DNA from: Acinetobacter guillouiae CIP 63.46
GTDB lineage: Bacteria; Pseudomonadota; Gammaproteobacteria; Pseudomonadales; Moraxellaceae
NCBI RefSeq assembly: GCF_000368145.1
Contig: NZ_KB849282.1
Span: forward strand, 124,001 to 188,000
Length of the DNA: 64,000 nucleotides
Direction: 5' to 3'
The first letter of the stretch is position 1. The number at the start of each line of letters is the position of its first letter. The translations under genes were made by a program, and so were the position numbers. Positions 1 to 64,000 of the stretch are shown here, in pieces. The notes under the pieces were generated by a model. It ran no database searches. It saw only the letters and a list, made by a program, of their open reading frames with translations, and was not told the origin of the DNA.

Positions 1-1
1 T

Positions 2-451
2 AAACCGTCTTTGGATGAAACCATTGAAAATACCAAAAAATATACCACTGAAAAAGCCACTGAGGCTCGTGATAGTACTCGCCAAGGCATAGATACTGCG
101 GTAAAAAAAGTTGAGCAAACCAAAGATCGAGTGATGGGTAAAACCAATTTAAATGTTCCGATTGAACAAGGCAGCTTAAGTCAATCTTCGACCACACCCA
201 ATACGACGAATACTGTAACTGCTGCAACTACAGCAAACGTTCAAAATACGCCGATCACCACACAACCTGTTCAACCCGCAGTTCAAAATCAATTACCCAA
301 CAATGGGCAAGAAGAACCTGAAATTAAAAAACAGTCATTACCAATCGAAAACCAAGAGCGTGATGTCAACACCAATAACACAGGTTCAAAAGATACCAAC
401 TCAAGCAATACGCAAAGTTCAACAGATGATGAGGTTGGTGTACCAAGATAA
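2..451 (+). CDS. C-terminal part of an unrecognised hydrophilic protein (5' end outside window)
   Basis: The reading frame is open from base 2, so the gene very probably begins upstream of the window; the TTG at 11 is only the first start-like codon. The visible 150 residues are strongly hydrophilic. They begin with a Lys/Glu/Thr-rich helix-like stretch containing several TEKA/TDRV-type repeats. A low-complexity Asn/Gln/Thr/Pro/Ser-rich tail follows and runs to the stop. No membrane segment, cysteine or catalytic motif is visible. The composition resembles a disordered linker or tail of an envelope protein. I do not recognise the family and cannot assign a function. Confidence 0.6.
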   Translation, partial: KPSLDETIENTKKYTTEKATEARDSTRQGIDTAVKKVEQTKDRVMGKTNLNVPIEQGSLSQSSTTPNTTNTVTAATTANVQNTPITTQPVQPAVQNQLPNNGQEEPEIKKQSLPIENQERDVNTNNTGSKDTNSSNTQSSTDDEVGVPR

Positions 452-590
452 GCAGCTAAACACACTTAATCCGTCGATCTCCACACCTTGCGCTACCTAT
501 GCTCAAGGTGATAGCAGTAAAACGAATATAGCTATTTAACGGTGTTTTTTTAATTGCGCCTTTTTTCATTGTGCTTTTTCACTCGGCTCT

Positions 591-1547
591 TTAGCCATTC
601 ACCTGACGAATCACTTTCCCCTGCTTAAATGCCTCAACATTTTCAAGCATTTGATTCACAATACGTTGACGTGCATCTACACTACCCCACGCACTATGCG
701 GTGTGATAATCAGGTTTGGAATATCTTGTGCAAGTAAAACATTACCTTGTGTCGGTGGTTCAACAGAAAGCACATCTGTTGCCGCACCTGCAATTTTGCC
801 TTGTCTTAATGCATCGGCCAAAGCCTGTTCATTAACGATACCACCGCGGGCACAATTGATTAAAAATGCAGATTTTTTCATCTTATCAAAGGCTTGGCTA
901 TCAATTAAATCACGTGTTTCATCTGTTAGAGGACAATGCAGAGAAAGAAAATCGACTTGCGCAAGCAATTCGGCAAAAGGTATTCGATCCTTATGCGTTG
1001 GTCGATTGGGTAATGATGCGACCAAAATTTTCATCCCAAAAGCTTCTGCCAACTTGGCAACCGCTTGACCAAGCTCACCATAACCAATGATGCCAAGAGT
1101 TTTCCCAGATAATTCAACAATTGGAAAATCCAGTAAGCAGAAAATTGGCGATTTGTTCCATTCGCCTTGTTTAACTGCATGCTCATATTTGAGTAAAGAT
1201 GTTGCTAATGCCAACATTAACGTCAGTGTATGCTGTGCAACTGCAGATGTGCCATAGCCCTGACAATTACACACCACAATACCTTTTGATCGTGCAAAAT
1301 CTAAATCAATATTGTTGGTCCCCGTGGCCGAAATCAAAATTAATTTTAAATTTTTACATTGCTCCATCGCCTCAGCATTCACAATCACTTTGTTGCTGAT
1401 CACCACGTCTACATGTTGAATGCGTGCTAGAACTTGCTCTGCTGTGGTCGATGGATAAAGTATTAAGTCATCAAAAGCTGCTTTTAGCTGACTAAAATCT
1501 AAATCCTGTTTATCTAAAGATTCATAATCTAAAAATACAGCTTTCAT
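591..1547 (-). CDS. D-isomer-specific 2-hydroxyacid dehydrogenase
   Basis: This is a 318-residue NAD(P)-dependent dehydrogenase of the D-2-hydroxyacid family (glycerate/hydroxypyruvate reductase-like), expected to interconvert a 2-keto acid and a D-2-hydroxy acid in the cytoplasm. The Rossmann signature GIIGYGELG lies at residues 152-160. The family catalytic residues are in place: Arg234 in NCARGG, Glu263 in DVLSVEPP and His284 in ITPHSAWGS. It has no C-terminal ACT domain, unlike SerA at 24738. It lies 33 bp downstream of the TetR gene on the same strand, so the two may be co-transcribed. Substrate is not determinable from sequence; glycerate dehydrogenase (HprA) is a reasonable guess. Confidence 0.88.
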   Translation of the reverse strand: MKAVFLDYESLDKQDLDFSQLKAAFDDLILYPSTTAEQVLARIQHVDVVISNKVIVNAEAMEQCKNLKLILISATGTNNIDLDFARSKGIVVCNCQGYGTSAVAQHTLTLMLALATSLLKYEHAVKQGEWNKSPIFCLLDFPIVELSGKTLGIIGYGELGQAVAKLAEAFGMKILVASLPNRPTHKDRIPFAELLAQVDFLSLHCPLTDETRDLIDSQAFDKMKKSAFLINCARGGIVNEQALADALRQGKIAGAATDVLSVEPPTQGNVLLAQDIPNLIITPHSAWGSVDARQRIVNQMLENVEAFKQGKVIRQVNG

Positions 1548-1580
1548 TGCTTTTCCTTAATGATAGAGAGCCAATTTTAC

Positions 1581-2279
1581 TTACGAAGCAGATGCTTCTG
1601 AAAAACCAAAAGAATTATTCTTTAAAGCCAATAAGTATGCATTGGTCATACGGTACGCCTCTTGAATGATGGCTTCAGAAATATAGCTTTCGTTGTAATA
1701 ACCATGCTTCATACAAGTAAAAACCAATTCCATCAAAATCGTCAATGTATCAGGCTCCTGTGGTACATACTCATCCACTTTAATCATTTCCAATGCTTTT
1801 CGGACACCATGACTGACTTTTTTTAATTCTATTTGGTATTCCAGATAAGCTTGTCGGGTAAAAGGTCCACTTAAAATCAACAAGCTCGCCGTTTCAGATT
1901 CATTAAAATATTTGGCTGTGGTACGAATCATACTCTCTGAGAGTAACTGTCCGTATACTTCTATGGGTGCATTTGGGTTTTCCATCAACACTCGAACAGC
2001 AGCTTGTCCGAGTTGTTTGACTAAATCGTTTAAATGCGTCAGTGCAATATGACGAAAAATATCGTATTTCGTCGGAAAGAACTGATAAATACTGGTCCGT
2101 GGAACACCAGATGCATTGGCAATTTCAGGAATCGAAATCTTTTCAATTCCAATGGATAACAGTAACTCTTGCGTGGTTGCCAGCATCTTATCCATTCTTT
2201 TTTGGGAACGTTCTTGTTTTGGTTGGCTCACCTTTTTCGTCATTTTTTTTAAAACTGACGTTGACGTTATTTTAATCAT
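1581..2279 (-). CDS. TetR/AcrR family transcriptional regulator
   Basis: A one-domain TetR regulator. The N-terminal helix-turn-helix is recognisable from the stretch ISIPEIANASGVPRTSIYQF, followed by FPTKYDIFRHI, and a helical ligand-binding domain of about 150 residues follows. The frame is open to 2306 with a TTG. I placed the start at the ATG at 2279, which has GAG about 9 nt upstream; an ATG at 2243 would also give a normal TetR N-terminus. It is divergent from the desaturase at 2362, and the gap holds two palindromes that are candidate operators. It probably controls itself, the desaturase and perhaps the downstream dehydrogenase. Confidence 0.85.
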   Translation of the reverse strand: MIKITSTSVLKKMTKKVSQPKQERSQKRMDKMLATTQELLLSIGIEKISIPEIANASGVPRTSIYQFFPTKYDIFRHIALTHLNDLVKQLGQAAVRVLMENPNAPIEVYGQLLSESMIRTTAKYFNESETASLLILSGPFTRQAYLEYQIELKKVSHGVRKALEMIKVDEYVPQEPDTLTILMELVFTCMKHGYYNESYISEAIIQEAYRMTNAYLLALKNNSFGFSEASAS

Positions 2280-2294
2280 CAGATAATCTCTCAT

Positions 2295-2341
2295 AAAACC
2301 CAACAAATGTTGGTTTTAAAAACTTCCTTGTAGTACTACAA
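2295..2341. promoter_or_regulatory. Candidate operator palindromes between tetR and the desaturase
   Basis: Two inverted repeats occupy the short divergent intergenic region. One is AAAACCCAACA (2295-2305) facing TGTTGGTTTT (2308-2317), matching except for one extra C. The other is the perfect 14-mer TTGTAGTACTACAA at 2328-2341. TetR regulators typically bind palindromes of this size in divergent promoters, so either could be the operator. No binding evidence exists in the sequence itself. Confidence 0.4.
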
Positions 2342-2361
2342 AAATATAGAGGAAACCGGAG

Positions 2362-3463
2362 ATGAATTTACCCCTTTCCGATGTACAAATGTCCATACAA
2401 AGCAAAACTAAACTTTTTGCTGATCCAGAAGATGAACAACGTAGCCACCGAATTCGTAAAACAATTTTGGAAGCTGGAAATCAATTACGCGAACGTCATC
2501 CTTGGCTGGTTCAGCACCAAGACCAAATTGGCCTAGCCATCCTTGTAACAGCTGTAACAGGGATTATTTTCAATATAACACAATACACTCGTGGGAAAAT
2601 GCCTTGGTATGTGGCAATTCCGCTTTCTGCATTTTGGATGTCGCTCTTACATGAACTAGAGCATGATCTTATTCACCAAATGTATTACCGTAAAAATAAA
2701 AAAATCAATGATGCCATGTTGGCAGCCGTTTACGCCTTTCGCCCAAGTACCGTGAACCCATGGATACGTCGCGAGGTACATCTACATCATCACAAATCAT
2801 CGGGTACCAAAACAGATTTAGAAGAACGCGGTATTAACAATGGTGATCAATGGGGCTTAAAACGTTTGCTGATGACTGGTGACAATATGTTGGCGATCTA
2901 TACGCCCCATCACCATGATGAAAACCACCAAGCGTTTTATTCATGCTCAAAAGCATTTATCCCAAGCAGATAAACTCAAATTAAAAGCAAAACTTTCTGC
3001 GAGTTATGCACCCTTTGGACATATTCATTATGCCTTATGGCATGGTTTCTTATTGATCAATGCTGCCAAATTGGCAATGAAAGCCACAGGCATAGCACAA
3101 CCTAAAAATAGCTTATGGAGACTTGCAGACAAAACCACAAAGTTTTATGCCGTAAGCATTGCAGCACCAAATTTTTTACGCACTTTAAGCCTGCATTTTA
3201 CCAGTTCCAATATGCATTATTATGGCGATGTTGAAGATGGCAATATCGTTCAACAGTGTCAGGTCTGGACAGATTGGCGAATGAAACCTTTACAAGCCTT
3301 TTGTTTTAACTTTGCTGGTACACATACCATTCACCATTTTGTTGTACGTGATCCATTTTATATTCGTCAAGCCATTGCCCAAGACTGCTATCCAGTGATG
3401 CAAGAAAATGGGGTTCGTTTTAATGACTTTGGGACGTTTAAACGAGCGAATCGTAGATTCTAA
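2362..3463 (+). pseudogene. Fatty acid desaturase, interrupted by a frameshift
   Basis: Two overlapping frames together encode one membrane fatty acid desaturase of about 366 residues. Frame one (2362-2973) carries the first two histidine boxes, HELEHD and HLHHHK, and the hydrophobic segments. The other frame continues from about 2903 to 3463 and carries the third box HTIHHF. The switch needs one base removed or two added near 2898-2906, around ATCTATACGCCCC. Downstream of the switch the first frame reads 23 unrelated residues and then stops. GGAG precedes the ATG at 2362. All three di-iron boxes are preserved, so the lesion is recent, or is a sequencing error. The divergent TetR gene is the likely regulator. 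Confidence 0.8.
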
Positions 3464-3590
3464 AATTTATAATTTTTTATTTATAACTTTTGAGTTAATG
3501 GAGGCCTCTGGTATGGGGTCTTGTTTTATATTTTAAAACACCTGATTACGCCTTATAGTGAGTTAAACAATCAGCTAAAAAGACCGCACA

Positions 3591-4034
3591 ATGAATAGGA
3601 CAGCTTATCCGTCACTTATGCTCGCTCTGCTTTGTTTTGGCTTATATTCACCAGCCTATGCAAAAGCATATGTTTTACAATCGATTAATAACTTGGATGA
3701 AGCAGAGTTTAGAAGTTCTGAGGGAAATGAATTCAAACTGATTAAATTAAATCGAGGTTGTCGTATTCAAGCTCGATATTATTTGGAGATGGAAAATCGT
3801 GTGTTTAATTATACCTTCCTTCATCAACCACCCATGAAGCAAAAACTACTCCATGCCACGCAAAAAACCTTCCGTTATCACTATAGAGACGGTGAAGAAG
3901 GTTCTCTGGCAGCAGTGACTGATGTTTATCAACATTCTAGCGAAGTCTATAAAGTCAGTGATTTAGACGTTCAAAATGAATTTAAAAAATATACAGCTTT
4001 ATTTCCAATCACCTATTTAAAGCAATGTAACTAA
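3591..4034 (+). CDS. Secreted protein of unknown function
   Basis: A 147-residue protein with a clear Sec signal peptide: a hydrophobic core around LMLALLCFGLYSP and a probable cut after AYA at about residue 24. The mature part is small, mixed in charge, rich in aromatic residues, and has two cysteines (CRIQ near residue 57 and the penultimate residue) that could form a disulfide in the periplasm. I do not recognise the family. It stands alone between the desaturase and a convergent hydrolase gene. Confidence 0.65.
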   Translation: MNRTAYPSLMLALLCFGLYSPAYAKAYVLQSINNLDEAEFRSSEGNEFKLIKLNRGCRIQARYYLEMENRVFNYTFLHQPPMKQKLLHATQKTFRYHYRDGEEGSLAAVTDVYQHSSEVYKVSDLDVQNEFKKYTALFPITYLKQCN

Positions 4035-4111
4035 AGCTGTATCTATCTATTTAAATGGCTCAAATGTCAAATCGTTAGACACCAAATGGTGTTTCAGCTC
4101 AACCGCTGACT

Positions 4112-5374
4112 TTAAGCAACCTTAAAGTGGCAAAAGTCATTTAAGCTTTCATCATCAAAACTCACCAAACCTTGAATATCACAACTCATATAAAAGTTTT
4201 TATAGGTCAATACATAAAAGTCAGTGGTTTTTTTAATCACAATTGGATTCATATCCAAAGATAACGCTTCATCTTGCTTAAATAATTTGGTTACACGGCG
4301 ATCATTCATACAGATCAAATAGGTCTGCTTTTTGATCTCGACTTGTGCCAAACCATTGTTTTCAACATGCAATGGAATAATGTATTTCCCATTCACATCA
4401 ATTACTTGTTGATCATAGCTTTCTAGCTTTTGTGTAATCACGTTAAATACTAAAATATTGCCAAAACTGTCTTGTAGCTGCGTTTTATCTTCAAAAGCAA
4501 AATTGACTTGAATACCCAGTTTCTGCAAATCTTGCTCATCCACTCGCTTATTGGTCAATAAAATACGCGTAATGGTCTGCTTTAAACTGGCATCAAAGAA
4601 AGTACTATCCAGTTGGATATCTGTACCTTTTAGAATTTTACCCAAAGCTTCGTTATGTGTCCCCAATAAGTGAGCAATCACGCTTCGATAATAAAATTTG
4701 CTGTTTTTCTTTACTTCACGAATCTGCTTATAAAAATAAGTTTGATCGTATTCACGTTCAATAAAATCATGTAGTAACGCAGAGTTGGCTAAAACAGCAA
4801 TCGCATCATGACCAGTATACGGTAAATGTAGCGTATGCAATTGAGGGATCAATGGCTTAATTTTTAAATAATGTTCTTTATCATTTTCAAAATAAGGATC
4901 ATAAACAATGATATATTCACAGTCTGCAACGATGTCTTGTGCCTGAATACGCATATCCGCATTTAATTCCGCATCGTAGAAATCTGTATAACGCTTGTCC
5001 TCAACCTCTAAAGGGTCGATAGAATATTGCGGAACCATGGCAACAACACGATTCATTTTTAAAGCTTTGGCATATTTGATTGCCGCATAGCCACCCATCG
5101 AACCGCCATAACCCACGATATTTTTAAATTGTTTTAAAATGGGATCTAAGCGCTCTAACAATGCAGCCATGCTTGAGGCAGGAAACCAAGACTTCTGTTT
5201 TGGCATAATCCCGACCACGGCATAGTTATATTTCATCAAAGACTTTTCAGCATTGATGGAAAGTCCTTTGGCTCTAGAAATCAAGTCACCAAATGACAGG
5301 ACTAAAGTGTCAGAATCGCCTTGTAAATAGATTGCTCTAATATGATCATCTTCAAAAATTATTTGCTTATCCAT
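4112..5374 (-). CDS. Alpha/beta-hydrolase-fold protein with an unrecognised C-terminal half
   Basis: The N-terminal ~220 residues look like an alpha/beta hydrolase. The nucleophile elbow GGSMGGY is near residues 90-97, VYDPYFEND could supply the acid, and TGHDAI a catalytic histidine. The remaining ~200 residues contain no motif I know and may be a binding domain. There is no signal peptide, so it is probably cytoplasmic. The frame is open to an ATG at 5401, but neither that nor the ATG at 5374 has a strong ribosome binding site. I chose 5374 because MDKQIIFEDD begins the folded region. Substrate unknown. Confidence 0.65.
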   Translation of the reverse strand: MDKQIIFEDDHIRAIYLQGDSDTLVLSFGDLISRAKGLSINAEKSLMKYNYAVVGIMPKQKSWFPASSMAALLERLDPILKQFKNIVGYGGSMGGYAAIKYAKALKMNRVVAMVPQYSIDPLEVEDKRYTDFYDAELNADMRIQAQDIVADCEYIIVYDPYFENDKEHYLKIKPLIPQLHTLHLPYTGHDAIAVLANSALLHDFIEREYDQTYFYKQIREVKKNSKFYYRSVIAHLLGTHNEALGKILKGTDIQLDSTFFDASLKQTITRILLTNKRVDEQDLQKLGIQVNFAFEDKTQLQDSFGNILVFNVITQKLESYDQQVIDVNGKYIIPLHVENNGLAQVEIKKQTYLICMNDRRVTKLFKQDEALSLDMNPIVIKKTTDFYVLTYKNFYMSCDIQGLVSFDDESLNDFCHFKVA

Positions 5375-5490
5375 TCGCACACCGAGCACTAGCTCTATCA
5401 TTAGCTGAAATTAAATAAATAGGCGCTTGCCTATTGATTGCTTCAAGTGTCATATTTTATAGAGTCTAGTCAGATAAAAAAGCGCAAAAT

Positions 5491-6267
5491 ATGACACATT
5501 CCCTACATCCTGCTGCTCAAAAAGGCTTCAGTACTGCTGCTGAACTTTATCAACAAGTCAGACCCAATTATCCACAAGACGTGGTCAAATGGTTAAAAGA
5601 AGATTTAGCTCTAGGCCCAGATTCAAGCGTTGTTGACTTAGGTGCAGGTACTGGAAAATTTCTCCCTTACGTCAAACAAGCAACGCCCAATATTATTGCT
5701 GTCGAGCCCGTCACAGAAATGTTGGAACAATTGAAAATAGTACATCCTGATGTACAAACGCTTCAAGCAAAGAGTGATCAAATTCCGTTAGAATCCGAAA
5801 GTATTGATGCTGTTTTGTGCGCCCAGTCATTTCACTGGTTTGCCAATATTGAAACCTTGAATGAAATTCACCACATTTTAAAACCTGAGGGTCATCTTGG
5901 TTTGGTCTGGAACCAGCGCGATGAGACGATAGACTGGGTTAAAGCATTGGCAGATCTGCTCGCGACGATCGAAGGAGACACACCACGTTACCATAGTGGG
6001 CAATGGAAATTGGCGTTTGAAAATCAATTTTTATTCCAACTTGAAACAGCCAAAGTCTTTTCACAAGTACAAACTGGAACCGTGGAAAACGTGGTCAGTA
6101 AGCGCTTATTATCCACCAGTTTTATTGCAGCAATGTCTGAAGAAGAGCAATTCAAACTAAAACACAAATTCGAACATATTGTCTTGGAATATACGGGTAA
6201 ACATGCGCAAGATGAAATAGACTTCCCTTATGTCACCTATGTTTATAACTTTAGGAAACTGCGCTAA
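5491..6267 (+). CDS. Class I SAM-dependent methyltransferase
   Basis: A 258-residue soluble methyltransferase. SAM-binding motif I is VVDLGAGTGKF (about residues 48-58), the acidic motif II is in IIAVEPVTEM, and the post-motif region reads AVLCAQSFHWF. The N-terminus AAQKGFSTAAELYQQVRPNYP is typical of the methyltransferase-11 group in which a Tyr-x-x-x-Arg-Pro-x-Tyr segment precedes the fold. The methyl acceptor cannot be told from sequence. It is followed after 29 bp by a lipoprotein gene that may share its transcript. Confidence 0.8.
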   Translation: MTHSLHPAAQKGFSTAAELYQQVRPNYPQDVVKWLKEDLALGPDSSVVDLGAGTGKFLPYVKQATPNIIAVEPVTEMLEQLKIVHPDVQTLQAKSDQIPLESESIDAVLCAQSFHWFANIETLNEIHHILKPEGHLGLVWNQRDETIDWVKALADLLATIEGDTPRYHSGQWKLAFENQFLFQLETAKVFSQVQTGTVENVVSKRLLSTSFIAAMSEEEQFKLKHKFEHIVLEYTGKHAQDEIDFPYVTYVYNFRKLR

Positions 6268-6296
6268 TCGAAACGCTTTAATGAGGAATGTTTATC

Positions 6297-6854
6297 ATGA
6301 ATTTAATACTTCGCCCTTTACTCCTTTCAGGTTTACTTACATCCGTCGTTTTCATGGCAGCATGTTCTCCTAAAGATAGTCCACAGCAAAACAATTCATC
6401 TGAACCTAAAGATGCCTCTCAAGAGATCATGGATCAATTGAAAACCAAACCGATTAAAAGCTTTCCAAGTACACCAGACGATGCTCACGATATTGCATTA
6501 CTTGAAGAATATGATCAGAAATTTACCGAAAATAATAATGCTTTAGAAGCTGACCTTAAAAAACGTGCAGCTGAAGATACGCTGACCTACGAAATTGATC
6601 AGCAACTCAAACGTGATAGCATTGAATCTGCGTTGAATATGCTTAAACAACTGGATCTAAAAACTGAACAAGGTCGCTATATTCAAGGTTTAATTTATCA
6701 ATTTTGGGAGAATCAAGCCAAAATCTATGACGAGAATAAACTGTCTAAAGATGGTCAATCTAAAAACTCAGCTGATGATGTAAAAGGTATGGGGGGGATG
6801 TTCACAGCCAAAGATCAACTTGATCACTGGAAACAATTGACCGATAAAAAATAA
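6297..6854 (+). CDS. Putative lipoprotein of unknown function
   Basis: A 185-residue predicted lipoprotein. A short positively charged start is followed by a hydrophobic stretch ending in the lipobox VFMAAC, so Cys near residue 23 would be acylated. The mature part is hydrophilic, Gln/Lys/Asp-rich and probably helical, with no recognisable domain. I chose the ATG at 6297, which sits downstream of GAGG, over the ATG at 6288, which lies too close to it. It is likely anchored in the envelope facing the periplasm. Confidence 0.68.
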   Translation: MNLILRPLLLSGLLTSVVFMAACSPKDSPQQNNSSEPKDASQEIMDQLKTKPIKSFPSTPDDAHDIALLEEYDQKFTENNNALEADLKKRAAEDTLTYEIDQQLKRDSIESALNMLKQLDLKTEQGRYIQGLIYQFWENQAKIYDENKLSKDGQSKNSADDVKGMGGMFTAKDQLDHWKQLTDKK

Positions 6855-6948
6855 AAAACTAATGCTTTAATCTTCTCTTGTACTAGATCAAATGGCACAA
6901 GAGAAGAAACGCTAATCATGTTTGAACCAGTACAATTAAATTGAAATC

Positions 6949-7356
6949 CTAAGAAACCCGAATACGACAACGCCATTGTTGATCTGGTTGTTTTGAAGAT
7001 TCCCATGAACGAACATGCACCAATTCAATATAATCTTGTCCTGGTTTTTCAGCTTTAAAACGGAAAGTCTTGGTGCCACCGACACCCACTGCTCCCTCTT
7101 CATTATCATTTTGCAAATAGGTTTCTTCTGTTTTAAATATTTTAAGTGGTTGTAATAACTGCCATTGATAACCTGTGCTTGGATTTTCAGGTGCATTGAA
7201 TACAAGCACTTCACCCACTTTCATATCCATCAAAGTTGGGCACTTTTGTTTCAATGTATACTCATGTGTTTTACCTTCCACTGTAGGACTTGAACTTTGA
7301 CAAGCGACTAAGCCCAAACTGCAAACCAACAAAGTAAAACCCACTAAACCTTTCAT
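6949..7356 (-). CDS. Chagasin-like (MEROPS I42) cysteine protease inhibitor lipoprotein
   Basis: This 135-residue protein has a lipoprotein signal (LGLVACQS) and then an inhibitor I42/chagasin-type domain. The three family loops are recognisable: NPSTGYQW (family NPTTGY), a Gly-rich loop GVGGTKTFRF, and HVRSWE in place of RPW. Chagasin-family proteins are Ig-like folds that block papain-type cysteine proteases. Here the lipid anchor would place the inhibitor in the periplasm, perhaps protecting envelope proteins. The third loop has Ser where Pro is usual. It is a single gene convergent with the preceding lipoprotein. Confidence 0.78.
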   Translation of the reverse strand: MKGLVGFTLLVCSLGLVACQSSSPTVEGKTHEYTLKQKCPTLMDMKVGEVLVFNAPENPSTGYQWQLLQPLKIFKTEETYLQNDNEEGAVGVGGTKTFRFKAEKPGQDYIELVHVRSWESSKQPDQQWRCRIRVS

Positions 7357-7435
7357 TTATCACACTCTTTATGATTCAAACTGGCTAAAATTATAGCAAA
7401 CCTTATCATCTTCTCTGATGCGGCTCAATTTGAAT

Positions 7436-8026
7436 TTAGATATTTTGCTTTTCCAACCACTGAATAGAATTCACCCGAATCAGTTTACACGCCCCATCAC
7501 CGACACCATTCCAATCCAAAGCAGATTTCCACACCAAATCTTTATCATTCACTTGAACCAAATCACCAGTTAAACGAACTAAATCACCACGCTTTACCTG
7601 TTTGATTTGTTGAGCAATTTCAGGATTAGCAGGAATAATATGCATATTACTGACCAATTGAGTTGCCAATTGAGCAGGAATTGGTGGTCGAGCCATTTTC
7701 CAATTTAAGAAACGATCATATTGATTGATCGAAATCTGGCGGGCAATTTCAGGCTCAGTAAATAAACCACGAGTTACTGCATAATCAATTGGAGAAAATT
7801 TTGCTTGCTCATCATCCTTATATTCTTTTGAACCGAGGATCCGAAACTCCCCATGAAAAGGTTCCAAAACAGAAATCTTCTGATGTTGATCGATTGGTGC
7901 TAAACCATTGGCAATATTAAATGCTGGATTGGCTTTTGAAACTTTAGAAGAATCAGTGGATTGAAAAGCATAGACCTGAAAAGCACTCAGTGCCATCAAC
8001 GCTGCACAGACTAACTTTTTACTCAT
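7436..8026 (-). CDS. Secreted protein of unknown function
   Basis: The ATG at 8026 is preceded by GAGGAG at good spacing, which decides against the upstream in-frame start at 8047. The 196-residue product starts with a typical signal peptide, VCAALMALSAFQVYA, cut at about residue 19. The mature protein ends in a compact region containing RGDLVRLTGDLVQV and GDGACKLIRV. That pattern looks like a small beta-barrel (OB-like), but I cannot name the family. It is transcribed alone and in the same direction as the I42 inhibitor. Confidence 0.62.
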   Translation of the reverse strand: MSKKLVCAALMALSAFQVYAFQSTDSSKVSKANPAFNIANGLAPIDQHQKISVLEPFHGEFRILGSKEYKDDEQAKFSPIDYAVTRGLFTEPEIARQISINQYDRFLNWKMARPPIPAQLATQLVSNMHIIPANPEIAQQIKQVKRGDLVRLTGDLVQVNDKDLVWKSALDWNGVGDGACKLIRVNSIQWLEKQNI

Positions 8027-8206
8027 ATCATGCTCCTCAAACCACACTTAAAAATTGTACAAAATCTATAATCCTAGTATTAATATAAAAACTTAAAATA
8101 AAAATCGAGTTTCGGTAACAAAATACAGAGATTTCGTCCTATTTTTGTCTTATATTCAAAGCAGGCTTTGGTTAGAATTTAGCTTATATCCATATAATTG
8201 CATACA

Positions 8207-8833
8207 ATGATGATTTATAAATTTTACCAACAACGTATTTTCCCGCATTTGCTTAATCAGGTGATGCAAACACCAAGCATGATGGATGGACGTGCAGAAT
8301 TACTTGGAAAAGTTCGAGGTGAAGTCTTAGAAATTGGTTTTGGCACAGGTTTAAACCTGCCATTTTACCAAGAGGTTGATCAAGTTTATGCGCTTGAGCC
8401 AAACCGAGATGTCTATCAACTTGCTCAAAAACGGGTATTTGATGCACCTTTTCATGTACAACACATTCAAGCCAGCGCAGAAAAGCTGCCTTTTGCAGAT
8501 CATTCAGTCGAAAATATCGTCAGTACATGGACCATGTGTAGCATTGCCAATTTAGACAAAGCCATTCAAGAAATTTATCGCGTTTTAAAACCTCAAGGGA
8601 CACTGCATCTAATTGAACACGTTCAATATCATGACAATAACACCTTAAAAAAACTGCAAGATCTTTTAACACCTATACAAAAAGTTATTGCTGATGGATG
8701 TCACTTAAACCGTAATATCGAACTTGAACTTTTAAACGCCAATTTTAAGTTTTCTGAAAAATATTATTTTGATGCTGAGGATCTGCCAAAAATTGGACGA
8801 CGTATGTTTATGGCCAGAGCACACAAGCTTTAA
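8207..8833 (+). CDS. Class I SAM-dependent methyltransferase (UbiE-like group)
   Basis: A 208-residue methyltransferase. Motif I is VLEIGFGTGLNLPFY, the acidic residue of motif II is in YALEPNRD, and the post-motif reads IVSTWTMCSIAN followed by IYRVLKPQGTLHLIEHV. This arrangement is shared with small UbiE-like and phosphatidylethanolamine N-methyltransferase-like proteins; the real substrate is unknown. The frame is open to a TTG at 8198; the ATG at 8207 is the more likely start. A hairpin at 8950-8987 lies between it and the convergent next gene. Confidence 0.78.
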   Translation: MMIYKFYQQRIFPHLLNQVMQTPSMMDGRAELLGKVRGEVLEIGFGTGLNLPFYQEVDQVYALEPNRDVYQLAQKRVFDAPFHVQHIQASAEKLPFADHSVENIVSTWTMCSIANLDKAIQEIYRVLKPQGTLHLIEHVQYHDNNTLKKLQDLLTPIQKVIADGCHLNRNIELELLNANFKFSEKYYFDAEDLPKIGRRMFMARAHKL

Positions 8834-8949
8834 GCTTGCGCCATTGAATAGATAAATTTAATAGAAAATTTGATAGAGAAATTTTAACCTCACTCAATCC
8901 CTGTTAAAAACAAGATCGTTTCACCTTTCACCCACAATTTAAAAACAGT

Positions 8950-8987
8950 GTCCTTTTCACTTGATCTAAAGCAAAGTCGAAAAGGAC
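8950..8987. terminator. Hairpin between convergent genes
   Basis: GTCCTTTTC (8950-8958) pairs perfectly with GAAAAGGAC (8979-8987), and inner bases can extend the stem. It lies between the methyltransferase and the minus-strand gene at 9046, a usual position for a shared terminator. The T-run on the plus strand is short and offset. Confidence 0.4.
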
Positions 8988-9045
8988 CTTGGTTTTTGAT
9001 TTAGGCTAAAAATCTACACACTCGATGCAACAACACTTCAACCTT

Positions 9046-9513
9046 CTAATCTTCAAAATCAATCCGAATCGTTTCAAAGCGGACTCGTCCGTCTTGAATT
9101 GCTTGGGCAATCGCTTGTTGCCCTTTGGTCAAACGTGCCCCACCACTCTTAATATCAATCAACACCACTTCAATATCTTCAGCCAAACCTTCACCATCTC
9201 GAAAATCGGTATAGCCATCAAACACCACATAATCAATAGGATCACCTAAAAACTTGGCATCACTGGGTAAATAACGAAACTCAGGCATGATTGGTGCAAG
9301 TTGTTCCGCCATTTTGCCTTTCAGCACAGCACGACTGGTATTTACACTACGCTTTTGTGCGCTTGCTAAAGCCTGCTGATGCTCTAATTCCAACTCAGCA
9401 ATATACTGCTCATACTCTGCTTTGATTTTGCCATTACGCGTACTTGATAACACGATTGTGGTTAAAACGATGCCAATACATGCACCAATTAACATCGCCA
9501 TCCAGATGGACAT
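9046..9513 (-). CDS. Membrane-anchored protein related to Holliday junction resolvases
   Basis: This 155-residue protein has an N-terminal transmembrane segment (about residues 4-22), a Glu/Gln-rich coiled stretch, then a domain like the 'endonuclease related to archaeal Holliday junction resolvase' family (PF10107/COG4741 by recall). Nuclease-like acidic residues appear in FLGDPIDYVVFDG and VLIDIKSGG, the latter matching the Asp-x-Lys part of a PD-(D/E)xK core. A membrane-tethered nuclease fold is unusual and its role is unknown. The gene stands alone upstream of, and divergent from, the ParA gene. Confidence 0.7.
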   Translation of the reverse strand: MSIWMAMLIGACIGIVLTTIVLSSTRNGKIKAEYEQYIAELELEHQQALASAQKRSVNTSRAVLKGKMAEQLAPIMPEFRYLPSDAKFLGDPIDYVVFDGYTDFRDGEGLAEDIEVVLIDIKSGGARLTKGQQAIAQAIQDGRVRFETIRIDFED

Positions 9514-9642
9514 GCTTTTTCCTTTAACTCGATATCTTGCACAATGTAAACAACTACTAAAGTTTTGTCATGTATAACCTATATGCTAAAAATTAATGCT
9601 AAAGTAAGGTGAAGGTTAGCTTACAGACTTAATTGATCAATC

Positions 9643-10287
9643 ATGAAAACAATACTTGTTGCAAATTTAAAAGGCGGTTGTGGGAAAACGATTACGGCAA
9701 TAACATTAGCGACGGCGCTTGCACAAAAAGGCTATAAAGTGGCCTTGGCTGATGCAGATGGACAAAAATCTGCACTGCAATGGTTAAAGCAACGTCCTGA
9801 CACTGCAGCAACAATTCAAAGTCTGGATTGGCGTCATGAAAAATCAATTGGAGATGCACCTAAAAACTTAGATTATTTAGTGATTGATGCACCAGGTGCT
9901 TTAACTGGTGAACATGCTGAGCAATTGATTAGTGAATGCCATGCTGTAGTCACTCCGTTACAACCCTCTTTTTTTGATATCGACAGTACTCGACGTTTCC
10001 TTAAACACATCCAAGACATTAAAAAAATTCGTAAAGGTAAAGTTTCTGTATATCTGGTTGCCAATCGAATGAAAGCCAACAGCTCAAGCTCGAAAGATAT
10101 TCAGCAATTCTTTGATAAAATCGAACAAAAACCTGTTGCATGGATATCTGAACGTACTGCCTATAGCCAATTGGCGATGCAAGGTCTAAATGTTTTTGAT
10201 AAAACCCAAAAGAACTTTTTAACCATTCAAGAACAATGGCAACCCTTACTTGATGCTTTAATAGACGATCCAAGCGATTGGTTCTAA
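9643..10287 (+). CDS. ParA-family ATPase (orphan, no ParB nearby)
   Basis: A 214-residue P-loop ATPase of the ParA/MinD superfamily. The deviant Walker A motif KGGCGKT is at residues 10-16, and YLVIDAPG is Walker B-like. There is no N-terminal DNA-binding extension, so it is the small ParA type. Such ATPases position plasmids, chromosomes or protein complexes on the nucleoid. No parB-like gene adjoins it, and the downstream gene encodes an AI-2E family membrane protein, so its cargo is unknown. Chromosomal context and ordinary composition argue against a plasmid partition locus. Confidence 0.82.
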   Translation: MKTILVANLKGGCGKTITAITLATALAQKGYKVALADADGQKSALQWLKQRPDTAATIQSLDWRHEKSIGDAPKNLDYLVIDAPGALTGEHAEQLISECHAVVTPLQPSFFDIDSTRRFLKHIQDIKKIRKGKVSVYLVANRMKANSSSSKDIQQFFDKIEQKPVAWISERTAYSQLAMQGLNVFDKTQKNFLTIQEQWQPLLDALIDDPSDWF

Positions 10288-10387
10288 AACCAATTCAATA
10301 AAGATCAAATAAATTGTGCTTAAAATTTGCCACACTTTATTTTTCAGTTAATATTGAGTCAATCACTCACAATTTTTAGAGTAATTA

Positions 10388-11506
10388 GTGCAAGAATTCA
10401 CTTCGAACTTACAACGTATCTTATTGTTTGGATTATTGTTCATCCTTATTTTTTTGGGTTACGATATTCTCAAATACTTCATTGTACCTGTGTTATGGGC
10501 ATGTATTATCGCCTATATGACTTGGCCAATGTACAAACGCATCTTAAGAATGTTTGGTTCGAATCGACCAACCCTCAGTGCATCACTCATGATTACACTG
10601 GTGGTTTTGGTGGTTGGAATTCCACTGACTTTTGCTATTTTTATTTTACAACATGAAGGACGAAATCTTTATTTCGACCTACAACGCCAATTATCTTCAG
10701 GTCATTTGACTGTTCCAGACTTTATCCGTGAACTCCCCATTATTGGAAAAGAAGTCAGCCGTACCGTACGTGAAATTAATGCCGATCCTACCAGCCTTTC
10801 GCAAACCATTGGTCTGTGGATTCAAGGCCATATGAACTATGGTAAATTCGTCCTGAACGAAATTACCAAGAATTTGGTTAAGCTGGGTTTTGCAATCATG
10901 TCTTTATTCTTCTTCTATCGAGATGGTCAAACCATTTTGGAACAAGTCAGTAAAGCCTTACAAATGTTAATTGGCCCACGTATTCACCATTATCTTGACA
11001 CCATTTCTGAAACAACCCGTGCTGTGGTTTATGGTGTTGGTTTAACTGCGGTTGCTCAAGCATTTCTTGCTGGTGTGAGTTATTTTGTTGCCGGTGTTCC
11101 AAATCCAATGGTACTCACCATTGTGACTTTCTTGATGGCACTGATTCCATTCGGCCCTCCTGTTGCTTATGGTGCAGTTTCATTATGGCTGTTTTCACAA
11201 GGTCAAACCATGGAAGCAATTGGTGTAATGGCTTGGGGTGTTTGTATTGTTAGTACTGCTGATAATGTGATTCGACCTTTGGTTATTTCAGGTGCAACCA
11301 AGATTCCGTTCTTGTTGATCATGTTTGGTGTACTTGGTGGATTAGCAAGTTTTGGACTGGTTGGACTGTTTATTGGCCCTGTCATTCTTGCAATTCTCTT
11401 GGCCATTTGGCGTGAGTGGTTACATGAAACCACTGAGCCAGAAATCCTAATGCCAGATGCCACGATGGCCTATGACATTGATGATGATCAGCCTACAAAA
11501 CCTTAG
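10388..11506 (+). CDS. AI-2E family transporter (PerM/TqsA-like permease)
   Basis: A 372-residue integral membrane protein of the AI-2E/UPF0118 family. There are two N-terminal membrane helices, a long helical central region (about 70-150), and then a block of helices around FAIMSLFFFYRDG, VGLTAVAQAFLAGVSYFVAG and the conserved LIPFGPPVAYG. Family members export small molecules or ions; E. coli TqsA affects autoinducer-2 export, and others behave as Na+/H+ antiporters. The start is GTG at 10388. It follows parA by 100 bp on the same strand. Confidence 0.85.
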   Translation: MQEFTSNLQRILLFGLLFILIFLGYDILKYFIVPVLWACIIAYMTWPMYKRILRMFGSNRPTLSASLMITLVVLVVGIPLTFAIFILQHEGRNLYFDLQRQLSSGHLTVPDFIRELPIIGKEVSRTVREINADPTSLSQTIGLWIQGHMNYGKFVLNEITKNLVKLGFAIMSLFFFYRDGQTILEQVSKALQMLIGPRIHHYLDTISETTRAVVYGVGLTAVAQAFLAGVSYFVAGVPNPMVLTIVTFLMALIPFGPPVAYGAVSLWLFSQGQTMEAIGVMAWGVCIVSTADNVIRPLVISGATKIPFLLIMFGVLGGLASFGLVGLFIGPVILAILLAIWREWLHETTEPEILMPDATMAYDIDDDQPTKP

Positions 11507-11784
11507 CCCAATTCAGGCAAGTGACAATTAAAATTTCAATATTTGAAATCGTATATTCGCGAATAAGCTTTAATTGGCGAATATACCTTGTCTAACGATC
11601 TATATATCGCAGATATTCTGCGTAATTATTTTGCTGATTATTTTGTTTATTTATTTTTAGTCAGCATAATCAATGCCAATCAAATTTACTGTTAAATAAA
11701 TTCATACAATCAGACATTTAATTCACATTGTTTATCAGGCCGTGCTTTGTTTGAATAGTGACTAATCATAATCAAATACTTTGG
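11507..11784. promoter_or_regulatory. Palindrome-rich intergenic region upstream of sodC
   Basis: GTATATTCGC (11551-11560) is an exact inverted match of GCGAATATAC (11577-11586). The left arm also lies in a smaller perfect palindrome TATTCGCGAATA (11554-11565). Downstream, CGCAGA-TAT-TCTGCG (11608-11622) is another perfect inverted repeat. None has a T-run, so regulator binding is more likely than termination. The sodC promoter probably lies between here and 11784. Confidence 0.45.
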
Positions 11785-12348
11785 ATGCGTTCGATGACAT
11801 CTACTTTCTTTAAAACGTCTATACTTTGTACATGTATCGCACTTTTTACAGCGGCATGTAGTACAACAACGGTCAAACCTAAGCTTAAAACACCATTACA
11901 AACAGTGGATATGCATGCGGTCTCTGCACAAGGCATTGGTGCAAAAATTGGTACAGTAAGCTTGCAAGATTCTCCAAATGGTTTAACCATCAACACCCAA
12001 CTTAGCCAATTACCTTCTGGTTATCATGGTTTCCATATTCATGAAAAAGGCTCATGTGCCCCTGCTGAAAAAGACGGAAAAATGGGCGCAGCTTTAGCTG
12101 CGGGTGGTCATTTCAATCCACAAAAAACTGGTCATGGCACTCCGAATGATGGGCATATGGGCGATTTACCTGTACTCAATGTAGATTCAAATGGTAATGC
12201 CAAAACAACCTTAATTGCACCACGTCTAAAACTGGCCGATATTCAAGGCTTAGCTATTATGATTCATGCGGGTGGCGATAATTATTCAGACCATCCAAAA
12301 CCACTGGGTGGTGGTGGGGATCGTATTGCATGTGGTGTGATTCAATAA
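11785..12348 (+). CDS. sodC: Cu,Zn superoxide dismutase lipoprotein
   Basis: This envelope enzyme dismutates superoxide to peroxide and oxygen. A lipoprotein signal ends in LFTAAC, so the mature enzyme is membrane-anchored. The copper ligands are visible in GFHIHEKG, GGHFNP and IMIHAGGDN; the zinc ligands in GGHFNP, KTGHGTP and DGHMGD. The two disulfide cysteines (GSCAP and IACGV) and the C-terminal GGGGDRIACGVI are also present. The frame is open to a GTG at 11758; I chose ATG 11785, and ATG 11794 is an alternative. All metal ligands are intact, so activity is expected. Confidence 0.92.
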   Translation: MRSMTSTFFKTSILCTCIALFTAACSTTTVKPKLKTPLQTVDMHAVSAQGIGAKIGTVSLQDSPNGLTINTQLSQLPSGYHGFHIHEKGSCAPAEKDGKMGAALAAGGHFNPQKTGHGTPNDGHMGDLPVLNVDSNGNAKTTLIAPRLKLADIQGLAIMIHAGGDNYSDHPKPLGGGGDRIACGVIQ

Positions 12349-12428
12349 TTTAAATCATTAGGGGCTGTAGGCCTTTCATAAATGGTTTATAGCCGTAAAC
12401 ATAGACGAATTGTCAACAGACCCAAATT

Positions 12429-12452
12429 GTGGATAAGTATGCGCTTATCCAC
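12429..12452. terminator. Perfect hairpin between sodC and the convergent DUF2252 gene
   Basis: GTGGATAAG (12429-12437) pairs with CTTATCCAC (12444-12452) around a six-base loop, centred between two convergent genes, as expected for a bidirectional terminator. The arms extended by one base are perfect DnaA boxes (TGTGGATAA and TTATCCACA), which is discussed separately as a finding. Confidence 0.45.
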
Positions 12453-12459
12453 ATTGTCT

Positions 12460-13683
12460 TTATTTCAGATGCGAAAGCGCATAACGACGGCAATGTTCCA
12501 AATAACCTGCCTCATGTACACTCATCAATTCAACAATACTACGCCATAGCCAAAATGGCGCATCAATGGTTTTTGATTGATTGCGTTTTAGCTCTTTCAC
12601 CCAAGCATTACGTACTGAATCATCCATCTGTCGAGCATGTGCACGACCAATGACAAAAGCCAAATAGAAAGCTAAGTCTTTGGCTTCAACTTCATTGACC
12701 CCTTCTATTTCGAGTTTTAAATCTTGTGGCAATAACTCTCGAATAAAAATCGAAGTATCTAAAAACTTACTTGCTCGCATCCGCTCCCCTAAAAATGGCG
12801 ATAAATGTCTTGCGCCTTCAACAATTCTTGCCGCATTGTCTTTTGGCATCGGTGTATTTGAATAACGTGGTGCAAGTGCTGTTGTGGCTTCTTTCAAATC
12901 CATTAAACACAGGCCTTTCCCATCTCTGACAATATGATTCGATGAATCCATCAGTACGATATAGCGCAATAAGCCTAAAGAACTGCACCCTTTAACCCAA
13001 TATGCTGAATCGATGACTTTCAATTGAGCAGATTGATCACGCTGACCAATCATTGTGACCAAGTCTTGAATATCGGGCTGATTAAAAACACGATGAATTT
13101 CGAGATGTTCTTTTTTCAATAAGGGCCAAAATTTCTTCCCCAAGGTTATTTCTGGCGTTAAACCTTCTAAACGCTCTCTTGCTAAATTTTTCCAGGTTCG
13201 CTTAAGTGCTTTTTGCATCGCACTATGCACAAGTACTGGTCGCTGTAATTTATCAATCCCTCGACCATTATGTGCTAGGGCATTCACATAACCTGCATAC
13301 AACGCTTCAATCATCTGCGCGGTGACCACACCGGGTAAATCTGAACTACGCACAGCTGTGGCTAAGGATAATCCTAAACGGATAACATCATTGGCAGGAT
13401 TACCAATCACTGTTTGATCCAAGTCACGAATTTCAATATCAATTTTACCCTCAGCATTGGCAACAGGGCCCAAATTCCCAGTATGGCAATCACCACAAAT
13501 CCAAATCGCAGGCCCCTGTGGGATCGAACTTATTTCAGCTTGCTTCAACCAATCATAATATTTGGCCGTATTGCCACGTACATAGGCATGGATTGAACCT
13601 GCCATTTTTAAATTACGACGTTCTGTTAGTTCAGCATTGCGATAACGAGGTTGTTTTATTTCAGTGTTTTGCTGGTTTGACAT
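12460..13683 (-). CDS. DUF2252 family protein
   Basis: A 407-residue protein of the DUF2252 family, soluble and without a signal. The family is distantly kinase-like: WICGDCHTGNLG (about residues 61-72) resembles the catalytic loop GDxHxxN of aminoglycoside phosphotransferase-type enzymes, and IEIRDLDQTVIGNPANDVIRL follows as the metal-binding Asp region. Function in bacteria is not established. The ATG at 13683 gives the usual charged start. It is monocistronic, convergent with sodC and divergent from the FUSC gene. Confidence 0.85.
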   Translation of the reverse strand: MSNQQNTEIKQPRYRNAELTERRNLKMAGSIHAYVRGNTAKYYDWLKQAEISSIPQGPAIWICGDCHTGNLGPVANAEGKIDIEIRDLDQTVIGNPANDVIRLGLSLATAVRSSDLPGVVTAQMIEALYAGYVNALAHNGRGIDKLQRPVLVHSAMQKALKRTWKNLARERLEGLTPEITLGKKFWPLLKKEHLEIHRVFNQPDIQDLVTMIGQRDQSAQLKVIDSAYWVKGCSSLGLLRYIVLMDSSNHIVRDGKGLCLMDLKEATTALAPRYSNTPMPKDNAARIVEGARHLSPFLGERMRASKFLDTSIFIRELLPQDLKLEIEGVNEVEAKDLAFYLAFVIGRAHARQMDDSVRNAWVKELKRNQSKTIDAPFWLWRSIVELMSVHEAGYLEHCRRYALSHLK

Positions 13684-13867
13684 TTTTGCTATTTTTAAGT
13701 ATTTGATCGCTTATTCTGAGTTTTTTTAAGCATTTAAGTAAGGGTTAAACTGTATACAAAATGTTGAATATTACCGTTTATTTTTTACATTTCTACATGC
13801 AATAAATCGTGTCGCCTTTTCAGAAACGAGTAAAATATTGAAACGCCCAAGCCACTGAATTGACACT

Positions 13868-16018
13868 GTGAATAGTTATCAGCAAATCTTTCAAAATATA
13901 AAATCAAATTCAACTTTGATTTATTGCCTACAGATTTTGATTGTTTTAACTGGAACAACGCTTGGACTGTATTTTCTAGGTTATGAACAGCTCATTGTTC
14001 CAATTACGCTTGGTGCAATTGCCACAGCACTCACAGATTTTGATGACCGACTGAGTATTCGTTTAAGAAATCTTGGCTTGGTCTGTGTGTTGTTTTTTAC
14101 TGTCAGTAGTATTTTAGATTTTTTACATCCCTATAAACTTTTATTTTTAATTTACTTATCTCTGTCCAGTGCAGCTTTTATCTTAATGGGTGCATTGGGG
14201 CAACGCTATGCCACCATTTCATTTGGTACCGTACTCTTGTCAATCTATACCATGTTTGGCTTAGGTGAATATACTGAGTGGTATCAACAGCCCAGTTATT
14301 TTGTCATGGGCACATTATGGTATGGCTTGACCTCTATCATTTTCTATCTACTGAAACCGACACAAGCTGTACAAGACAACTTATCCAATAGCTTCAATCT
14401 TCTTTCCGAGCTGTTGATGTCAAAAGCAAAACTGTTTGATCCTGATAATGTCGACAATGTTGAGCAACTTTTATATGATCTTTCTTTGCAAAACAGTCAG
14501 TTGGTACAAAACTTAAACCAAACAAAAGCCTCATTACTGACCCGATTAAAAGCCTCTCGTGCCAATAAAAACACCATTTACTGGCTTAATTTATATTTTC
14601 TGGCCCAAGATATTCATGAACAAGTTACTTCTAATTATTTGCACTATGAAAAGATTCACCAGAACTTTAGCCGCACAGATTTAATTTATCGTATTCAGAA
14701 GAATGTACGTTTGCAGGCGCGTAATTGCCAGCAACTTGCCGAGGCAATTTTAAAGCGCCAAATCTTTCAAACGCATACAGACAACAATATTGCTTTAGTC
14801 CATTTAGAAAACTCAATGCAGGAATGGATTCAACACAATCCACATAATTTAGAAGTAAAAAACTTACTGTTGGTATTAAACAATCTGAAAAATGTGCAAG
14901 ATCAATTTGTTAACCTGAGTATTGAACAACGTAATTATCAACAAAGTTATAGCCAACATCGAGATAACCTCAATTTATTGGATGATGATATCCATGATCT
15001 ACCAGACCTTTGGCTCAAGATTAAACAACATTTAACCCCAAATTCTGCATTATTTCGCCATGCCGTGCGTATCGCGTTTGTGTTTGCTGTGGGCTATGCC
15101 ATTTCGCTACTACCCTTTGCCAAAAACGGCTATTGGATTTTACTCACCAGTTTATTTGTGTGCCAAATTAGTTATTTTGCCACCAAAAGTCGTTTAAAAC
15201 TGCGCACGCTAGGGACTGTATTAGGGGTACTTTTGGGTATTCCCATTTTATACTTTGTCCCCAGTATTGAAGGGCAATTACTCCTTACCATTATTTTTGG
15301 GGTGTACTTTTTCTACTTACGCTCAAAGAAATATGCCATGGCGACTTTAATGGCAACGCTAATGGTCTTGTTGATCTTTAATTTAAAAGGCGCAGGCTAT
15401 GCCATTATTTTACCGCGCATTATCGACACCCTCTTGGGGTGTTTAATCGCATGGTTTGCGGTCAGTTTTATTTGGCCAGACTGGAACTTCCGTGATATTT
15501 CCAACAATATCCGTAAAAGCAGTAAGGCAACCTTAGACTATTTCGATGCGGTTGTTGAACAATATCAACAAGGCCGTACCAACAGTATTGATTATCGTAA
15601 AGCACGTCGAGCGGCACATAATGCACAGATTGAATTATCCACGATGATTTCCAGCTTAAGTGCTGAACCCAATCCAAATCCGGATTTAATTCACAATGCC
15701 TTTAGATACTTGGTCTATAGCCATAGCCAGCTCAGTTATGTTTCAGCTTTAGGTAGCCATCGTGAACATGTACATGATCAGCAGATTTTAGATTTGATGT
15801 TATGGTGCAAACATACCTTAACTGATGTTTTGCTTAACCAAACCGCTGTAAATGAAGCCTTAATTGAAACAAAGCTCACAGAAATTCAGCACATCAGTGA
15901 TCAAGAAAATTTGTCAGATAATTTACTTTTGGTGCTTAAACAAATCAGTTTATTATTGGAAACCTTACCTGAGTTGTTAAAACTAAAAACAACCTTACTT
16001 CGATTAGAAATTAAATAG
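13868..16018 (+). CDS. FUSC family inner-membrane protein (YccS/YhfK-like)
   Basis: A 716-residue membrane protein with the duplicated architecture of the YccS/YhfK group (fusaric acid resistance protein-like). A first block of about six helices (residues 15-170) is followed by a long soluble region (about 175-395), a second block of about six helices (about 400-540) beginning HAVRIAFVFAVGYAISLLPF, and a cytoplasmic tail. The start is GTG at 13868. Relatives are proposed efflux components for aromatic acids, but no membrane-fusion or outer-membrane partner adjoins it here, so a transport role is inferred from family only. Confidence 0.82.
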   Translation: MNSYQQIFQNIKSNSTLIYCLQILIVLTGTTLGLYFLGYEQLIVPITLGAIATALTDFDDRLSIRLRNLGLVCVLFFTVSSILDFLHPYKLLFLIYLSLSSAAFILMGALGQRYATISFGTVLLSIYTMFGLGEYTEWYQQPSYFVMGTLWYGLTSIIFYLLKPTQAVQDNLSNSFNLLSELLMSKAKLFDPDNVDNVEQLLYDLSLQNSQLVQNLNQTKASLLTRLKASRANKNTIYWLNLYFLAQDIHEQVTSNYLHYEKIHQNFSRTDLIYRIQKNVRLQARNCQQLAEAILKRQIFQTHTDNNIALVHLENSMQEWIQHNPHNLEVKNLLLVLNNLKNVQDQFVNLSIEQRNYQQSYSQHRDNLNLLDDDIHDLPDLWLKIKQHLTPNSALFRHAVRIAFVFAVGYAISLLPFAKNGYWILLTSLFVCQISYFATKSRLKLRTLGTVLGVLLGIPILYFVPSIEGQLLLTIIFGVYFFYLRSKKYAMATLMATLMVLLIFNLKGAGYAIILPRIIDTLLGCLIAWFAVSFIWPDWNFRDISNNIRKSSKATLDYFDAVVEQYQQGRTNSIDYRKARRAAHNAQIELSTMISSLSAEPNPNPDLIHNAFRYLVYSHSQLSYVSALGSHREHVHDQQILDLMLWCKHTLTDVLLNQTAVNEALIETKLTEIQHISDQENLSDNLLLVLKQISLLLETLPELLKLKTTLLRLEIK

Positions 16019-16048
16019 CAAGAATGACCAGACATTTAGAGGCTTCAC

Positions 16049-16603
16049 ATGAAACTTAAACATTGCCTAGCGTTTTTATTCTCTGCATTGACTATCGGTG
16101 CTGCGCCCAATGCTTTTGCAGATTCTCAATTTAATCAAGACTTAGAGCAATTTTTAGAATGTAAAAAGACGCTGAAAAATTATTATGACTTAGGTTTTGA
16201 ATTTGAGGATGATCTGAAAAAGAATGGCTGGATTAAACAAGGTGAAGAATATACCTATGTAAGCAAAGTCCCCATAACAGTATTCGGTCAATCTACAGAT
16301 CAAATTAGTTTGGTTTCTGGTGGAATGTTGGCTGTTTTAAAACATGCGAATACCAAAGACCTCGCTAAAAAGTTTCAAATCACGCAAAACCCGTTCTTTA
16401 AAGATATGCCGTATTTTTCAGGAGAGAAAGTTGTAAAAACAGATCTTGAGACCAAAGAAACCGAAAAATCTTTGCGTAAACTGACTTTGGCTGAATCGAA
16501 TCCCGTTATAGATGAAGGTGAACATAAAACCTATATCGGGTGTGTTTATATTACTGAATTTGAACAGCAACAGCAGGACGCTGCAATCAAAGCTTTACAA
16601 TAA
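16049..16603 (+). CDS. Secreted protein of unknown function
   Basis: A 184-residue protein with a classical signal peptide, hydrophobic LAFLFSALTIGAAP with a likely cut after AFA at about residue 24. The mature part is acidic and carries two cysteines (LECKK near residue 38 and IGCVY near residue 167) that could pair in the periplasm. No domain recognised. It follows the FUSC gene by 30 bp on the same strand and may be co-transcribed. Confidence 0.65.
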   Translation: MKLKHCLAFLFSALTIGAAPNAFADSQFNQDLEQFLECKKTLKNYYDLGFEFEDDLKKNGWIKQGEEYTYVSKVPITVFGQSTDQISLVSGGMLAVLKHANTKDLAKKFQITQNPFFKDMPYFSGEKVVKTDLETKETEKSLRKLTLAESNPVIDEGEHKTYIGCVYITEFEQQQQDAAIKALQ

Positions 16604-16765
16604 TCGATCTTAAATATTGGACTATATCTGGTCTGGAGACTAAAAGCTTATTCTCCAGAACGATCTTCCATCTATTTAAATCAATCGATTTTATTTACTA
16701 TTTTTTTCAAATCGTTTAGATAATTCGGTTAGACTCAAGCTTCATTCTCATTTGACTAAGTGACC

Positions 16766-17053
16766 ATGAATATCAAATCTTTACGTATTGTTGGTTTTCT
16801 TGAAGGTATTTCCTTTCTCCTTCTTCTCTTTATTGCGATGCCTTTGAAATATATTTGGGGTATGCCTCTTTATGTGAAATATATTGGCATGGGACATGGT
16901 GTGTTATTTCTTGCTTTTCTTGCAGTGTTATTGATTGTCTGTGGAAAACAGAAGTGGTCCATTCACATGTTTATTTTAGGTTTAATTGCTTCAATTTTAC
17001 CTTTTGGGCCTTTTGTTTTTGATCATAAATTAAAAGCATTACAACAGCCTTAA
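16766..17053 (+). CDS. DUF3817 family small integral membrane protein
   Basis: A 95-residue membrane protein of the DUF3817 (YdzA-like) family. The family hallmark, an N-terminal helix containing a glutamate (LRIVGFLEGISFLLLL) followed by a short MPLKYIWGMPLYVKYIGMGHG loop, is clear, and two further helices follow. The GTG at 16760 is in frame, but the ATG at 16766 is preferred. Function of the family is unknown. It is convergent with the CraA-like pump gene. Confidence 0.8.
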   Translation: MNIKSLRIVGFLEGISFLLLLFIAMPLKYIWGMPLYVKYIGMGHGVLFLAFLAVLLIVCGKQKWSIHMFILGLIASILPFGPFVFDHKLKALQQP

Positions 17054-17076
17054 CCTGTTTATTTAAGAAGCAAAGC

Positions 17077-17102
17077 TCCCTCCCCTTTTACAAGGAGAGG
17101 GA
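17077..17102. terminator. Imperfect GC-rich hairpin between convergent genes
   Basis: TCCCTCCCCTT can pair with AAGGAGAGGGA at ten of eleven positions around a TTAC loop, between the DUF3817 gene and the minus-strand MFS gene. There is no strong T-run, so terminator activity is only likely from its position. Confidence 0.35.
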
Positions 17103-17115
17103 AACTCAAGTGAGC

Positions 17116-18357
17116 TTAAAACTCACCATTTACTTTACGTTGCTGCATAATTGTTTTTAATAATCCACGTGGAATAGTGAACCACAAAGCAATTAACGCA
17201 AAACATGACAACGCATAAGCCCAGAGATGAAAATGCTCATACAGAATTCGAATCAGTTCAATCACAAAGAAGAAAGTGAACATCATCAACACTGAAACAG
17301 CAGCAGCGACAGTACCTTTAGAGACTTCAGATGACATTAACGCAAAACGATAAAGCACTGAAAAACTAATTCCTTCACCAAAGCTGACTAAGGTCATGCC
17401 TAAAATAACGCAATGAAGAAAATATTCGCGCCAAATGATCCCGACCACTACAATTGCGGTACCTAAAAGCATCAAAGGTAAACCAATCAAAACTGTTTTA
17501 CCCAGTGGCAAACGATCAATCACTTTAATCAGCACAATATTACCTAGAATCAACCCACCCAATACAGGGAATTGCGCCAGACCATATTGCATACTACTGA
17601 GTCCCAGTTCTTCAACCAACATCACTGGAGACAATGCGATCCATAGCATCAAAGGCATCGCCACCATCGGCAAGCCGAGGGTCATGCCCATGAACGTCTT
17701 ATTTTTCAAGACTTGCATATAATCATCCCAAATATAACTCAACGGTTTTTTGGGAATACTGCTTGTACGTGCTGGCATCTTGGCTTTTAGACCAAACCAA
17801 CTCAGAAAAGCTAAAAAGGCAATCGCAATAAATCCCCAGTGCCATGACACATGATCGATGAGAAATGCGCCGACAACAGGGCCAATCAAAGGGGCAAGCA
17901 AAGAAATATTTGCCATCAGTGCCATAACTTTAATGGCGTCACGCTCTTCAAAGGTTTCTTGAATCGCAGCATAACCCACTGCTGCAATCACAGATAAACC
18001 AAAACCTTGCAAGAATCTTAAAACAAGAAAACTTTCAATATTGTGGGTGAGTAAAATTAATAAACAGGTGATGACAAAGAATGCAACACCTGACAATAAA
18101 ACTTTCTTACGTCCTAATCGGTCAGACAAAGGTCCGAGTATCCCTGCAACGCATGCCCCGCCGAGGAGATAAAATGACATAGATGATGGTGCCCATGCAC
18201 TGCTCACACCAAATTCTTTGGTGATTGCGAGCATCGCAGGCTGAACCAAATCATTACCGATATAAACTGAAAATTCAAATAACACCAACGCCAATGGAAA
18301 CATAAGCGTAGCGCGACTCAAACTTGTAGTTTGTTCTTTTTGCACTAAATTTTGCAT
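17116..18357 (-). CDS. craA: MFS multidrug exporter, CraA/MdfA-like
   Basis: A 413-residue, 12-helix major facilitator pump. The N-terminal helix reads FPLALVLFEFSVYIGNDLVQ, with the membrane-embedded acidic residue used by MdfA-type drug/H+ antiporters. The MFS motif A is GPLSDRLGRKKVLLSG. The sequence closely resembles what I recall of Acinetobacter CraA, the intrinsic chloramphenicol exporter, including WAPSSMSFYLLGGA and GEGISFSVLYRFALMSSEVS. It would expel chloramphenicol and related cationic or neutral compounds at the inner membrane. No adjacent regulator gene. Substrate range in this strain is inferred. Confidence 0.85.
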   Translation of the reverse strand: MQNLVQKEQTTSLSRATLMFPLALVLFEFSVYIGNDLVQPAMLAITKEFGVSSAWAPSSMSFYLLGGACVAGILGPLSDRLGRKKVLLSGVAFFVITCLLILLTHNIESFLVLRFLQGFGLSVIAAVGYAAIQETFEERDAIKVMALMANISLLAPLIGPVVGAFLIDHVSWHWGFIAIAFLAFLSWFGLKAKMPARTSSIPKKPLSYIWDDYMQVLKNKTFMGMTLGLPMVAMPLMLWIALSPVMLVEELGLSSMQYGLAQFPVLGGLILGNIVLIKVIDRLPLGKTVLIGLPLMLLGTAIVVVGIIWREYFLHCVILGMTLVSFGEGISFSVLYRFALMSSEVSKGTVAAAVSVLMMFTFFFVIELIRILYEHFHLWAYALSCFALIALWFTIPRGLLKTIMQQRKVNGEF

Positions 18358-18701
18358 TATTTTCTACATATCTTTATTGGCTTGCATCGCTCACACTACT
18401 TTTTAAAGATAAGCGTTCGCCCAATGACAAGCACTGAAATATAAATATTAAATTGTGGAATTTACGTTGAATAAAGGCAGTTCAACACCGTATTCACAAG
18501 GTGTCTAATTCAATAGGTAAAGTAATTGCTGAAACTATATTTGTGAGATTTATAACTTGACCCGATTTATGAGAAAGCTCATAGAGGTACACACAGGGTT
18601 AAGTTTTACTAGTCTAACACAGACAAATTTTCAGTGAAAGTTGAACATTTATTATTCTTAAGCTACTCTAAATGCTGTATAAGCGGATATAAATAATTTA
18701 A
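18358..18701. other. 344-bp intergenic region with nested inverted repeats
   Basis: This divergent gap holds no gene. AACTTGACCC (18554-18563) can pair with GGGTTAAGTT (18596-18605) with one wobble, enclosing a perfect hairpin TATGAG-AAAG-CTCATA (18568-18583). A further small stem, ACACC (18485-18489) with GGTGT (18500-18504), lies to the left. The structure could be an operator cluster for the pump promoter or a folded leader RNA. Confidence 0.4.
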
Positions 18702-19094
18702 ATGAAAAATAAAAACCCAATATCGCTGATCATTATTGGCGTGATTTTATTGTTGGTGGGTGGAGGACTTTATTTTATTAGTTCTGCACCTAAAATTAGC
18801 GCTGAAGATCAGGCGCGATGTGAACAATTGGTTCAAAATAAATATGCTGAAAACTCAAGCACTATCATAGGAAGCTGTAAAACAGATACAGGCTTTGTGG
18901 CATTGATGGATAGTCAAGCCAATGCGACCGCCTCGGCTGAAGATACGGCGAAAGCAATTAGCTCAGCCAACCATAAAGAATTGGGCTTGGGTATATTTGG
19001 CAAGTTCCTAATGGGATTATGTGTGGGTATCGGGATTGCATTGCTAATCAAAGGCTTGATTGCACTCAAAAACAAACCTCAATCGATAAATTAA
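18702..19094 (+). CDS. Small membrane protein of unknown function
   Basis: A 130-residue protein with two predicted transmembrane helices, one at residues 7-27 (PISLIIIGVILLLVGGGLYF) and one near residues 97-118 (FLMGLCVGIGIALLIKGLIAL), joined by a hydrophilic segment of about 70 residues with two cysteines that may face the periplasm. No known domain. It is convergent with the pirin gene, only 34 bp away. Confidence 0.62.
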   Translation: MKNKNPISLIIIGVILLLVGGGLYFISSAPKISAEDQARCEQLVQNKYAENSSTIIGSCKTDTGFVALMDSQANATASAEDTAKAISSANHKELGLGIFGKFLMGLCVGIGIALLIKGLIALKNKPQSIN

Positions 19095-19128
19095 TTATCA
19101 AAGCAAATTGCAATTCTCACAGTTTGCT

Positions 19129-20049
19129 TTATTCATCATCGCGCACTGTTGATTTGATAAATGTGCCACGTTTAATATCGTCATATGCTTCAAGAATTTC
19201 AGTATAGTTGTTCATGACGAATGGTCCATGCCCATTGATTGGCTCTTGAAGCGGTTTGCCTGTAAGCAGCAACAATTTACACTGTTGTAATGCCGTTATT
19301 TCAAAGTCTTGTTCCAAGCTCGACATCACAGCAAGCCCTTGCTCTTCAAATATCTCATCTTCAGCTTGAAACTGTGCCTTACCCGTTCGTAAATAGACCA
19401 GTGTGGTTTCTCCTGCGCCTGCGGGCAATCTGACCTTATGCCCTGCTTGGATTTCAATATCCAAAACTTGAAGTGGTGAATGCGTTTTTGCTGGCCCGTG
19501 TTGCCCTTGGTAGTCTCCAGCAATCACTCGTACCGTTCCAGCACTATTCGGGAGTTCAATCACTGGAATATTGGCTTTTCGCAAGCTTTGGTAACGTGGT
19601 GGATTCATTTTATCTTTGGCAGGTAAATTTACCCACAGTTGCACCATTTCAAAATAACCACCCGTTTTTGAAAATGCCTCACTAAAGACCTCTTTGTGTT
19701 CCACACCTGAAGCTGCGGTCATCCATTGCACATCACCCGCTGAAACAATACCACCACCACCCGATGAATCACGGTGTTCTAATTCACCAGCAAAAATCAG
19801 GGTAACCGTTTCAAAACCACGATGAGGATGCTCACTCACCCCTTTGCGTAAATTGGTCGGTTTTAAAACACCAGGTCCTAAATGATCCAATAACAGAAAG
19901 GGAGAGACGGTATTGCCTAATTCATAGTGTGAAAAGACAGAAAGTACAGGATAAAAATCCCCTATCGCAAAGCGGGTGTCATTACGATGAATAAAGGCAA
20001 GGGTTTTCATAGTGTCACTATTCTCTGATTGAGTAAAAGCATTAGCCAT
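19129..20049 (-). CDS. Pirin family protein
   Basis: A 306-residue bicupin of the pirin family. The metal-binding N-terminal cupin is recognised by HPHRGFETVT and the downstream HRDSSG and GVEHKE segments that supply the remaining His and Glu ligands. Bacterial pirins include quercetin 2,3-dioxygenases and metabolic regulators; which applies here is unknown. The ATG at 20049 overlaps the upstream stop in ATGGCTAA, which suggests translational coupling to the nucleotidyltransferase. The ATG at 20010 (MKTLAF) is an alternative start and fits shorter homologues. Confidence 0.85.
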   Translation of the reverse strand: MANAFTQSENSDTMKTLAFIHRNDTRFAIGDFYPVLSVFSHYELGNTVSPFLLLDHLGPGVLKPTNLRKGVSEHPHRGFETVTLIFAGELEHRDSSGGGGIVSAGDVQWMTAASGVEHKEVFSEAFSKTGGYFEMVQLWVNLPAKDKMNPPRYQSLRKANIPVIELPNSAGTVRVIAGDYQGQHGPAKTHSPLQVLDIEIQAGHKVRLPAGAGETTLVYLRTGKAQFQAEDEIFEEQGLAVMSSLEQDFEITALQQCKLLLLTGKPLQEPINGHGPFVMNNYTEILEAYDDIKRGTFIKSTVRDDE

Positions 20050-20815
20050 AAAAATGTTGTTTTAAATTAAAGCTATATTCGGTGAGATATTGCTTTAATT
20101 TTTCAATATCATTGGTCGGTTCAATCGCTCTTAGATTTAAGGCCTCAATTTTATTTTCTAACAGTTTTAAGATTTGCGCTTGTTCCGCAACAGGCAATTG
20201 CGCTTTTTCTTTCTGCTGTTTTTTGATTTCCAAATAATCTTCTGCCCAATGCCGTAAGGGATCATGAGCGTCGATTTGATCAAACAATTGCGTAATCAGG
20301 AGTTCAGGCATAATTTGCTGTGTTGCTAGTTCTGCTGACATCAGACCACGAATAGAATAAAACACTTTTTTATAGGTAAAGTTATCTGCGGTTTGCATGA
20401 CATGCATACCGCCTTTAGCCAGCGACAAGTAATGATAATACAGCGCTTTATAGTCTATTCGTTCAAGTAAGCCATCTCTAAATTTCTCCCATTCAGGAAA
20501 TTGATTAAAATAGACAATATGTGCACGTACCCACTCTAAAACAGTCGGATTACTTTTTGCCAAAAGCCCAAACATTTTATTTAAGTCGAATGAAACGAAG
20601 TCAAAGTCGCCATCCATGATCTCGATTAAATCACGGTGTTGGCGATAATCGTAATATTGTGCTTTGGAGGGTAGATGAAAACCACGCACATCGTAATCGC
20701 TGTCTGGACTTGCCATGCCCCATAAACGACTACCGCTTTCGATATAAAACAGTGGATGTTCATCTCGGTTTTGGAATAAGTGTTGAATTTCTTGTTGGAT
20801 GTTCATTGTGTTCAC
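20042..20815 (-). CDS. Nucleotidyltransferase-fold protein (YcgL type)
   Basis: A 257-residue protein of the predicted nucleotidyltransferase family (YcgL, DNA polymerase beta superfamily). The catalytic signature GSRLWGMASPDSDYDVRG (residues 28-45) has the Gly-Ser helix start and the two Asp residues of the D-x-D metal site. The remainder is helical and typical of the family, whose nucleotide acceptor is unknown. It overlaps the pirin start by 8 bp. The repeat element at 20978-21380 sits about 160 bp upstream of its start and could affect its transcription. Confidence 0.78.
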   Translation of the reverse strand: MNTMNIQQEIQHLFQNRDEHPLFYIESGSRLWGMASPDSDYDVRGFHLPSKAQYYDYRQHRDLIEIMDGDFDFVSFDLNKMFGLLAKSNPTVLEWVRAHIVYFNQFPEWEKFRDGLLERIDYKALYYHYLSLAKGGMHVMQTADNFTYKKVFYSIRGLMSAELATQQIMPELLITQLFDQIDAHDPLRHWAEDYLEIKKQQKEKAQLPVAEQAQILKLLENKIEALNLRAIEPTNDIEKLKQYLTEYSFNLKQHFYG

Positions 20816-20977
20816 ATTTTGGGTAAATCTATAAGTTTTATATCATTAATTTCAGTGCTTTTTAAATTTTCTTTGAATCCAAGCTTTTCTTCCCTTTGTT
20901 TTTAATTCAAAACCTTTATCAATATTCGCTTTAATTCATCATGATACTGACCAGCATAATTTGCTTTATATTGGATA

Positions 20978-21380
20978 TATAGCCAAACCACCTAATTACT
21001 CATACAAGTGATTTACATCAAGCCATTGATCATAAATAAAGCTTATTTTTTTATGAACTTTTAGAAACTGTTGGTTATCAATTCATTTTTTTGTACTTTT
21101 GAATCATAGATGGTTGTTCTATCGTGTGGCGACATGGATGTCGCCGTTGGGCGGGGGTACAGGACGTACCCCTCGCCCAACTGAAGATTTTTGTCATCTT
21201 TTCATCTCTGAAAAGTGAGGCATCGCCTACGCAATGGTATTTAAACTTTGAATGTAAGGTGTGGCATTGCAAGCTTTTTTATAATTAAACAATTTATTTT
21301 TCCATTCAATTGATTTAATTAGAAATATCAATCAAGAGAAGTTATATTCTTGTGTATGAGTTTTTGACAGGTTGACTATA
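20978..21380 (+). mobile_element. MITE-like non-autonomous element, copy 1 (403 bp)
   Basis: This element is repeated at 55543-55944 in the same orientation with high identity along its whole length. The ends are imperfect inverted repeats: left TATAGCCAAACCACC..., right end read on the other strand TATAGTCAACCTGTC..., and a shared ACTCATACA block follows in both. Both ends begin TATAG, compatible with a TA target duplication of the Tc1/IS630 type. Inside are a perfect hairpin GGCGACAT-GG-ATGTCGCC (21128-21145) and a longer stem at 21146-21181 (8 bp, one bulged T, 7 bp, loop AGGAC). There is no transposase gene. The small open frame on the minus strand is not convincing coding sequence. Confidence 0.78.
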
Positions 21381-21538
21381 TTCAACTTCTTATATCAGTC
21401 AAAAATACGAAAGATCAAAACCATTACCCACAATTAAAATATTCATTTATTGTTATTTCCCAAATAAAAAACGTACCAAGTCTGATACGTTTTTATCCAG
21501 TATTTCTATCTATTTTTCAAGCATAAATCAAAAAATCA

Positions 21539-21910
21539 TCAAGGACATTTTGCCTTTTGGAATGTCTTGGTATTTTTACCACGGTAACACTGATATTCCT
21601 TCTGCATATCTATACGTTTCCACTGACCATCAATATTTTTAAAGCTATACACACTACGAATTGAGCGCACCGAATCATCCATAAAACCTGTTTCAGTCAA
21701 CTTCACTTCTGCAACAGTAGGTGATTCCACACTATTAAAATACTGACGCAACTCAACAGTCGCGAGATCCTTACGCAAATCAGGACGTTCCTTTAAAACC
21801 TGACTTAATGGTGTCTCTGAACCACCTACTTTATTCATTAAATTTTGTGTTGTTGCACAGCCAGACAAAGCCACTAAACAAAATACTGAAATTAAACTCA
21901 AACGATTCAT
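21539..21910 (-). CDS. Putative lipoprotein of unknown function
   Basis: A 123-residue predicted lipoprotein with the lipobox VALSGCA near residue 20. The start is ATG 21910, nine bases after AGGG; the frame continues to a GTG at 21919 that would place the ribosome binding site inside the gene. The mature part is basic and contains two cysteines in QCYRGK and the C-terminal KAKCP. It has no recognised domain. It lies about 160 bp from the repeat element. Confidence 0.66.
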   Translation of the reverse strand: MNRLSLISVFCLVALSGCATTQNLMNKVGGSETPLSQVLKERPDLRKDLATVELRQYFNSVESPTVAEVKLTETGFMDDSVRSIRSVYSFKNIDGQWKRIDMQKEYQCYRGKNTKTFQKAKCP

Positions 21911-21987
21911 TCTGATCACCCTAAAACTAAAAGCATAGCCTAATGATGCTATGCTTTTTAAACGTACACTATTTAAAAACTGTGTCT

Positions 21988-22803
21988 TTATGACTCATCT
22001 GCGATATGGCTAACATCGAGCGCTATGATTTGTTGATCATTTTCATCAAACATCAAGGCTTGATCACCTAGATCCAGCATATAAAAATGCCCTGCATCAG
22101 TTAGAAAATGCCAAGCAACGATCTCTTGCCCATTATACTCATGTGATGGATCACCAATGGTAATACGATCTAGTTCCTGACCTGCTTGCAGGCATAAAGC
22201 TTGAATAATTTTAAAATAACGTGGGCTGTTTTCAGCTGCTTGCTGTTTACGTTGTTCTAAATTTGGAATTTTGGCTGCAACTTGCTCTACAATCGCTAAG
22301 ATCTGATCTTCATCAACAACCTGTAGCTTTTGATGTTGCTTTAACCATCGACTATTTATTTCAATCAAATCTTCACTATCATTCAATGCATAAAACTGGT
22401 CATCAAAAGCATTGAGAATATCTCGTTGCTCATTTTCACCAAAGTATTCACCCTCTAAGAACTGTTCTAATTGCTCATCCGAAAACTGATCAATTAAATC
22501 CGCACTTTGCTCAAAGAGAGCAGAATGCTCAGTTGCATTCATGGCTTTTAATCCTTCACGAACATGTTTCACCATGAACGCATCCCAACCCGTGTTATAA
22601 ACGAATTGTGAAAAACCACCATTATTGACTTGAGCAAGATAGTAATCGACAAAATAACTGTATAAAGCCTCTGCGGATACTTCATCATATTCGACATAAT
22701 GTTCAAATAAGCCATTTAAGCTATCAATATTGGACATAATCACATCATAGTGATCATCACTGTCTAAACTTTGTTTAGAAATTAAAATGTTATCAATGAG
22801 CAT
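21988..22803 (-). CDS. DUF4375 (DMP19-like) domain protein
   Basis: A 271-residue soluble acidic protein. The central region, including YSYFVDYYLAQVNNGGFSQF and VYNTGWDAF, is characteristic of the DUF4375 / DMP19-type family, where the Asn-Asn-Gly-Gly-Phe core is conserved. Eukaryotic DMP19 is described as a DNA mimic, and this protein is also strongly acidic, but no such role is shown for bacterial members. I chose the ATG at 22803 (MLIDNI); the frame extends to 22848 without a better site. Confidence 0.72.
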   Translation of the reverse strand: MLIDNILISKQSLDSDDHYDVIMSNIDSLNGLFEHYVEYDEVSAEALYSYFVDYYLAQVNNGGFSQFVYNTGWDAFMVKHVREGLKAMNATEHSALFEQSADLIDQFSDEQLEQFLEGEYFGENEQRDILNAFDDQFYALNDSEDLIEINSRWLKQHQKLQVVDEDQILAIVEQVAAKIPNLEQRKQQAAENSPRYFKIIQALCLQAGQELDRITIGDPSHEYNGQEIVAWHFLTDAGHFYMLDLGDQALMFDENDQQIIALDVSHIADES

Positions 22804-22910
22804 AGTTTTCAGTTTCTTATCAATATTTAAGCGCAACCAACATAACAAATTTTCAGCAATAAATGGCGACCAGCATGTAACTTTATTTTATCTTTTGTTC
22901 GGCAATAAAA

Positions 22911-22932
22911 AAGCGCTTCTCTCGAAGCGCTT
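22911..22932 (-). terminator. Terminator of the FAD-binding oxidase gene
   Basis: Perfect stem AAGCGCTTC-TCTC-GAAGCGCTT. Read on the minus strand it is followed by a T-run and lies 24 bp after the stop of the gene ending at 22956. Confidence 0.8.
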
Positions 22933-22955
22933 GTACAAACGAGCTATTTAAATCA

Positions 22956-24365
22956 TTACAGATCAAATAACTTGCCTGGGTTCATGATGCCATTTGGATC
23001 GAACACTTTCTTCAAGGCTTTCATATATTCAATTTCTTCAGCAGTCCGTGTGTAATCCAGATAAGGCTTTTTGGTCATGCCTACGCCATGCTCTGCAGAA
23101 ATTGAACCGTCATATTTCTTCACAGTTTCAAACACATACTTATTTACCACCTGACATTTGGCAAAGAATTCATCTTTAGATAAATTCACAGGTTTTAAAA
23201 TATTTAAGTGTAGGTTTCCATCACCAATATGGCCGAACCAGCAGATTTCGAAATCAGGATAATTTTCAGCAACAATTGTATCAATTTCCTTAATAAAAGC
23301 GGGAACATGTGTAATCAATACTGAAATATCATTTTTATACGGAGTAAATGGGGCAATCGTTTCAGAAATGTCTTCACGTAAACGCCATAAGCTTTGAACT
23401 TGTTCAAGATTTTGGCTCATCACTCCATCAAGCACCCAGCCTTGTTCCATGCAATGCTCGAAAATTTCCATCGCAGCATCCATAATCGGTTCATACGGCG
23501 CTTCAAATTCAAGTAAAACGTAGAATGGGCATTCAGTTTCAAATGGACGTTGTACATGACCACGATCCAAAACTTTTTGCATTGCCAGTTCACCAAAGAA
23601 CTCAAAGGCAGTTAAATCAATTTTGCTTTGGAATGCATGTAATACAGGCATGATTGCATCAAAATCAGGAACACCCAATACCATCACTTGTAGATCATGC
23701 GGTTGGCGTTCAAGTTTAATTTCGGCTTCAGTCACTAAGCCTAAAGTCCCTTCACCACCGATGAATAAATGTTGCATTGCATAACCTGTAGCATTTTTAA
23801 TCATGCCTTTGTTTAAACGCAATACATCACCTTTACCTGTCACCACTGTCAGACCAAGTACCCAATTACGAGTCATCCCGTATTTGATCACTTTAATTCC
23901 GCCTGCATTGGTTCCAATGTTGCCACCCAATTGTGATGAACCCGCAGAAGCAAAATCAACCGGATAATACATCCCCTGTTCTTCTGCATAGTTCTGCAAC
24001 TGTTCAGTCACTACACCCGCTTGAATACGTACCATACGGTCAGCTGGATAAAATTCTAAAATTTGGTTCATTTTGTCGAAGCTCACGACAATTTCACCAT
24101 TGGCAGCAACAGCACCTGCCGATAAACCTGTACGGCCACCCGATGGGGTAATCGCAACATTAAACTGATTGGCCAATTGAACAATTGCTTGCACTTGCTC
24201 TGTGCTCGATGGGAAAACGATGACCGATGGCTGAGGATCAAAATGCTTAGTATGGTCTTTGCCCCAATTTTCTAAGCTGTCAGCATCGGTTTTAATTCGG
24301 TTTTCACCGACGATTTGCGTCAATTGGGTCAATAATTCAGGTGCTATCGTTACTGGAGCATTCAT
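22956..24365 (-). CDS. FAD-binding oxidoreductase, D-2-hydroxyglutarate dehydrogenase-like
   Basis: A 469-residue flavoprotein of the GlcD/D-lactate dehydrogenase group. The FAD-binding PCMH domain includes AITPSGGRTGLSAGAV and the stretch from PVDFASAGSSQLGGNI to GTNAGG. The C-terminal oxidase domain has CWFGHIGDGNLHLN and ends with ISAEHGVG and GIMNPGKLF. It is divergent from serA. In Pseudomonas stutzeri the neighbouring enzyme D-2-hydroxyglutarate dehydrogenase removes the D-2-hydroxyglutarate made by SerA. The same pairing here makes that substrate the best guess, with D-lactate or glycolate as alternatives. Confidence 0.85.
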   Translation of the reverse strand: MNAPVTIAPELLTQLTQIVGENRIKTDADSLENWGKDHTKHFDPQPSVIVFPSSTEQVQAIVQLANQFNVAITPSGGRTGLSAGAVAANGEIVVSFDKMNQILEFYPADRMVRIQAGVVTEQLQNYAEEQGMYYPVDFASAGSSQLGGNIGTNAGGIKVIKYGMTRNWVLGLTVVTGKGDVLRLNKGMIKNATGYAMQHLFIGGEGTLGLVTEAEIKLERQPHDLQVMVLGVPDFDAIMPVLHAFQSKIDLTAFEFFGELAMQKVLDRGHVQRPFETECPFYVLLEFEAPYEPIMDAAMEIFEHCMEQGWVLDGVMSQNLEQVQSLWRLREDISETIAPFTPYKNDISVLITHVPAFIKEIDTIVAENYPDFEICWFGHIGDGNLHLNILKPVNLSKDEFFAKCQVVNKYVFETVKKYDGSISAEHGVGMTKKPYLDYTRTAEEIEYMKALKKVFDPNGIMNPGKLFDL

Positions 24366-24737
24366 CGTTTTGCGGACCTAGCAAGAAGTAAATAAGAGGT
24401 TGTGCTATACAACATTCGAGATTTTAAATCAGTCTGTGAAAAATTTTCAGCATTTTTTATAGCTGAAATCGGCAGCTTTACTGATTTTAGCAGTATTTTA
24501 CCTAGATGACTGCTGAGGATAAAGCACAGATTTGATTCACATTATCCACACTTTGTGTATAAAGTATGCTTCAAGCATTATAAAAATCAATGCATTAGCA
24601 TTTCATTTAATTTTTGAATAATGCTTATCAGAAATCGTAGATAAAATATCCACTGTACTGTCACAATCGAAATATCTATAGAACAAGGTCTATGGTATCA
24701 TATTGCGACTAAATTTGGCCTTTGTAGCGGAGCCGTA
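24366..24737. promoter_or_regulatory. Divergent promoter region of the FAD oxidase and serA
   Basis: No gene is seen in this 372-bp gap. Close to serA, TGGTATCAT resembles an extended -10 element, and GGAG precedes the serA ATG. A consensus DnaA box TTATCCACA lies at 24542-24550. Otherwise it is AT-rich sequence without clear repeats. Confidence 0.45.
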
Positions 24738-25970
24738 ATGAGCCAACATCTTTCACTACCTAAAGATAAAATTCGTTTCTTGTTGTTAGAGGGCGTTCAT
24801 CAAAACGCAATCGACACGTTAAATGCTGCCGGATATACCAATATCGATTACCGTAAAACTGCGCTTGAGGGTGAAGCGTTGAAAGAAGCGGTTAAAGATG
24901 CACACTTCATTGGTATTCGTTCCCGTACACAATTAACTGAAGAAGTCTTTGCAGCTGCGAATAAATTGATCGCAGTGGGTTGTTTCTGTATCGGAACAAA
25001 CCAAGTGAATTTAAATGCAGCCATGATTCGTGGTATTCCTGTATTTAACGCACCATACTCAAATACTCGTTCAGTTGCTGAATTGGTTCTTGCAGAATCA
25101 ATTCTTTTACTTCGTGGTGTGCCTGCTAAATCTGCTTCAACTCACCGCGGTGGTTGGAACAAGTCTGCGGTAGGTTCATTTGAAACGCGTGGTAAAACTT
25201 TAGGTATCGTGGGTTATGGCTCTATTGGTTCTCAACTTTCAGTTTTAGCTGAAAGCATGGGTATGCACGTCATTTATTATGATGCTGTGACTAAGCTTCC
25301 TATGGGTAATGCACGTCAAGTAGGTTCTTTAGATGAACTACTTGCAAATGCAGATGTTGTTACACTGCATGTACCCGATGTTCCTTCAACTCGTAACTTC
25401 TTTGCAAAAGCTCAATTTGCAAAAATGAAAGAAGGTTCAATCTTCATCAATGCTGCACGTGGTACATGTGTTGTTATTGAAGATTTGGCAGATGCGATTA
25501 AATCTGGTCATATTGCTGGTGCAGCTGTTGACGTATTCCCGAAAGAACCTAAAGCCAATGGTGAAGAATTTGTTTCTCCACTTCGTGGCCTAGACAATGT
25601 GATTTTAACACCTCACGTTGGTGGTTCAACCATGGAAGCGCAAGCCAACATCGGTCTAGAAGTTGCTGAAAAATTTGTTGCTTATTCGGATAAAGGTATG
25701 ACTTTATCTGCAGTAAACTTCCCTGAAATCGCACTTCCATTGACTGAAGGTAAACACCGTTTACTACACATCCATAAAAACGTGCCAGGCGTGTTATCTA
25801 AAATTAACAACCTGTTCGCTGAGCATGGCATCAACATTTCTGGTCAGTCATTAATGACTAAAGGTGATGTTGGTTACTTGGTGATGGATGTAGACGCAAC
25901 TGCATCTCAAGAAGCGCTTGATACACTTCATGAAGTTGAAGGCACAATCCGCGTTCGCGTATTGTTCTAA
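24738..25970 (+). CDS. serA: D-3-phosphoglycerate dehydrogenase
   Basis: SerA oxidises 3-phosphoglycerate to 3-phosphohydroxypyruvate, the first step of L-serine synthesis, and can reduce 2-oxoglutarate to D-2-hydroxyglutarate. At 410 residues it is the E. coli-sized type. It has the substrate-domain motif VGCFCIGTNQVNL, the Rossmann GIVGYGSIGSQL, the catalytic Arg in NAARGT, Glu in DVFPKEP and His in LTPHVGGST. A C-terminal ACT domain (from about residue 335, beginning LLHIHKNVPGVLSKI) gives serine feedback inhibition. GGAG lies upstream of the ATG. The divergent flavoprotein gene probably recycles its by-product. Confidence 0.96.
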   Translation: MSQHLSLPKDKIRFLLLEGVHQNAIDTLNAAGYTNIDYRKTALEGEALKEAVKDAHFIGIRSRTQLTEEVFAAANKLIAVGCFCIGTNQVNLNAAMIRGIPVFNAPYSNTRSVAELVLAESILLLRGVPAKSASTHRGGWNKSAVGSFETRGKTLGIVGYGSIGSQLSVLAESMGMHVIYYDAVTKLPMGNARQVGSLDELLANADVVTLHVPDVPSTRNFFAKAQFAKMKEGSIFINAARGTCVVIEDLADAIKSGHIAGAAVDVFPKEPKANGEEFVSPLRGLDNVILTPHVGGSTMEAQANIGLEVAEKFVAYSDKGMTLSAVNFPEIALPLTEGKHRLLHIHKNVPGVLSKINNLFAEHGINISGQSLMTKGDVGYLVMDVDATASQEALDTLHEVEGTIRVRVLF

Positions 25971-25985
25971 GACGATTTAAGCTAA

Positions 25986-26019
25986 AAAACCACAGGTATT
26001 TGCCTGTGGTTTTTTTTAT
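25986..26019 (+). terminator. serA terminator
   Basis: Strong intrinsic terminator: AACCACAGG pairs with CCTGTGGTT around TATTTG and is followed by an unbroken T-run, starting 16 bp after the serA stop. Confidence 0.93.
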
Positions 26020-26244
26020 GGGATTTATAAATCTGTCACTTCTTTCCGATAGCATTTTTTTAAGTTAAATTATTTGATTAGTAAACTATTTAGCATCTTC
26101 TCTCACCCTACTCTACAAAGACAGTGTACTATCTAAAGCGCAATAAGCTTTGCAAATTACATGAGCATTTCATCTAAATTGTTTTATATAAAAAGCCTGT
26201 TGCGGAGATTTTCCTCCAAGCCCTTACTCTAAATTTCAGAAACA

Positions 26245-27117
26245 ATGCCAAATTTAAAAAATGCACCACACCTGCAAGCTTTAGTTCTATTGTTCATTGC
26301 CATGATCAGTATGCAAAGCAGTGGCGCATTAGCAAAAACATTATTTGATCAATTTCCAGTCCTTACCATTTCCGCTATGCGTTTATTGCTCGGCTCATTG
26401 ATTTTGGCCGTGATTTTTAAAATTTGGCAGGTCAATTTTAAACAGGTGAAATGGTCATCCATCATCAGTTATGGTATTGCCCTTGCAGGAATGAATGCTT
26501 TATTTTACTTATCAATTCATCGTATTCCACTCGGCATTGCCGTAGCGTTTGAATTTATTGGACCGCTCAGTGTGGCCCTGTTTCACGCACGGCAAAAATT
26601 CGATTTTATCTGGGTTGGGCTTGCAGTACTTGGGCTGGTTTTACTGTTTCCATTTGATCAGGCAAAGCAAAGCCTTGATCCTATTGGTATTGCCTTTGCC
26701 TTAGCTGCTGGCGCTTGCTGGGCGCTGTATATTATTGCAGGTCAACGACCTTCAGGGGTTTCTGGAAACCATACCGTATGCTTGGGGATGTTTGTGGGCA
26801 TGTTGTGCTTAATGCCAATTGCCTTATTTTCTGGGATGCCGCTACAGGTTTTTGAACCTTCAAATTTAATTTATTTTATTGCGTTGGCGATCTTAGCAAG
26901 TGCCTTGCCGTTTTCATTGGAAATGATTGCTTTAAGAAATTTATCTGCTTTAAGTTTTGGCACACTAATGAGTCTTGAGCCTGCAATTGCTGCATTCTCA
27001 GGGTTTATTTTCTTAAGTGAACAATTGTTATGGACACAATGGTTAGCGTTGGCCACTATCATTAGTGCATCAATTGGCTGCACCGTAACCACACAAAAAG
27101 CACGGCATAAAGGATAA
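26245..27117 (+). CDS. EamA/RhtA-like transporter (first of two paralogues)
   Basis: A 290-residue, ten-helix drug/metabolite transporter of the EamA type. The sequence resembles RhtA, the inner-membrane threonine/homoserine exporter: LGIAVAFEFIGPLSVALF and AAGACWALYIIAGQR are typical of that branch. It is paralogous to the gene at 31935 (same length, same helices and matching GIAV-x-x-EF-x-GPL motif). Substrate is inferred from family only. The stop overlaps the left arm of a hairpin terminator at 27117. Confidence 0.83.
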   Translation: MPNLKNAPHLQALVLLFIAMISMQSSGALAKTLFDQFPVLTISAMRLLLGSLILAVIFKIWQVNFKQVKWSSIISYGIALAGMNALFYLSIHRIPLGIAVAFEFIGPLSVALFHARQKFDFIWVGLAVLGLVLLFPFDQAKQSLDPIGIAFALAAGACWALYIIAGQRPSGVSGNHTVCLGMFVGMLCLMPIALFSGMPLQVFEPSNLIYFIALAILASALPFSLEMIALRNLSALSFGTLMSLEPAIAAFSGFIFLSEQLLWTQWLALATIISASIGCTVTTQKARHKG

Positions 27118-27138
27118 AACCACCTCGAAAGGTGGTTT
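27117..27138. terminator. Bidirectional hairpin between EamA gene and PKD lipoprotein gene
   Basis: AAACCACCT pairs perfectly with AGGTGGTTT around CGAA, midway between two convergent stops. T-runs are short on both sides. Confidence 0.6.
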
Positions 27139-27157
27139 CAATTCACTCATCTAAAAC

Positions 27158-29194
27158 CTACCAATCAGGTGCATCCATAATTAGTTTTATCATGCTATTC
27201 GGATCTGGCTCTAGTTCAAGACCAATTCGTTCAACCAAGTCACCATTACTGTCTTCTATATTTGCATAAATACTTAAATAAGTAATAGGGCCTTTTCCAG
27301 CTGAATCAAAACCTGAATATTTACTTGGTAATTGAATCTGCGTCGGTTTTCCATAGATTGCATTATAAGTTAAGATCTCATTGCTACCATCTATGTTATA
27401 TACCGTGATTTCTATATTGCATGACTTTCCAATTAATTCAGGAACAACTTCCCAATTCCCATTGGGCTCAGTGGTCCCATTTAAAGGATCCTCAATCAAA
27501 CTGGTACAGACAATCGGGAAACTCAAGCCTTGATTGCTGACATAAACAACTTCACGATCTGCCAAGATAATATTAACATTACCTGTTAAACCTGAAGTTT
27601 GCTGGCCTTTATAACGCACCCATTGATTACTCTCAAAAATTAAAGCCGTTTGTGCAGACCAATCCAACTGCCCGTCTGGGTCTTTTATACCTGTGAGGAA
27701 ACGACCGCCATCTTGCGATATTGAAAAATCCAACTGGTCATTTATTTTGCCAAAACATGCCACAAACGTCCCATTGGGTAGTGCACATTTTACAAAATGA
27801 TCTGTGGCTGATTTTCCAAGATCAATAATCACATTACCTGAGGTTGTCGAAGTTTTTTCACCCAGCATCGTGCCTGTTAGATCTTTTGCAGTCCAATAAA
27901 TTGAACCACTCGAAGGCATATTCACCACCGTCAACCCTTCTTTAGGAATACTGTTGGATTTGGTTAAGGATGAACCATCATTTAAGCTGATTTTTGCAGT
28001 CACATTGCATGGAATCCCCTCACCATTGGATTGGCACTGCACAAAGACTGAACCTGCATTTTCAAATTTCAAATCCCAGTTCCATGTTGAAAAATGCTTC
28101 ACTGTTGCATGTACAGCAAGGCCTGTAGATGATTGGTTTGACGTCGTCACCTGCCCAATACCCTCTTCAATCCATAAGCCACTCGCTTCATCAAAATACC
28201 ACATTGGAATTTGTGTACCTATTTTCATCTGTTGATTATTGATACTCTTTATAGGCAGGTTCATTTGAAGGTCTGCTGTCTTACCAGCTGCAAGTTGTAA
28301 TTCCTGACCACCTGCATCTTTAAATGTGGCTGTAATCATTCCCGCACTGATCAGATCCACGATGTTGCCTTGCGCATCCCGTGCTACACCATTGGCAGGC
28401 ATTGCATTTAAATCACGATTGGTAATATCCCATGGAGTAAATTCAACAGTCACTGCGCCTGTGGCTAGGCTGCCATCTGCTTTTACAAAAGCATTGGCGG
28501 GGATGCTAATGCGTGCACCCAAATTTAAGGATTGAATCACTTGAGCGTCAGAGAACTCAGACACAGGAACAATTTGTTTAATGGCCAATAAATTTGCTGA
28601 GATTGCTTTTAAATTGGCAATATCATAAACAATTGACTGCGTGATAAAGCCTTGTTTTTCAAATTTAGCCACCACTTTTTGTGTGTTTTGAGGAAGTATT
28701 AGATTCAAAGTCGCATGACCATTTTGATCTGTTTTAACACTTTGCCCCTGTATTGTAATATTTGTATTTGGAATCGAAGCGCCATCAACCGTTTGAGCTG
28801 AGACTAAAATCTCACGGTTTATCGTTGTTGCTCCCTGTTTTACTTCTATTTTCTGTGTTGTTGAGTCGGTCCGACCTGCTAGGTCTGTTATCGTCAGGCT
28901 CACGGTATATTGACCAACTTTGGTATAACTATGTTCAACTGTAGCACCTGTTCCGCTTGAACCATCTCCAAAGTTCCAAGCATAGCTAGCAATTGCACTG
29001 GCTTCTTTTGTTTGGTCAACCGTACTTTTCGTTCCATCAAATTTGACAACTTCACCGATACTTGGCGCTGTTGGACTATATTCAAATTTGGCTGTAAGAC
29101 CCTGTTCAAATTTTGTTGAAGAGTTACAAGCCAACAAAAGTAAGCTTACCCATGCAAAAAGAAACCATTTTATATAATTTTTCGATCTCATCAT
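27158..29194 (-). CDS. Large PKD-domain lipoprotein
   Basis: A 678-residue predicted lipoprotein with lipobox LLLLAC near residue 23. A PKD domain follows at about residues 33-118, recognised by YAWNFGDGS and GQYTVSLTITD, and then a carboxypeptidase-regulatory-like segment (about 125-205). A third region around 225-370 contains ISIPANAFVKADG, SAGMITATFKD and IPMWYFDEASGLWIEEG, a pattern reminiscent of eukaryotic FAM171 ectodomains. The last 300 residues are beta-rich with several Cys pairs and no known domain. ATG 29194 has AAGG upstream; the GTG at 29203 is less likely. It is probably a surface or periplasmic binding or adhesive protein. Confidence 0.72.
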   Translation of the reverse strand: MMRSKNYIKWFLFAWVSLLLLACNSSTKFEQGLTAKFEYSPTAPSIGEVVKFDGTKSTVDQTKEASAIASYAWNFGDGSSGTGATVEHSYTKVGQYTVSLTITDLAGRTDSTTQKIEVKQGATTINREILVSAQTVDGASIPNTNITIQGQSVKTDQNGHATLNLILPQNTQKVVAKFEKQGFITQSIVYDIANLKAISANLLAIKQIVPVSEFSDAQVIQSLNLGARISIPANAFVKADGSLATGAVTVEFTPWDITNRDLNAMPANGVARDAQGNIVDLISAGMITATFKDAGGQELQLAAGKTADLQMNLPIKSINNQQMKIGTQIPMWYFDEASGLWIEEGIGQVTTSNQSSTGLAVHATVKHFSTWNWDLKFENAGSVFVQCQSNGEGIPCNVTAKISLNDGSSLTKSNSIPKEGLTVVNMPSSGSIYWTAKDLTGTMLGEKTSTTSGNVIIDLGKSATDHFVKCALPNGTFVACFGKINDQLDFSISQDGGRFLTGIKDPDGQLDWSAQTALIFESNQWVRYKGQQTSGLTGNVNIILADREVVYVSNQGLSFPIVCTSLIEDPLNGTTEPNGNWEVVPELIGKSCNIEITVYNIDGSNEILTYNAIYGKPTQIQLPSKYSGFDSAGKGPITYLSIYANIEDSNGDLVERIGLELEPDPNSMIKLIMDAPDW

Positions 29195-29593
29195 TCTGAT
29201 CACCTTATTGTTATTTAATTCGCGATATCCATCACGATAACTTATATTACTGTGAATTAATTATTAATAATAGCTGTTTTATTTTAAAAATATTTTAATA
29301 TTTTGCTCAATCTAACCGAGTTGATGCTTACTGTATCGAATCAAGTAATGGCAAAAAATTTGATTGAATATCGATAAATGAAAGAATGACCTTGATTAGA
29401 AATAAATATTTTTCTTTACAATTCAAAATCTTATACTTATGTATTTAATAATTAATGCTTTTATATGTATGTATTTTTTAATTAAAGACTTATTTTTTCC
29501 ACTACACAGATAAAATTTAAGTAATAGCCATATAAAATTCACTGCAATGAATAGCCTGAACTCTTAAAAATATTTAAACAATAATAAGCAAAA
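29195..29593. other. AT-rich intergenic region without recognisable features
   Basis: This ~400-bp gap lies between two minus-strand genes. It is very AT-rich with many short homopolymer runs and should include the promoter of the PKD lipoprotein gene near its left end. I see no hairpin terminator, repeat or open frame of interest. Confidence 0.5.
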
Positions 29594-30313
29594 TTATGAC
29601 TTCAGGACAAACACTTGTTTTTCTATCGGGCGGTGATGATCTATTTCAACAAGGCTTAACTCACTTCCAAAACAAGCGCCCGTATCTAGAAAATAGCAAT
29701 TATGCTTCTTGGTGACAAAATCAACCACGGTATGACCTAGAAAAACCTGCTCCACACCGACAACTGTTGAATAACGCATAAAGCGTTTATTTTTAATTCG
29801 TCCTCTGCCCCATAACGCCAATTCGCGACTTTTAGATCGTGTCGCAACTTTAAACGCATCCCAATCATTTAGATCTATATCGGCATGCACAAAGCCATAC
29901 TTCTTATTTTGATAAATGACTTCTAACAATATCGGTAAAGTGTTTAATTGATCGATGACTTGTTGCTGCTGATCTGGACTTAATGCATAAAACCATTTTC
30001 CACCATGATGCGCATGCATATCTTTCATCATCGGATCGATCTGCGACAATAAACACATTTCTTCATGATTGCCTAAAACAGCTTTAAACCAAGGCTCTGC
30101 AAGCAGATGCAAACATTTCAAACTGTCAGGGCCACGATCAACAAGATCCCCTACAGCAATCAATAGATCCTTTTCAAAGTTAAATTGAACACGTTCAAGC
30201 TGTTGCATCAACAGATCATAACAACCATGTATATCACCTACCACAAACAAGCGACCTGTCTCATGGGTATAGGTCGCTACATGCGCGAGCTTGTGTTGCG
30301 ATAATTCAGACAT
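29594..30313 (-). CDS. PrpA/PphA-like serine/threonine phosphatase
   Basis: A 239-residue metallophosphoesterase of the bacterial PPP type. The three metal-binding motifs are in order: GDIHGCYDLL (residues 28-37), GDLVDRGPDS (about 55-64) and GNHEEM (about 81-86), followed by HADIDLND and LGHTVVD with the remaining histidines. Relatives are lambda phosphatase and E. coli PrpA/PrpB, which dephosphorylate protein Ser/Thr or Tyr residues. It could equally be a diadenosine tetraphosphatase-like enzyme. It lies 14 bp downstream of the Sel1 gene, so co-expression is likely. Confidence 0.84.
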   Translation of the reverse strand: MSELSQHKLAHVATYTHETGRLFVVGDIHGCYDLLMQQLERVQFNFEKDLLIAVGDLVDRGPDSLKCLHLLAEPWFKAVLGNHEEMCLLSQIDPMMKDMHAHHGGKWFYALSPDQQQQVIDQLNTLPILLEVIYQNKKYGFVHADIDLNDWDAFKVATRSKSRELALWGRGRIKNKRFMRYSTVVGVEQVFLGHTVVDFVTKKHNCYFLDTGACFGSELSLVEIDHHRPIEKQVFVLKS

Positions 30314-30327
30314 AGACTGATCTTTGA

Positions 30328-31764
30328 TTAAAACTCAATTGAAGCTGCTTCAATATGCTGGTTTTCTTTGGCTAAATCTAAATATTTGCTGGCAGTTTTT
30401 TTATTTTTACGCACCCCGATCCCATCTTTATAAATTTTAAATAATTCAAAATAAGAGTCGATATCACCATGATCGGCAGCTTGTTTAAACAAATCTGCAC
30501 TTTGGGTTAAATCAGCCTCTACACACTTACCTTCCTGATACATTTGTGCCAATAAGAAGAAGGCACGTGGAACTTTCAACTCTTTGGCTTTGTTTAACCA
30601 GAATAATGCCCCATCCGCATTGTTTTGACGTTGCTCAAAAATTGACATACACAGCATGGCCTGAACATGGCCTTTCTCTGCAGCTGAATTTAATAATGGG
30701 AGGTGATGTTCATGTTCTAAAGGCAGTAACATCGACAATTCAAACTGGGCATCTGGATGGTTTTGCATTGCAGCACGTTCTAACCAAGAAATACCCTGAT
30801 CAAGATTCTTCTCAGTTCCCATACCATAGCGTAAACACTGTGCTAAAGAATATTGAGCTGGAACATTACCTGAAACAGCAGCATGCGATAATAGATCAAA
30901 AGCGAGTGCTGCATATTCTTTCTGCTTTTGCTCAGTTTTGGCATTTTCCGAATTTTTTAACAGTGTCACTGCAGCTAAATAAGCAGATTCGATATGTCCA
31001 TTTTTTGCAGCTTTAAGTAAAAACTCTTGCACAACTGCCGCATCCGCTTTAACACTTTGTTGTTCAATAAGTGCGCGAACATAGCAGCCAAATGGATCAT
31101 TATGTTCTTGCGCGATATCGGCATATTTTAAAGCAGCATCAAGATTGTTCTGTTTTAAATAACTAAACGCCAATAAAGCACAGGAAAAATGGTCTTTTTC
31201 AGCAATTTTTAACAATTCATTTTGTACTTTGATCGAATCAAACCCTGAAAACTCTACAAAAAACTTCAGGCTGTTTTGATGCTGGTTTTTTAAATAATTA
31301 TTTAAAAGTAATAAGTACGCAGACTGTGGATCTTGTGACAATTGTTGTTGTGCATAAACAAAAATTGCTTCTGGATGATTTAGTTGAACTGCTTGTTGCA
31401 AATGCATTAGGGCTTGTGCTTTTGTCAATTGATCTGTTGCATTGTTCAAGCCAAGATAAGCAAGTTCTAAATGAGCCAATGCATGATTAAGCTTTGCTGC
31501 ATGTTGAAAAAAAAGAAGAGCTGACTGCACACTTTGATTTACATAACGGCCTAAAACATGCCACTGTCCTAACAAAGTACTGGCAGGTGCAAAATTCTGA
31601 TTAGAGGCATTGACCAACAAATCAACACGCGCTTGAGCATCTTGCTCATTTTGGGCAAGACCTTGTTGTTCTAATTTAAGTACATCAATATACCAAGTTT
31701 CTGCTTGTGAAAGTTCTGTCGCATTTAAGCCTAAATTTTCAGTTTTATTGGTGTTTCCTGACAT
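30328..31764 (-). CDS. Sel1/TPR repeat protein
   Basis: A 478-residue protein made largely of Sel1-like tetratricopeptide repeats. Typical units are SAQSLRYG-like ALAQCLRYGMGTEKNLDQGI, LAQMYQEGKCVEADLTQSA and LFKIYKDGIGVRKNKKTAS. There is no signal peptide or transmembrane helix, so it is probably a cytoplasmic scaffold that binds a partner protein. It is the first gene of a pair with the PrpA-like phosphatase (14-bp gap), suggesting a shared role, for example as a targeting factor for that enzyme. The partner is not known. Confidence 0.8.
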   Translation of the reverse strand: MSGNTNKTENLGLNATELSQAETWYIDVLKLEQQGLAQNEQDAQARVDLLVNASNQNFAPASTLLGQWHVLGRYVNQSVQSALLFFQHAAKLNHALAHLELAYLGLNNATDQLTKAQALMHLQQAVQLNHPEAIFVYAQQQLSQDPQSAYLLLLNNYLKNQHQNSLKFFVEFSGFDSIKVQNELLKIAEKDHFSCALLAFSYLKQNNLDAALKYADIAQEHNDPFGCYVRALIEQQSVKADAAVVQEFLLKAAKNGHIESAYLAAVTLLKNSENAKTEQKQKEYAALAFDLLSHAAVSGNVPAQYSLAQCLRYGMGTEKNLDQGISWLERAAMQNHPDAQFELSMLLPLEHEHHLPLLNSAAEKGHVQAMLCMSIFEQRQNNADGALFWLNKAKELKVPRAFFLLAQMYQEGKCVEADLTQSADLFKQAADHGDIDSYFELFKIYKDGIGVRKNKKTASKYLDLAKENQHIEAASIEF

Positions 31765-31934
31765 CTTTTATTCCTAACACATGTGCCATTGCAAGCATAA
31801 TCATTTCCCATCTTACAGAGGACTCGGCTGAATCTCAAAGGGAAATGTTGAATCAATATTCATCTATTTGCGAAATACTCAAATAAATCCGAGAAAGTGC
31901 TAAAATCTGTGCAATATTTTTCTTCACCTTAGAT

Positions 31935-32804
31935 ATGCCAAACTCTCAACTCACTGCTGTGCTCTTCATGGTTTTATCTATGGTGGCTTATCAGATCAGT
32001 GCCTCATTTGCGAAACAGTTATTTGAGGTTTTAGATCCGATTACCGTCGTGACCTTAAGATTATGTTTTGCGTCTATTTTAATTATTTTAATGTTCCGTT
32101 CATGGAAAATTATCAAGCGTTTACCTTATCTAAGATGGAATGAGCTACTTTATTATAGTGGTTCAGTCTGTTTGATGAATGTGCTGTTCTATGCCTCTTT
32201 AGGCAAATTGCCTCAAGGTATTGCTGTTGGACTAGAATTTTTAGGCCCTCTGACTTTAGCACTACTCTCGATTAAACAAAAAACTGACTATATTTGGGTG
32301 TTTCTTGCCATCATTGGTATTGCATTGATGGTGCCTTGGCAAGATGCGACCGCACATAATTTTTCCTATCTTGGTGCTGCTTTTGCTTTGGGTGCGGGTG
32401 TCTGTTGGGCAAGTTATATTTATTTTGGGCAAAAAGTTGTACGACAAAATATTGGTATGCATGCACTAAGTATTGCAATCGTCTTGTCTGCCTTGGTTAT
32501 GCTGCCAATCAGTGCTGTACATAATCCAGATGCCTTGCTGCAAACACAGTACTGGGGCAAAGCTTTGCTGATTGCACTTTTAGCAACCGCTATTCCGTAT
32601 GCCTTAGATCTGCTTGCTTTAAAACAATTAAGCAAAATGAGCTATGGTACTTTATCGAGTCTATCTCCTGCACTCGCCGCAATTTCAGGTATGGTTTTAC
32701 TGAATGAACATATTACTGCTTGGCAAACCGTTGCTTTAATCTGCATTATGATTGCCTCAGTAGGGGTAACATTTAGAGCGGCGAAAAACTCAAATGCTTA
32801 CTAA
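31935..32804 (+). CDS. EamA/RhtA-like transporter (second paralogue)
   Basis: A 289-residue, ten-helix inner-membrane transporter, paralogous to the protein at 26245. It shares LPQGIAVGLEFLGPLTLALL, the helix AFALGAGVCWASYIYFGQ, and a C-terminal segment LKQLSKMSYGTLSSLSPALAAISG. RhtA-type exporters remove threonine, homoserine or other amino acids; no substrate can be assigned. The two copies lie 5 kb apart, separated by unrelated genes, so this is not a simple tandem duplication. Monocistronic. Confidence 0.82.
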   Translation: MPNSQLTAVLFMVLSMVAYQISASFAKQLFEVLDPITVVTLRLCFASILIILMFRSWKIIKRLPYLRWNELLYYSGSVCLMNVLFYASLGKLPQGIAVGLEFLGPLTLALLSIKQKTDYIWVFLAIIGIALMVPWQDATAHNFSYLGAAFALGAGVCWASYIYFGQKVVRQNIGMHALSIAIVLSALVMLPISAVHNPDALLQTQYWGKALLIALLATAIPYALDLLALKQLSKMSYGTLSSLSPALAAISGMVLLNEHITAWQTVALICIMIASVGVTFRAAKNSNAY

Positions 32805-33037
32805 AACATTCTCAATACTGACCCACTGCCAGTCATATAGAATCCCGACCATATTTACGCGATCTTAAGGAAGTGAAGAAGATCAGCGTAAATATATGAT
32901 GGATGAGAGACATCTCATTAACTTAAAAAAAGTAAATATCGTTCAGCAATCTGCTCATCATTCTCGGGGTACTTTATAGCTTCAATTTTATTCAGTTTGC
33001 CTTCTTAGACAAGTCAACTAAATACCAGCCAACAGAC

Positions 33038-33499
33038 TTAGCCAACCAAGCGGATAAGGTCTTTTGCTTTATACTTTTTATATTCGGATAAATACTTCTT
33101 CGCTAAGATTAATTTTTGATTTTCATCTAAGATCTTTAGCGCTTTCTGAAAAAAATGATGCTCTTCTTGTTGAATATGATGCGCGATGATTTCAGATAAT
33201 CGTTTCGCTAAAACCAGCCAGCGAGAGTGACTAAAATCTGTTTGTTCTAGCGATTGTAATACTTCATCCATCTCATGATGTTCAGCAAGTGCCAAACGGG
33301 TAATATTTAAACCTGAATCCGTCATCATTAACGGAATATAAAAATAGCGATCTTCTGCAACAGCATGGGCAAATAATTCATTTTTCAATAAATTAAAAAT
33401 TTTCCTTCGTTCAGGACTATCGCCTGAGGTATGTGTTAATTGTTCTGACAAATCCTTCTGAATGATATGGCTTTCTCTCAAAGCCTCAAATATATTCAT
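33038..33499 (-). CDS. Hemerythrin-domain protein
   Basis: A 153-residue four-helix protein of the hemerythrin HHE type. Candidate di-iron ligands fall in the expected order: ESHIIQKD (His11), LFAHAVAEDRYFY (His and Glu), LAEHHEMDEV and AHHIQQEEHHFF. Such proteins bind oxygen or nitric oxide or help repair iron centres. There is no signal, so it is cytoplasmic. It lies alone, preceded by a TauE-type permease gene on the same strand 160 bp away, without evidence of an operon. Confidence 0.82.
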   Translation of the reverse strand: MNIFEALRESHIIQKDLSEQLTHTSGDSPERRKIFNLLKNELFAHAVAEDRYFYIPLMMTDSGLNITRLALAEHHEMDEVLQSLEQTDFSHSRWLVLAKRLSEIIAHHIQQEEHHFFQKALKILDENQKLILAKKYLSEYKKYKAKDLIRLVG

Positions 33500-33663
33500 C
33501 TAAATCCCTCTTTTTATAATCCTATTTGATATTTACCTTCCATTGCTTCGGTTTGTGATTTTTCGATCAAGAAACCAACAATCTTAGAAGACAAATCAAA
33601 AAAAAGCCTTACAAAATTTAAGCTTTTTTGTATCAAAAAAAATTAACGAGAGAATCTAGCAAA

Positions 33664-34440
33664 TTACGCGACAAACATTTGATAGGCCAAGCGACAAATC
33701 AAAATGCTGACCAAAATCAAAAATAGAATACGAATAAAACCACTGCCATATTTCAGTGCCATTTTCACACCAACCAATGAACCACACACATTGGCAACAG
33801 CCATCAGCAGGCCCAATTGAAATAACACATGTCCAGTAGGAATAAAGAAACTCAATGCGGCAAAGTTGGTCATGAAATTGCCAATTTTGGAAAGCGCAGA
33901 TGCGTGCAAGAAGTCAACTTTCAGATAACGAATAAAATAAAAGATGAAAAAACTACCTGTACCTGGCCCAAATATCCCATCATAAAAGCCGATCAATAAA
34001 CCACCAACACCCGCAATCAATAACATTTTACGCGTGATTTCTTGTTGAAAATGGACTTGTCCAAATTGCTTCTTAAAAAATGTATAGATTGCGATCACAA
34101 TCAGCATAAATAATACAAATGGCCGCAAAATTTCTTGGGGGATCAGTGAGACACAAGCAGCACCACCAAATGAGCTAATAAATGCAGTGATTCCAATCAC
34201 TGCCAACAGCTTCCACTGAATTTTGACTTGTTTTAAATATGAAAAAGCAGCCGAAGCTGTTCCACAAATCGAAGCCAGTTTATTGGTTCCAAAAACTGTG
34301 GCGGTAGGATAATGCGGTAAAGCACCCATCAATGCAGGAATTTGAATCAACCCACCACCTCCAACAGCTGCATCAATTGCCCCTGCACAAAAGGCAAAGA
34401 ATACTAAACTGAGGATGATATCAAATTCCATAACATTCAC
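33664..34440 (-). CDS. TauE/SafE (TSUP) family permease
   Basis: A 258-residue membrane protein with about eight helices and the duplicated TSUP pattern. The first repeat carries GAIDAAVGGGGLIQIPALM with FGTNKLASICGT, and the second IGFYDGIFGPGTGSFF with ALSKIGNF. Family members move sulfite, sulfoacetate or other organosulfonates, and the YfcA branch is uncharacterised. No sulfur gene lies nearby, so the substrate is open. Confidence 0.85.
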   Translation of the reverse strand: MNVMEFDIILSLVFFAFCAGAIDAAVGGGGLIQIPALMGALPHYPTATVFGTNKLASICGTASAAFSYLKQVKIQWKLLAVIGITAFISSFGGAACVSLIPQEILRPFVLFMLIVIAIYTFFKKQFGQVHFQQEITRKMLLIAGVGGLLIGFYDGIFGPGTGSFFIFYFIRYLKVDFLHASALSKIGNFMTNFAALSFFIPTGHVLFQLGLLMAVANVCGSLVGVKMALKYGSGFIRILFLILVSILICRLAYQMFVA

Positions 34441-34562
34441 TTATCTTTTAAATGCGTCTATTAAAAAGGCGCTGAGAGACTTAACCTTGCTTTGGCTTAA
34501 TCCTGCTTTAGCTTAATCAGGCTTAGATTTAAACTGAGTTATTTTCTAACAATGAAACGAAA

Positions 34563-35468
34563 TTAAAGGTTTAGCACCCGTTTAGGCACTAAACGCTTTT
34601 TATCGGTAATTTCAGCCAAGCCTAAACATTTATCACCATCAAAAACCAAGACTTCAGCTTCGGCAACATGCTCAATATTACTTTCCATACCACGGCTAAA
34701 ATATTCCGCACGTCCTTCAGGTACCTGAACTTTAGGAAAATGATCAATTGGTGCATAGACAGGCAGCAACAAAGCTTCACGTGCTTGCTCAGTCAAGCTT
34801 TCCAAATGTTCAATGGTATATTCCGGAATCAAATCAAAATGACCAGTTTGAGTTCGATTTAAGTATGTTAAATGCCCGTAAGTTCCCAATGCTTTAGCAA
34901 TGTCTTCACCCAAAACTCGAATATACGTTCCTTTAGAGCAGGTAATATCTAAGGTCAGGCTGTACTGATTAAAAGCAATCAGTTCAATGGCAAAAATATG
35001 AATTGGCCGTGCATCACGTTCAATCTCAATTCCCTGACGCGCCAACTCATATAAAGGACGGCCTTGTTTTTTTAAGGCTGAATACATTGGCGGAACTTGT
35101 TGAATATCTCCGGTAAATTGCGCCAAAACCTGTTGAATACTGTCTTCACTTAATTCAGGTACGGCCTTTTCAAGTAAAACCTCGCCTTCAACATCACCCG
35201 TGGTCGTGCTATGCCCGAGTTGAACAGTCGTTTGGTAACGCTTGGTCGAATCTAACAGATAGTGTGAAAATTTAGTCGCTTCACCTAAACAGATCGGTAA
35301 AAGTCCAGATGCTAAAGGATCAAGTGCCCCTGTATGCCCTGCTTTTTGAGCGCGATACAACCACCGCACTTTTTGTAGCGCCGCATTTGAACTTATGCCT
35401 AAAGGCTTATTCAATAAAAAAACACCACTGATATGGCGACGCAGTATTTTCTGAGCTTTTGAAGACAT
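34563..35468 (-). CDS. truB: tRNA pseudouridine(55) synthase
   Basis: TruB converts U55 in the T-psi-C loop of tRNAs to pseudouridine and also acts as a tRNA chaperone. The 301-residue protein has the catalytic motif [20 protein letters not shown], with the catalytic Asp, and the conserved [14 protein letters not shown] start and [14 protein letters not shown] segment. A C-terminal PUA-like domain ends at residue ~300. In many bacteria truB follows rbfA, but here neither neighbour is a translation gene. A normal-length, intact enzyme. Confidence 0.95.
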
Positions 35469-35606
35469 ATTGGTCTGGATACGGAGAATAATGCGCTATT
35501 TTAGCAAAAACCATTCGTCTATTTTTACAAATTTTCTGTTTGAAATTTCGAATTCTGTGGCAAATTATTTTTTCAATAAAAAATCTAAAAATAGTAGGAA
35601 TATTAG

Positions 35607-36641
35607 ATGGATCTATCTAAAAAAATGATTGGGATCATCATTGGTAGTCTCTTGATCATTCTTATAGCCGTGATTTTTTGGCTAAAACCCAATACAGAAT
35701 CGACTGAAACACCACCAGCTTCTGAAAAAGCACTCGAACAACAGATGGGGCAATTGGCCTCAACTCAGCTTCCAGCCTCCGAAGCACTGAGCTTTGCCAG
35801 CAAAAGCCAACAAGACACGCAAATTAATTGCCAAATCCGTGCTGATGCCTCCAATCGCTTAATTGTCAATGAACAAACCAAAGACTGTTTTGAATACTTC
35901 ATCACTCAATATGGTGAAAAAAGCATTGAACAAATCAAAGCAGATTTTCTCAGCTATACCAAAATTAGCTATAAAGAGCCTGTGCTATCACAGTTAAATG
36001 ATCTCTGGGCACGCTATATCGATTACAGAAGCAAATTAGGTGATTTACAAGCACCTACTGCAGATAAAGAAAGCGCAAAGTATTATCAGCAGATTTTAGT
36101 CAATACTAAAAATTTAAGAAAAAAATTCTTCTCAGATTATGAAATTCAAGGCTTATTTGGCACACAAGATACCTATGATCAATATACGGTAGACCGCCTA
36201 GAAATTATGGATAATCAAAAATTATCTGCGGCTGAAAAAGCACAAAAACTCAAAGAGCTTTTCGAGCAACTCCCCGAAGACTGGAAAGAGAATTTACAAC
36301 AACTCAATCAACTTGAAGACTTAAGAAAGCTGACAGCAGAGATCAAGGCGCGTGGTGGTTCTGCACAAGAGATCCGTCAAATGCGCACCAATTTAGTGGG
36401 ACCAGAGGCGACACAACGCTTAGAAACGCTTGATGTACAAAGAAACGATTGGAAAGGCAAAGTTAATCAATACCTTGCTGAGCGTGACAATATCCTCAAA
36501 AGTAATCTGAGTGATTCAGCCAAACAGCGTGCTGTAGAACAATTGAAATCACAACAATTTGCAAATCAACAAGAGCAACTCAGATTACAAACTTTTGAAA
36601 CTGTGCATGATCAAGGAGGCAAATTACCCTTTGCAAATTAG
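35607..36641 (+). CDS. lifO: Lipase-specific foldase (lipase chaperone)
   Basis: A 344-residue inner-membrane-anchored steric chaperone. An N-terminal transmembrane helix (IGIIIGSLLIILIAVIFWL) is followed by a Pro/Thr/Ala-rich linker and a long, almost entirely helical domain that wraps around the lipase in the periplasm. The family motif RxxFDY(F/C)LSAxGE appears here as KDCFEYFITQYGE, with Lys for Arg and Glu for Asp. It precedes two lipase genes, the same chaperone-first order as the lipBA genes of Acinetobacter BD413. It is probably needed for folding of one or both. Confidence 0.88.
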   Translation: MDLSKKMIGIIIGSLLIILIAVIFWLKPNTESTETPPASEKALEQQMGQLASTQLPASEALSFASKSQQDTQINCQIRADASNRLIVNEQTKDCFEYFITQYGEKSIEQIKADFLSYTKISYKEPVLSQLNDLWARYIDYRSKLGDLQAPTADKESAKYYQQILVNTKNLRKKFFSDYEIQGLFGTQDTYDQYTVDRLEIMDNQKLSAAEKAQKLKELFEQLPEDWKENLQQLNQLEDLRKLTAEIKARGGSAQEIRQMRTNLVGPEATQRLETLDVQRNDWKGKVNQYLAERDNILKSNLSDSAKQRAVEQLKSQQFANQQEQLRLQTFETVHDQGGKLPFAN

Positions 36642-37030
36642 CCATGGAATACATAGCACATCGCTAAAATGATGAAAAAAGCGAAAACAAAAATATTTAG
36701 ATTATGCGTTTATAGCACGTTTTATGGCTTGAGTTTGCAAGCCAGACTCAAGGATCTCTGTACATTTATGACTCAGGGATACCTACAAGTCTGCTGATAC
36801 AAAGTGGAAAATAATATTAACAACCATCTATAGGGAGGACGCACACAAACTAAAAACTTGCTCGGGATTGACACGATTTTAATGCAACTTGCACCTTTGG
36901 TTTAGAGCAATAACGATAATGATGGTATGCCAATCGCTTGAGATCATAAGGGTTGTAAGCAACTTTTAGCTTGCAACACAGACGTCATGTCAATCAACAA
37001 TTCACTTAAAAACAACAAGAGTATTTTAAT
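36642..37030. other. Intergenic region between foldase and first lipase with competing hairpins
   Basis: This 389-bp gap has no gene. Two hairpins that cannot form together overlap at 36726-36752: GGCTTG with CAAGCC, and CTTGAGT with ACTCAAG. A possible -35-like TTGACA occurs near 36870 without a convincing -10. Such alternate pairing is found in attenuators, but no leader peptide is evident. Confidence 0.35.
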
Positions 37031-38005
37031 ATGAAATTTAAAATCAATATTTTCGCCCTGAGTTTAATCATTGGATTAAGTTCGATGGCTGCATCTGCAT
37101 CTGGCTTACAAACTGTAAATCCACGTTATGTCAGTTCAAACTATGCAAAAACCAAATATCCAATTGTATTTAATCATGGGATGTTCGGTTTCACACGTCT
37201 GGGGACTTCCTCCTTTGGCATAGATTATTTCTACCAGATCCTCCCTGATTTAGCTCGCAATGGCGCAAAAGTTTATGCGACACAAGTCTCCCCATTGGAG
37301 TCGACACAGGTTCGAGGTGAACAACTCTTACAGCAAGTCGATGAAGTCATCGCACTGACTGGCTCACCCAAAGTCAATCTGATTGGGCATAGTCATGGTG
37401 GCCCAACGATTCGCTATATTGAAATCGTTGCACCCACAAAAGTTGCTTCTTTAACTGCTGTTGCAGGGGCAATTAAAGGTTCTAAGATCGCGGATGATAT
37501 TTTAAGTAATCGAGGTGCAAATACGCTGCTGACTATCTTTAGTCAACATATCTTAGCACCAGTGATTACGCTTCTCGAAGGTAATCCATCCCTCCCCCTC
37601 AGCCTAAATAACTCTTTACAAAGTGTGAGTGAAAAAGGGGCTGCTGAATTTAATGCAAAATATCCAAGTGCTGCGATTCCCAAAGACTGTGGCAATGGTC
37701 AAAAAGTAACAGCCAATGGTGTTTATCATTATTCTTGGACGGGTACAGCCCAATTCACCAACATTTTTGATGTTATGGATGGCGTCATTTCCACACTCGC
37801 ACCTTTATCTTATAAAAATTTAGATAATGATGGCTTGATGAATCGTTGCAATACCCATTATGGGCAAGTGATTCGAGACAATTATCGTCAAACGCACTTG
37901 GATGAAATCAATCATGTTTTAGGGCTACGTGGAATATTTTTTGCACCAAACCCACTTGCTCAATATCGTCAGCATGCCAATCGTCTGAAATTACAAGGCT
38001 TGTAA
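37031..38005 (+). CDS. Secreted triacylglycerol lipase (first paralogue)
   Basis: A 324-residue lipase of bacterial family I. A signal peptide (cut near ASA, residue 23) is followed by the oxyanion-hole motif NHGMFG and the nucleophile elbow NLIGHSHGGPT. The catalytic Asp is in DNDGLMNRC and the catalytic His in THLDEINHVLGLR. Cysteines flanking this region can form the usual disulfide. The segment that is VGSPxKGS in its paralogue at 38270 reads VAGAIKGS here, so this copy has drifted. It should be exported by Sec and folded by LifO before type II secretion. Confidence 0.9.
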   Translation: MKFKINIFALSLIIGLSSMAASASGLQTVNPRYVSSNYAKTKYPIVFNHGMFGFTRLGTSSFGIDYFYQILPDLARNGAKVYATQVSPLESTQVRGEQLLQQVDEVIALTGSPKVNLIGHSHGGPTIRYIEIVAPTKVASLTAVAGAIKGSKIADDILSNRGANTLLTIFSQHILAPVITLLEGNPSLPLSLNNSLQSVSEKGAAEFNAKYPSAAIPKDCGNGQKVTANGVYHYSWTGTAQFTNIFDVMDGVISTLAPLSYKNLDNDGLMNRCNTHYGQVIRDNYRQTHLDEINHVLGLRGIFFAPNPLAQYRQHANRLKLQGL

Positions 38006-38025
38006 ATATTGCCGATGAGAGGCGA

Positions 38026-38055
38026 TAAAATGTACTGTTCATTCAGTATATTTTA
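38026..38055 (+). terminator. Hairpin after the first lipase gene
   Basis: TAAAATGTACTG and CAGTATATTTTA pair at eleven of twelve positions around TTCATT, 20 bp after the stop. There is no long T-run, so it may be a weak terminator or mRNA-stabilising hairpin. Confidence 0.45.
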
Positions 38056-38071
38056 TAGTTGAATAGTAAAT

Positions 38072-38127
38072 GATTCTGGATTCAAATTTTGTACTAAACA
38101 TTGTATTGAATTTCGAATTCCAGAATC
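38072..38127. repeat. Long inverted repeat between the two lipase genes
   Basis: GATTCTGGATTCAAATT (38072-38088) faces AATTTCGAATTCCAGAATC (38109-38127). The arms pair across about 17 positions with two bulged bases around a 20-base spacer. It sits about 145 bp before the second lipase start. It is a distinct structure from the hairpin at 38026 and has no T-run. Confidence 0.6.
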
Positions 38128-38269
38128 TGATTTGATATAAGATTTAAAAAAACAAAGAAGTTAAAAGTTTGTGTTCCTGCAAACATGATCAGAATCGAGG
38201 CTTTACACTCAATACATTTAAAATTGAGGTATGTAAATCGCCCAATAATAAAATAGATGGAGTTTTAAC

Positions 38270-39238
38270 ATGAAATATGGACGTATTATCGCGAGTCTAC
38301 TGCTGGCGAGTACATTATCAACCGCATATGCATCTAATAATGCGCAAAAAGTGACTGTCAGTAAAGTAAACTCGGACTATGCAAAAACCAAATATCCTGT
38401 GGTATTTGTGCACGGTATGGCTGGGTTTATTCGTGCTGGCGATGTTTTAGGATTAGACTACTGGTATCAAATTTTACCAGATTTGGCTCGCAACGGCGCC
38501 AATACATGGGCTACGCGAGTATCACCCTTTAATTCTACTGAAGTCCGTGGTGAGCAATTGGCTCAGCAAGTCGAAGAGATTCTGGCAATTACCGGCAGTC
38601 AAAAAGTCAATCTGATCGGCCATTCGCATGGTGGTCCTACCAGCCGCTATGTCGCAGGCATTATGCCTACCCAAGTTGCATCTGTAACCGCTGTTGGTTC
38701 ACCACAAAAAGGCAGCCCTGTTGCAAACGTTATCTTAAGTATAGAAAGCACGCCGCTTCAAGGCCCATTGGTGAGTGTGGTCAATTTATTTTCAAAAGCA
38801 ATTGTCTGGGCGCAAGGTCTTGACCCGAAAGAACTTCCCCATGATGCGTTAGCAGGTGGGAAAAGCCTCACCATTGAAGGTTCTGCGCTATTTAACAGTA
38901 AATTCCCGATGGGCGTTGGCACCACAGCTTGTGGTGAAGGGGCTTATCAAGAAAAAGGGATTCAATTCTATTCATTTACGGGCAATACAGCCGTCACAAA
39001 TCTTCTCGACTTGGATTCGGCCCTACTTGGCACAAGTTTATTAATTAATGCTGGTCGTGATAATGATGGTTTAGTTCCACGGTGTAGTGCCAAATTTGGC
39101 AAAACGATTCGTGATGATTATCGTTGGAATCACTTAGATGAGGTCAATCAAATTTTAGGATTGCGTGCAATTTTTTCACCAGATCCAGTACAAGTCTATC
39201 GTGAACATACCAATCGCCTGAAACTACAAGGGCTTTAA
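38270..39238 (+). CDS. Secreted triacylglycerol lipase (second paralogue)
   Basis: A 322-residue family I lipase, clearly paralogous to the one at 37031. Signal peptide cut at about residue 22 (AYA); VHGMAG oxyanion motif; NLIGHSHGGPT nucleophile; VGSPQKGS, which matches the canonical VGxPxKGS segment; catalytic Asp in DNDGLVPRC; His in NHLDEVNQILGLR. This copy keeps the usual family signatures and is likely the main esterase for long-chain triglycerides. It depends on LifO for folding and ends with a strong terminator at 39256. Confidence 0.92.
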   Translation: MKYGRIIASLLLASTLSTAYASNNAQKVTVSKVNSDYAKTKYPVVFVHGMAGFIRAGDVLGLDYWYQILPDLARNGANTWATRVSPFNSTEVRGEQLAQQVEEILAITGSQKVNLIGHSHGGPTSRYVAGIMPTQVASVTAVGSPQKGSPVANVILSIESTPLQGPLVSVVNLFSKAIVWAQGLDPKELPHDALAGGKSLTIEGSALFNSKFPMGVGTTACGEGAYQEKGIQFYSFTGNTAVTNLLDLDSALLGTSLLINAGRDNDGLVPRCSAKFGKTIRDDYRWNHLDEVNQILGLRAIFSPDPVQVYREHTNRLKLQGL

Positions 39239-39255
39239 CTGTAGCAAGAAACAAA

Positions 39256-39280
39256 AAATGCGCCAAATGGCGCATTTTTT
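39256..39280. terminator. Bidirectional terminator between lipase and rplS
   Basis: AAATGCGCC pairs with GGCGCATTT around AAAT, followed by a T-run on the plus strand and an A-run on the left that serves the minus-strand rplS operon. The stem starts 18 bp after the lipase stop. Confidence 0.9.
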
Positions 39281-39301
39281 AGCTGTAAAGCGAAGTTAAA
39301 A

Positions 39302-39673
39302 TTAACCTTGTTTACGCGCTGGTAATTTTTCACGAATACGTGCAGCTTTACCAGACAATTCACGTAGGTAATAAAGCTTAGCACGACGAACGTCACCACG
39401 ACGTTTCACTTCGATTTTAGCAACGATTGGAGAGTGAGTTTGGAATACACGCTCAACACCAACACCGCTAGAAATTTTACGTACTGTGAACGCAGAGTTC
39501 AAGCCACGGTTTTTCTTCGCAATAACTACGCCTTCAAAAGCCTGAAGACGCTCACGATCACCTTCTTTTACTTTTACTTGAACGATAACTGTGTCACCAG
39601 GAGCAAAAGTTGGGAGGTCAGTTTTTAACTGTTGGTTTTCAATTGCTTGAACTAAAGGATGTTTACCACTCAT
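39302..39673 (-). CDS. rplS: 50S ribosomal protein L19
   Basis: L19 sits at the interface of the ribosomal subunits. The 123-residue protein has the conserved [36 protein letters not shown] and the basic C-terminus [18 protein letters not shown]. The start at 39673 gives [12 protein letters not shown], the expected N-terminus; the frame open to 39715 is an artefact. It is the last gene of rpsP-rimM-trmD-rplS, separated from trmD by a 270-bp gap. Confidence 0.97.
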
Positions 39674-39945
39674 TGTGGGAATCTCCGTTTTGCGGGACAG
39701 AAGAGGTCTGCACAACCGCTGGGGATAGAGGCTAAATCGCGTATCAACCCGTTTATCTTTCCCTTTATTGCTGATGTTATTCAGATCAATAAAGAGCCTA
39801 ATATAAGTACTTAATCATAAGTATTTTCTTGAAGCCGACTTCTTATGGAACTTACATTCCGCAGGACAACAATGATGAATGTTGTATCCCTGAATAAGAA
39901 GCACAGCTTCTGACGTGCGTTGAAACAAACATAATCAATGCTTGC

Positions 39946-40686
39946 CTACCCTCGCTCATCTTTTAGCCATTTTTTTTGCTGCTTGGTCAACTCAACTTTT
40001 TCCACCAACTCAGGTCGGCGTTCTAAAGTGCGTTGATAGCGTTGCAAAAACCGCCATTTTTCAATATTGGCATGGTGCCCTGACTTAAGTACTTCAGGAA
40101 CATCCAAACCTTCAAAATGATCTGGCTTGGTATATTGTGGGCAATCTAAAAGACCATCCACAAACGAGTCTTGCACTGCTGATTGTTCATCTGACATGGT
40201 ATTCGGCAAACGTCGAATAATACTGTCCAATAAAACCATCGCAGGGAGCTCACCACCTGATAGTACGTAATCTCCTATTGACCATTCCTGATCAACATAT
40301 TTTTGGATCAAACGCTCATCAACCCCCTCATAACGTCCACACAGCACAATTAATCCGTCATATTCAACAAATTGTTGTACTGCTGGTTCATTTAAGGTCT
40401 GCCCTTGTGGTGACATATACACCACAGGAACCTGAACTGCACCTGCTTGCTTTGCAAGCTCTTTGGCGTGGTGGATTGCTTTTGCCAAAGGCTCAGCCAT
40501 CATCACCATACCTGGGCCACCACCAAATGGACGTTCATCCACTCGTTTGTAGTTACCCTCAGCAAATTCTCGCGGATTGATACAATGAACTTGTACAATG
40601 TCACGCTTTGCCGCTCGCCCGCTAATTCCGTACGCTGTAATCGCTTCAAACATTTCAGGAAAAAGCGTAATGACTGCAAAAAACAT
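39946..40686 (-). CDS. trmD: tRNA (guanine(37)-N1)-methyltransferase
   Basis: TrmD methylates G37 next to the anticodon with S-adenosylmethionine and prevents +1 frameshifting. The 246-residue protein has the trefoil-knot fold of SPOUT enzymes, with [31 protein letters not shown] and a C-terminal helical domain. The start [13 protein letters not shown] is canonical. Normal length, intact active site, in the conserved rpsP-rimM-trmD-rplS order. Confidence 0.97.
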
Positions 40687-40728
40687 CGCAGCCTCCTCTA
40701 TTTTCCTGCTGCGCCAATCCTTATCGGA

Positions 40729-41277
40729 TTAGAAATCTACGCCCCAATTGACATAGATACGACCAGCTTCGAGATCAACGCGTTGTACCACATCTTTATG
40801 CCATGGAATCATTCGCTCTTCGCCATCGATGCTATCTGCTGTTGCACGAACAACCATGACATCATTGGCGCCTGTTTCAAACAATTCGTGGATTTGACCA
40901 AGATTTACTTCCTGTTCTTCTTCATTCAGACCTAATACGATTAGACCTTTTAAATCAGACCAGTAATACTCGTCCACGCCTGCTTGAGGCAGTTGCGATT
41001 TTGAAATCCAAACATTCGCGCCAACTAAGCTGTCTGCTGCAGTGCGATCACTCACACTTTTCAACGAAACAACCAAGCCTTTACCATGTGGTTTCCAACG
41101 TTTTACGTCTACAATTTGCCAACCTGCTTTGGTCTCAATGTACCAAGGAAGGTAGTCAAATATGTTGCTCATAGGTTCTGTATTGGAATAGACCCAGAGC
41201 CACCCATTTAATCCATATGCTGAACGTAGCTGTCCAATCTGAATACGATCTTCGGGCACATTCTGTGCTGGTGTCAT
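40729..41277 (-). CDS. rimM: Ribosome maturation factor RimM
   Basis: RimM binds S19 and assists maturation of the 30S head domain. The 182-residue protein has the N-terminal RimM barrel (IQIGQLRSAYGLNGWL... and KPHGKGLVVSLKSVSDRTAA) and the C-terminal PRC barrel (YYWSDLKGLIVL to GANDVMVVRA and MIPWHKDVVQRVDLE). It lies between rpsP (27-bp gap) and trmD, as usual. Confidence 0.95.
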   Translation of the reverse strand: MTPAQNVPEDRIQIGQLRSAYGLNGWLWVYSNTEPMSNIFDYLPWYIETKAGWQIVDVKRWKPHGKGLVVSLKSVSDRTAADSLVGANVWISKSQLPQAGVDEYYWSDLKGLIVLGLNEEEQEVNLGQIHELFETGANDVMVVRATADSIDGEERMIPWHKDVVQRVDLEAGRIYVNWGVDF

Positions 41278-41304
41278 GGGCTTACTGCCTAATTAAAGAT
41301 TTAA

Positions 41305-41562
41305 TTATGCAGTAGCTGCAGCTTTCTTAGCTTGAGCAGCTAAAGAAGCAACACGTTCAGACGGTTGAGCGCCTTGAGCAACCCAGTGAGCAAAACGGTC
41401 AGCATCTAAACGAAGTTTTTCTGCTTTACCTTGAGCTGTAGGGTTAAAGAAACCAATACGTTCGATGAAACGACCGTCACGCGCATTGCGGCTATCAGTT
41501 ACGATTACTTGATAGAACGGACGTTTTTTAGCACCACCGCGTGCTAGACGAATTACAACCAT
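41305..41562 (-). CDS. rpsP: 30S ribosomal protein S16
   Basis: An 85-residue S16, needed for 30S assembly. The sequence begins [20 protein letters not shown] and includes [15 protein letters not shown], the family hallmark. First gene of the rpsP-rimM-trmD-rplS operon; its promoter should lie between 41563 and 41707, where a consensus DnaA box (41683-41691) is also seen. Confidence 0.97.
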
Positions 41563-41707
41563 GATAGAACCTTATAGTTTTTACGGATTATCCTTGTACC
41601 GACCATCGATACATTTCAAACCCCTTTCATAGAGGGCAATATTTTACGTTATCTTTGTCATGAAAGAAAGATCAAATTTCATTTATCCACAATTTTGAAT
41701 TTAATTT

Positions 41708-42154
41708 TTATTTGCCGTCCCAGTTTGTGGTTGCTGAAGGGGTGCAAGTGGTACTTTTGGTCCAGCATTTTTGGCCTTGGTTATTTAGAACTATCGAACC
41801 ATTTCCAGTTTGATTTGTATTTACAACAGGAGTTGCCGTTAATGTCCATGTACCTGCAGAAACATCTGCTAATGTTAATTTATATAGTTGCTTACCACTT
41901 GAGGGGTATTGTTCAACAATGCCCAATGTCGCTAAATCAACGGGATTACCGTCTTCTTTCTTCAAAAAAGTTGAGTTTAATGTTCTATATTTTTGTAATA
42001 AACCACCGATTCTAACCATTTCAGACTGCATATCAACACGATTTGCTTTTATTAAATAGTCTGTATAAATTGGATATGCGATTCTTGCTAACACCCCTAA
42101 AATTGCAACTACAATAAGGAGTTCAATCAAGCTAAAACCTTGTTCTTTTACCAT
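41708..42154 (-). CDS. pilE: Type IV pilus minor pilin (PilE-like, second of two)
   Basis: A 148-residue minor pilin with the class III leader MVKEQG^FSLIEL, cleaved and methylated by PilD, and the usual N-terminal helix with Glu5. The mature globular part has a cysteine pair near its C-terminus (KCWTKSTTC). Its ATG overlaps the stop of the preceding pilin in ATGGTAA, implying translational coupling. In Acinetobacter baylyi the two pilins at this place are ComE and ComF, required for DNA uptake. Either name may apply; I used pilE for the family. Confidence 0.85.
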   Translation of the reverse strand: MVKEQGFSLIELLIVVAILGVLARIAYPIYTDYLIKANRVDMQSEMVRIGGLLQKYRTLNSTFLKKEDGNPVDLATLGIVEQYPSSGKQLYKLTLADVSAGTWTLTATPVVNTNQTGNGSIVLNNQGQKCWTKSTTCTPSATTNWDGK

Positions 42155-42621
42155 GGTTGGCTTCCTGTCTTTGTCCCATCATTCCAAGGTTCACATTTAA
42201 AATTCACATCACTCGCTAAACGTGATTTACATTGCAACCCATTACTACTCATTAGAAAATAATTATTTTTAGCACTATAATTACGATTATTTGTATCTGT
42301 AGGTGGTGCTACTGAAATATACCAACCTATTCCTTGTACATCATCTGTTAAACTTTTTGAACTATCTTCCAAGTCTGAAATTTTCAGTGTATAGCCATCA
42401 GGTAACTCGGTAGCAGTCCCAGAGAAATTTCTATAATTAAAATTTCTAGATTTATATCTTTCTAATTGCTCAGAAAGTTTTAAGATTTCTTGTTGAACTT
42501 TTTTCTCGGTATTGGATTGAATCACATCCTTATAGCTTGGTATCGCTATAGCTGCCATTATTGCAATAATAATGACAACTATAATTAACTCAATAAGGGT
42601 AAATCCTTGTATTTTTTTCAT
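42148..42621 (-). CDS. pilE: Type IV pilus minor pilin (PilE-like, first of two)
   Basis: A 157-residue pilin-like protein. The leader is MKKIQG^FTLIEL; the ATG at 42621 follows GGAAG and replaces the longer frame starting at 42642. A long N-terminal hydrophobic helix (IIVVIIIAIMAAIAIPSYK) precedes a globular domain with two cysteines (LQCKS and FKCEP) that can form a disulfide near the end. It lies just downstream of pilY1, and the next pilin overlaps its stop. Like its neighbour it resembles ComE/ComF-type competence pilins. Confidence 0.85.
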   Translation of the reverse strand: MKKIQGFTLIELIIVVIIIAIMAAIAIPSYKDVIQSNTEKKVQQEILKLSEQLERYKSRNFNYRNFSGTATELPDGYTLKISDLEDSSKSLTDDVQGIGWYISVAPPTDTNNRNYSAKNNYFLMSSNGLQCKSRLASDVNFKCEPWNDGTKTGSQPW

Positions 42622-42631
42622 GGATTCTTCC

Positions 42632-45600
42632 TTAACGTTCATACCAGCGCTGTGAAATAAACTTGGTTTTACTTGTATAATTTGTTAAAGGTTCAGTTGT
42701 AGGGAAATTTAAAACTAAACCACGACTCTTATCTTTACCACCAAAACTAATACCGATATTCCCTTTACCTAATGCAATTTCATTTGGGCGATTTTTGACA
42801 ACTATTGTATTACCACTCAGCATAGTGCATTGCCCATAAGGTAAACAGAATTGATTTGCCTTACTTTCACCTCGAACACCACCATAACAATCAACGTCAT
42901 CAATATCTATATTTGCGTTAAATATACTGACATATAAATCACTATCAATCGCAATATTATCATTGAGTACACGTTTTTTAGAGCCTAACGGATAGTACCA
43001 CCCCCCCAAACTTAGACTTGTCGCTGTATTACCATCAGTATTTTTAACCAATTGTTTACTGCCGGTGGTCATTGAATTGATATCAACCGAATTTAACTCA
43101 CTGTCCTTTAATACGGATAAATTCCGGCGAGTTACATCTTTATCATAGATGACATATAGCGCATCATTTTTATTAGCTTCTGACATTGGTGAACTCAAGT
43201 TACCAGAACCTATTGTTAATACCGCAAATAAACTTCCACCATTATTATGGATGGTAAATGTAGGTGTAGAATAAAATCTTGGTACATCAGACGCATTAGA
43301 CTGATTTAAAATTCGAGTGATACGTTTCGCTAAATTAACGGTATTTCCTGCTTGTTTTGAGCTGTCCAAATCAACACGCCATAGCTGTCCACCTAAATCA
43401 CCAAAATATAGATGATCTACTAGACCATCAGTATTACGATCAACTGCTTTTATCTGACTCACGACACTGCGTTTCATGTTACTAACGTTAGTCTCAGTCA
43501 CCTTGTCTGCTGTAGCATTCGCGCCTGCCCACCATAAGACTGAACCAGTTTCAGCATCAAAAATGTACACTCCCGCACCTTTATCAATACTGCTTGATGT
43601 TGGTGTTCCTATATTTTCATAAATTGGATCATAGCCACCACCAACAATCATCACCAACTTACGTGAACCTTGCCAGTTTATCCAAGCTAGAGTAGGTTTA
43701 GACCAGCTTTGCCCCATATAACTCATTGGCGAATATGCAGTAGCATCATCCGGACTTATTCTAAATTTGATTTTTGGCTTTCCGCTTGTAGCCGTAACAT
43801 CAGATAAATCTAGAGCATAATAACTTCGCCCCCCCATGCGTAAACCACCATATAACCATTGCTTACCACCACTCACAGTTACAACAGGTTCTGTCGCATT
43901 GGTACCAGACTTCGTCACATATTCAGTATACGCTGTCCAAGGACCATCAACCCCATACTCCAAGTTTCTTCCTTGATTTTCTTGATTTAAAAAACCTTTG
44001 CTTTGTTTCTCAATCATTTCATTAGGAGCAAATGTAAATACTTCTTTACCAGCATTACTATCTGTCGCACTATCGCCAGCACGAATGACATGCAATAATC
44101 CCTGAGTTGTTCCAAAAATAATTAAGTCATCACGATCTTTATAACTTAAATCACCTGTTTTAGCATCAAACTGTGTTGTTCCTTTTTGTGTAATTAATAA
44201 AGGCTTTGAATGCATCACAGCACCCATCTGCCTAAGTGTTGCGTTAGATTGTGTTAAAAAATTAACAAATGCTGTATTCGCAGAATCATTATTACTTGTT
44301 GTTAGGTTTGATGCCATTGCTGAGGTTACATTATAGCCAAACAATGCCGCGAGATAACCTCGCTTTGTATCTAGACTAAAATTATTCGCAGGATTATTGG
44401 CTTTTAAATCAGCACTACTCACTTGTAATAACGCTTTATCACTACCTATACTTGAAGCGACGCCAGCGTCACTTACTTTTCGATCTGTATAAATAACCCG
44501 TTCACTATTATTCACATTACCAAGTTTAAATTGACTTAAGGCACCACCAACCTTTACTTCAAGCTCTTTTTCAATATCAACATTATTTTCTTGAATGATT
44601 TTGGTAATCGTCTTTTTAATAGAAGTATCTGCCCAATAATCATTTGGATCATCAACACTAATACCTTTCGCGGCATCAAATACAATTTTATTATCGCGAT
44701 CCTTAATTATATTATCCACAACTTGATACTTCTTAAGATTACCTACCCATGTTGTTACTTGAGCATCTGGTGCAGGATCAAATTGCGGGAAATACCCCCA
44801 AGGTTGGATGTTTTGTGTATCTAAATTATCTACAGGAATTGTAATTGAACCAGTAGTGACAGGTGGAATATACTTCTGAAGTTTCTTAAGAAAGGCATTG
44901 ACACTTGCAACCACATCAGAATCATTACTACCAGAATACCATCCCCCCTCTCCAAGTGTTCCCCATTTTTGAGCATCTTGTACATCACTACCTGTACCAC
45001 TATTAAAGTCTGAACCAAAGCCTACAACTGCAGTTTTTATTCTTACCCCAGCAGGGTTTAAATTAGGATCCAATAGTGCTTTCGTATATGCTCCGATACA
45101 GTCCCAACCATTTGGTCTACTCATTGTACCGTTAGTACTATAATTATTTAATAAACCTAATGTACTTGAATTACTACACGAAAAGGACCCTTTTTTTGAC
45201 CCCAGAGTATTTTCCATGAAAGTCTGTAATGTACTTTTATTTTTATTATAATAATATTGAGGTTGACCATCCGTTAGGAAGTAAATTCCTTGAGTATTAC
45301 ATTGCTTTGTTTTTGTTACAGATGAAGGAGCTATATAGTTATTTCCATTCTGAATAGCTGTTAAACCATTGGAGTTACTAAACCCGCTACCAGTTAACCC
45401 TTTTGTAGACTGGCCCATCATATAAGCAGCAACTTCTGCAAATGCATATCCAGTGGGAGTACTATCATCTGCATTTAATAAATTTACTGCTCGTAACATC
45501 CTCTTACGATGAGTATCTTCTGCAGTACCTGTATAAACTTTATACTCGACTAAAGAAACTGTACCACTTTTTTTTCCGTTATAACGAGTATAAACCAAAT

Positions 45601-46396
45601 TTTGATAATAACGAGTTGTCCAACAATAACTCCCATACCATTCAATACATTCACTTGTTGTTGCAGGATAAGTTGAATTGTTCTGAAGCAGAGTTCCATT
45701 ACCATCATTAGTTGCCGTCCATGAATATGCGTAGTTAGTGCTTGTTGTATTAGAAGTAACTGTACCAAAATCAGTAGCTCGCTTTGTTGTAGAAACCCAA
45801 CTATTATCTTTACAGGTATTGTCAGAATTCCATTCTATACACTCTTCAAATTGTTTAGCACCATTATCCTGTAGATTCGACGTAGAAATATTACCATCAC
45901 TATACGAATATTGAGTTGTACTTAATGTTGACCAACCTCCCCATGTTCTATCTCTATATTCCCCTTTTACGGTAATTTTTGTGTAAGCTTGCTCAGCATT
46001 TCCTATTTTTGGCTGAATTTCCCTAAATACTTGTGCATTTGGAATATACGTTTTATCTCCTAAAGCACGAGCCTCTAACTTAATACGTCCATTAGATCCG
46101 GCAAATTCAGAGAGACCAACAACCAATTTATCAGGTAAAGCATCTGTATTAGCATCCCCTTGCAGGAGCTTTATCATCCCATTCTTTAAACTTTGAATTC
46201 TGTTTTCTCTATAGTTATTATTATTAGGGTTCATACTTCCAGATACATCAAGCATAAACATAATTGTTGTTTCAGAGGTTTGAGGTGCTTTATAGAGTTC
46301 CGTATCACTTGCATAGCTCGGTAAAGCAGAACAAACTAAGGATGTGATAAAAGCTGTTTGTATCGCAACAACTATTTTTTTATATTTAGTTTCCAT
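42632..46396 (-). CDS. pilY1: Type IV pilus tip adhesin / assembly protein PilY1 (ComC)
   Basis: A 1254-residue secreted protein. A signal peptide ends near residue 29 (PSYAS). A von Willebrand A-type domain starts with the MIDAS DVSGS at 50-54 and is interrupted by an insert with two related Cys-loops (ECIEW at 185-189 and 249-253). The C-terminal PilY1 beta-propeller (from about residue 560) contains the calcium loop DRNTDGLVD near 983-991. PilY1 caps the minor-pilin complex and controls pilus extension; in Acinetobacter the homologue ComC is needed for transformation. It is embedded between pilX and the two PilE-like genes. Confidence 0.92.
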   Translation of the reverse strand: METKYKKIVVAIQTAFITSLVCSALPSYASDTELYKAPQTSETTIMFMLDVSGSMNPNNNNYRENRIQSLKNGMIKLLQGDANTDALPDKLVVGLSEFAGSNGRIKLEARALGDKTYIPNAQVFREIQPKIGNAEQAYTKITVKGEYRDRTWGGWSTLSTTQYSYSDGNISTSNLQDNGAKQFEECIEWNSDNTCKDNSWVSTTKRATDFGTVTSNTTSTNYAYSWTATNDGNGTLLQNNSTYPATTSECIEWYGSYCWTTRYYQNLVYTRYNGKKSGTVSLVEYKVYTGTAEDTHRKRMLRAVNLLNADDSTPTGYAFAEVAAYMMGQSTKGLTGSGFSNSNGLTAIQNGNNYIAPSSVTKTKQCNTQGIYFLTDGQPQYYYNKNKSTLQTFMENTLGSKKGSFSCSNSSTLGLLNNYSTNGTMSRPNGWDCIGAYTKALLDPNLNPAGVRIKTAVVGFGSDFNSGTGSDVQDAQKWGTLGEGGWYSGSNDSDVVASVNAFLKKLQKYIPPVTTGSITIPVDNLDTQNIQPWGYFPQFDPAPDAQVTTWVGNLKKYQVVDNIIKDRDNKIVFDAAKGISVDDPNDYWADTSIKKTITKIIQENNVDIEKELEVKVGGALSQFKLGNVNNSERVIYTDRKVSDAGVASSIGSDKALLQVSSADLKANNPANNFSLDTKRGYLAALFGYNVTSAMASNLTTSNNDSANTAFVNFLTQSNATLRQMGAVMHSKPLLITQKGTTQFDAKTGDLSYKDRDDLIIFGTTQGLLHVIRAGDSATDSNAGKEVFTFAPNEMIEKQSKGFLNQENQGRNLEYGVDGPWTAYTEYVTKSGTNATEPVVTVSGGKQWLYGGLRMGGRSYYALDLSDVTATSGKPKIKFRISPDDATAYSPMSYMGQSWSKPTLAWINWQGSRKLVMIVGGGYDPIYENIGTPTSSSIDKGAGVYIFDAETGSVLWWAGANATADKVTETNVSNMKRSVVSQIKAVDRNTDGLVDHLYFGDLGGQLWRVDLDSSKQAGNTVNLAKRITRILNQSNASDVPRFYSTPTFTIHNNGGSLFAVLTIGSGNLSSPMSEANKNDALYVIYDKDVTRRNLSVLKDSELNSVDINSMTTGSKQLVKNTDGNTATSLSLGGWYYPLGSKKRVLNDNIAIDSDLYVSIFNANIDIDDVDCYGGVRGESKANQFCLPYGQCTMLSGNTIVVKNRPNEIALGKGNIGISFGGKDKSRGLVLNFPTTEPLTNYTSKTKFISQRWYER

Positions 46397-46413
46397 GAGA
46401 TATCCCCTTTACC

Positions 46414-47184
46414 TTAACTCTTAGTCGCATAACTAATCACAGCATAATCCATGACTTGTTGACTATATGGCACACCCAAATCAGAAAAACATTCTGCAAC
46501 TGTTTTTTGTTCTGCGTACTTTGCAGACTTGTCATTCAAATGTGTCTTAAAACAATCATTAATTTGGCTTGAAAAACTAGACCATCCAGAACCACTACCA
46601 CTAGCTGCACCTGGGATAATCGTAGTCACAATAATTTGAACAGGTTGTACCTGATCAAGTTGAACAGTAGAGGTATCTGTACCAGTTGGGAAATATTTAA
46701 ATGGTACGTCCGTATTACTACTACTTTTTTTCACAGCAATCTGAGAAATCATAATATCTCGTCCACTGCTATAATCATTTTTTGTATATTGACAATAACC
46801 TGCAACGCCCAACTCGCTGTTATTTACATCTGTAGCACTGACAGGGTAAATAACACTTGCCTGTTGAATAGAAAATAATTTGGCTTGGGTTTTAGGTCTA
46901 TAGCAGAAAACAAGCTCTTTATTTAAAAAACTATCTGACTTCACAATCCCAAATAAGCCTAATGAACTTAAATTTTTCTGTAAAGTTGCTGAATCCTTAT
47001 TATCTTTCTCAAGTGCAAAGAACACAGCATCTGCGGTCTGCTGATTCAAACTTTGAATCTGACTATTCGTCGCAATGCTTAACCCTGTTAAACTCTGTTT
47101 CACCGCCAAAGTACCAATTAAAACCATTAAAATAAGTACAAATAGTACAGCGATAATCGTGACACCTCTTTGATGGACTCTCAT
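46414..47184 (-). CDS. pilX: Type IV pilus minor pilin PilX
   Basis: A 256-residue PilX-type protein. The short leader MRVHQRG is followed by VTIIAVLFVLILMVLIG, a pilin-like helix in which Glu5 is absent, typical of PilX/GspK-like tip pilins. The soluble domain holds several cysteines. It begins one base upstream of the pilW stop (gap 0), so the two genes are tightly linked, and pilY1 starts 17 bp later. It primes pilus assembly with FimU, PilV, PilW and PilE. Confidence 0.85.
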   Translation of the reverse strand: MRVHQRGVTIIAVLFVLILMVLIGTLAVKQSLTGLSIATNSQIQSLNQQTADAVFFALEKDNKDSATLQKNLSSLGLFGIVKSDSFLNKELVFCYRPKTQAKLFSIQQASVIYPVSATDVNNSELGVAGYCQYTKNDYSSGRDIMISQIAVKKSSSNTDVPFKYFPTGTDTSTVQLDQVQPVQIIVTTIIPGAASGSGSGWSSFSSQINDCFKTHLNDKSAKYAEQKTVAECFSDLGVPYSQQVMDYAVISYATKS

Positions 47185-48156
47185 TTATAAATCCTCCATG
47201 AGGCCATAGCCATTTCGTAATGCGACTGTCTGACTGATTACATCTCGAATGTATTTAGGATCTGTATCTGATGTACCTAGCGACACGACTTGATCCAAAA
47301 TAGTAAAACTACTCGGTAATTTATCTTTTTCCGAAATAGAATCATAACCACGCACTAGAGCACCCAACTGAATCGACATAATTCGAGGTCTAGCAGCCCC
47401 AGCCTTAGTCAGTGAGTTTGTTGCTCCCATATACTGGTCAATCGTTATATAGCTAAATTCATCTGTATTATTTTGCTTAATCCCAAGTAATACATGAAAA
47501 TAATCAACACGACGCATAATGATTTGGCTACGCTCACCCAAACCTGAAATATTTGTAGGTAAAGCATCCGTTTCTACTAACGTTTTATAACGACCAGCGT
47601 CACAAACTAAAGCCAAATTCCCTGCGGAGCCATCTTGTCGTAAAAAATATCGTTGTACAATAAATGTGCCTTTGTCTATATCGTCTTGTGAAATTGAATT
47701 ACCCTCACAGTCGAAGCCATTTGGATCAAAGGCTTTATACTGAATGACCAATTGATCACTTTTTATATTTACATTTGACAATCCTACTTTAGCTTGGGTG
47801 AAATTCGTTAAATTTGCTGAATCACCAGAAATAAAATATGGAATATTTGCCGTTGCAACTTTCTTCTCATCCTCAGTTAAACCTGTGTAACTTTTTATTG
47901 TTGTAAATACGATTCCACTGTATTGATTACGATCATTAACAACCGCTAAATCTGCATCTAAATTAGCGAGTTTTATATCTTTTAGGATATAGTTTAAACC
48001 AAAATTTCCATTATCTTGTAATTCTGCTAAGTTCTTCTGAAGCCCATAATTAATACTGCCTGTCAAAAATAACTGCATAGCTGCTGCCATGATCAATAGC
48101 CCAATAACTAATGCCAACATTAACTCTACAAGCGTCATACCTTTTGAATAATTCAT
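47185..48156 (-). CDS. pilW: Type IV pilus minor pilin PilW
   Basis: A 323-residue PilW family protein. The ATG at 48156 shares one base with the pilV stop (TAATG) and has GGAGG upstream, so the longer frame to 48180 is not used. The leader MNYSKG^MTLVEL and helix MLALVIGLLIMAAAMQLFLTG are typical. The C-terminal domain has the PilW-like QIIMRRVDYFHVLLG segment. It belongs to the priming complex at the pilus tip. Confidence 0.9.
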   Translation of the reverse strand: MNYSKGMTLVELMLALVIGLLIMAAAMQLFLTGSINYGLQKNLAELQDNGNFGLNYILKDIKLANLDADLAVVNDRNQYSGIVFTTIKSYTGLTEDEKKVATANIPYFISGDSANLTNFTQAKVGLSNVNIKSDQLVIQYKAFDPNGFDCEGNSISQDDIDKGTFIVQRYFLRQDGSAGNLALVCDAGRYKTLVETDALPTNISGLGERSQIIMRRVDYFHVLLGIKQNNTDEFSYITIDQYMGATNSLTKAGAARPRIMSIQLGALVRGYDSISEKDKLPSSFTILDQVVSLGTSDTDPKYIRDVISQTVALRNGYGLMEDL

Positions 48157-48713
48157 TAGTAGGCCTCCAAAATGACACATTTAGAGTCTTTATTATAAGA
48201 ACCATCTTTAGTGCAACTATTTGTCGAACCACCATTAGAAGGATCCGTTTCATCCCAAGCTACAAACACACAATAGCGACTTCTGGTCATATTCCCTGGA
48301 CAATCACTAATGGCTGCTTTCATTCCATTCAAAAATGCTTTATATAAAATTTGATTTACATCTTCTTCTGCAAATTTCTGGCTAGAACACTTTGTTGTAT
48401 TACTACATTTTGCCGAATAGCTAGTCGCATAAGTTCTCCCTGCAAAAGCATTTGCGTATGCATCAATCACTTGGTCTACATTATCTACTTTAATTGTTAT
48501 ATTTTTGGATAAGCCTTGGTTATTTGCCCGCATCCGCTCAGATAGATCACGAGCCAAACTCATCGCTTGAATGCGTTTAGACGCATCAAGAGAAGCTTCC
48601 ATAGCTCTCATTTGCAACATCGCAAAACCTAACACCCCAATTGATAACAATATGAGTGCTACAATGACTTCCATCATACCTATTCCCTTTTGGGAAGATA
48701 CTGCTTTCATCAT
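48156..48713 (-). CDS. pilV: Type IV pilus minor pilin PilV
   Basis: A 185-residue PilV. The start ATG at 48713 overlaps the fimU stop as ATGA. The leader MMKAVSSQKG^IGMMEV is followed by IVALILLSIGVLGFAMLQMRAMEA, the classical PilV signature with Glu5. Several Cys residues lie in the C-terminal half (around DCPGNMTRSRYC and NSCTKDGS). Confidence 0.9.
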   Translation of the reverse strand: MMKAVSSQKGIGMMEVIVALILLSIGVLGFAMLQMRAMEASLDASKRIQAMSLARDLSERMRANNQGLSKNITIKVDNVDQVIDAYANAFAGRTYATSYSAKCSNTTKCSSQKFAEEDVNQILYKAFLNGMKAAISDCPGNMTRSRYCVFVAWDETDPSNGGSTNSCTKDGSYNKDSKCVILEAY

Positions 48714-49216
48714 GAGGTACAATCCCCGTCAAAATTAGATTTATTCGTTGTTGTAACTTTGCCAAAATTTGTTAAATATACGTATTTACTATAGGGATTA
48801 CTCGAAACTTGTATTTCTAAATTTTGAGGAAAATCCTCTACATTTCCTTGTGGCAAAAATACAATTTTAGTGAGTGTTGGAATCGTTGAACTATAACCCC
48901 ATGTCTTTTTCCCAGCATTATCGGTATTACAGACACCTGTTTTAAAACTTAAACTTTGCCCTGAAGGTATATTCCAATATTTACTTTGAGCAGAATCTTT
49001 TCCAGCTGAGTTAAGATTAACTGTAACTTTTTTTCGGAATACAGCGGCATCAGACCTCGCTTGAGTCAATATTTTTTCTAAATCAACAGAAGTTCTCTCA
49101 AGCTTTCTTCTTATCGTTAAATCTTGAATTTTTGGCGCAGCAATTATAGCAACAATCGAGATAATGATTAGAGTGACTATTAATTCAACTAAGGTGAATC
49201 CTCTATTATTTTGCAT
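48710..49216 (-). CDS. fimU: Type IV pilus minor pilin FimU/FimT (GspH-like)
   Basis: A 168-residue prepilin of the GspH/FimT family. The leader is MQNNRG^FTLVEL; the helix LIVTLIIISIVAIIAAPKIQDL carries Glu5. The globular domain ends with a possible disulfide (GVCNTD and DGDCTS). It is the first gene of the fimU-pilV-pilW-pilX-pilY1-pilE-pilE cluster, and its promoter should lie between it and ispH. Confidence 0.87.
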   Translation of the reverse strand: MQNNRGFTLVELIVTLIIISIVAIIAAPKIQDLTIRRKLERTSVDLEKILTQARSDAAVFRKKVTVNLNSAGKDSAQSKYWNIPSGQSLSFKTGVCNTDNAGKKTWGYSSTIPTLTKIVFLPQGNVEDFPQNLEIQVSSNPYSKYVYLTNFGKVTTTNKSNFDGDCTS

Positions 49217-49308
49217 TGTTACTCCCCTTGCAACAAAAACCTTACCCTATTAAAAATCATAACTTAAATACTTACAAAACCAATACAAGTTGGATAAAAG
49301 GCATAAAA

Positions 49309-49346
49309 AAGCAGATAACTGAAATCTCAGCTATCTGCTTAAAAAA
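49309..49346 (-). terminator. ispH terminator (bidirectional hairpin)
   Basis: AAGCAGATA pairs with TATCTGCTT and, inside one mismatch, CTGA with TCAG around AATC. It has A/T runs on both sides. On the minus strand it follows ispH and precedes the fimU operon, so pilus genes are probably insulated from ispH. Confidence 0.88.
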
Positions 49347-49358
49347 TAAAGTTTAAAT

Positions 49359-50309
49359 TTAAGCTTGGGTTACATGAATCCGTAGCTCTTTTGGCAGGCT
49401 AAATGTGATGTTTTCCTCACGACCATTTAACTCTTGTGGTGCTGTCGCGCCCCAGTCCTGTAAGCGTTGAATTACTTGTTTAATTAAAATCTCAGGTGCA
49501 GATGCCCCTGCTGTAACGCCGATCTTATGATTTGGGTTAAACCACTCCTGTTTTAACTCATCTGCGTTATCAATCAGATAGGCATGTTTCCCCATGCGTT
49601 CAGCCAACTCACGTAAACGATTTGAATTCGACGAGTTTGGAGAGCCAACCACCAACACCACATCACATTGTGTTGCTAAATCTCGCACAGCATCTTGGCG
49701 GTTTTGCGTGGCATAGCAAATATCATCTTTACGAGGCCCTTGAATTTGAGGGAATTTATTTCGCAAAGCATCAATTACTTTGGCCGTATCATCTATAGAT
49801 AAGGTTGTTTGGGTCACAAATGCTATTTTTTCAGGATGATGTACTGTTAATGAAGCGACATCTTCTTCATCTTCAACCAGATAAATTTCACCACCATTCT
49901 TTTTGTCATATTGCCCCATGGTCCCTTCAACTTCCGGGTGACCTTCATGGCCAATCAAAATTGCTTCGGTGCCTTCACGTGCATATTTCGTCACTTCAAT
50001 ATGTACTTTGGTCACCAATGGGCAGGTTGCATCAAATACTTTTAAACCACGACGTTCTGCTTCTTGTTGAACCGCCTTTGATACACCATGTGCGCTAAAA
50101 ATAACAATATTATCGTCAGGCACTTCATCTAATTCATCCACAAAAATTGCGCCACGCTGACGTAAATCGTCAACCACAAATTTGTTATGAACCACTTCAT
50201 GACGAACATAAATAGGTGGATTAAAACATTCAAGCGCACGATTGACGATGGCAATTGCACGATCTACACCTGCACAAAATCCACGCGGATTAGCCAATAC
50301 AATTTCCAT
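49359..50309 (-). CDS. ispH: 4-hydroxy-3-methylbut-2-enyl diphosphate reductase
   Basis: IspH makes isopentenyl and dimethylallyl diphosphate in the last MEP-pathway step using a [4Fe-4S] cluster. The three cluster cysteines are visible in [24 protein letters not shown] and [11 protein letters not shown]. The ATG at 50309, preceded by GAGGG, gives [10 protein letters not shown] (316 residues); the frame to 50327 is not needed. It is divergent from gmk. Confidence 0.97.
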
Positions 50310-50442
50310 AAAACCCTCAATGCTCACTTCAATGGTGGATATATTTTATCGATTAAACACAAACAATGTGTAAAAACAGTTTTGTTTGTCTTCGCTCTAC
50401 TCTAAAATAGAGAAGATATTTTATCATATCAGGAAAAATATC

Positions 50443-51063
50443 ATGTCGGGTCTATTGTTTGTCGTTTCTGCGGCATCAGGAACAGGCAAAACATCTCTCG
50501 TTAAAGCGCTACTTGAGCGTGTGAGCAATTTACACGTTTCTGTTTCACATACGACTCGTGGTCAGCGACCTGGCGAACTCGACGGTGTTCATTATCATTT
50601 TACCTCTAAAGAAAACTTTCTCGATCAAGTCAATCAAGGTGGTTTTATTGAGTACGCAGAAGTTTTTGGTAATTATTATGGTACTGCGCAAGCAACTGTA
50701 AAAGACCAATTGGCGAAAGGCCATGATGTGCTACTTGAGATCGATTGGCAAGGTGCTGAGCAAGTTCGTAAACTTTTTCCTGAATCTAAACAAATTTTCA
50801 TTCTTCCTCCAACGCAGTTTGATTTACGTCAACGTCTCTCAAATCGTGGCACTGACTCTGTTGAAGTCATTGAACATCGTTTAAGTTGTGCTGTAGAAGA
50901 CATGCAACAATATGTCAACTTTGAATACATCATCATCAATGATGATTTCAATAAAGCGTTACATGATTTGGAATCTGTTATTAATGCCAATCGCTTAAAA
51001 ATAGATCAACAAGCAAATCGTCATCAGGCTTTAATTACCAAACTGATTACACCACAAACTTAG
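50443..51063 (+). CDS. gmk: Guanylate kinase
   Basis: Gmk phosphorylates GMP to GDP with ATP. The 206-residue protein has the P-loop SAASGTGKTS (about residues 8-17), the GMP-binding SVSHTTRGQRPGELDGVHYHF and LEIDWQGAEQVR. ATG 50443 is preceded by AGGA; the frame from 50386 adds a spurious extension. It lies upstream of rpoZ and spoT, the conserved gmk-rpoZ-spoT order. Confidence 0.97.
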   Translation: MSGLLFVVSAASGTGKTSLVKALLERVSNLHVSVSHTTRGQRPGELDGVHYHFTSKENFLDQVNQGGFIEYAEVFGNYYGTAQATVKDQLAKGHDVLLEIDWQGAEQVRKLFPESKQIFILPPTQFDLRQRLSNRGTDSVEVIEHRLSCAVEDMQQYVNFEYIIINDDFNKALHDLESVINANRLKIDQQANRHQALITKLITPQT

Positions 51064-51184
51064 ATCTAAATACTTATGATCTAAATGCTTTCTAAATAAG
51101 CTTCGATTAAAACTTGAGTCTATGATGAAAGCATTTTATACTGCACAGTCTATTTAAAAAATTTGTATTCAAACGAGAATTCTT

Positions 51185-51466
51185 ATGGCACGCGTAACCG
51201 TTGAAGATTGTTTAGACCATGTGGACAACCGCTTTGAGCTTGTACTAGTGGCAAGCAAACGCGCGCGTCAATTGGCACGTCAAGGCATTGAACCAACTGT
51301 TGAGTGGGACAATGACAAGCCGACTGTTGTTGCATTACGTGAAATTGCGATTGGTCATGTGACTAAAGATATCTTGAAGCAACGTGATCAAGATTACCAA
51401 ACGTCTAGTCTTGACCTTGCTTTATCAGCAAACAATCTTAATCTTGAAGGTTTTTCTTTCCAATAA
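51185..51466 (+). CDS. rpoZ: RNA polymerase omega subunit
   Basis: A 93-residue omega subunit, which helps assembly of beta' into RNA polymerase and can bind ppGpp. The start [20 protein letters not shown] and AARQLARQG-like [13 protein letters not shown] are signatures. A strong terminator follows, so spoT, 212 bp downstream, probably has its own promoter. Confidence 0.97.
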
Positions 51467-51480
51467 GCTGAGCCTTTGTA

Positions 51481-51510
51481 AAAAGCCTAGTTTTTCAACT
51501 AGGCTTTTTT
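51481..51510 (+). terminator. rpoZ terminator
   Basis: AAAAGCCTAG pairs with CTAGGCTTTT around TTTTTCAA and a T-run follows; located 15 bp after the rpoZ stop. Confidence 0.93.
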
Positions 51511-51678
51511 ATTTCAATTATTTTGCAAAAAGTTTTGCCAATCAATCGACAAAATTCAAAATATTTGTTAAAAAAAATAGATATATTTGATGTCTAGAAA
51601 TTGACAAGCGGCTCAATATGCTTTTCATTAAAGCATTAGGAAAAATATTTCAAATTTGTAATTTAAGATAGGTGTTCT

Positions 51679-53790
51679 ATGCCAGGCCAACAGGTCAGCC
51701 AATCCAAGCAACAGTTGAATGTAATTATCGACGCGTACTTAAAACCAAGTGATGTCGAGCGAGTACTTGTGGCTTGTGATTATGCTGATATTGCGCATGA
51801 TGGTATTACACGTAAAAGTGGTGAACCCTATATTTTACACCCGATTGCGGTGAGTTGTATCTTGGCACATATGCGTATGGATGCCGAAACGCTCATGGCA
51901 GCCTTATTGCACGATGTGATTGAAGATACAGACTTTACCAAAGAAGATATCACTGAAAAATTTGGTAAAACCGTGGCTGAATTGGTCGATGGTGTCACCA
52001 AACTCAGTCATTCCAGCGATAAAGAATATAATAAAGCTGCTTCTTTCCGTAAAATTCTTCAAGCTACCCTACAAGACCCCCGTGTCATTATTATCAAACT
52101 CGCCGATCGTTATCATAATATGACGACTCTAGGTGCTTTACGGCCAGATAAACGTGCACGCATCGCACAAGAAACTTTTGATATCTTTGTTCCTATGGCG
52201 CGTCTTGTCGGTATGAACGAAATGGCAGATAACTTAGAACATCTGTGTTATCAAAACCTAGATCTCGATATGTACAATGATGTACAAGAAAATTTACTCA
52301 AAACTAAACCAGAGCGTTGTAAATATCAATCGGTTTGGGAACAAAACTTAGCTGAGTTGCTCAATAATTATAATATTCAAGGGCGCATCAAAAAGAAAAA
52401 CAACAATATCGAACTCTTACGTCACTTTGTAAAAAATGAAATCGACTTACAAGAACTCACCCATAGCCATGCTTTTGAAATTGTTTTACAAAGCATCGCG
52501 GATTGTGACCGTTTGGTGGATGCCTTGCGTGAAAATTTCCAAGTCATCGACTATGAAGACCATATCCGTCGCCCATTACCAGGCGGAAATCAGTCTTTAA
52601 TGATCAAACTCAAAGGTGAACGTACAACGCTATCCTTAACCATTCAAACCGAGTTGATGCGTAAAGCTGCGCGCTTTGGTGTGGTTCTCGGTGAAAATGC
52701 GCCACAAGCTTGTCGTTCTGCGATCCAAGCCTCCATGAAGAATTTAGATCTTCTTGTTGGTGGTGAATGTGCAAAAACCACCTTTAGCGACCTACTTGAT
52801 TATTTACATCAAGAAAAGATCTGGGTCTACACCCCACATGGACAGCTGCATGAATTACCGCAAGGTGCTACAGCCGTTGATTTTGCGTATTCTGCGAGTT
52901 TATTTTTAGGCAACCATGCGGTGGGTGCCAAAATTAATGGTGAAATTAAACCACTCTCAACTCCTTTGGTGAGTGGTCAGGTGGTTGAAGTCATTACCGA
53001 TGTATTGGCAACCCCAAACCCAGACTGGTTAAGCTTTATTAATACCCAAAAAGCACGTCGTGCGATTCAAAACATCTTGCGAGATCAAGATCCGGATGAA
53101 CAACGCCTAGTGGGGCAACAAGCGCTCAACCGTGCTTTAAAACTGTTTAACCGCTCGACCAAAGACTTATCCGAAGCGGATTGGAAAGATCTATTAGAGT
53201 GGCGCCATGTGCCCGATAAAGACACTTTATTTGAACAAATTGCAGTGGGAGACCTACTACCACAACTGGTCGCCAACCATTTATTTGCCCAATCTAAAGC
53301 CACTGAAGAACATGCTTCAAATCGCCTCATCCAAGGTACAGATGGTGTCGATGTAAAATATGCACACTGCTGTAACCCAGTATTGGGAGATCCTATTCAA
53401 GGACATTTATCCCGTCGTGGCTTAATTGTGCATCGTGCACGCTGTCATAACTTATTGCATGAACAACATTTACATCCTGAAAATATCATGTCTTTACAGT
53501 GGACATCGGAAGAAGAAGACGATGTGAACTTTAATGCTTATTTGAGTATTGATCTTATTTTAACCGATGAACAAATTTCAGAATTGATTTACTTATGTCG
53601 TAAAGCAAAAACTGGGGTTGAATCAGTACGCTCTCATGAAGATAAAACCTATGTGAATATCGTGGTGAATAATCGTAAACAAATTGCGCAAATCATTCGT
53701 GAATTACGTATGCAATTTGGTTTTCCTCGTATTAGTCGAATGTCTATGCCAGTTTCAATTAATGAGACGCTAAAAGCAAAAGCGTGCTAA
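51679..53790 (+). CDS. spoT: SpoT-type (p)ppGpp hydrolase with degenerate synthetase domain
   Basis: A 703-residue RelA/SpoT homologue. The HD hydrolase domain is intact: YILHP (His54), LLHDVIEDTDF (His78-Asp79 and Glu82-Asp83) and KLADRYHNM (about 140-148). The synthetase region is not conserved: GGNQSLMI (302-309) replaces the family NGYQSLHT, LSLTIQTE (318-325) replaces VEVQIRTE, and the RxxD/DIYAFRV region is lost. TGS (381-440), the Cys-rich module YAHCCNPVLGD and the ACT domain follow. Published work describes Acinetobacter SpoT as hydrolase-only, which this supports. Its function is removal of ppGpp. Confidence 0.94.
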   Translation: MPGQQVSQSKQQLNVIIDAYLKPSDVERVLVACDYADIAHDGITRKSGEPYILHPIAVSCILAHMRMDAETLMAALLHDVIEDTDFTKEDITEKFGKTVAELVDGVTKLSHSSDKEYNKAASFRKILQATLQDPRVIIIKLADRYHNMTTLGALRPDKRARIAQETFDIFVPMARLVGMNEMADNLEHLCYQNLDLDMYNDVQENLLKTKPERCKYQSVWEQNLAELLNNYNIQGRIKKKNNNIELLRHFVKNEIDLQELTHSHAFEIVLQSIADCDRLVDALRENFQVIDYEDHIRRPLPGGNQSLMIKLKGERTTLSLTIQTELMRKAARFGVVLGENAPQACRSAIQASMKNLDLLVGGECAKTTFSDLLDYLHQEKIWVYTPHGQLHELPQGATAVDFAYSASLFLGNHAVGAKINGEIKPLSTPLVSGQVVEVITDVLATPNPDWLSFINTQKARRAIQNILRDQDPDEQRLVGQQALNRALKLFNRSTKDLSEADWKDLLEWRHVPDKDTLFEQIAVGDLLPQLVANHLFAQSKATEEHASNRLIQGTDGVDVKYAHCCNPVLGDPIQGHLSRRGLIVHRARCHNLLHEQHLHPENIMSLQWTSEEEDDVNFNAYLSIDLILTDEQISELIYLCRKAKTGVESVRSHEDKTYVNIVVNNRKQIAQIIRELRMQFGFPRISRMSMPVSINETLKAKAC

Positions 53791-53883
53791 ATTAAGACCT
53801 GTAATGTTTATCGATAATCTTCGATGCACTTTGCATGCCATTCATGCTTTATGATGAAATGATTTGAAATCAAGGAGAAATCA

Positions 53884-54267
53884 ATGTCCCGCCAAGTGAT
53901 CCATACTGAAAATGCCCCTGCTGCAATTGGTACTTATTCACAAGCCATTTTAGTAGACAACACATTATATCTTTCAGGGCAAATTGGCTTAGATCCATAT
54001 AGCATGGAATTGGTTGAAGGCATTGAAGCACAAATTCGACGTGTTTTTGATAATTTAAAAGCAGTCTGTGAAGCCGCAGGTGGTTCTTTAGCAGATATTG
54101 CAAAGCTCAATATTTTTCTTACCGATTTATCCAACTTTCAATTGGTCAACCAGATCATGGGTGAATACTTTGCTCAACCTTATCCTGCACGTGCGGCATT
54201 AGGTGTTGCCTCTTTACCTAAAAATGCATTGGTTGAAATGGATGGTATTGTGATTATTCCTCAATAA
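53884..54267 (+). CDS. ridA: RidA family 2-iminobutanoate/2-iminopropanoate deaminase
   Basis: A 127-residue RidA/YjgF protein that hydrolyses reactive enamine/imine intermediates made by threonine dehydratase and similar PLP enzymes. Landmarks are [20 protein letters not shown], the catalytic Arg in [15 protein letters not shown], and the terminal Glu in LVEMDGIVI. It lies 94 bp after spoT, preceded by AAGGAG. Confidence 0.93.
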
Positions 54268-54318
54268 TAACAGCCAAAACTAATTGTTTGATTTTAAATG
54301 AATTTAAAAAATAAACTA

Positions 54319-54347
54319 AATACTACCGATCAGGTGGTATTTTTTTA
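54319..54347 (+). terminator. ridA terminator
   Basis: ATACTACC pairs with GGTGGTAT (one G-T wobble) around GATCA and a long T-run follows. Confidence 0.85.
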
Positions 54348-54391
54348 TTCAAAAAGCCAATAAAGATAAATGAGATTTCAAATGAATTTCA

Positions 54392-54421
54392 TTGACAAAT
54401 GATAACAATTATCAATAATAT
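54392..54421 (+). promoter_or_regulatory. bfd promoter overlapped by a Fur box
   Basis: TTGACA (54392-54397) and TATAAT-like TAATAT (54416-54421) are 18 bp apart. Between them TGATAA-CAA-TTATCA (54400-54414) is a perfect 6-3-6 inverted repeat matching the Fur box. Fur with iron would block this promoter, so bfd should be induced in iron limitation. Confidence 0.8.
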
Positions 54422-54454
54422 TAGTTATCGCATTTAACCTTAGGGTTGAGTTTC

Positions 54455-54649
54455 ATGTACGTTTGTTTATGTCGTGGTATTACAGATCAAGATATCAAAG
54501 ATGCAATGGCAAATGGTGCAGAGAGCTACCGTGAAGTACGTGAATTATTAGACTTAGGCACGTGCTGTGGTCGCTGTGCCCCTGAAGCAAAAAGTATTAT
54601 CAATGAAGAGCTATCGCTGATTGCAGCACGTATTTCTGTTGCCGCGTAG
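54455..54649 (+). CDS. bfd: Bacterioferritin-associated ferredoxin
   Basis: Bfd is a [2Fe-2S] ferredoxin that binds bacterioferritin and supplies electrons to release stored iron. The 64-residue protein has the paired cysteines YVCLCRGIT and GTCCGRCAPEAK. The start is ATG 54455; the open frame begins with a TTG at 54446, but the AGGG ribosome binding site sits correctly for the ATG. It is transcribed from a Fur-overlapped promoter and lies upstream of bfr. Confidence 0.95.
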   Translation: MYVCLCRGITDQDIKDAMANGAESYREVRELLDLGTCCGRCAPEAKSIINEELSLIAARISVAA

Positions 54650-54741
54650 CTTTTGATCCAAAAATTCAAACATAAAAATAAGTTTAGATTTATAACGACA
54701 ATAAATAAGTTTTTTTAATGATCCCCAGATCATTCTCCTCC

Positions 54742-54771
54742 CCCGCTTCGACTCAAAGCGGGTTCGTTTTT
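54742..54771 (+). terminator. Probable bfd terminator
   Basis: CCCGCTT pairs with AAGCGGG around a short loop; TTCG then a seven-T run follows. Confidence 0.75.
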
Positions 54772-54969
54772 TTCAATCAATCTCTTTTAGCCAAAACGAC
54801 ATCCCTATTGTTTTTGATTGCGATTTTCATTTGCCGTTCCATAAACTACTCGTAACCCTGCAAAAAGTTGATTAATATAGAACCATATCAAATTACCTTA
54901 ATCATTAAATTTCAATGACTCAGTTTAAATTCACGTTAAGGTAAAAAATTAGAATGGAGTTTTAACCAT
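54772..54969. other. bfr upstream region
   Basis: Part of the 320-bp bfd-bfr gap. It lacks an obvious Fur box, in contrast with the bfd promoter, so bfr appears separately controlled. An A/T-rich stretch near 54890-54940 probably contains its promoter. Confidence 0.4.
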
Positions 54970-55434
54970 ATGCAAGGCAATCGAGACGTAATTAATCAAC
55001 TCAATCAAGTGCTTTATCATCATTTGACTGCGATTAACCAATACTTTTTACACTCGCGTATGTTTAATGATTGGGGAATCGAGAAACTTGGTTCGGCTGA
55101 ATACAAAGAATCTATTCGCCAAATGAAGCACGCGGATAAGATCATTGAACGTATTCTTTTCTTGGAAGGTTTGCCGAATCTTCAACATTTAGGCAAGCTA
55201 TACATTGGCCAGCATACAGTTGAAGTTTTAAACTGTGATGTACGTAAAGTAAAAGAAAATATTGATGCATTAAAAACAGCTGTTGCACTCGCTGAAAACA
55301 ACTTAGATTATGTGACTCGTGATCTTGTTCAAGAAATTCTTGAGAAAGAAGAAGAGTTTTGGGATTGGACAACCACCCAACTGGATCTAAGCGAAAGTGT
55401 TGGTATCGAAAATTATATTCAAAGCCAACTATAA
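54970..55434 (+). CDS. bfr: Bacterioferritin with haem ligand but degenerate ferroxidase site
   Basis: A 154-residue bacterioferritin subunit, a 24-mer iron-storage cage with haem between subunit pairs. Aligned without gaps to E. coli Bfr, the haem ligand Met52 and His54 are kept, but ferroxidase ligands are changed: Glu18 to His, Glu51 to Gln, Glu94 to Val and His130 to Phe; only His54 and Glu127 remain. Such haem-binding, ferroxidase-poor subunits occur in heteropolymeric Bfr systems such as Neisseria BfrB, which co-assemble with a catalytic partner. No partner gene lies in this window. It lies downstream of bfd and ends with a strong terminator. Confidence 0.93.
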   Translation: MQGNRDVINQLNQVLYHHLTAINQYFLHSRMFNDWGIEKLGSAEYKESIRQMKHADKIIERILFLEGLPNLQHLGKLYIGQHTVEVLNCDVRKVKENIDALKTAVALAENNLDYVTRDLVQEILEKEEEFWDWTTTQLDLSESVGIENYIQSQL

Positions 55435-55452
55435 TTTTTAAATATCACAAAA

Positions 55453-55484
55453 AAATCCCCCAACTGATTGGGGGATTTTTTTTG
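55453..55484 (+). terminator. bfr terminator
   Basis: AATCCCCCAA pairs with TTGGGGGATT around CTGA and is followed by an eight-T run, 18 bp after the bfr stop. Confidence 0.95.
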
Positions 55485-55542
55485 CATTTCAAAATGTGGC
55501 GATGCAAAATTTACAATCCTCAAAATGCGCTTTATGAAATGG

Positions 55543-55944
55543 TATAGTCAAACCACCTAATTACTCATAAAGTGATTTCTATCAAGTCATTGACCATCAA
55601 TGAAGCTTATGTTTTTTATGAACTTTTATAAACTGTTGGTTATCAATTCATTTTTTGTACTTTTGAATCCTAGATGGTTGTTCTATCGTGTGGCGACATG
55701 GATGTCGCCGTTGGGCGGGGGTACAGGACGTACCCCTCGCCAAACAAAAGATTTTTGTCATCTTTTCATCTCTGAAAAGTGAGGCATCGCCTACGCAGAG
55801 GTATTTAAACTTTGAATGTAAGGTGTGGCATTGCAATCCTTTTACAATCAAACAATTTATTTCCCCATTCAATTGATTTAATTAAAAATATTAATTAAGA
55901 GGAATTATACTCGTATGTCTGAGTTTTTTGACAGGTTTGCTATA
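55543..55944 (+). mobile_element. MITE-like non-autonomous element, copy 2 (402 bp)
   Basis: Second copy of the element at 20978-21380, same orientation. Left end TATAGTCAAACCACC; right end on the other strand TATAGCAAACCTGTC. The hairpin GGCGACAT-GG-ATGTCGCC (55692-55709) is identical; the longer stem starting at 55710 has lost one outer pair compared with copy 1. It lies between bfr and the oligosaccharyltransferase gene, its right end abutting that gene's stop codon at 55945-55947. Confidence 0.78.
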
Positions 55945-57594
55945 TTATTTCCCTACAGCAGATACAGGCAATAGCTCCTGATATGATTTCTCTTGCCCAT
56001 GCAGCGTCTTCAGAATCCATAACTGATGTTCAGCCTCAACTTTTTTGCCATTAAAAGCCAAAACCTGTGCATATTTCTGAATATCATAGGCTGACGCTAA
56101 GTTCGCCACCATACGTCCCATATATTGCAACTGCTGATCTGACATTTTGCTATATGGATTAAAGCCAATCCACCAGACACGTTCTTTAAATTGCGTCAGT
56201 AACAAAATATCTTGATTCATCACTGCTTGCTGTGAAGCACTTAATGGTGTTTTCTTATTTACGAATACACTTTGTTGGCGGTATAAAATATAGTCTCGAT
56301 AAATCACTCCCACCAAGACCAAACCAATCACAATAATACTTACTGTAACCGAAGACTTTAAGTTCACTGTAGGCAAGCGAGGATATTGTGCTTGGATGAT
56401 CCCCAATAAAAAACCCAAAGGGAGTAAGAAATATGCATAGTGAATTGGGTATTCCAATAGAGCATGAATCAAAATGGCACAGACCATCAATCCCGCTGCA
56501 ATTGAAACTGTATCTTTAATGCCTTTATTTAACCAATACAACCAACATGCCATATAAACAATAATCAATCCACCAATCGGAATACCATTCCAAATCAGTA
56601 AATCCAAAATCACATTATGCGCGGTTTTATACCATTCATGTGATGGATATAAATCAAAAGCGGCGATTTGCGCCATCCCTGTTTGATTCCAGCCATAACC
56701 AAACCATGGCTTTTCTGAAATCGCAACTAAGGCTTGATTCCACATATCTAACCGTAGATAGCCTGATGTTGCTCTCTCGACCACTGAATTTGCTTGTGCT
56801 ACATCTTGGGTTGATACAGAGGCAATCCACTGATTCAGCATCGGCAAGCATGTAATCAACACAATAAACACACCAGACCATGCGAGTAATTTGATAAACC
56901 CAAAGCGTTTAGTTTGACCGAATTGCTTGATTGTCAAATAAATCAGTGTGAACAAACACACCACCCAAGCAGTCCGTGATTGAGTCAGCGCAATGGTCAA
57001 TAGAAAAATAAAAGTTGATGGCCCGAGTATGTAATTTGATAGTATTTTCTTTTCATAAAAATATAAACATGCAAATACTCCCATACACATAAACGTCGCC
57101 AGATTATTCGGCTGGGCAAAGTTTGCATAGGGACGATTACCATTTAGCAAATTAACCAATGGTCTAAAATACTCGTTTACACCCAGCCATTGACTCATTG
57201 CAATAAAACTTGAAAGCATCGCTCCGATAAAAACCACAAGGCTAAATACTTTAAAGACTTGTTCTCTTTGTCCCTTTTCACCTACTGCCAAGTTATAACC
57301 GACAATTAACATCAACCAAAACATCGCAATATAGGCTGTACAGAGCAATGCATTACTTAAATACAAAATCTCGCCAAAGCCCCATTGAATCAATGGGATC
57401 GCCAATACAGGTAATATAAGTAGTTGTGGTTTTGGTATTTTTAAGTCTTTGTGAATAAAGACACTGAGTAGCATTAGGGCCGATAGAAAAGTAAGCGCTT
57501 CACCACCAAAGGTTGTCCAAGGCATTTTATGGATAGGTAAAAGCCAAGCAAGTAAAAGCAATACGGCTGAAAGAATGTAAGGAATGGCTTTCAT
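55945..57594 (-). CDS. pglL: PglL-type O-oligosaccharyltransferase (Wzy_C family)
   Basis: A 549-residue, multi-helix inner-membrane protein that transfers lipid-linked glycans to proteins in the periplasm. Family features are NRPYANFAQPNNLATF, ALTQSRTAWVVC, RATSGYLRLDMWNQA and the conserved periplasmic-loop His in TAHNVILDLLIWNG, followed by a C-terminal tail. It is paralogous to the gene at 58119. Next to it is a short pilin (57649), so it may glycosylate that pilin; in other Acinetobacter the gene in this position (PglL) is the general enzyme for several proteins. The stop codon abuts the repeat element. Confidence 0.86.
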   Translation of the reverse strand: MKAIPYILSAVLLLLAWLLPIHKMPWTTFGGEALTFLSALMLLSVFIHKDLKIPKPQLLILPVLAIPLIQWGFGEILYLSNALLCTAYIAMFWLMLIVGYNLAVGEKGQREQVFKVFSLVVFIGAMLSSFIAMSQWLGVNEYFRPLVNLLNGNRPYANFAQPNNLATFMCMGVFACLYFYEKKILSNYILGPSTFIFLLTIALTQSRTAWVVCLFTLIYLTIKQFGQTKRFGFIKLLAWSGVFIVLITCLPMLNQWIASVSTQDVAQANSVVERATSGYLRLDMWNQALVAISEKPWFGYGWNQTGMAQIAAFDLYPSHEWYKTAHNVILDLLIWNGIPIGGLIIVYMACWLYWLNKGIKDTVSIAAGLMVCAILIHALLEYPIHYAYFLLPLGFLLGIIQAQYPRLPTVNLKSSVTVSIIVIGLVLVGVIYRDYILYRQQSVFVNKKTPLSASQQAVMNQDILLLTQFKERVWWIGFNPYSKMSDQQLQYMGRMVANLASAYDIQKYAQVLAFNGKKVEAEHQLWILKTLHGQEKSYQELLPVSAVGK

Positions 57595-57648
57595 AGGAAA
57601 AGTGAAAAGAAAAACTGAGCCTATTATAGCGTTTCTAGCACTTTTTGT

Positions 57649-58005
57649 TTAAGGAATGATTGTACAGTTTGCACCTTTACTCAAGTCACAACGGATATCT
57701 ACTGTAGATGAATGCTTACTTTTTGCCTCAATAATTAGATTGGTTGTCGATTCATTCCATAAAGAAGCATCAGTGATAAAACTACAAGATGAGATAACTG
57801 GAACAGTAGGATCAGTTGCATCGTTTTGATCATTTAATGCATAAAAAATATAGTTACTATAATTTTTTGTTTCAGATAAACACGCTTTTACCCCCGCACT
57901 TTTAGAGTAGCTTTGATATGCTGGCACTGCGATTGAGACAAGAATTGCAACAATCGCAATCACAATCATTAGTTCTATCAAAGTAAAGCCTCTTTGTTCT
58001 TCCAT
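57649..58005 (-). CDS. Short type IV pilin (second copy)
   Basis: A 118-residue prepilin. Leader MEEQRG^FTLIEL; helix [21 protein letters not shown] with Glu5. The globular part is short and holds four cysteines ([23 protein letters not shown]), in the same pattern as the pilin at 59973, so the two are paralogues. It ends in CTIIP, without the C-terminal Ser that TfpO-type enzymes modify in some pilins. It lies between the two oligosaccharyltransferase genes. Whether it is a major pilin or a DNA-uptake pilin (ComP-like) is unclear. Confidence 0.8.
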
Positions 58006-58118
58006 TTTGAATTTTTCAATAGCTGTTTCAATACAATTTATAGATTATTTTCACTATTTCAAATGCTAATTTCTAGAGACACAATAATGATTAAAAAATA
58101 TCAATAATTGTCACATTA

Positions 58119-59858
58119 TTACAAGTCATGCTCTTTTAAATCAGTCGAGACATGATGATCCTTATAAAAATTATACTTTAGCAAATCATCAGGATTGATA
58201 TCACTTTTATATATTTTTTCTATTAAAAAAAGACAATATTTTGCATCCTCTTGCTTGCCATTATAAGCGGCCAACTGTGCATATTTATATAAGTAATATT
58301 TTGATGGTGTTAGAAGAGTAAGATTTCGATATATCTCGATTTGATCCTCTTTTAACTTAGTAAAAGGATTTACAGCAATCCATTCCGCATCATATTTTAA
58401 TTGATCTAGGATAAAAATTTTGTTTTGAGCCTGATATGGCGTCACTTTATCAAATTGTGGCTTCTCTTTAAACAATCTCATCATTTCATAAAGTTTTGCC
58501 TCAAAACTTTCAGTTATGCTTGCATTATAATCTCTCCAAACAAGCAAAATTAAAGACAGCCAAATCAATACAATTGAATTACCAATCACTTTTGATAATT
58601 CAAAATATTTACCATTTCCATCTTCAGACTGAATAACACCACATAACACTGCTACTGGCAGTAAGAAAAAAGCATAGTAAAGAGGAAACTCTAACATTGC
58701 ATGAATCAACACAACACTAATCATCATTAATGCAATTATGGATTCTATTGAATTCGCTAGCCGATAAAAATGACTATACCAGTAAAGAGCATATCCAATA
58801 ATTAAGCTTCCTAAAATAACGCCATTCCAGACCAATATATCTAAAATAATATTATGTGAACTTAGGTATCTTTCAGGAGTATCATGTTTCGGCAATGCAT
58901 CTAAATATGAAAAACTACTCTGATTCCAACCATAGCCCAACCAAGGATGGTCTTGAATAGAAATAAGAGTGTGTGTCCACATAGGTAGTCTTAAATATCC
59001 TGTTGTTGCTCTTTCCATTACTGTTGATGCTGATGTCCCAACAACTTGACTGAGTAATGGTAAACCTAATACAAATACAACAAATATAACTGTGAAGCCT
59101 ATTGCATAAAAACGATTAAACCTGAATGATATTTTATGCTTACAAATTAACCAGTAAACCACACAAAAGATGACTCCTAACCAAACTGTCCGAGATTGAC
59201 TCAACACCATTGCAAAAAGAATAGTCAAAGCAATCATCAAAATAATAAATGAGGGTAGTTTTTGTTTTTCAAATATGTATAAACAGCCCAATAGCGCTAA
59301 AAATAAGGCAGTTGCCATATTATTTGGTTGTGCAAAATTAGCAAAAGGACGGTCTCCTTTTAACTCTAGAATAAATGGAAAGTATGATTCAAAATTTAGC
59401 CATTGCATAATTGCTATAAAGGCTGTTACTAAGCCTGCCACAACAAATGTACTTGACACAAACAGCATGACTTTCTGTCTATTGAAATCGCCTATGCATA
59501 AATTAAAAGAATAAATTACTGTAATAATAAAAGCAGCTATATACAAAAAACTTAATATAGCCGTACTAAAAAAGAAAACTTGCCCAAAACTGTACTGAAG
59601 CAATGGAATTAAGCTGATAATAAATAATGGAATCAGTTGATAAGGGACTTTAAGATTACGATTAAACTGTAAACATAATAAAAAAAATATTGAAAAAAAA
59701 GCAGCTATCTCACTACCAAATGTAAACCATGGGGAGAAATGATCTGTAAGCAACCAAGAAAGAATAAAAGTGATTATTGTTATAGTTATGGGAACTAAAT
59801 TTTTCATAAAATATGACCAAGTATAATTAGGATTTTTATTGATTTTAGAATTAAGCAA
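58119..59858 (-). CDS. tfpO: TfpO/PglL-type pilin oligosaccharyltransferase
   Basis: A 579-residue membrane protein of the same Wzy_C/PglL family as the gene at 55945. Shared blocks include DRPFANFAQPNNMATALF, VLSQSRTVWLG, RATTGYLRLPMWTHT and SSHNIILDILVWNG with the key His. It is directly downstream of a pilin gene, which in Acinetobacter is the arrangement of the pilin-specific enzyme (TfpO, PglL-ComP). The gene reads more AT-rich than its neighbour at 55945, perhaps from independent acquisition. The start at 59858 precedes MLNSKIN; an internal ATG (MKNLVP) is possible. Confidence 0.85.
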   Translation of the reverse strand: MLNSKINKNPNYTWSYFMKNLVPITITIITFILSWLLTDHFSPWFTFGSEIAAFFSIFFLLCLQFNRNLKVPYQLIPLFIISLIPLLQYSFGQVFFFSTAILSFLYIAAFIITVIYSFNLCIGDFNRQKVMLFVSSTFVVAGLVTAFIAIMQWLNFESYFPFILELKGDRPFANFAQPNNMATALFLALLGCLYIFEKQKLPSFIILMIALTILFAMVLSQSRTVWLGVIFCVVYWLICKHKISFRFNRFYAIGFTVIFVVFVLGLPLLSQVVGTSASTVMERATTGYLRLPMWTHTLISIQDHPWLGYGWNQSSFSYLDALPKHDTPERYLSSHNIILDILVWNGVILGSLIIGYALYWYSHFYRLANSIESIIALMMISVVLIHAMLEFPLYYAFFLLPVAVLCGVIQSEDGNGKYFELSKVIGNSIVLIWLSLILLVWRDYNASITESFEAKLYEMMRLFKEKPQFDKVTPYQAQNKIFILDQLKYDAEWIAVNPFTKLKEDQIEIYRNLTLLTPSKYYLYKYAQLAAYNGKQEDAKYCLFLIEKIYKSDINPDDLLKYNFYKDHHVSTDLKEHDL

Positions 59859-59930
59859 AGATTTAAATTTAAAGATGATAATTGTTTAAATTTTTACTAA
59901 CCCAAGGCTTAATAGATATGATTAATATAA

Positions 59931-59958
59931 AAAAAGAGCCTTTAAAAGGCCCTTTTTT
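59931..59958. terminator. Hairpin after pilA
   Basis: AGAGCCTTT can pair with AAAGGCCCT apart from one A-C mismatch, with A and T runs outside both arms. It sits 15 bp past the minus-strand pilin stop, and probably ends most pilA transcripts while allowing some read-through into tfpO. Confidence 0.78.
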
Positions 59959-59972
59959 TAATCTTAATTTAA

Positions 59973-60326
59973 TTAAGGAACTGCCGTAGTTGGAGTACAT
60001 TTAGCTCCGTTCGCTAGATCACAGTTAACAGTTTGATGTGTACCATTTTTAATATTAAATGATAATGTAGTATTAATTGAAGTAGGTGGTGTAATCGTAC
60101 CAGAACATGCACTAGCAGTATATGAAGGAGCAGAAGCTGCGCCACTTGGATCTGATAATGCAGCTAAAGCTACATTAGAATATGCTTTTGCTTCAGCCAA
60201 ACATGCGTTTGTAGAAGATTTTTTCGTATAGTTTTGATAGGCAGGAATCGCAATTGCAGCAAGAATACCGATAATTGCAACAACGATCATTAATTCAATT
60301 AAGGTAAAACCTTTTTGAGCATTCAT
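59973..60326 (-). CDS. pilA: Major type IV pilin / ComP-like pilin
   Basis: A 117-residue prepilin. Leader MNAQKG^FTLIEL; helix [21 protein letters not shown], the most canonical pilin helix in the window. The four cysteines ([23 protein letters not shown]) match those of the pilin at 57649. It has many Ser/Thr/Ala residues ([12 protein letters not shown]) that are potential O-glycosylation sites and ends in TTAVP, without a C-terminal Ser. Its mature length (111 residues) is well below the usual 140-150. It is followed by a terminator and then tfpO. Confidence 0.87.
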
Positions 60327-60474
60327 AACATTTCTCCAATGTTTTAAAAATTTTTATAGCTTTTAGAGCAATTTATATGGCTGTTCTTTTTTGTGGAAAA
60401 AATCAACAACCAATCGAGACTCTTTGATTTTAGAGAGAATGTAACGCTTTACAAGTTTTTTTTTGCTGCTTATA

Positions 60475-60499
60475 TTTTTACGTAATTATACGTAAAAAA
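60475..60499. promoter_or_regulatory. Perfect palindrome with a -10-like element upstream of pilA
   Basis: TTTTTACGTA (60475-60484) and TACGTAAAAA (60489-60498) form a perfect inverted repeat around ATTA. On the minus strand it reads through a TATAAT (plus-strand 60485-60490), a plausible pilA -10 box, so a bound regulator would cover the promoter. No good -35 or RpoN site was found. Confidence 0.45.
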
Positions 60500-60516
60500 G
60501 TGACATTTATTGTCAC
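60494..60516 (-). terminator. Terminator of the lemA-TPM operon
   Basis: On the minus strand GTGACA-ATAAA-TGTCAC is a perfect stem followed by TTTTTT, starting 11 bp after the stop of the gene ending at 60528. Confidence 0.85.
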
Positions 60517-60527
60517 CAAAAACTAGA

Positions 60528-61094
60528 TTAATTCACAATGATTGGGTTATTTGTTAACTCATTAACATTGGCAACCTGATCATATTGGTTACCATAAAAT
60601 AAATTTAAAATTTGACCAATTTCTAAGACACCATTGGTGACTGCAGTTCGATAATTTTTGTTTTTTAACTCTGAAATCATCACATCACAAATTTGTTGCC
60701 ACACCTGTTGTGTGGTGGCTTGATAAATACCACGATCTATCACAATTTCTACTGTCTTTTCACACAAGTTTAAATACAGCAACACACCACTATTATACTC
60801 AGTATCCCACACACCCAATTCAGCAAATAATTGTTGTGCTCTGAGACGTGTATTTTGATGATATGCCTGATGACTTGGAATATGCCCCTCAATCACCACT
60901 TGTATTTCGCCGACATGACCTTGTTCGGCTTGCGTCACAGTTTGTGCAATGGCGTGTTGATCTTGCTTTGAAAAATAGCGTTTTGATGCAGGCATATATA
61001 AAACGTGTTTTAACCAACGTTTTAAGCTAGGTTGTACGTGTTCTTGTAACTTGGGTGCAGTCACAATTGCTGTTGTATCTGTTTTTGTTACCAT
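60528..61094 (-). CDS. TPM-domain protein without signal peptide
   Basis: A 188-residue protein with a TPM (TLP18.3/Psb32) domain, recognised by VGEIQVVIEGHIP, LFAELGVWDTEYNSGVLLYLNLCEKTVEIVIDRG. The domain is associated with envelope or photosystem repair proteins and with acid phosphatase activity in plants. Unlike its upstream neighbour it has no signal peptide and no membrane helix. Its ATG overlaps the upstream stop in ATGGTAA, so translation is coupled. Last gene of lemA-TPM-TPM. Confidence 0.8.
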   Translation of the reverse strand: MVTKTDTTAIVTAPKLQEHVQPSLKRWLKHVLYMPASKRYFSKQDQHAIAQTVTQAEQGHVGEIQVVIEGHIPSHQAYHQNTRLRAQQLFAELGVWDTEYNSGVLLYLNLCEKTVEIVIDRGIYQATTQQVWQQICDVMISELKNKNYRTAVTNGVLEIGQILNLFYGNQYDQVANVNELTNNPIIVN

Positions 61095-62206
61095 GAGCCT
61101 GATGCTCCTCCACCGCCAAAACCGCCACCGCCGCCACTATACCCCCCACCACCGCCAAAACCGCCCCCTCCACTACTTCCACCACGCCCACCACCAGATA
61201 AAAACATTTGGAAAATAAGTTGTGCCAGTGAGGTAATCAACAAGAAGAATATACCAAAACCCAAAACCAGACTCATCACAATCCCTGAACCATAAATAAG
61301 ACCTGCAGCCGTTGCAGTCACACCCGCAACCGCTGCACTTAAACGATTACCGACAATAAATGATGCAAAGATACCGATCACCAAAATCACCATAGCAGTG
61401 GTTAAAGTTCGATCCTTAGCCTCTTGTTCTTGCAGTGCTTGGGTTTGCCGCGCTTTTAGCTCGTCTGCAGCTTGTTTGGCAATTTCAGGATCAAGATTTA
61501 AGATACGTTCAATTTCATTGACACCCGCCTGTAAGCCCTGAGCATATTGTCCTTGTTTAAAATCAGGGGTGATTTGATTGCGTATAATTCGACTGACCAT
61601 AATGTCAGGAAGTACACCTTCTAAACCATAACCTGTTGCAATATGAATTTTTTGATCATTGATTGCGACTGCAATCAATAAACCATTGTCTTGTTTTGCT
61701 GAGCCTAACTTCCATTGCTCAGCAACACGCATTGCAAAATCAAAAATACCTTCTTGCCCCGTGGTTGGGACAATGATAATGCCGATTTGCGCTTTGCCTT
61801 GGCGATATATATCACGAATTTGTTGTTCTAAATTTTGCTTTTCAGCTGCAGATAAAACCTTAGCTTGATCAACAACAGGCTGATTCAGTGTGGGAATATT
61901 TCGAGTAGTTTCACCCTCTGCCATATCATTGGCAACTGGAGGTACGTTTTGTACGGGACTTTGAGGGGCTTGTTGTGTAGTTGGCGTTTGTTTTTGAGTA
62001 TCTAATGGTTTTGAACCAATCACATTGGGTAAATTGGCATTAGGTACCACTTTGCCCAAAACAATCGCATCTTGTGCCTCTTGCTCATCTGTGGCTGTCG
62101 CAGTTTCAGCCCAGACACTTGATTGAACAGAAAGCATCAGTCCTAGAAATACAAATAATATTGTACTCATATTTTTCATTACTGATTTTTCTCGCCATTC
62201 AATCAT
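61088..62206 (-). CDS. TPM-domain (YgcG-like) membrane protein
   Basis: A 372-residue envelope protein. A signal peptide (ILFVFLGLMLSVQSSVWA) is followed by a Pro/Gln-rich linker and a TPM domain (about residues 105-230: NQPVVDQAKVLSAAEK, QIGIIIVPTTGQ, QDNGLLIAVAINDQKIHIATGYG). Two transmembrane helices follow (about 265-325), then a Gly-rich tail ending in GASGSW. ATG 62206 has AGGTGACC upstream; ATG 62179 is an alternative. With lemA upstream it forms the common LemA-TPM pair; the function of the pair is not established. Confidence 0.86.
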   Translation of the reverse strand: MIEWREKSVMKNMSTILFVFLGLMLSVQSSVWAETATATDEQEAQDAIVLGKVVPNANLPNVIGSKPLDTQKQTPTTQQAPQSPVQNVPPVANDMAEGETTRNIPTLNQPVVDQAKVLSAAEKQNLEQQIRDIYRQGKAQIGIIIVPTTGQEGIFDFAMRVAEQWKLGSAKQDNGLLIAVAINDQKIHIATGYGLEGVLPDIMVSRIIRNQITPDFKQGQYAQGLQAGVNEIERILNLDPEIAKQAADELKARQTQALQEQEAKDRTLTTAMVILVIGIFASFIVGNRLSAAVAGVTATAAGLIYGSGIVMSLVLGFGIFFLLITSLAQLIFQMFLSGGGRGGSSGGGGFGGGGGYSGGGGGFGGGGASGSW

Positions 62207-62288
62207 AGGTCACCTTTTATTTAATAATGAATATTCTTAGCCTATCTTTTTCAGCATGCTTTAAAGACAGTGAAATGAAATCACATCA

Positions 62289-62882
62289 TTAATTAAAATT
62301 AACTGTTGGCGCTTTAGATGCACCCGCTTCTGCACTAAAGTTTGGTTTGGCTTTCATCCCAATCACTTTAGCAGTCATTGCTTGAGGGAATTGACGTACA
62401 TAAGTGTTGTAATCTTGGACAGATTCTACATAACGTGTACGTGCAGTACTGATACGGTTTTCCGTACCTTCTAGTTGAACCTGTAGATCACGGAATTGTT
62501 CATTGGCTTTTAAATCTGGATAATTTTCTGTCACTGCTAAAAGACGAGATAATGCACCGGTCATTTGTGATTGTGCTTCTTGGTATTTTTTAAACAATTC
62601 AGGATCGTTCAATACTTCTTTATCTACTTTTAAACCTGCAACATTGGCACGCGCCTCAGTCACTTCAGTTAAAACTTTTTCTTCATGGGTTGCATAACCT
62701 TTGACAACATTGACCAGGTTAGGCACTAAATCTGCTCGACGTTGATATTGGTTTTCAACTTCAGACCATGCCGCATTTACTGACTCATCTTTGGCTTGCA
62801 AAGTGTTATAGCCACAACCTGAAAAAGCCAAAGTACTTGCCAATGTAAGTGCAACTAAACCTTTTTTCATTGAATTCATTGC
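62289..62882 (-). CDS. lemA: LemA family lipoprotein
   Basis: A 197-residue LemA protein. The lipobox is LAFSGCGY near residue 20. The mature part is the helical LemA domain: NAAWSEVENQYQRRADLVPN is the family signature, continuing with LVNVVKGYATHEEKVL. ATG 62882 with GAGG upstream is preferred over the open frame to 62927. The role of LemA is unclear; it is often paired with YgcG-like TPM proteins. Confidence 0.9.
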   Translation of the reverse strand, partial: AMNSMKKGLVALTLASTLAFSGCGYNTLQAKDESVNAAWSEVENQYQRRADLVPNLVNVVKGYATHEEKVLTEVTEARANVAGLKVDKEVLNDPELFKKYQEAQSQMTGALSRLLAVTENYPDLKANEQFRDLQVQLEGTENRISTARTRYVESVQDYNTYVRQFPQAMTAKVIGMKAKPNFSAEAGASKAPTVNFN

Positions 62883-62979
62883 CAATTCCTCAGAGATATT
62901 TATTTGTATTTGTTGATATCTCTGCATTCTATACAGTTTAAGGCAAAGTTTTGTTTAATTTCTGCTACCTAGCCAATGA

Positions 62980-63804
62980 TCAAACAATTAAATTTTTGAA
63001 TGTTTGATAGATATTGACAAAAAATGCCTTAAAGCGAAACCATTTAGAGTGTTGAAAATAATCTAAACGTGACTCAATTAATTTCGGATTGAGATAGCCG
63101 ATATCTTGAGCGCGCCGATAAAGCAAATCTACTGTTTTATCCGCCAAGTTATAATTCAGCATTTCGATATTGGCCATATTAAAAATAATTTGCGCACTGA
63201 TTGGATCACGTTTTGTAAACCTTAGACGTTGATCCATCTGAGTTTGGCTATGTAATAGGATTTGTTCTAAATCATAATGTTTATGCTGAAATTGTACAGT
63301 TTTAACTTTTGCCTTTGGTTCGGCTGCTTGACCAAAATCCAATCCTAAAACATCGTGATGTTGAATCCATGTTGCATCTTTTTGTTGTTGGATTTTCGCA
63401 TCTAAAATTTTAACATGAATCCATTCACTGCCCTGATGAAGATTTGGATCACGTTGCATGCCCTGTTCAATCCAATACTTGGCTTTTTCAGACTTCCCAG
63501 CCAGCTCATATGCTGTCCCTAGATTCGCAGCGGTTTTAGCTAGATTTGGATATGATTTTTCAATGTGTTTAAATATTTGAATCGCTTGATCGTATTGATG
63601 TGCATAAATCAGCAAGACACCATAATCATTTAAATCCTCAACAGATTTGGTCTTAGGTAAATGACCTTGTGCCAATTGCTTTTGAGCAGTTTTTTGATCT
63701 AATCCGCCATAACCCAACTCAAAAGCATAAGTATTGATACAGGCATGGGTTGCAACGGATATCACGGACAGCCCAATCACAGGGATATAAAATTTTAGCT
63801 TCAT
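62980..63804 (-). CDS. Secreted TPR-repeat protein of unknown function
   Basis: A 274-residue protein with a signal peptide (cut near HAC, residue 21) and tetratricopeptide-like repeats at about residues 50-130 (VEDLNDYGVLLIYAHQYDQAIQIFKHIE, AANLGTAYELAGKSEKAKYWIEQG). The remainder is helical with no recognised domain. It is upstream of, and on the same strand as, lemA, with a 97-bp gap. Confidence 0.72.
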   Translation of the reverse strand: MKLKFYIPVIGLSVISVATHACINTYAFELGYGGLDQKTAQKQLAQGHLPKTKSVEDLNDYGVLLIYAHQYDQAIQIFKHIEKSYPNLAKTAANLGTAYELAGKSEKAKYWIEQGMQRDPNLHQGSEWIHVKILDAKIQQQKDATWIQHHDVLGLDFGQAAEPKAKVKTVQFQHKHYDLEQILLHSQTQMDQRLRFTKRDPISAQIIFNMANIEMLNYNLADKTVDLLYRRAQDIGYLNPKLIESRLDYFQHSKWFRFKAFFVNIYQTFKNLIV

Positions 63805-63874
63805 CTTGTTATTCTCATTTTGATTATTTAAAAAAATTAACTTATGATTTAAAATATAAAAAAGACATAAAAAA

Positions 63875-63894
63875 AAGCCACCCTAAGGTGGCTT
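63875..63894 (-). terminator. Terminator of the gene at the right edge
   Basis: AAGCCACC-CTAA-GGTGGCTT, perfect 8-bp stem, with a T-run on the minus strand; it lies 17 bp after the stop at 63911. Confidence 0.88.
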
Positions 63895-63910
63895 CTCATT
63901 TCAATTACTT

Positions 63911-64000
63911 TTATTCTTCGTCTTTTTGCTCTGGTAAATCTTTCACAGCTTCTGCGATTAGACCAAACATATAGTTACCATAGGCATTGGTTTTATCATA
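63911..64000 (-). CDS. C-terminal end of an unidentified protein (continues past window)
   Basis: The minus strand is open from the window edge to a TAA at 63911-63913. The last 29 residues include a Tyr/Asn/Gly segment (AYGNYMFGLIAEAV) and an acidic end KDLPEQKDEE. I do not recognise the protein. A good terminator immediately downstream supports it being a real gene end. Confidence 0.6.
   Translation of the reverse strand, partial: YDKTNAYGNYMFGLIAEAVKDLPEQKDEE

Follow-up and report, generated by a model that had tools for sequence, protein, structure and literature searches.

The repeat described here joins two layers with different histories: arms that are supported as an IS630-type MITE and, inside them, a structured RNA core that is older than the MITE and independent of it. 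We place the probability that an IS630 MITE is stacked on an Acinetobacter-wide RNA of predicted CsrA-binding type at about 0.6. On the best reading, the core represents an undescribed Acinetobacter lineage of predicted CsrA-binding-type RNA that the MITE has amplified here. Direct support comes from the copies and their ends, the IS630 partner in other species, covariation, conservation of GGA, a strand bias in the nested helices, and the distribution.

The two copies and their mobile ends

The window, that is, the whole stretch of 64,000 nucleotides analysed, carries two copies of a ~402-bp repeat in the same orientation, at 20978-21380 and 55543-55944. An earlier note had described them as non-coding, with related inverted ends and internal hairpins, and the letters confirm this as an accurate description. 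With copy 1 as genome query, the copies are 91% identical over the whole query. Copies 1 and 2 begin with TATAGCCAAACC and TATAGTCAAACC and end with GGTTGACTATA and GGTTTGCTATA, respectively; both contain GGCGACAT-GG-ATGTCGCC as well as GGGGTAC-AGGAC-GTACCCC. Their features are listed below.

20978..21380, + strand: MITE copy 1, with IS630-type ends TA/TAG...CTA/TA, holding the RNA core
20978..20989, + strand: left terminal repeat of copy 1, TATAGCCAAACC, resembling IS630 ends of other Acinetobacter
21119..21234, + strand: structured RNA core of copy 1 (model R2: 116.5 bits)
21128..21145, + strand: HP1 of copy 1, with loop AUGGAU at 21134-21139, candidate CsrA-type site 1 (letters, alignments)
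21146..21181, + strand: HP2 of copy 1, with GGA at 21162-21164, candidate CsrA-type site 2, here CAGGAC
21183..21188, + strand: linker GAAGAU of copy 1, 5' strand of the pseudoknot, partner 21204-21209, with one A-C mismatch and one G-U (letters; helix by covariation)
21194..21218, + strand: HP3 of copy 1, whose loop at 21204-21209 pairs back to 21183-21188 (letters, alignments)
21261..21269, + strand: 3' tail motif of copy 1, GTGGCATTG, GGCNRTG-like (letters, locus comparison)
21370..21380, - strand: right terminal repeat of copy 1, TATAGTCAACC on the - strand (letters)
55543..55944, + strand: MITE copy 2, holding the RNA core (letters, genome search)
55683..55798, + strand: structured RNA core of copy 2 (model R2: 113.2 bits)
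55692..55709, + strand: HP1 of copy 2, with loop AUGGAU (letters)
55710..55745, + strand: HP2 of copy 2, with GGA in the loop and one outer pair broken (letters, model R2)
55747..55752, + strand: pseudoknot linker AAAGAU of copy 2, partner 55768-55773, with one A-C mismatch (letters; covariation)
55758..55782, + strand: HP3 of copy 2 (letters, model R2)

The repeat is not confined to these two copies. Used as query against all 4.9 Mb of the window's genome (G000, in 16 contigs), copy 1 returned 31 matches, the five best besides copy 1 lying far above chance (E = 2.7e-157 to 2.1e-131). Nine of the 31 run nearly from end to end (starting no later than query position 9 and reaching at least 400), and the rest are partial or core-only. 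When 14 copies are aligned, TATAGTCAAACCACCTAATTATTCAT... and ...TTTTTGACAGGTTGACTATA stand out as the conserved ends; several copies have lost one end by decay, and intact ends have TA on both sides. The element has the attributes of a MITE: it is short, lacks a transposase and carries terminal repeats common to an IS630 element. Its 109-nt left end matches 17 of 173 Acinetobacter genomes, in several of them over the terminal 29-31 bp only and in multiple copies.

Full-length elements with the same ends occur in other Acinetobacter. Three of the eight loci examined (L207, L208 and L209) hold complete elements of 889-890 bp, each bounded by inverted TATAGTCAAA ends and containing two reading frames. 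The second frame matches NCBIfam NF033545 of the IS630 family (6.9e-33); for the first, no IS630 model scored above its cut-off. The L208 element sits in bioB, and the BioB frame becomes continuous again when its flanks are joined through one TA (GINVCSGGIVGLGEG), which indicates that the insertion duplicated TA. The ends shared with the NF033545 elements and the TA duplication in bioB support the arms as an IS630-type MITE, as the earlier note had proposed. The outer ends would belong to a non-autonomous IS630-family element moved in trans by a TA-inserting IS630 transposase. The only close relative of this transposase found in the window's genome is decayed (G000:C4:1545130-1545542; 69 and 53% identity) and has a MITE piece ~400 bp away; at C12:54085 there is a more distant relative (29% identity) with an open frame of 193 aa. 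In an assembly of 16 contigs, IS copies may be missed.

A 414-aa transposase located between two MITE ends (G000:C4:406232-407848) was rejected as the autonomous partner. Its best matches are IS4-family models, below their cut-offs, with PF01609 just above cut-off, and inspection by eye shows a separate pair of inverted ends; it is therefore read as an IS interrupting a MITE copy (L200, G000:C4:405900-408200), the partner being IS630.

Smaller elements were also seen. L212 (1501-1596) holds a 96-bp IS630-type mini-element with little beyond the two shared ends. A small palindromic unit, ATGAG...CGCAAG (e.g., ATGAGCAAAAACAAAGCACTGCTTTGTTTGCAGCGCAAG), forms a nested mini-repeat: in many copies it interrupts the HP2/linker/HP3 region or takes the place of part of it, and both orientations occur. 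It is present in the copies L007-L011, L013, L017 and L019 of the window's genome and also in L039, L293 and L297.

Structure and distribution of the core

The core consists of HP1, HP2 and then HP3, whose loop pairs with the linker as a pseudoknot (linker AAAGGAU, AAAAGAU, GAAGAU... with HP3 loop AUCCUU, AUCUUU, AUCUCU...), and it measures ~117-165 nt across Acinetobacter. Against dinucleotide shuffles, the fold of the copy 1 core has z = -6.1 on the + strand and -7.6 on the - strand, and that of copy 2 has -4.8 and -6.5, respectively.

Covariation was assessed in two alignments. Alignment A2 (MAFFT) comprises 20 cores picked by hand from 55 matches, with truncated copies and copies with linker inserts excluded, and its structure was drawn by eye from the same 20 sequences; 96.8% of its cells are paired, and both partners vary in 23 of 36 pairs. 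Shuffles gave 0/500 for each of both measures and 1/500 for pair types, and slid controls reached 37-46%. Alignment A3 (106 rows, 97 distinct cores, 93 loci) was aligned by the model and leans towards it; here, 97.9% of cells are paired, 24 of 36 pairs change on both sides, and 527 cells show two-sided change against 120 in shuffled alignments, with all five measures at 0/500 and slid controls at 36-46%. The 93 loci are mostly top-scoring places of covariance model R1, plus eight from one A. baumannii record, so that conservation may be overstated. Covariation in stems can also stem from template switching in quasi-palindromes.

The pseudoknot helix is 92.1% paired in A3. Its pair 75-97 has no unpaired cell (GC 44, AU 34, GU 8, UA 5), and its pair 74-98 is broken in 27 of 95. 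The nested helices contain 36 G-U against 6 A-C (p ~3e-6), or 21 against 6 (p = 0.006) when column pair 48-56 is left out, and this excess of G-U favours an RNA of the + strand. The corresponding figures for the pseudoknot, 16 to 20, are uninformative and give no indication of strand. For an outer stem closing the core, columns 6-8 pair partly with 122-124, without covariation.

The distribution separates the core from the arms. In a DNA search of the genus with copy 1, matches were found in 129 of 175 Acinetobacter genomes; beyond G000, G058 and G063, the matches listed cover query ~100-311, which is the core region without the MITE ends. Of 348 Moraxellaceae genomes, 156 contain the core according to model R1, built from 20 cores; six of these belong to other genera (G176, G179-G182 and G188; E 1e-7 to 1e-4), and the other 150 are among the 175 Acinetobacter genomes. 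The window's genome has 31 R1 matches at E <= 0.1 and 25 at E <= 0.001, and one 4.1-Mb A. baumannii record holds eight cores. Since the genus and family scans scored a limited number of candidates per genome (10 for R1, which R1 matches often reach), the copy numbers are minimums. An exact core-derived pattern, searched in one genome for each of 84,980 species, found 53 stretches, all titled Acinetobacter. None of 50,697 phage records contains the element, viral contigs gave no matches to one exact HP3 pattern, and one of 72,556 plasmid records has it, a 4.1-Mb A. baumannii record.

MITE ends are absent around the core in the other species whose flanks were read. The earlier note had treated the core as part of the MITE, and this portion of its interpretation was not supported; its IS630 MITE was, as was its suggestion of a possible folded RNA or protein-binding core. 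The latter, with covariation in the hairpins, proved better founded than the note had ventured, the core being older than the arms and present in far more genomes.

Cores also occur in inverted pairs, arranged 5'-to-5' with spacers of 14, 58 or 63-64 nt (L151, L159, L180, L182, L183, L148, L103, L106 and L185), and a single 3'-to-3' pair lies in L096. Outside Acinetobacter, an HP3-like module with a possible pseudoknot was seen in 13 of 39 matches; 0/2000 swaps reach the observed sum, and several clearly mis-picked hairpins are included, so that this is a lead only.

GGA loops, genomic setting and competing readings

The two hairpins HP1 and HP2 each present GGA, mostly as ANGGA. The HP1 loop is ANGGAU in 96 of 97 distinct cores and AYGGAY in 85, its variable N being U in 81, A in 7, C in 5 and G in 4. 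GGA is found in the HP2 loop in 96 of the 97 and ANGGA in 82; both window copies have CAGGAC there, not ANGGA. Weaker-scoring copies can lose GGA in one loop (L041, L045, L047 and L300). The SELEX consensus of CsrA is RUACARGGAUGU, its hexaloop is ANGGAN, and a CsrA dimer can bridge sites spaced 26-30 nt apart. Paired loop GGA at this candidate dimer-bridging spacing, the mark of the class of CsrA-binding sRNAs, is present in all 97 cores (GGA-to-GGA 26-30 nt, about 28 nt). As far as sequence goes, the loop pattern is that of CsrA/RsmA sites, and the core is most likely a CsrA-binding RNA by prediction. PMC4333381 describes such sites as hairpins whose loops contain GGA and which usually come in twos, since CsrA acts as a homodimer.

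Of 173 Acinetobacter genomes, 171 have a CsrA gene, and the assemblies in which it was missed are 64 and 80% complete; the one Acinetobacter CsrA sequence read looks ordinary. Presence of the gene does not discriminate, since genomes without a core match also have csrA. CsrA is reported to be essential for the growth of A. baumannii on rich media (PMC12802169).

If the + strand of this older RNA inside the MITE is transcribed, each of its two GGA hairpins would most likely dock on one face of a CsrA dimer, and the pseudoknot may help the RNA fold or protect it. With such binding, the copies would sequester or tether CsrA, and the MITE would have multiplied these sites in the window's genome. 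A possible but doubtful extension is a transposon-propagated CsrA sponge, in which most Acinetobacter species would hold many twin-GGA, pseudoknotted copies titrating CsrA and at least one lineage would have put copies into an IS630 MITE; were this true, copying the MITE would change how many binding sites a global regulator encounters. If CsrA binds, its antagonists in Acinetobacter would extend beyond one or two dedicated sRNA genes to numerous dispersed elements. With its many orthologous sites and natural MITE copies, the genus is well suited to testing the proposed CsrA role.

The cores lie on the 3' side of genes. Context was counted with a simple ORF caller and, with the core taken as +, the neighbour strands at 93 loci are (-,-) in 41, (+,-) in 31, (+,+) in 20 and (-,+) in one. 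None of the 54 non-redundant host gaps is divergent, compared with 9 of 75 in the background (p = 0.01), and among 39 non-redundant tandem gaps, 26 are antisense and 13 sense (p = 0.05). As the + strand is antisense to both neighbours in 26 of 39 tandem sites, it would need its own promoter. A sigma-70 scan upstream of the cores at 59 loci found no excess (best 5.1 vs. shuffled 5.4) and a TATCGT block is only weakly -10-like, so a promoter belonging to the core was rejected as a candidate. A GGCNRTG-like tail follows the core after 25-34 nt in 38 of 59 non-redundant loci (101 sites reduced by flank similarity) and occurs in 5 of 59 in the 80 nt upstream.

Several core sites recur between species, including one next to a gene that we take to be mpl and one between genes that are presumably xseB-like and aqpZ-like, all named by eye. 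The ruvA-ruvB gap was surveyed in 30 of 173 genomes, chosen as the best RuvB protein matches and not as a random draw. It holds a core in 17, always in sense; a different structured insert in seven, six of these with an HP3-like hairpin; short spacers of 12, 28, 65 and ~20 nt (the last by eye) in four; the tail only in one; and an unparsed sequence in one (L292). The model confirms 14 of the 14 ruvA-ruvB cores given to it and three more from the same places. In these orthologous cores, the HP2 and pseudoknot sequences are strongly diverged and still paired (by eye), with pseudoknot variants that include GGG/CCC and UGGG/CCCA, as expected of selection on structure; template switching is an alternative source. 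The alternative insert (L280, L281, L282, L285, L289, L291 and L293) consists of a long stem, GTCATTCGC...GCGAATGAC, with an internal AGGA, followed by an HP3-like hairpin except in L293.

The avoidance of divergent promoter gaps also suits a different reading, which we consider rather unlikely: that the core is a REP/BIME-like DNA palindrome (cruciform, nucleoid or terminator) at gene 3' ends and not a regulatory RNA. Inverted core pairs 14-64 nt apart, the lack of a promoter signal and the folding of both strands point the same way, whereas the 36:6 wobble asymmetry in favour of a + strand RNA in the nested helices and the covariation of the pseudoknot argue for RNA. No hairpin-plus-T-run terminator was noticed by eye. 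The Y1/RAYT transposase (PF01797) is present in 35 of 173 genomes and has no match in the window's genome, where RAYT/REP mobilisation was thus rejected.

The core could also be a regulatory RNA whose GGA loops serve another protein or base-pairing with a target. GGA loops with conserved flanks could suit other ligands, and HP3 and the linker are conserved too, but the free N in ANGGA, the pairing of the sites and their spacing fit CsrA, leaving this reading unlikely. We give quite a low probability to a plain MITE with its hairpins as transposon baggage and the wide core matches as old decayed MITEs; the 31 genome matches with conserved IS630 ends agree with it, yet it is contradicted by a core in 150 of 175 genomes against a left arm in 17 of 173, several of these matching over 29-31 bp only. 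Compensatory change with fixed GGA loops is unexpected of decaying DNA, and cores at shared orthologous sites such as ruvA-ruvB also speak against it. Identity with C4 antisense RNA or the A. baumannii Group 1 sRNA family, which is likewise multicopy and structured according to PMC5320573, is extremely improbable and was rejected by position and sequence, as the four RF01695 matches in the window's genome (L060-L063: C6:196113, C4:2293410, 2080844 and 1777550) differ in sequence and overlap none of the 31 element matches.

Comparison with known RNA and MITE families

At gathering thresholds, Rfam 15 finds nothing in the window, and a search of 14 loci at E <= 1 gave one match, far below threshold. 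At the level of the order, model R2 matched 21 of 390 genomes, the window's genome included. Of the 28 R2 loci outside the family, 13 were run against Rfam; 18 of the 20 matches listed are to TwoAYGGAY (RF01731), in 11 of the 13 loci, with eight at or above 43 bits and a best score of 59.7. The best R2 match to a TwoAYGGAY locus is L303, at 44.6 bits, against 43.1 for the same locus under RF01731. In the opposite direction, copy 2 matches RF01731 on the same strand at a non-significant 16.8 bits (E 4.2; threshold 43), copy 1 has no match at E <= 5, and none of 20 Acinetobacter loci matches at E <= 10. The link rests on R2 matching TwoAYGGAY loci and on shared anatomy, and the Acinetobacter core is, judged from these comparisons, a divergent relative of TwoAYGGAY and not a member by the curated test.

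Like the core, TwoAYGGAY (clan CL00106) has a pair of hairpins in tandem, and their loops are of the A(Y)GGA(Y) type. In contrast, the Acinetobacter core has no supported enclosing stem, carries HP3 and the pseudoknot directly after HP2, and is MITE-carried in the window's genome. Earlier papers list TwoAYGGAY in human gut, gamma-Proteobacteria and Clostridiales (Weinberg et al., PMC2864571) and, in 2014, as a family of unknown function with CsrA binding only proposed (PMC4333381). In L313, which comes from a genome in another family of the order, the surroundings of a TwoAYGGAY match include a C4 antisense RNA at a distance of ~400 nt and, nearby, a weak c4-a1b1 target motif (matches at 1476-1598, 1856-1903 and 1991-2075).

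No description of the element was recognised in the main texts of open-licence papers; by these papers and Rfam 15, a multicopy structured RNA of 150 of 175 Acinetobacter genomes appears undescribed. With the CsrB/CsrC/RsmX/Y/Z sRNAs, the core shares GGA in hairpin loops and at least two sites per RNA; it differs in having only two sites per unit, many dispersed copies and no promoter found, and the cores gave no Rfam matches to these families. The arms agree with IS630-family ISs and MITEs in the TA target, the same terminal sequence and NF033545 in the second frame of the autonomous form, whereas the MITE of the window additionally carries an unrelated conserved RNA. MITEAba12 is also an Acinetobacter MITE but is described in PMC6382973 as 113 bp long, with GGCTTTGTTGCACAAA ends, 9-bp duplications and ISAba12 as partner. 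The QMITE-derived sRNAs of Coxiella, as described in PMC10969869, provide a parallel in which MITEs give rise to small RNAs; the Acinetobacter RNA, in contrast, is more widespread than the MITE that carries it.
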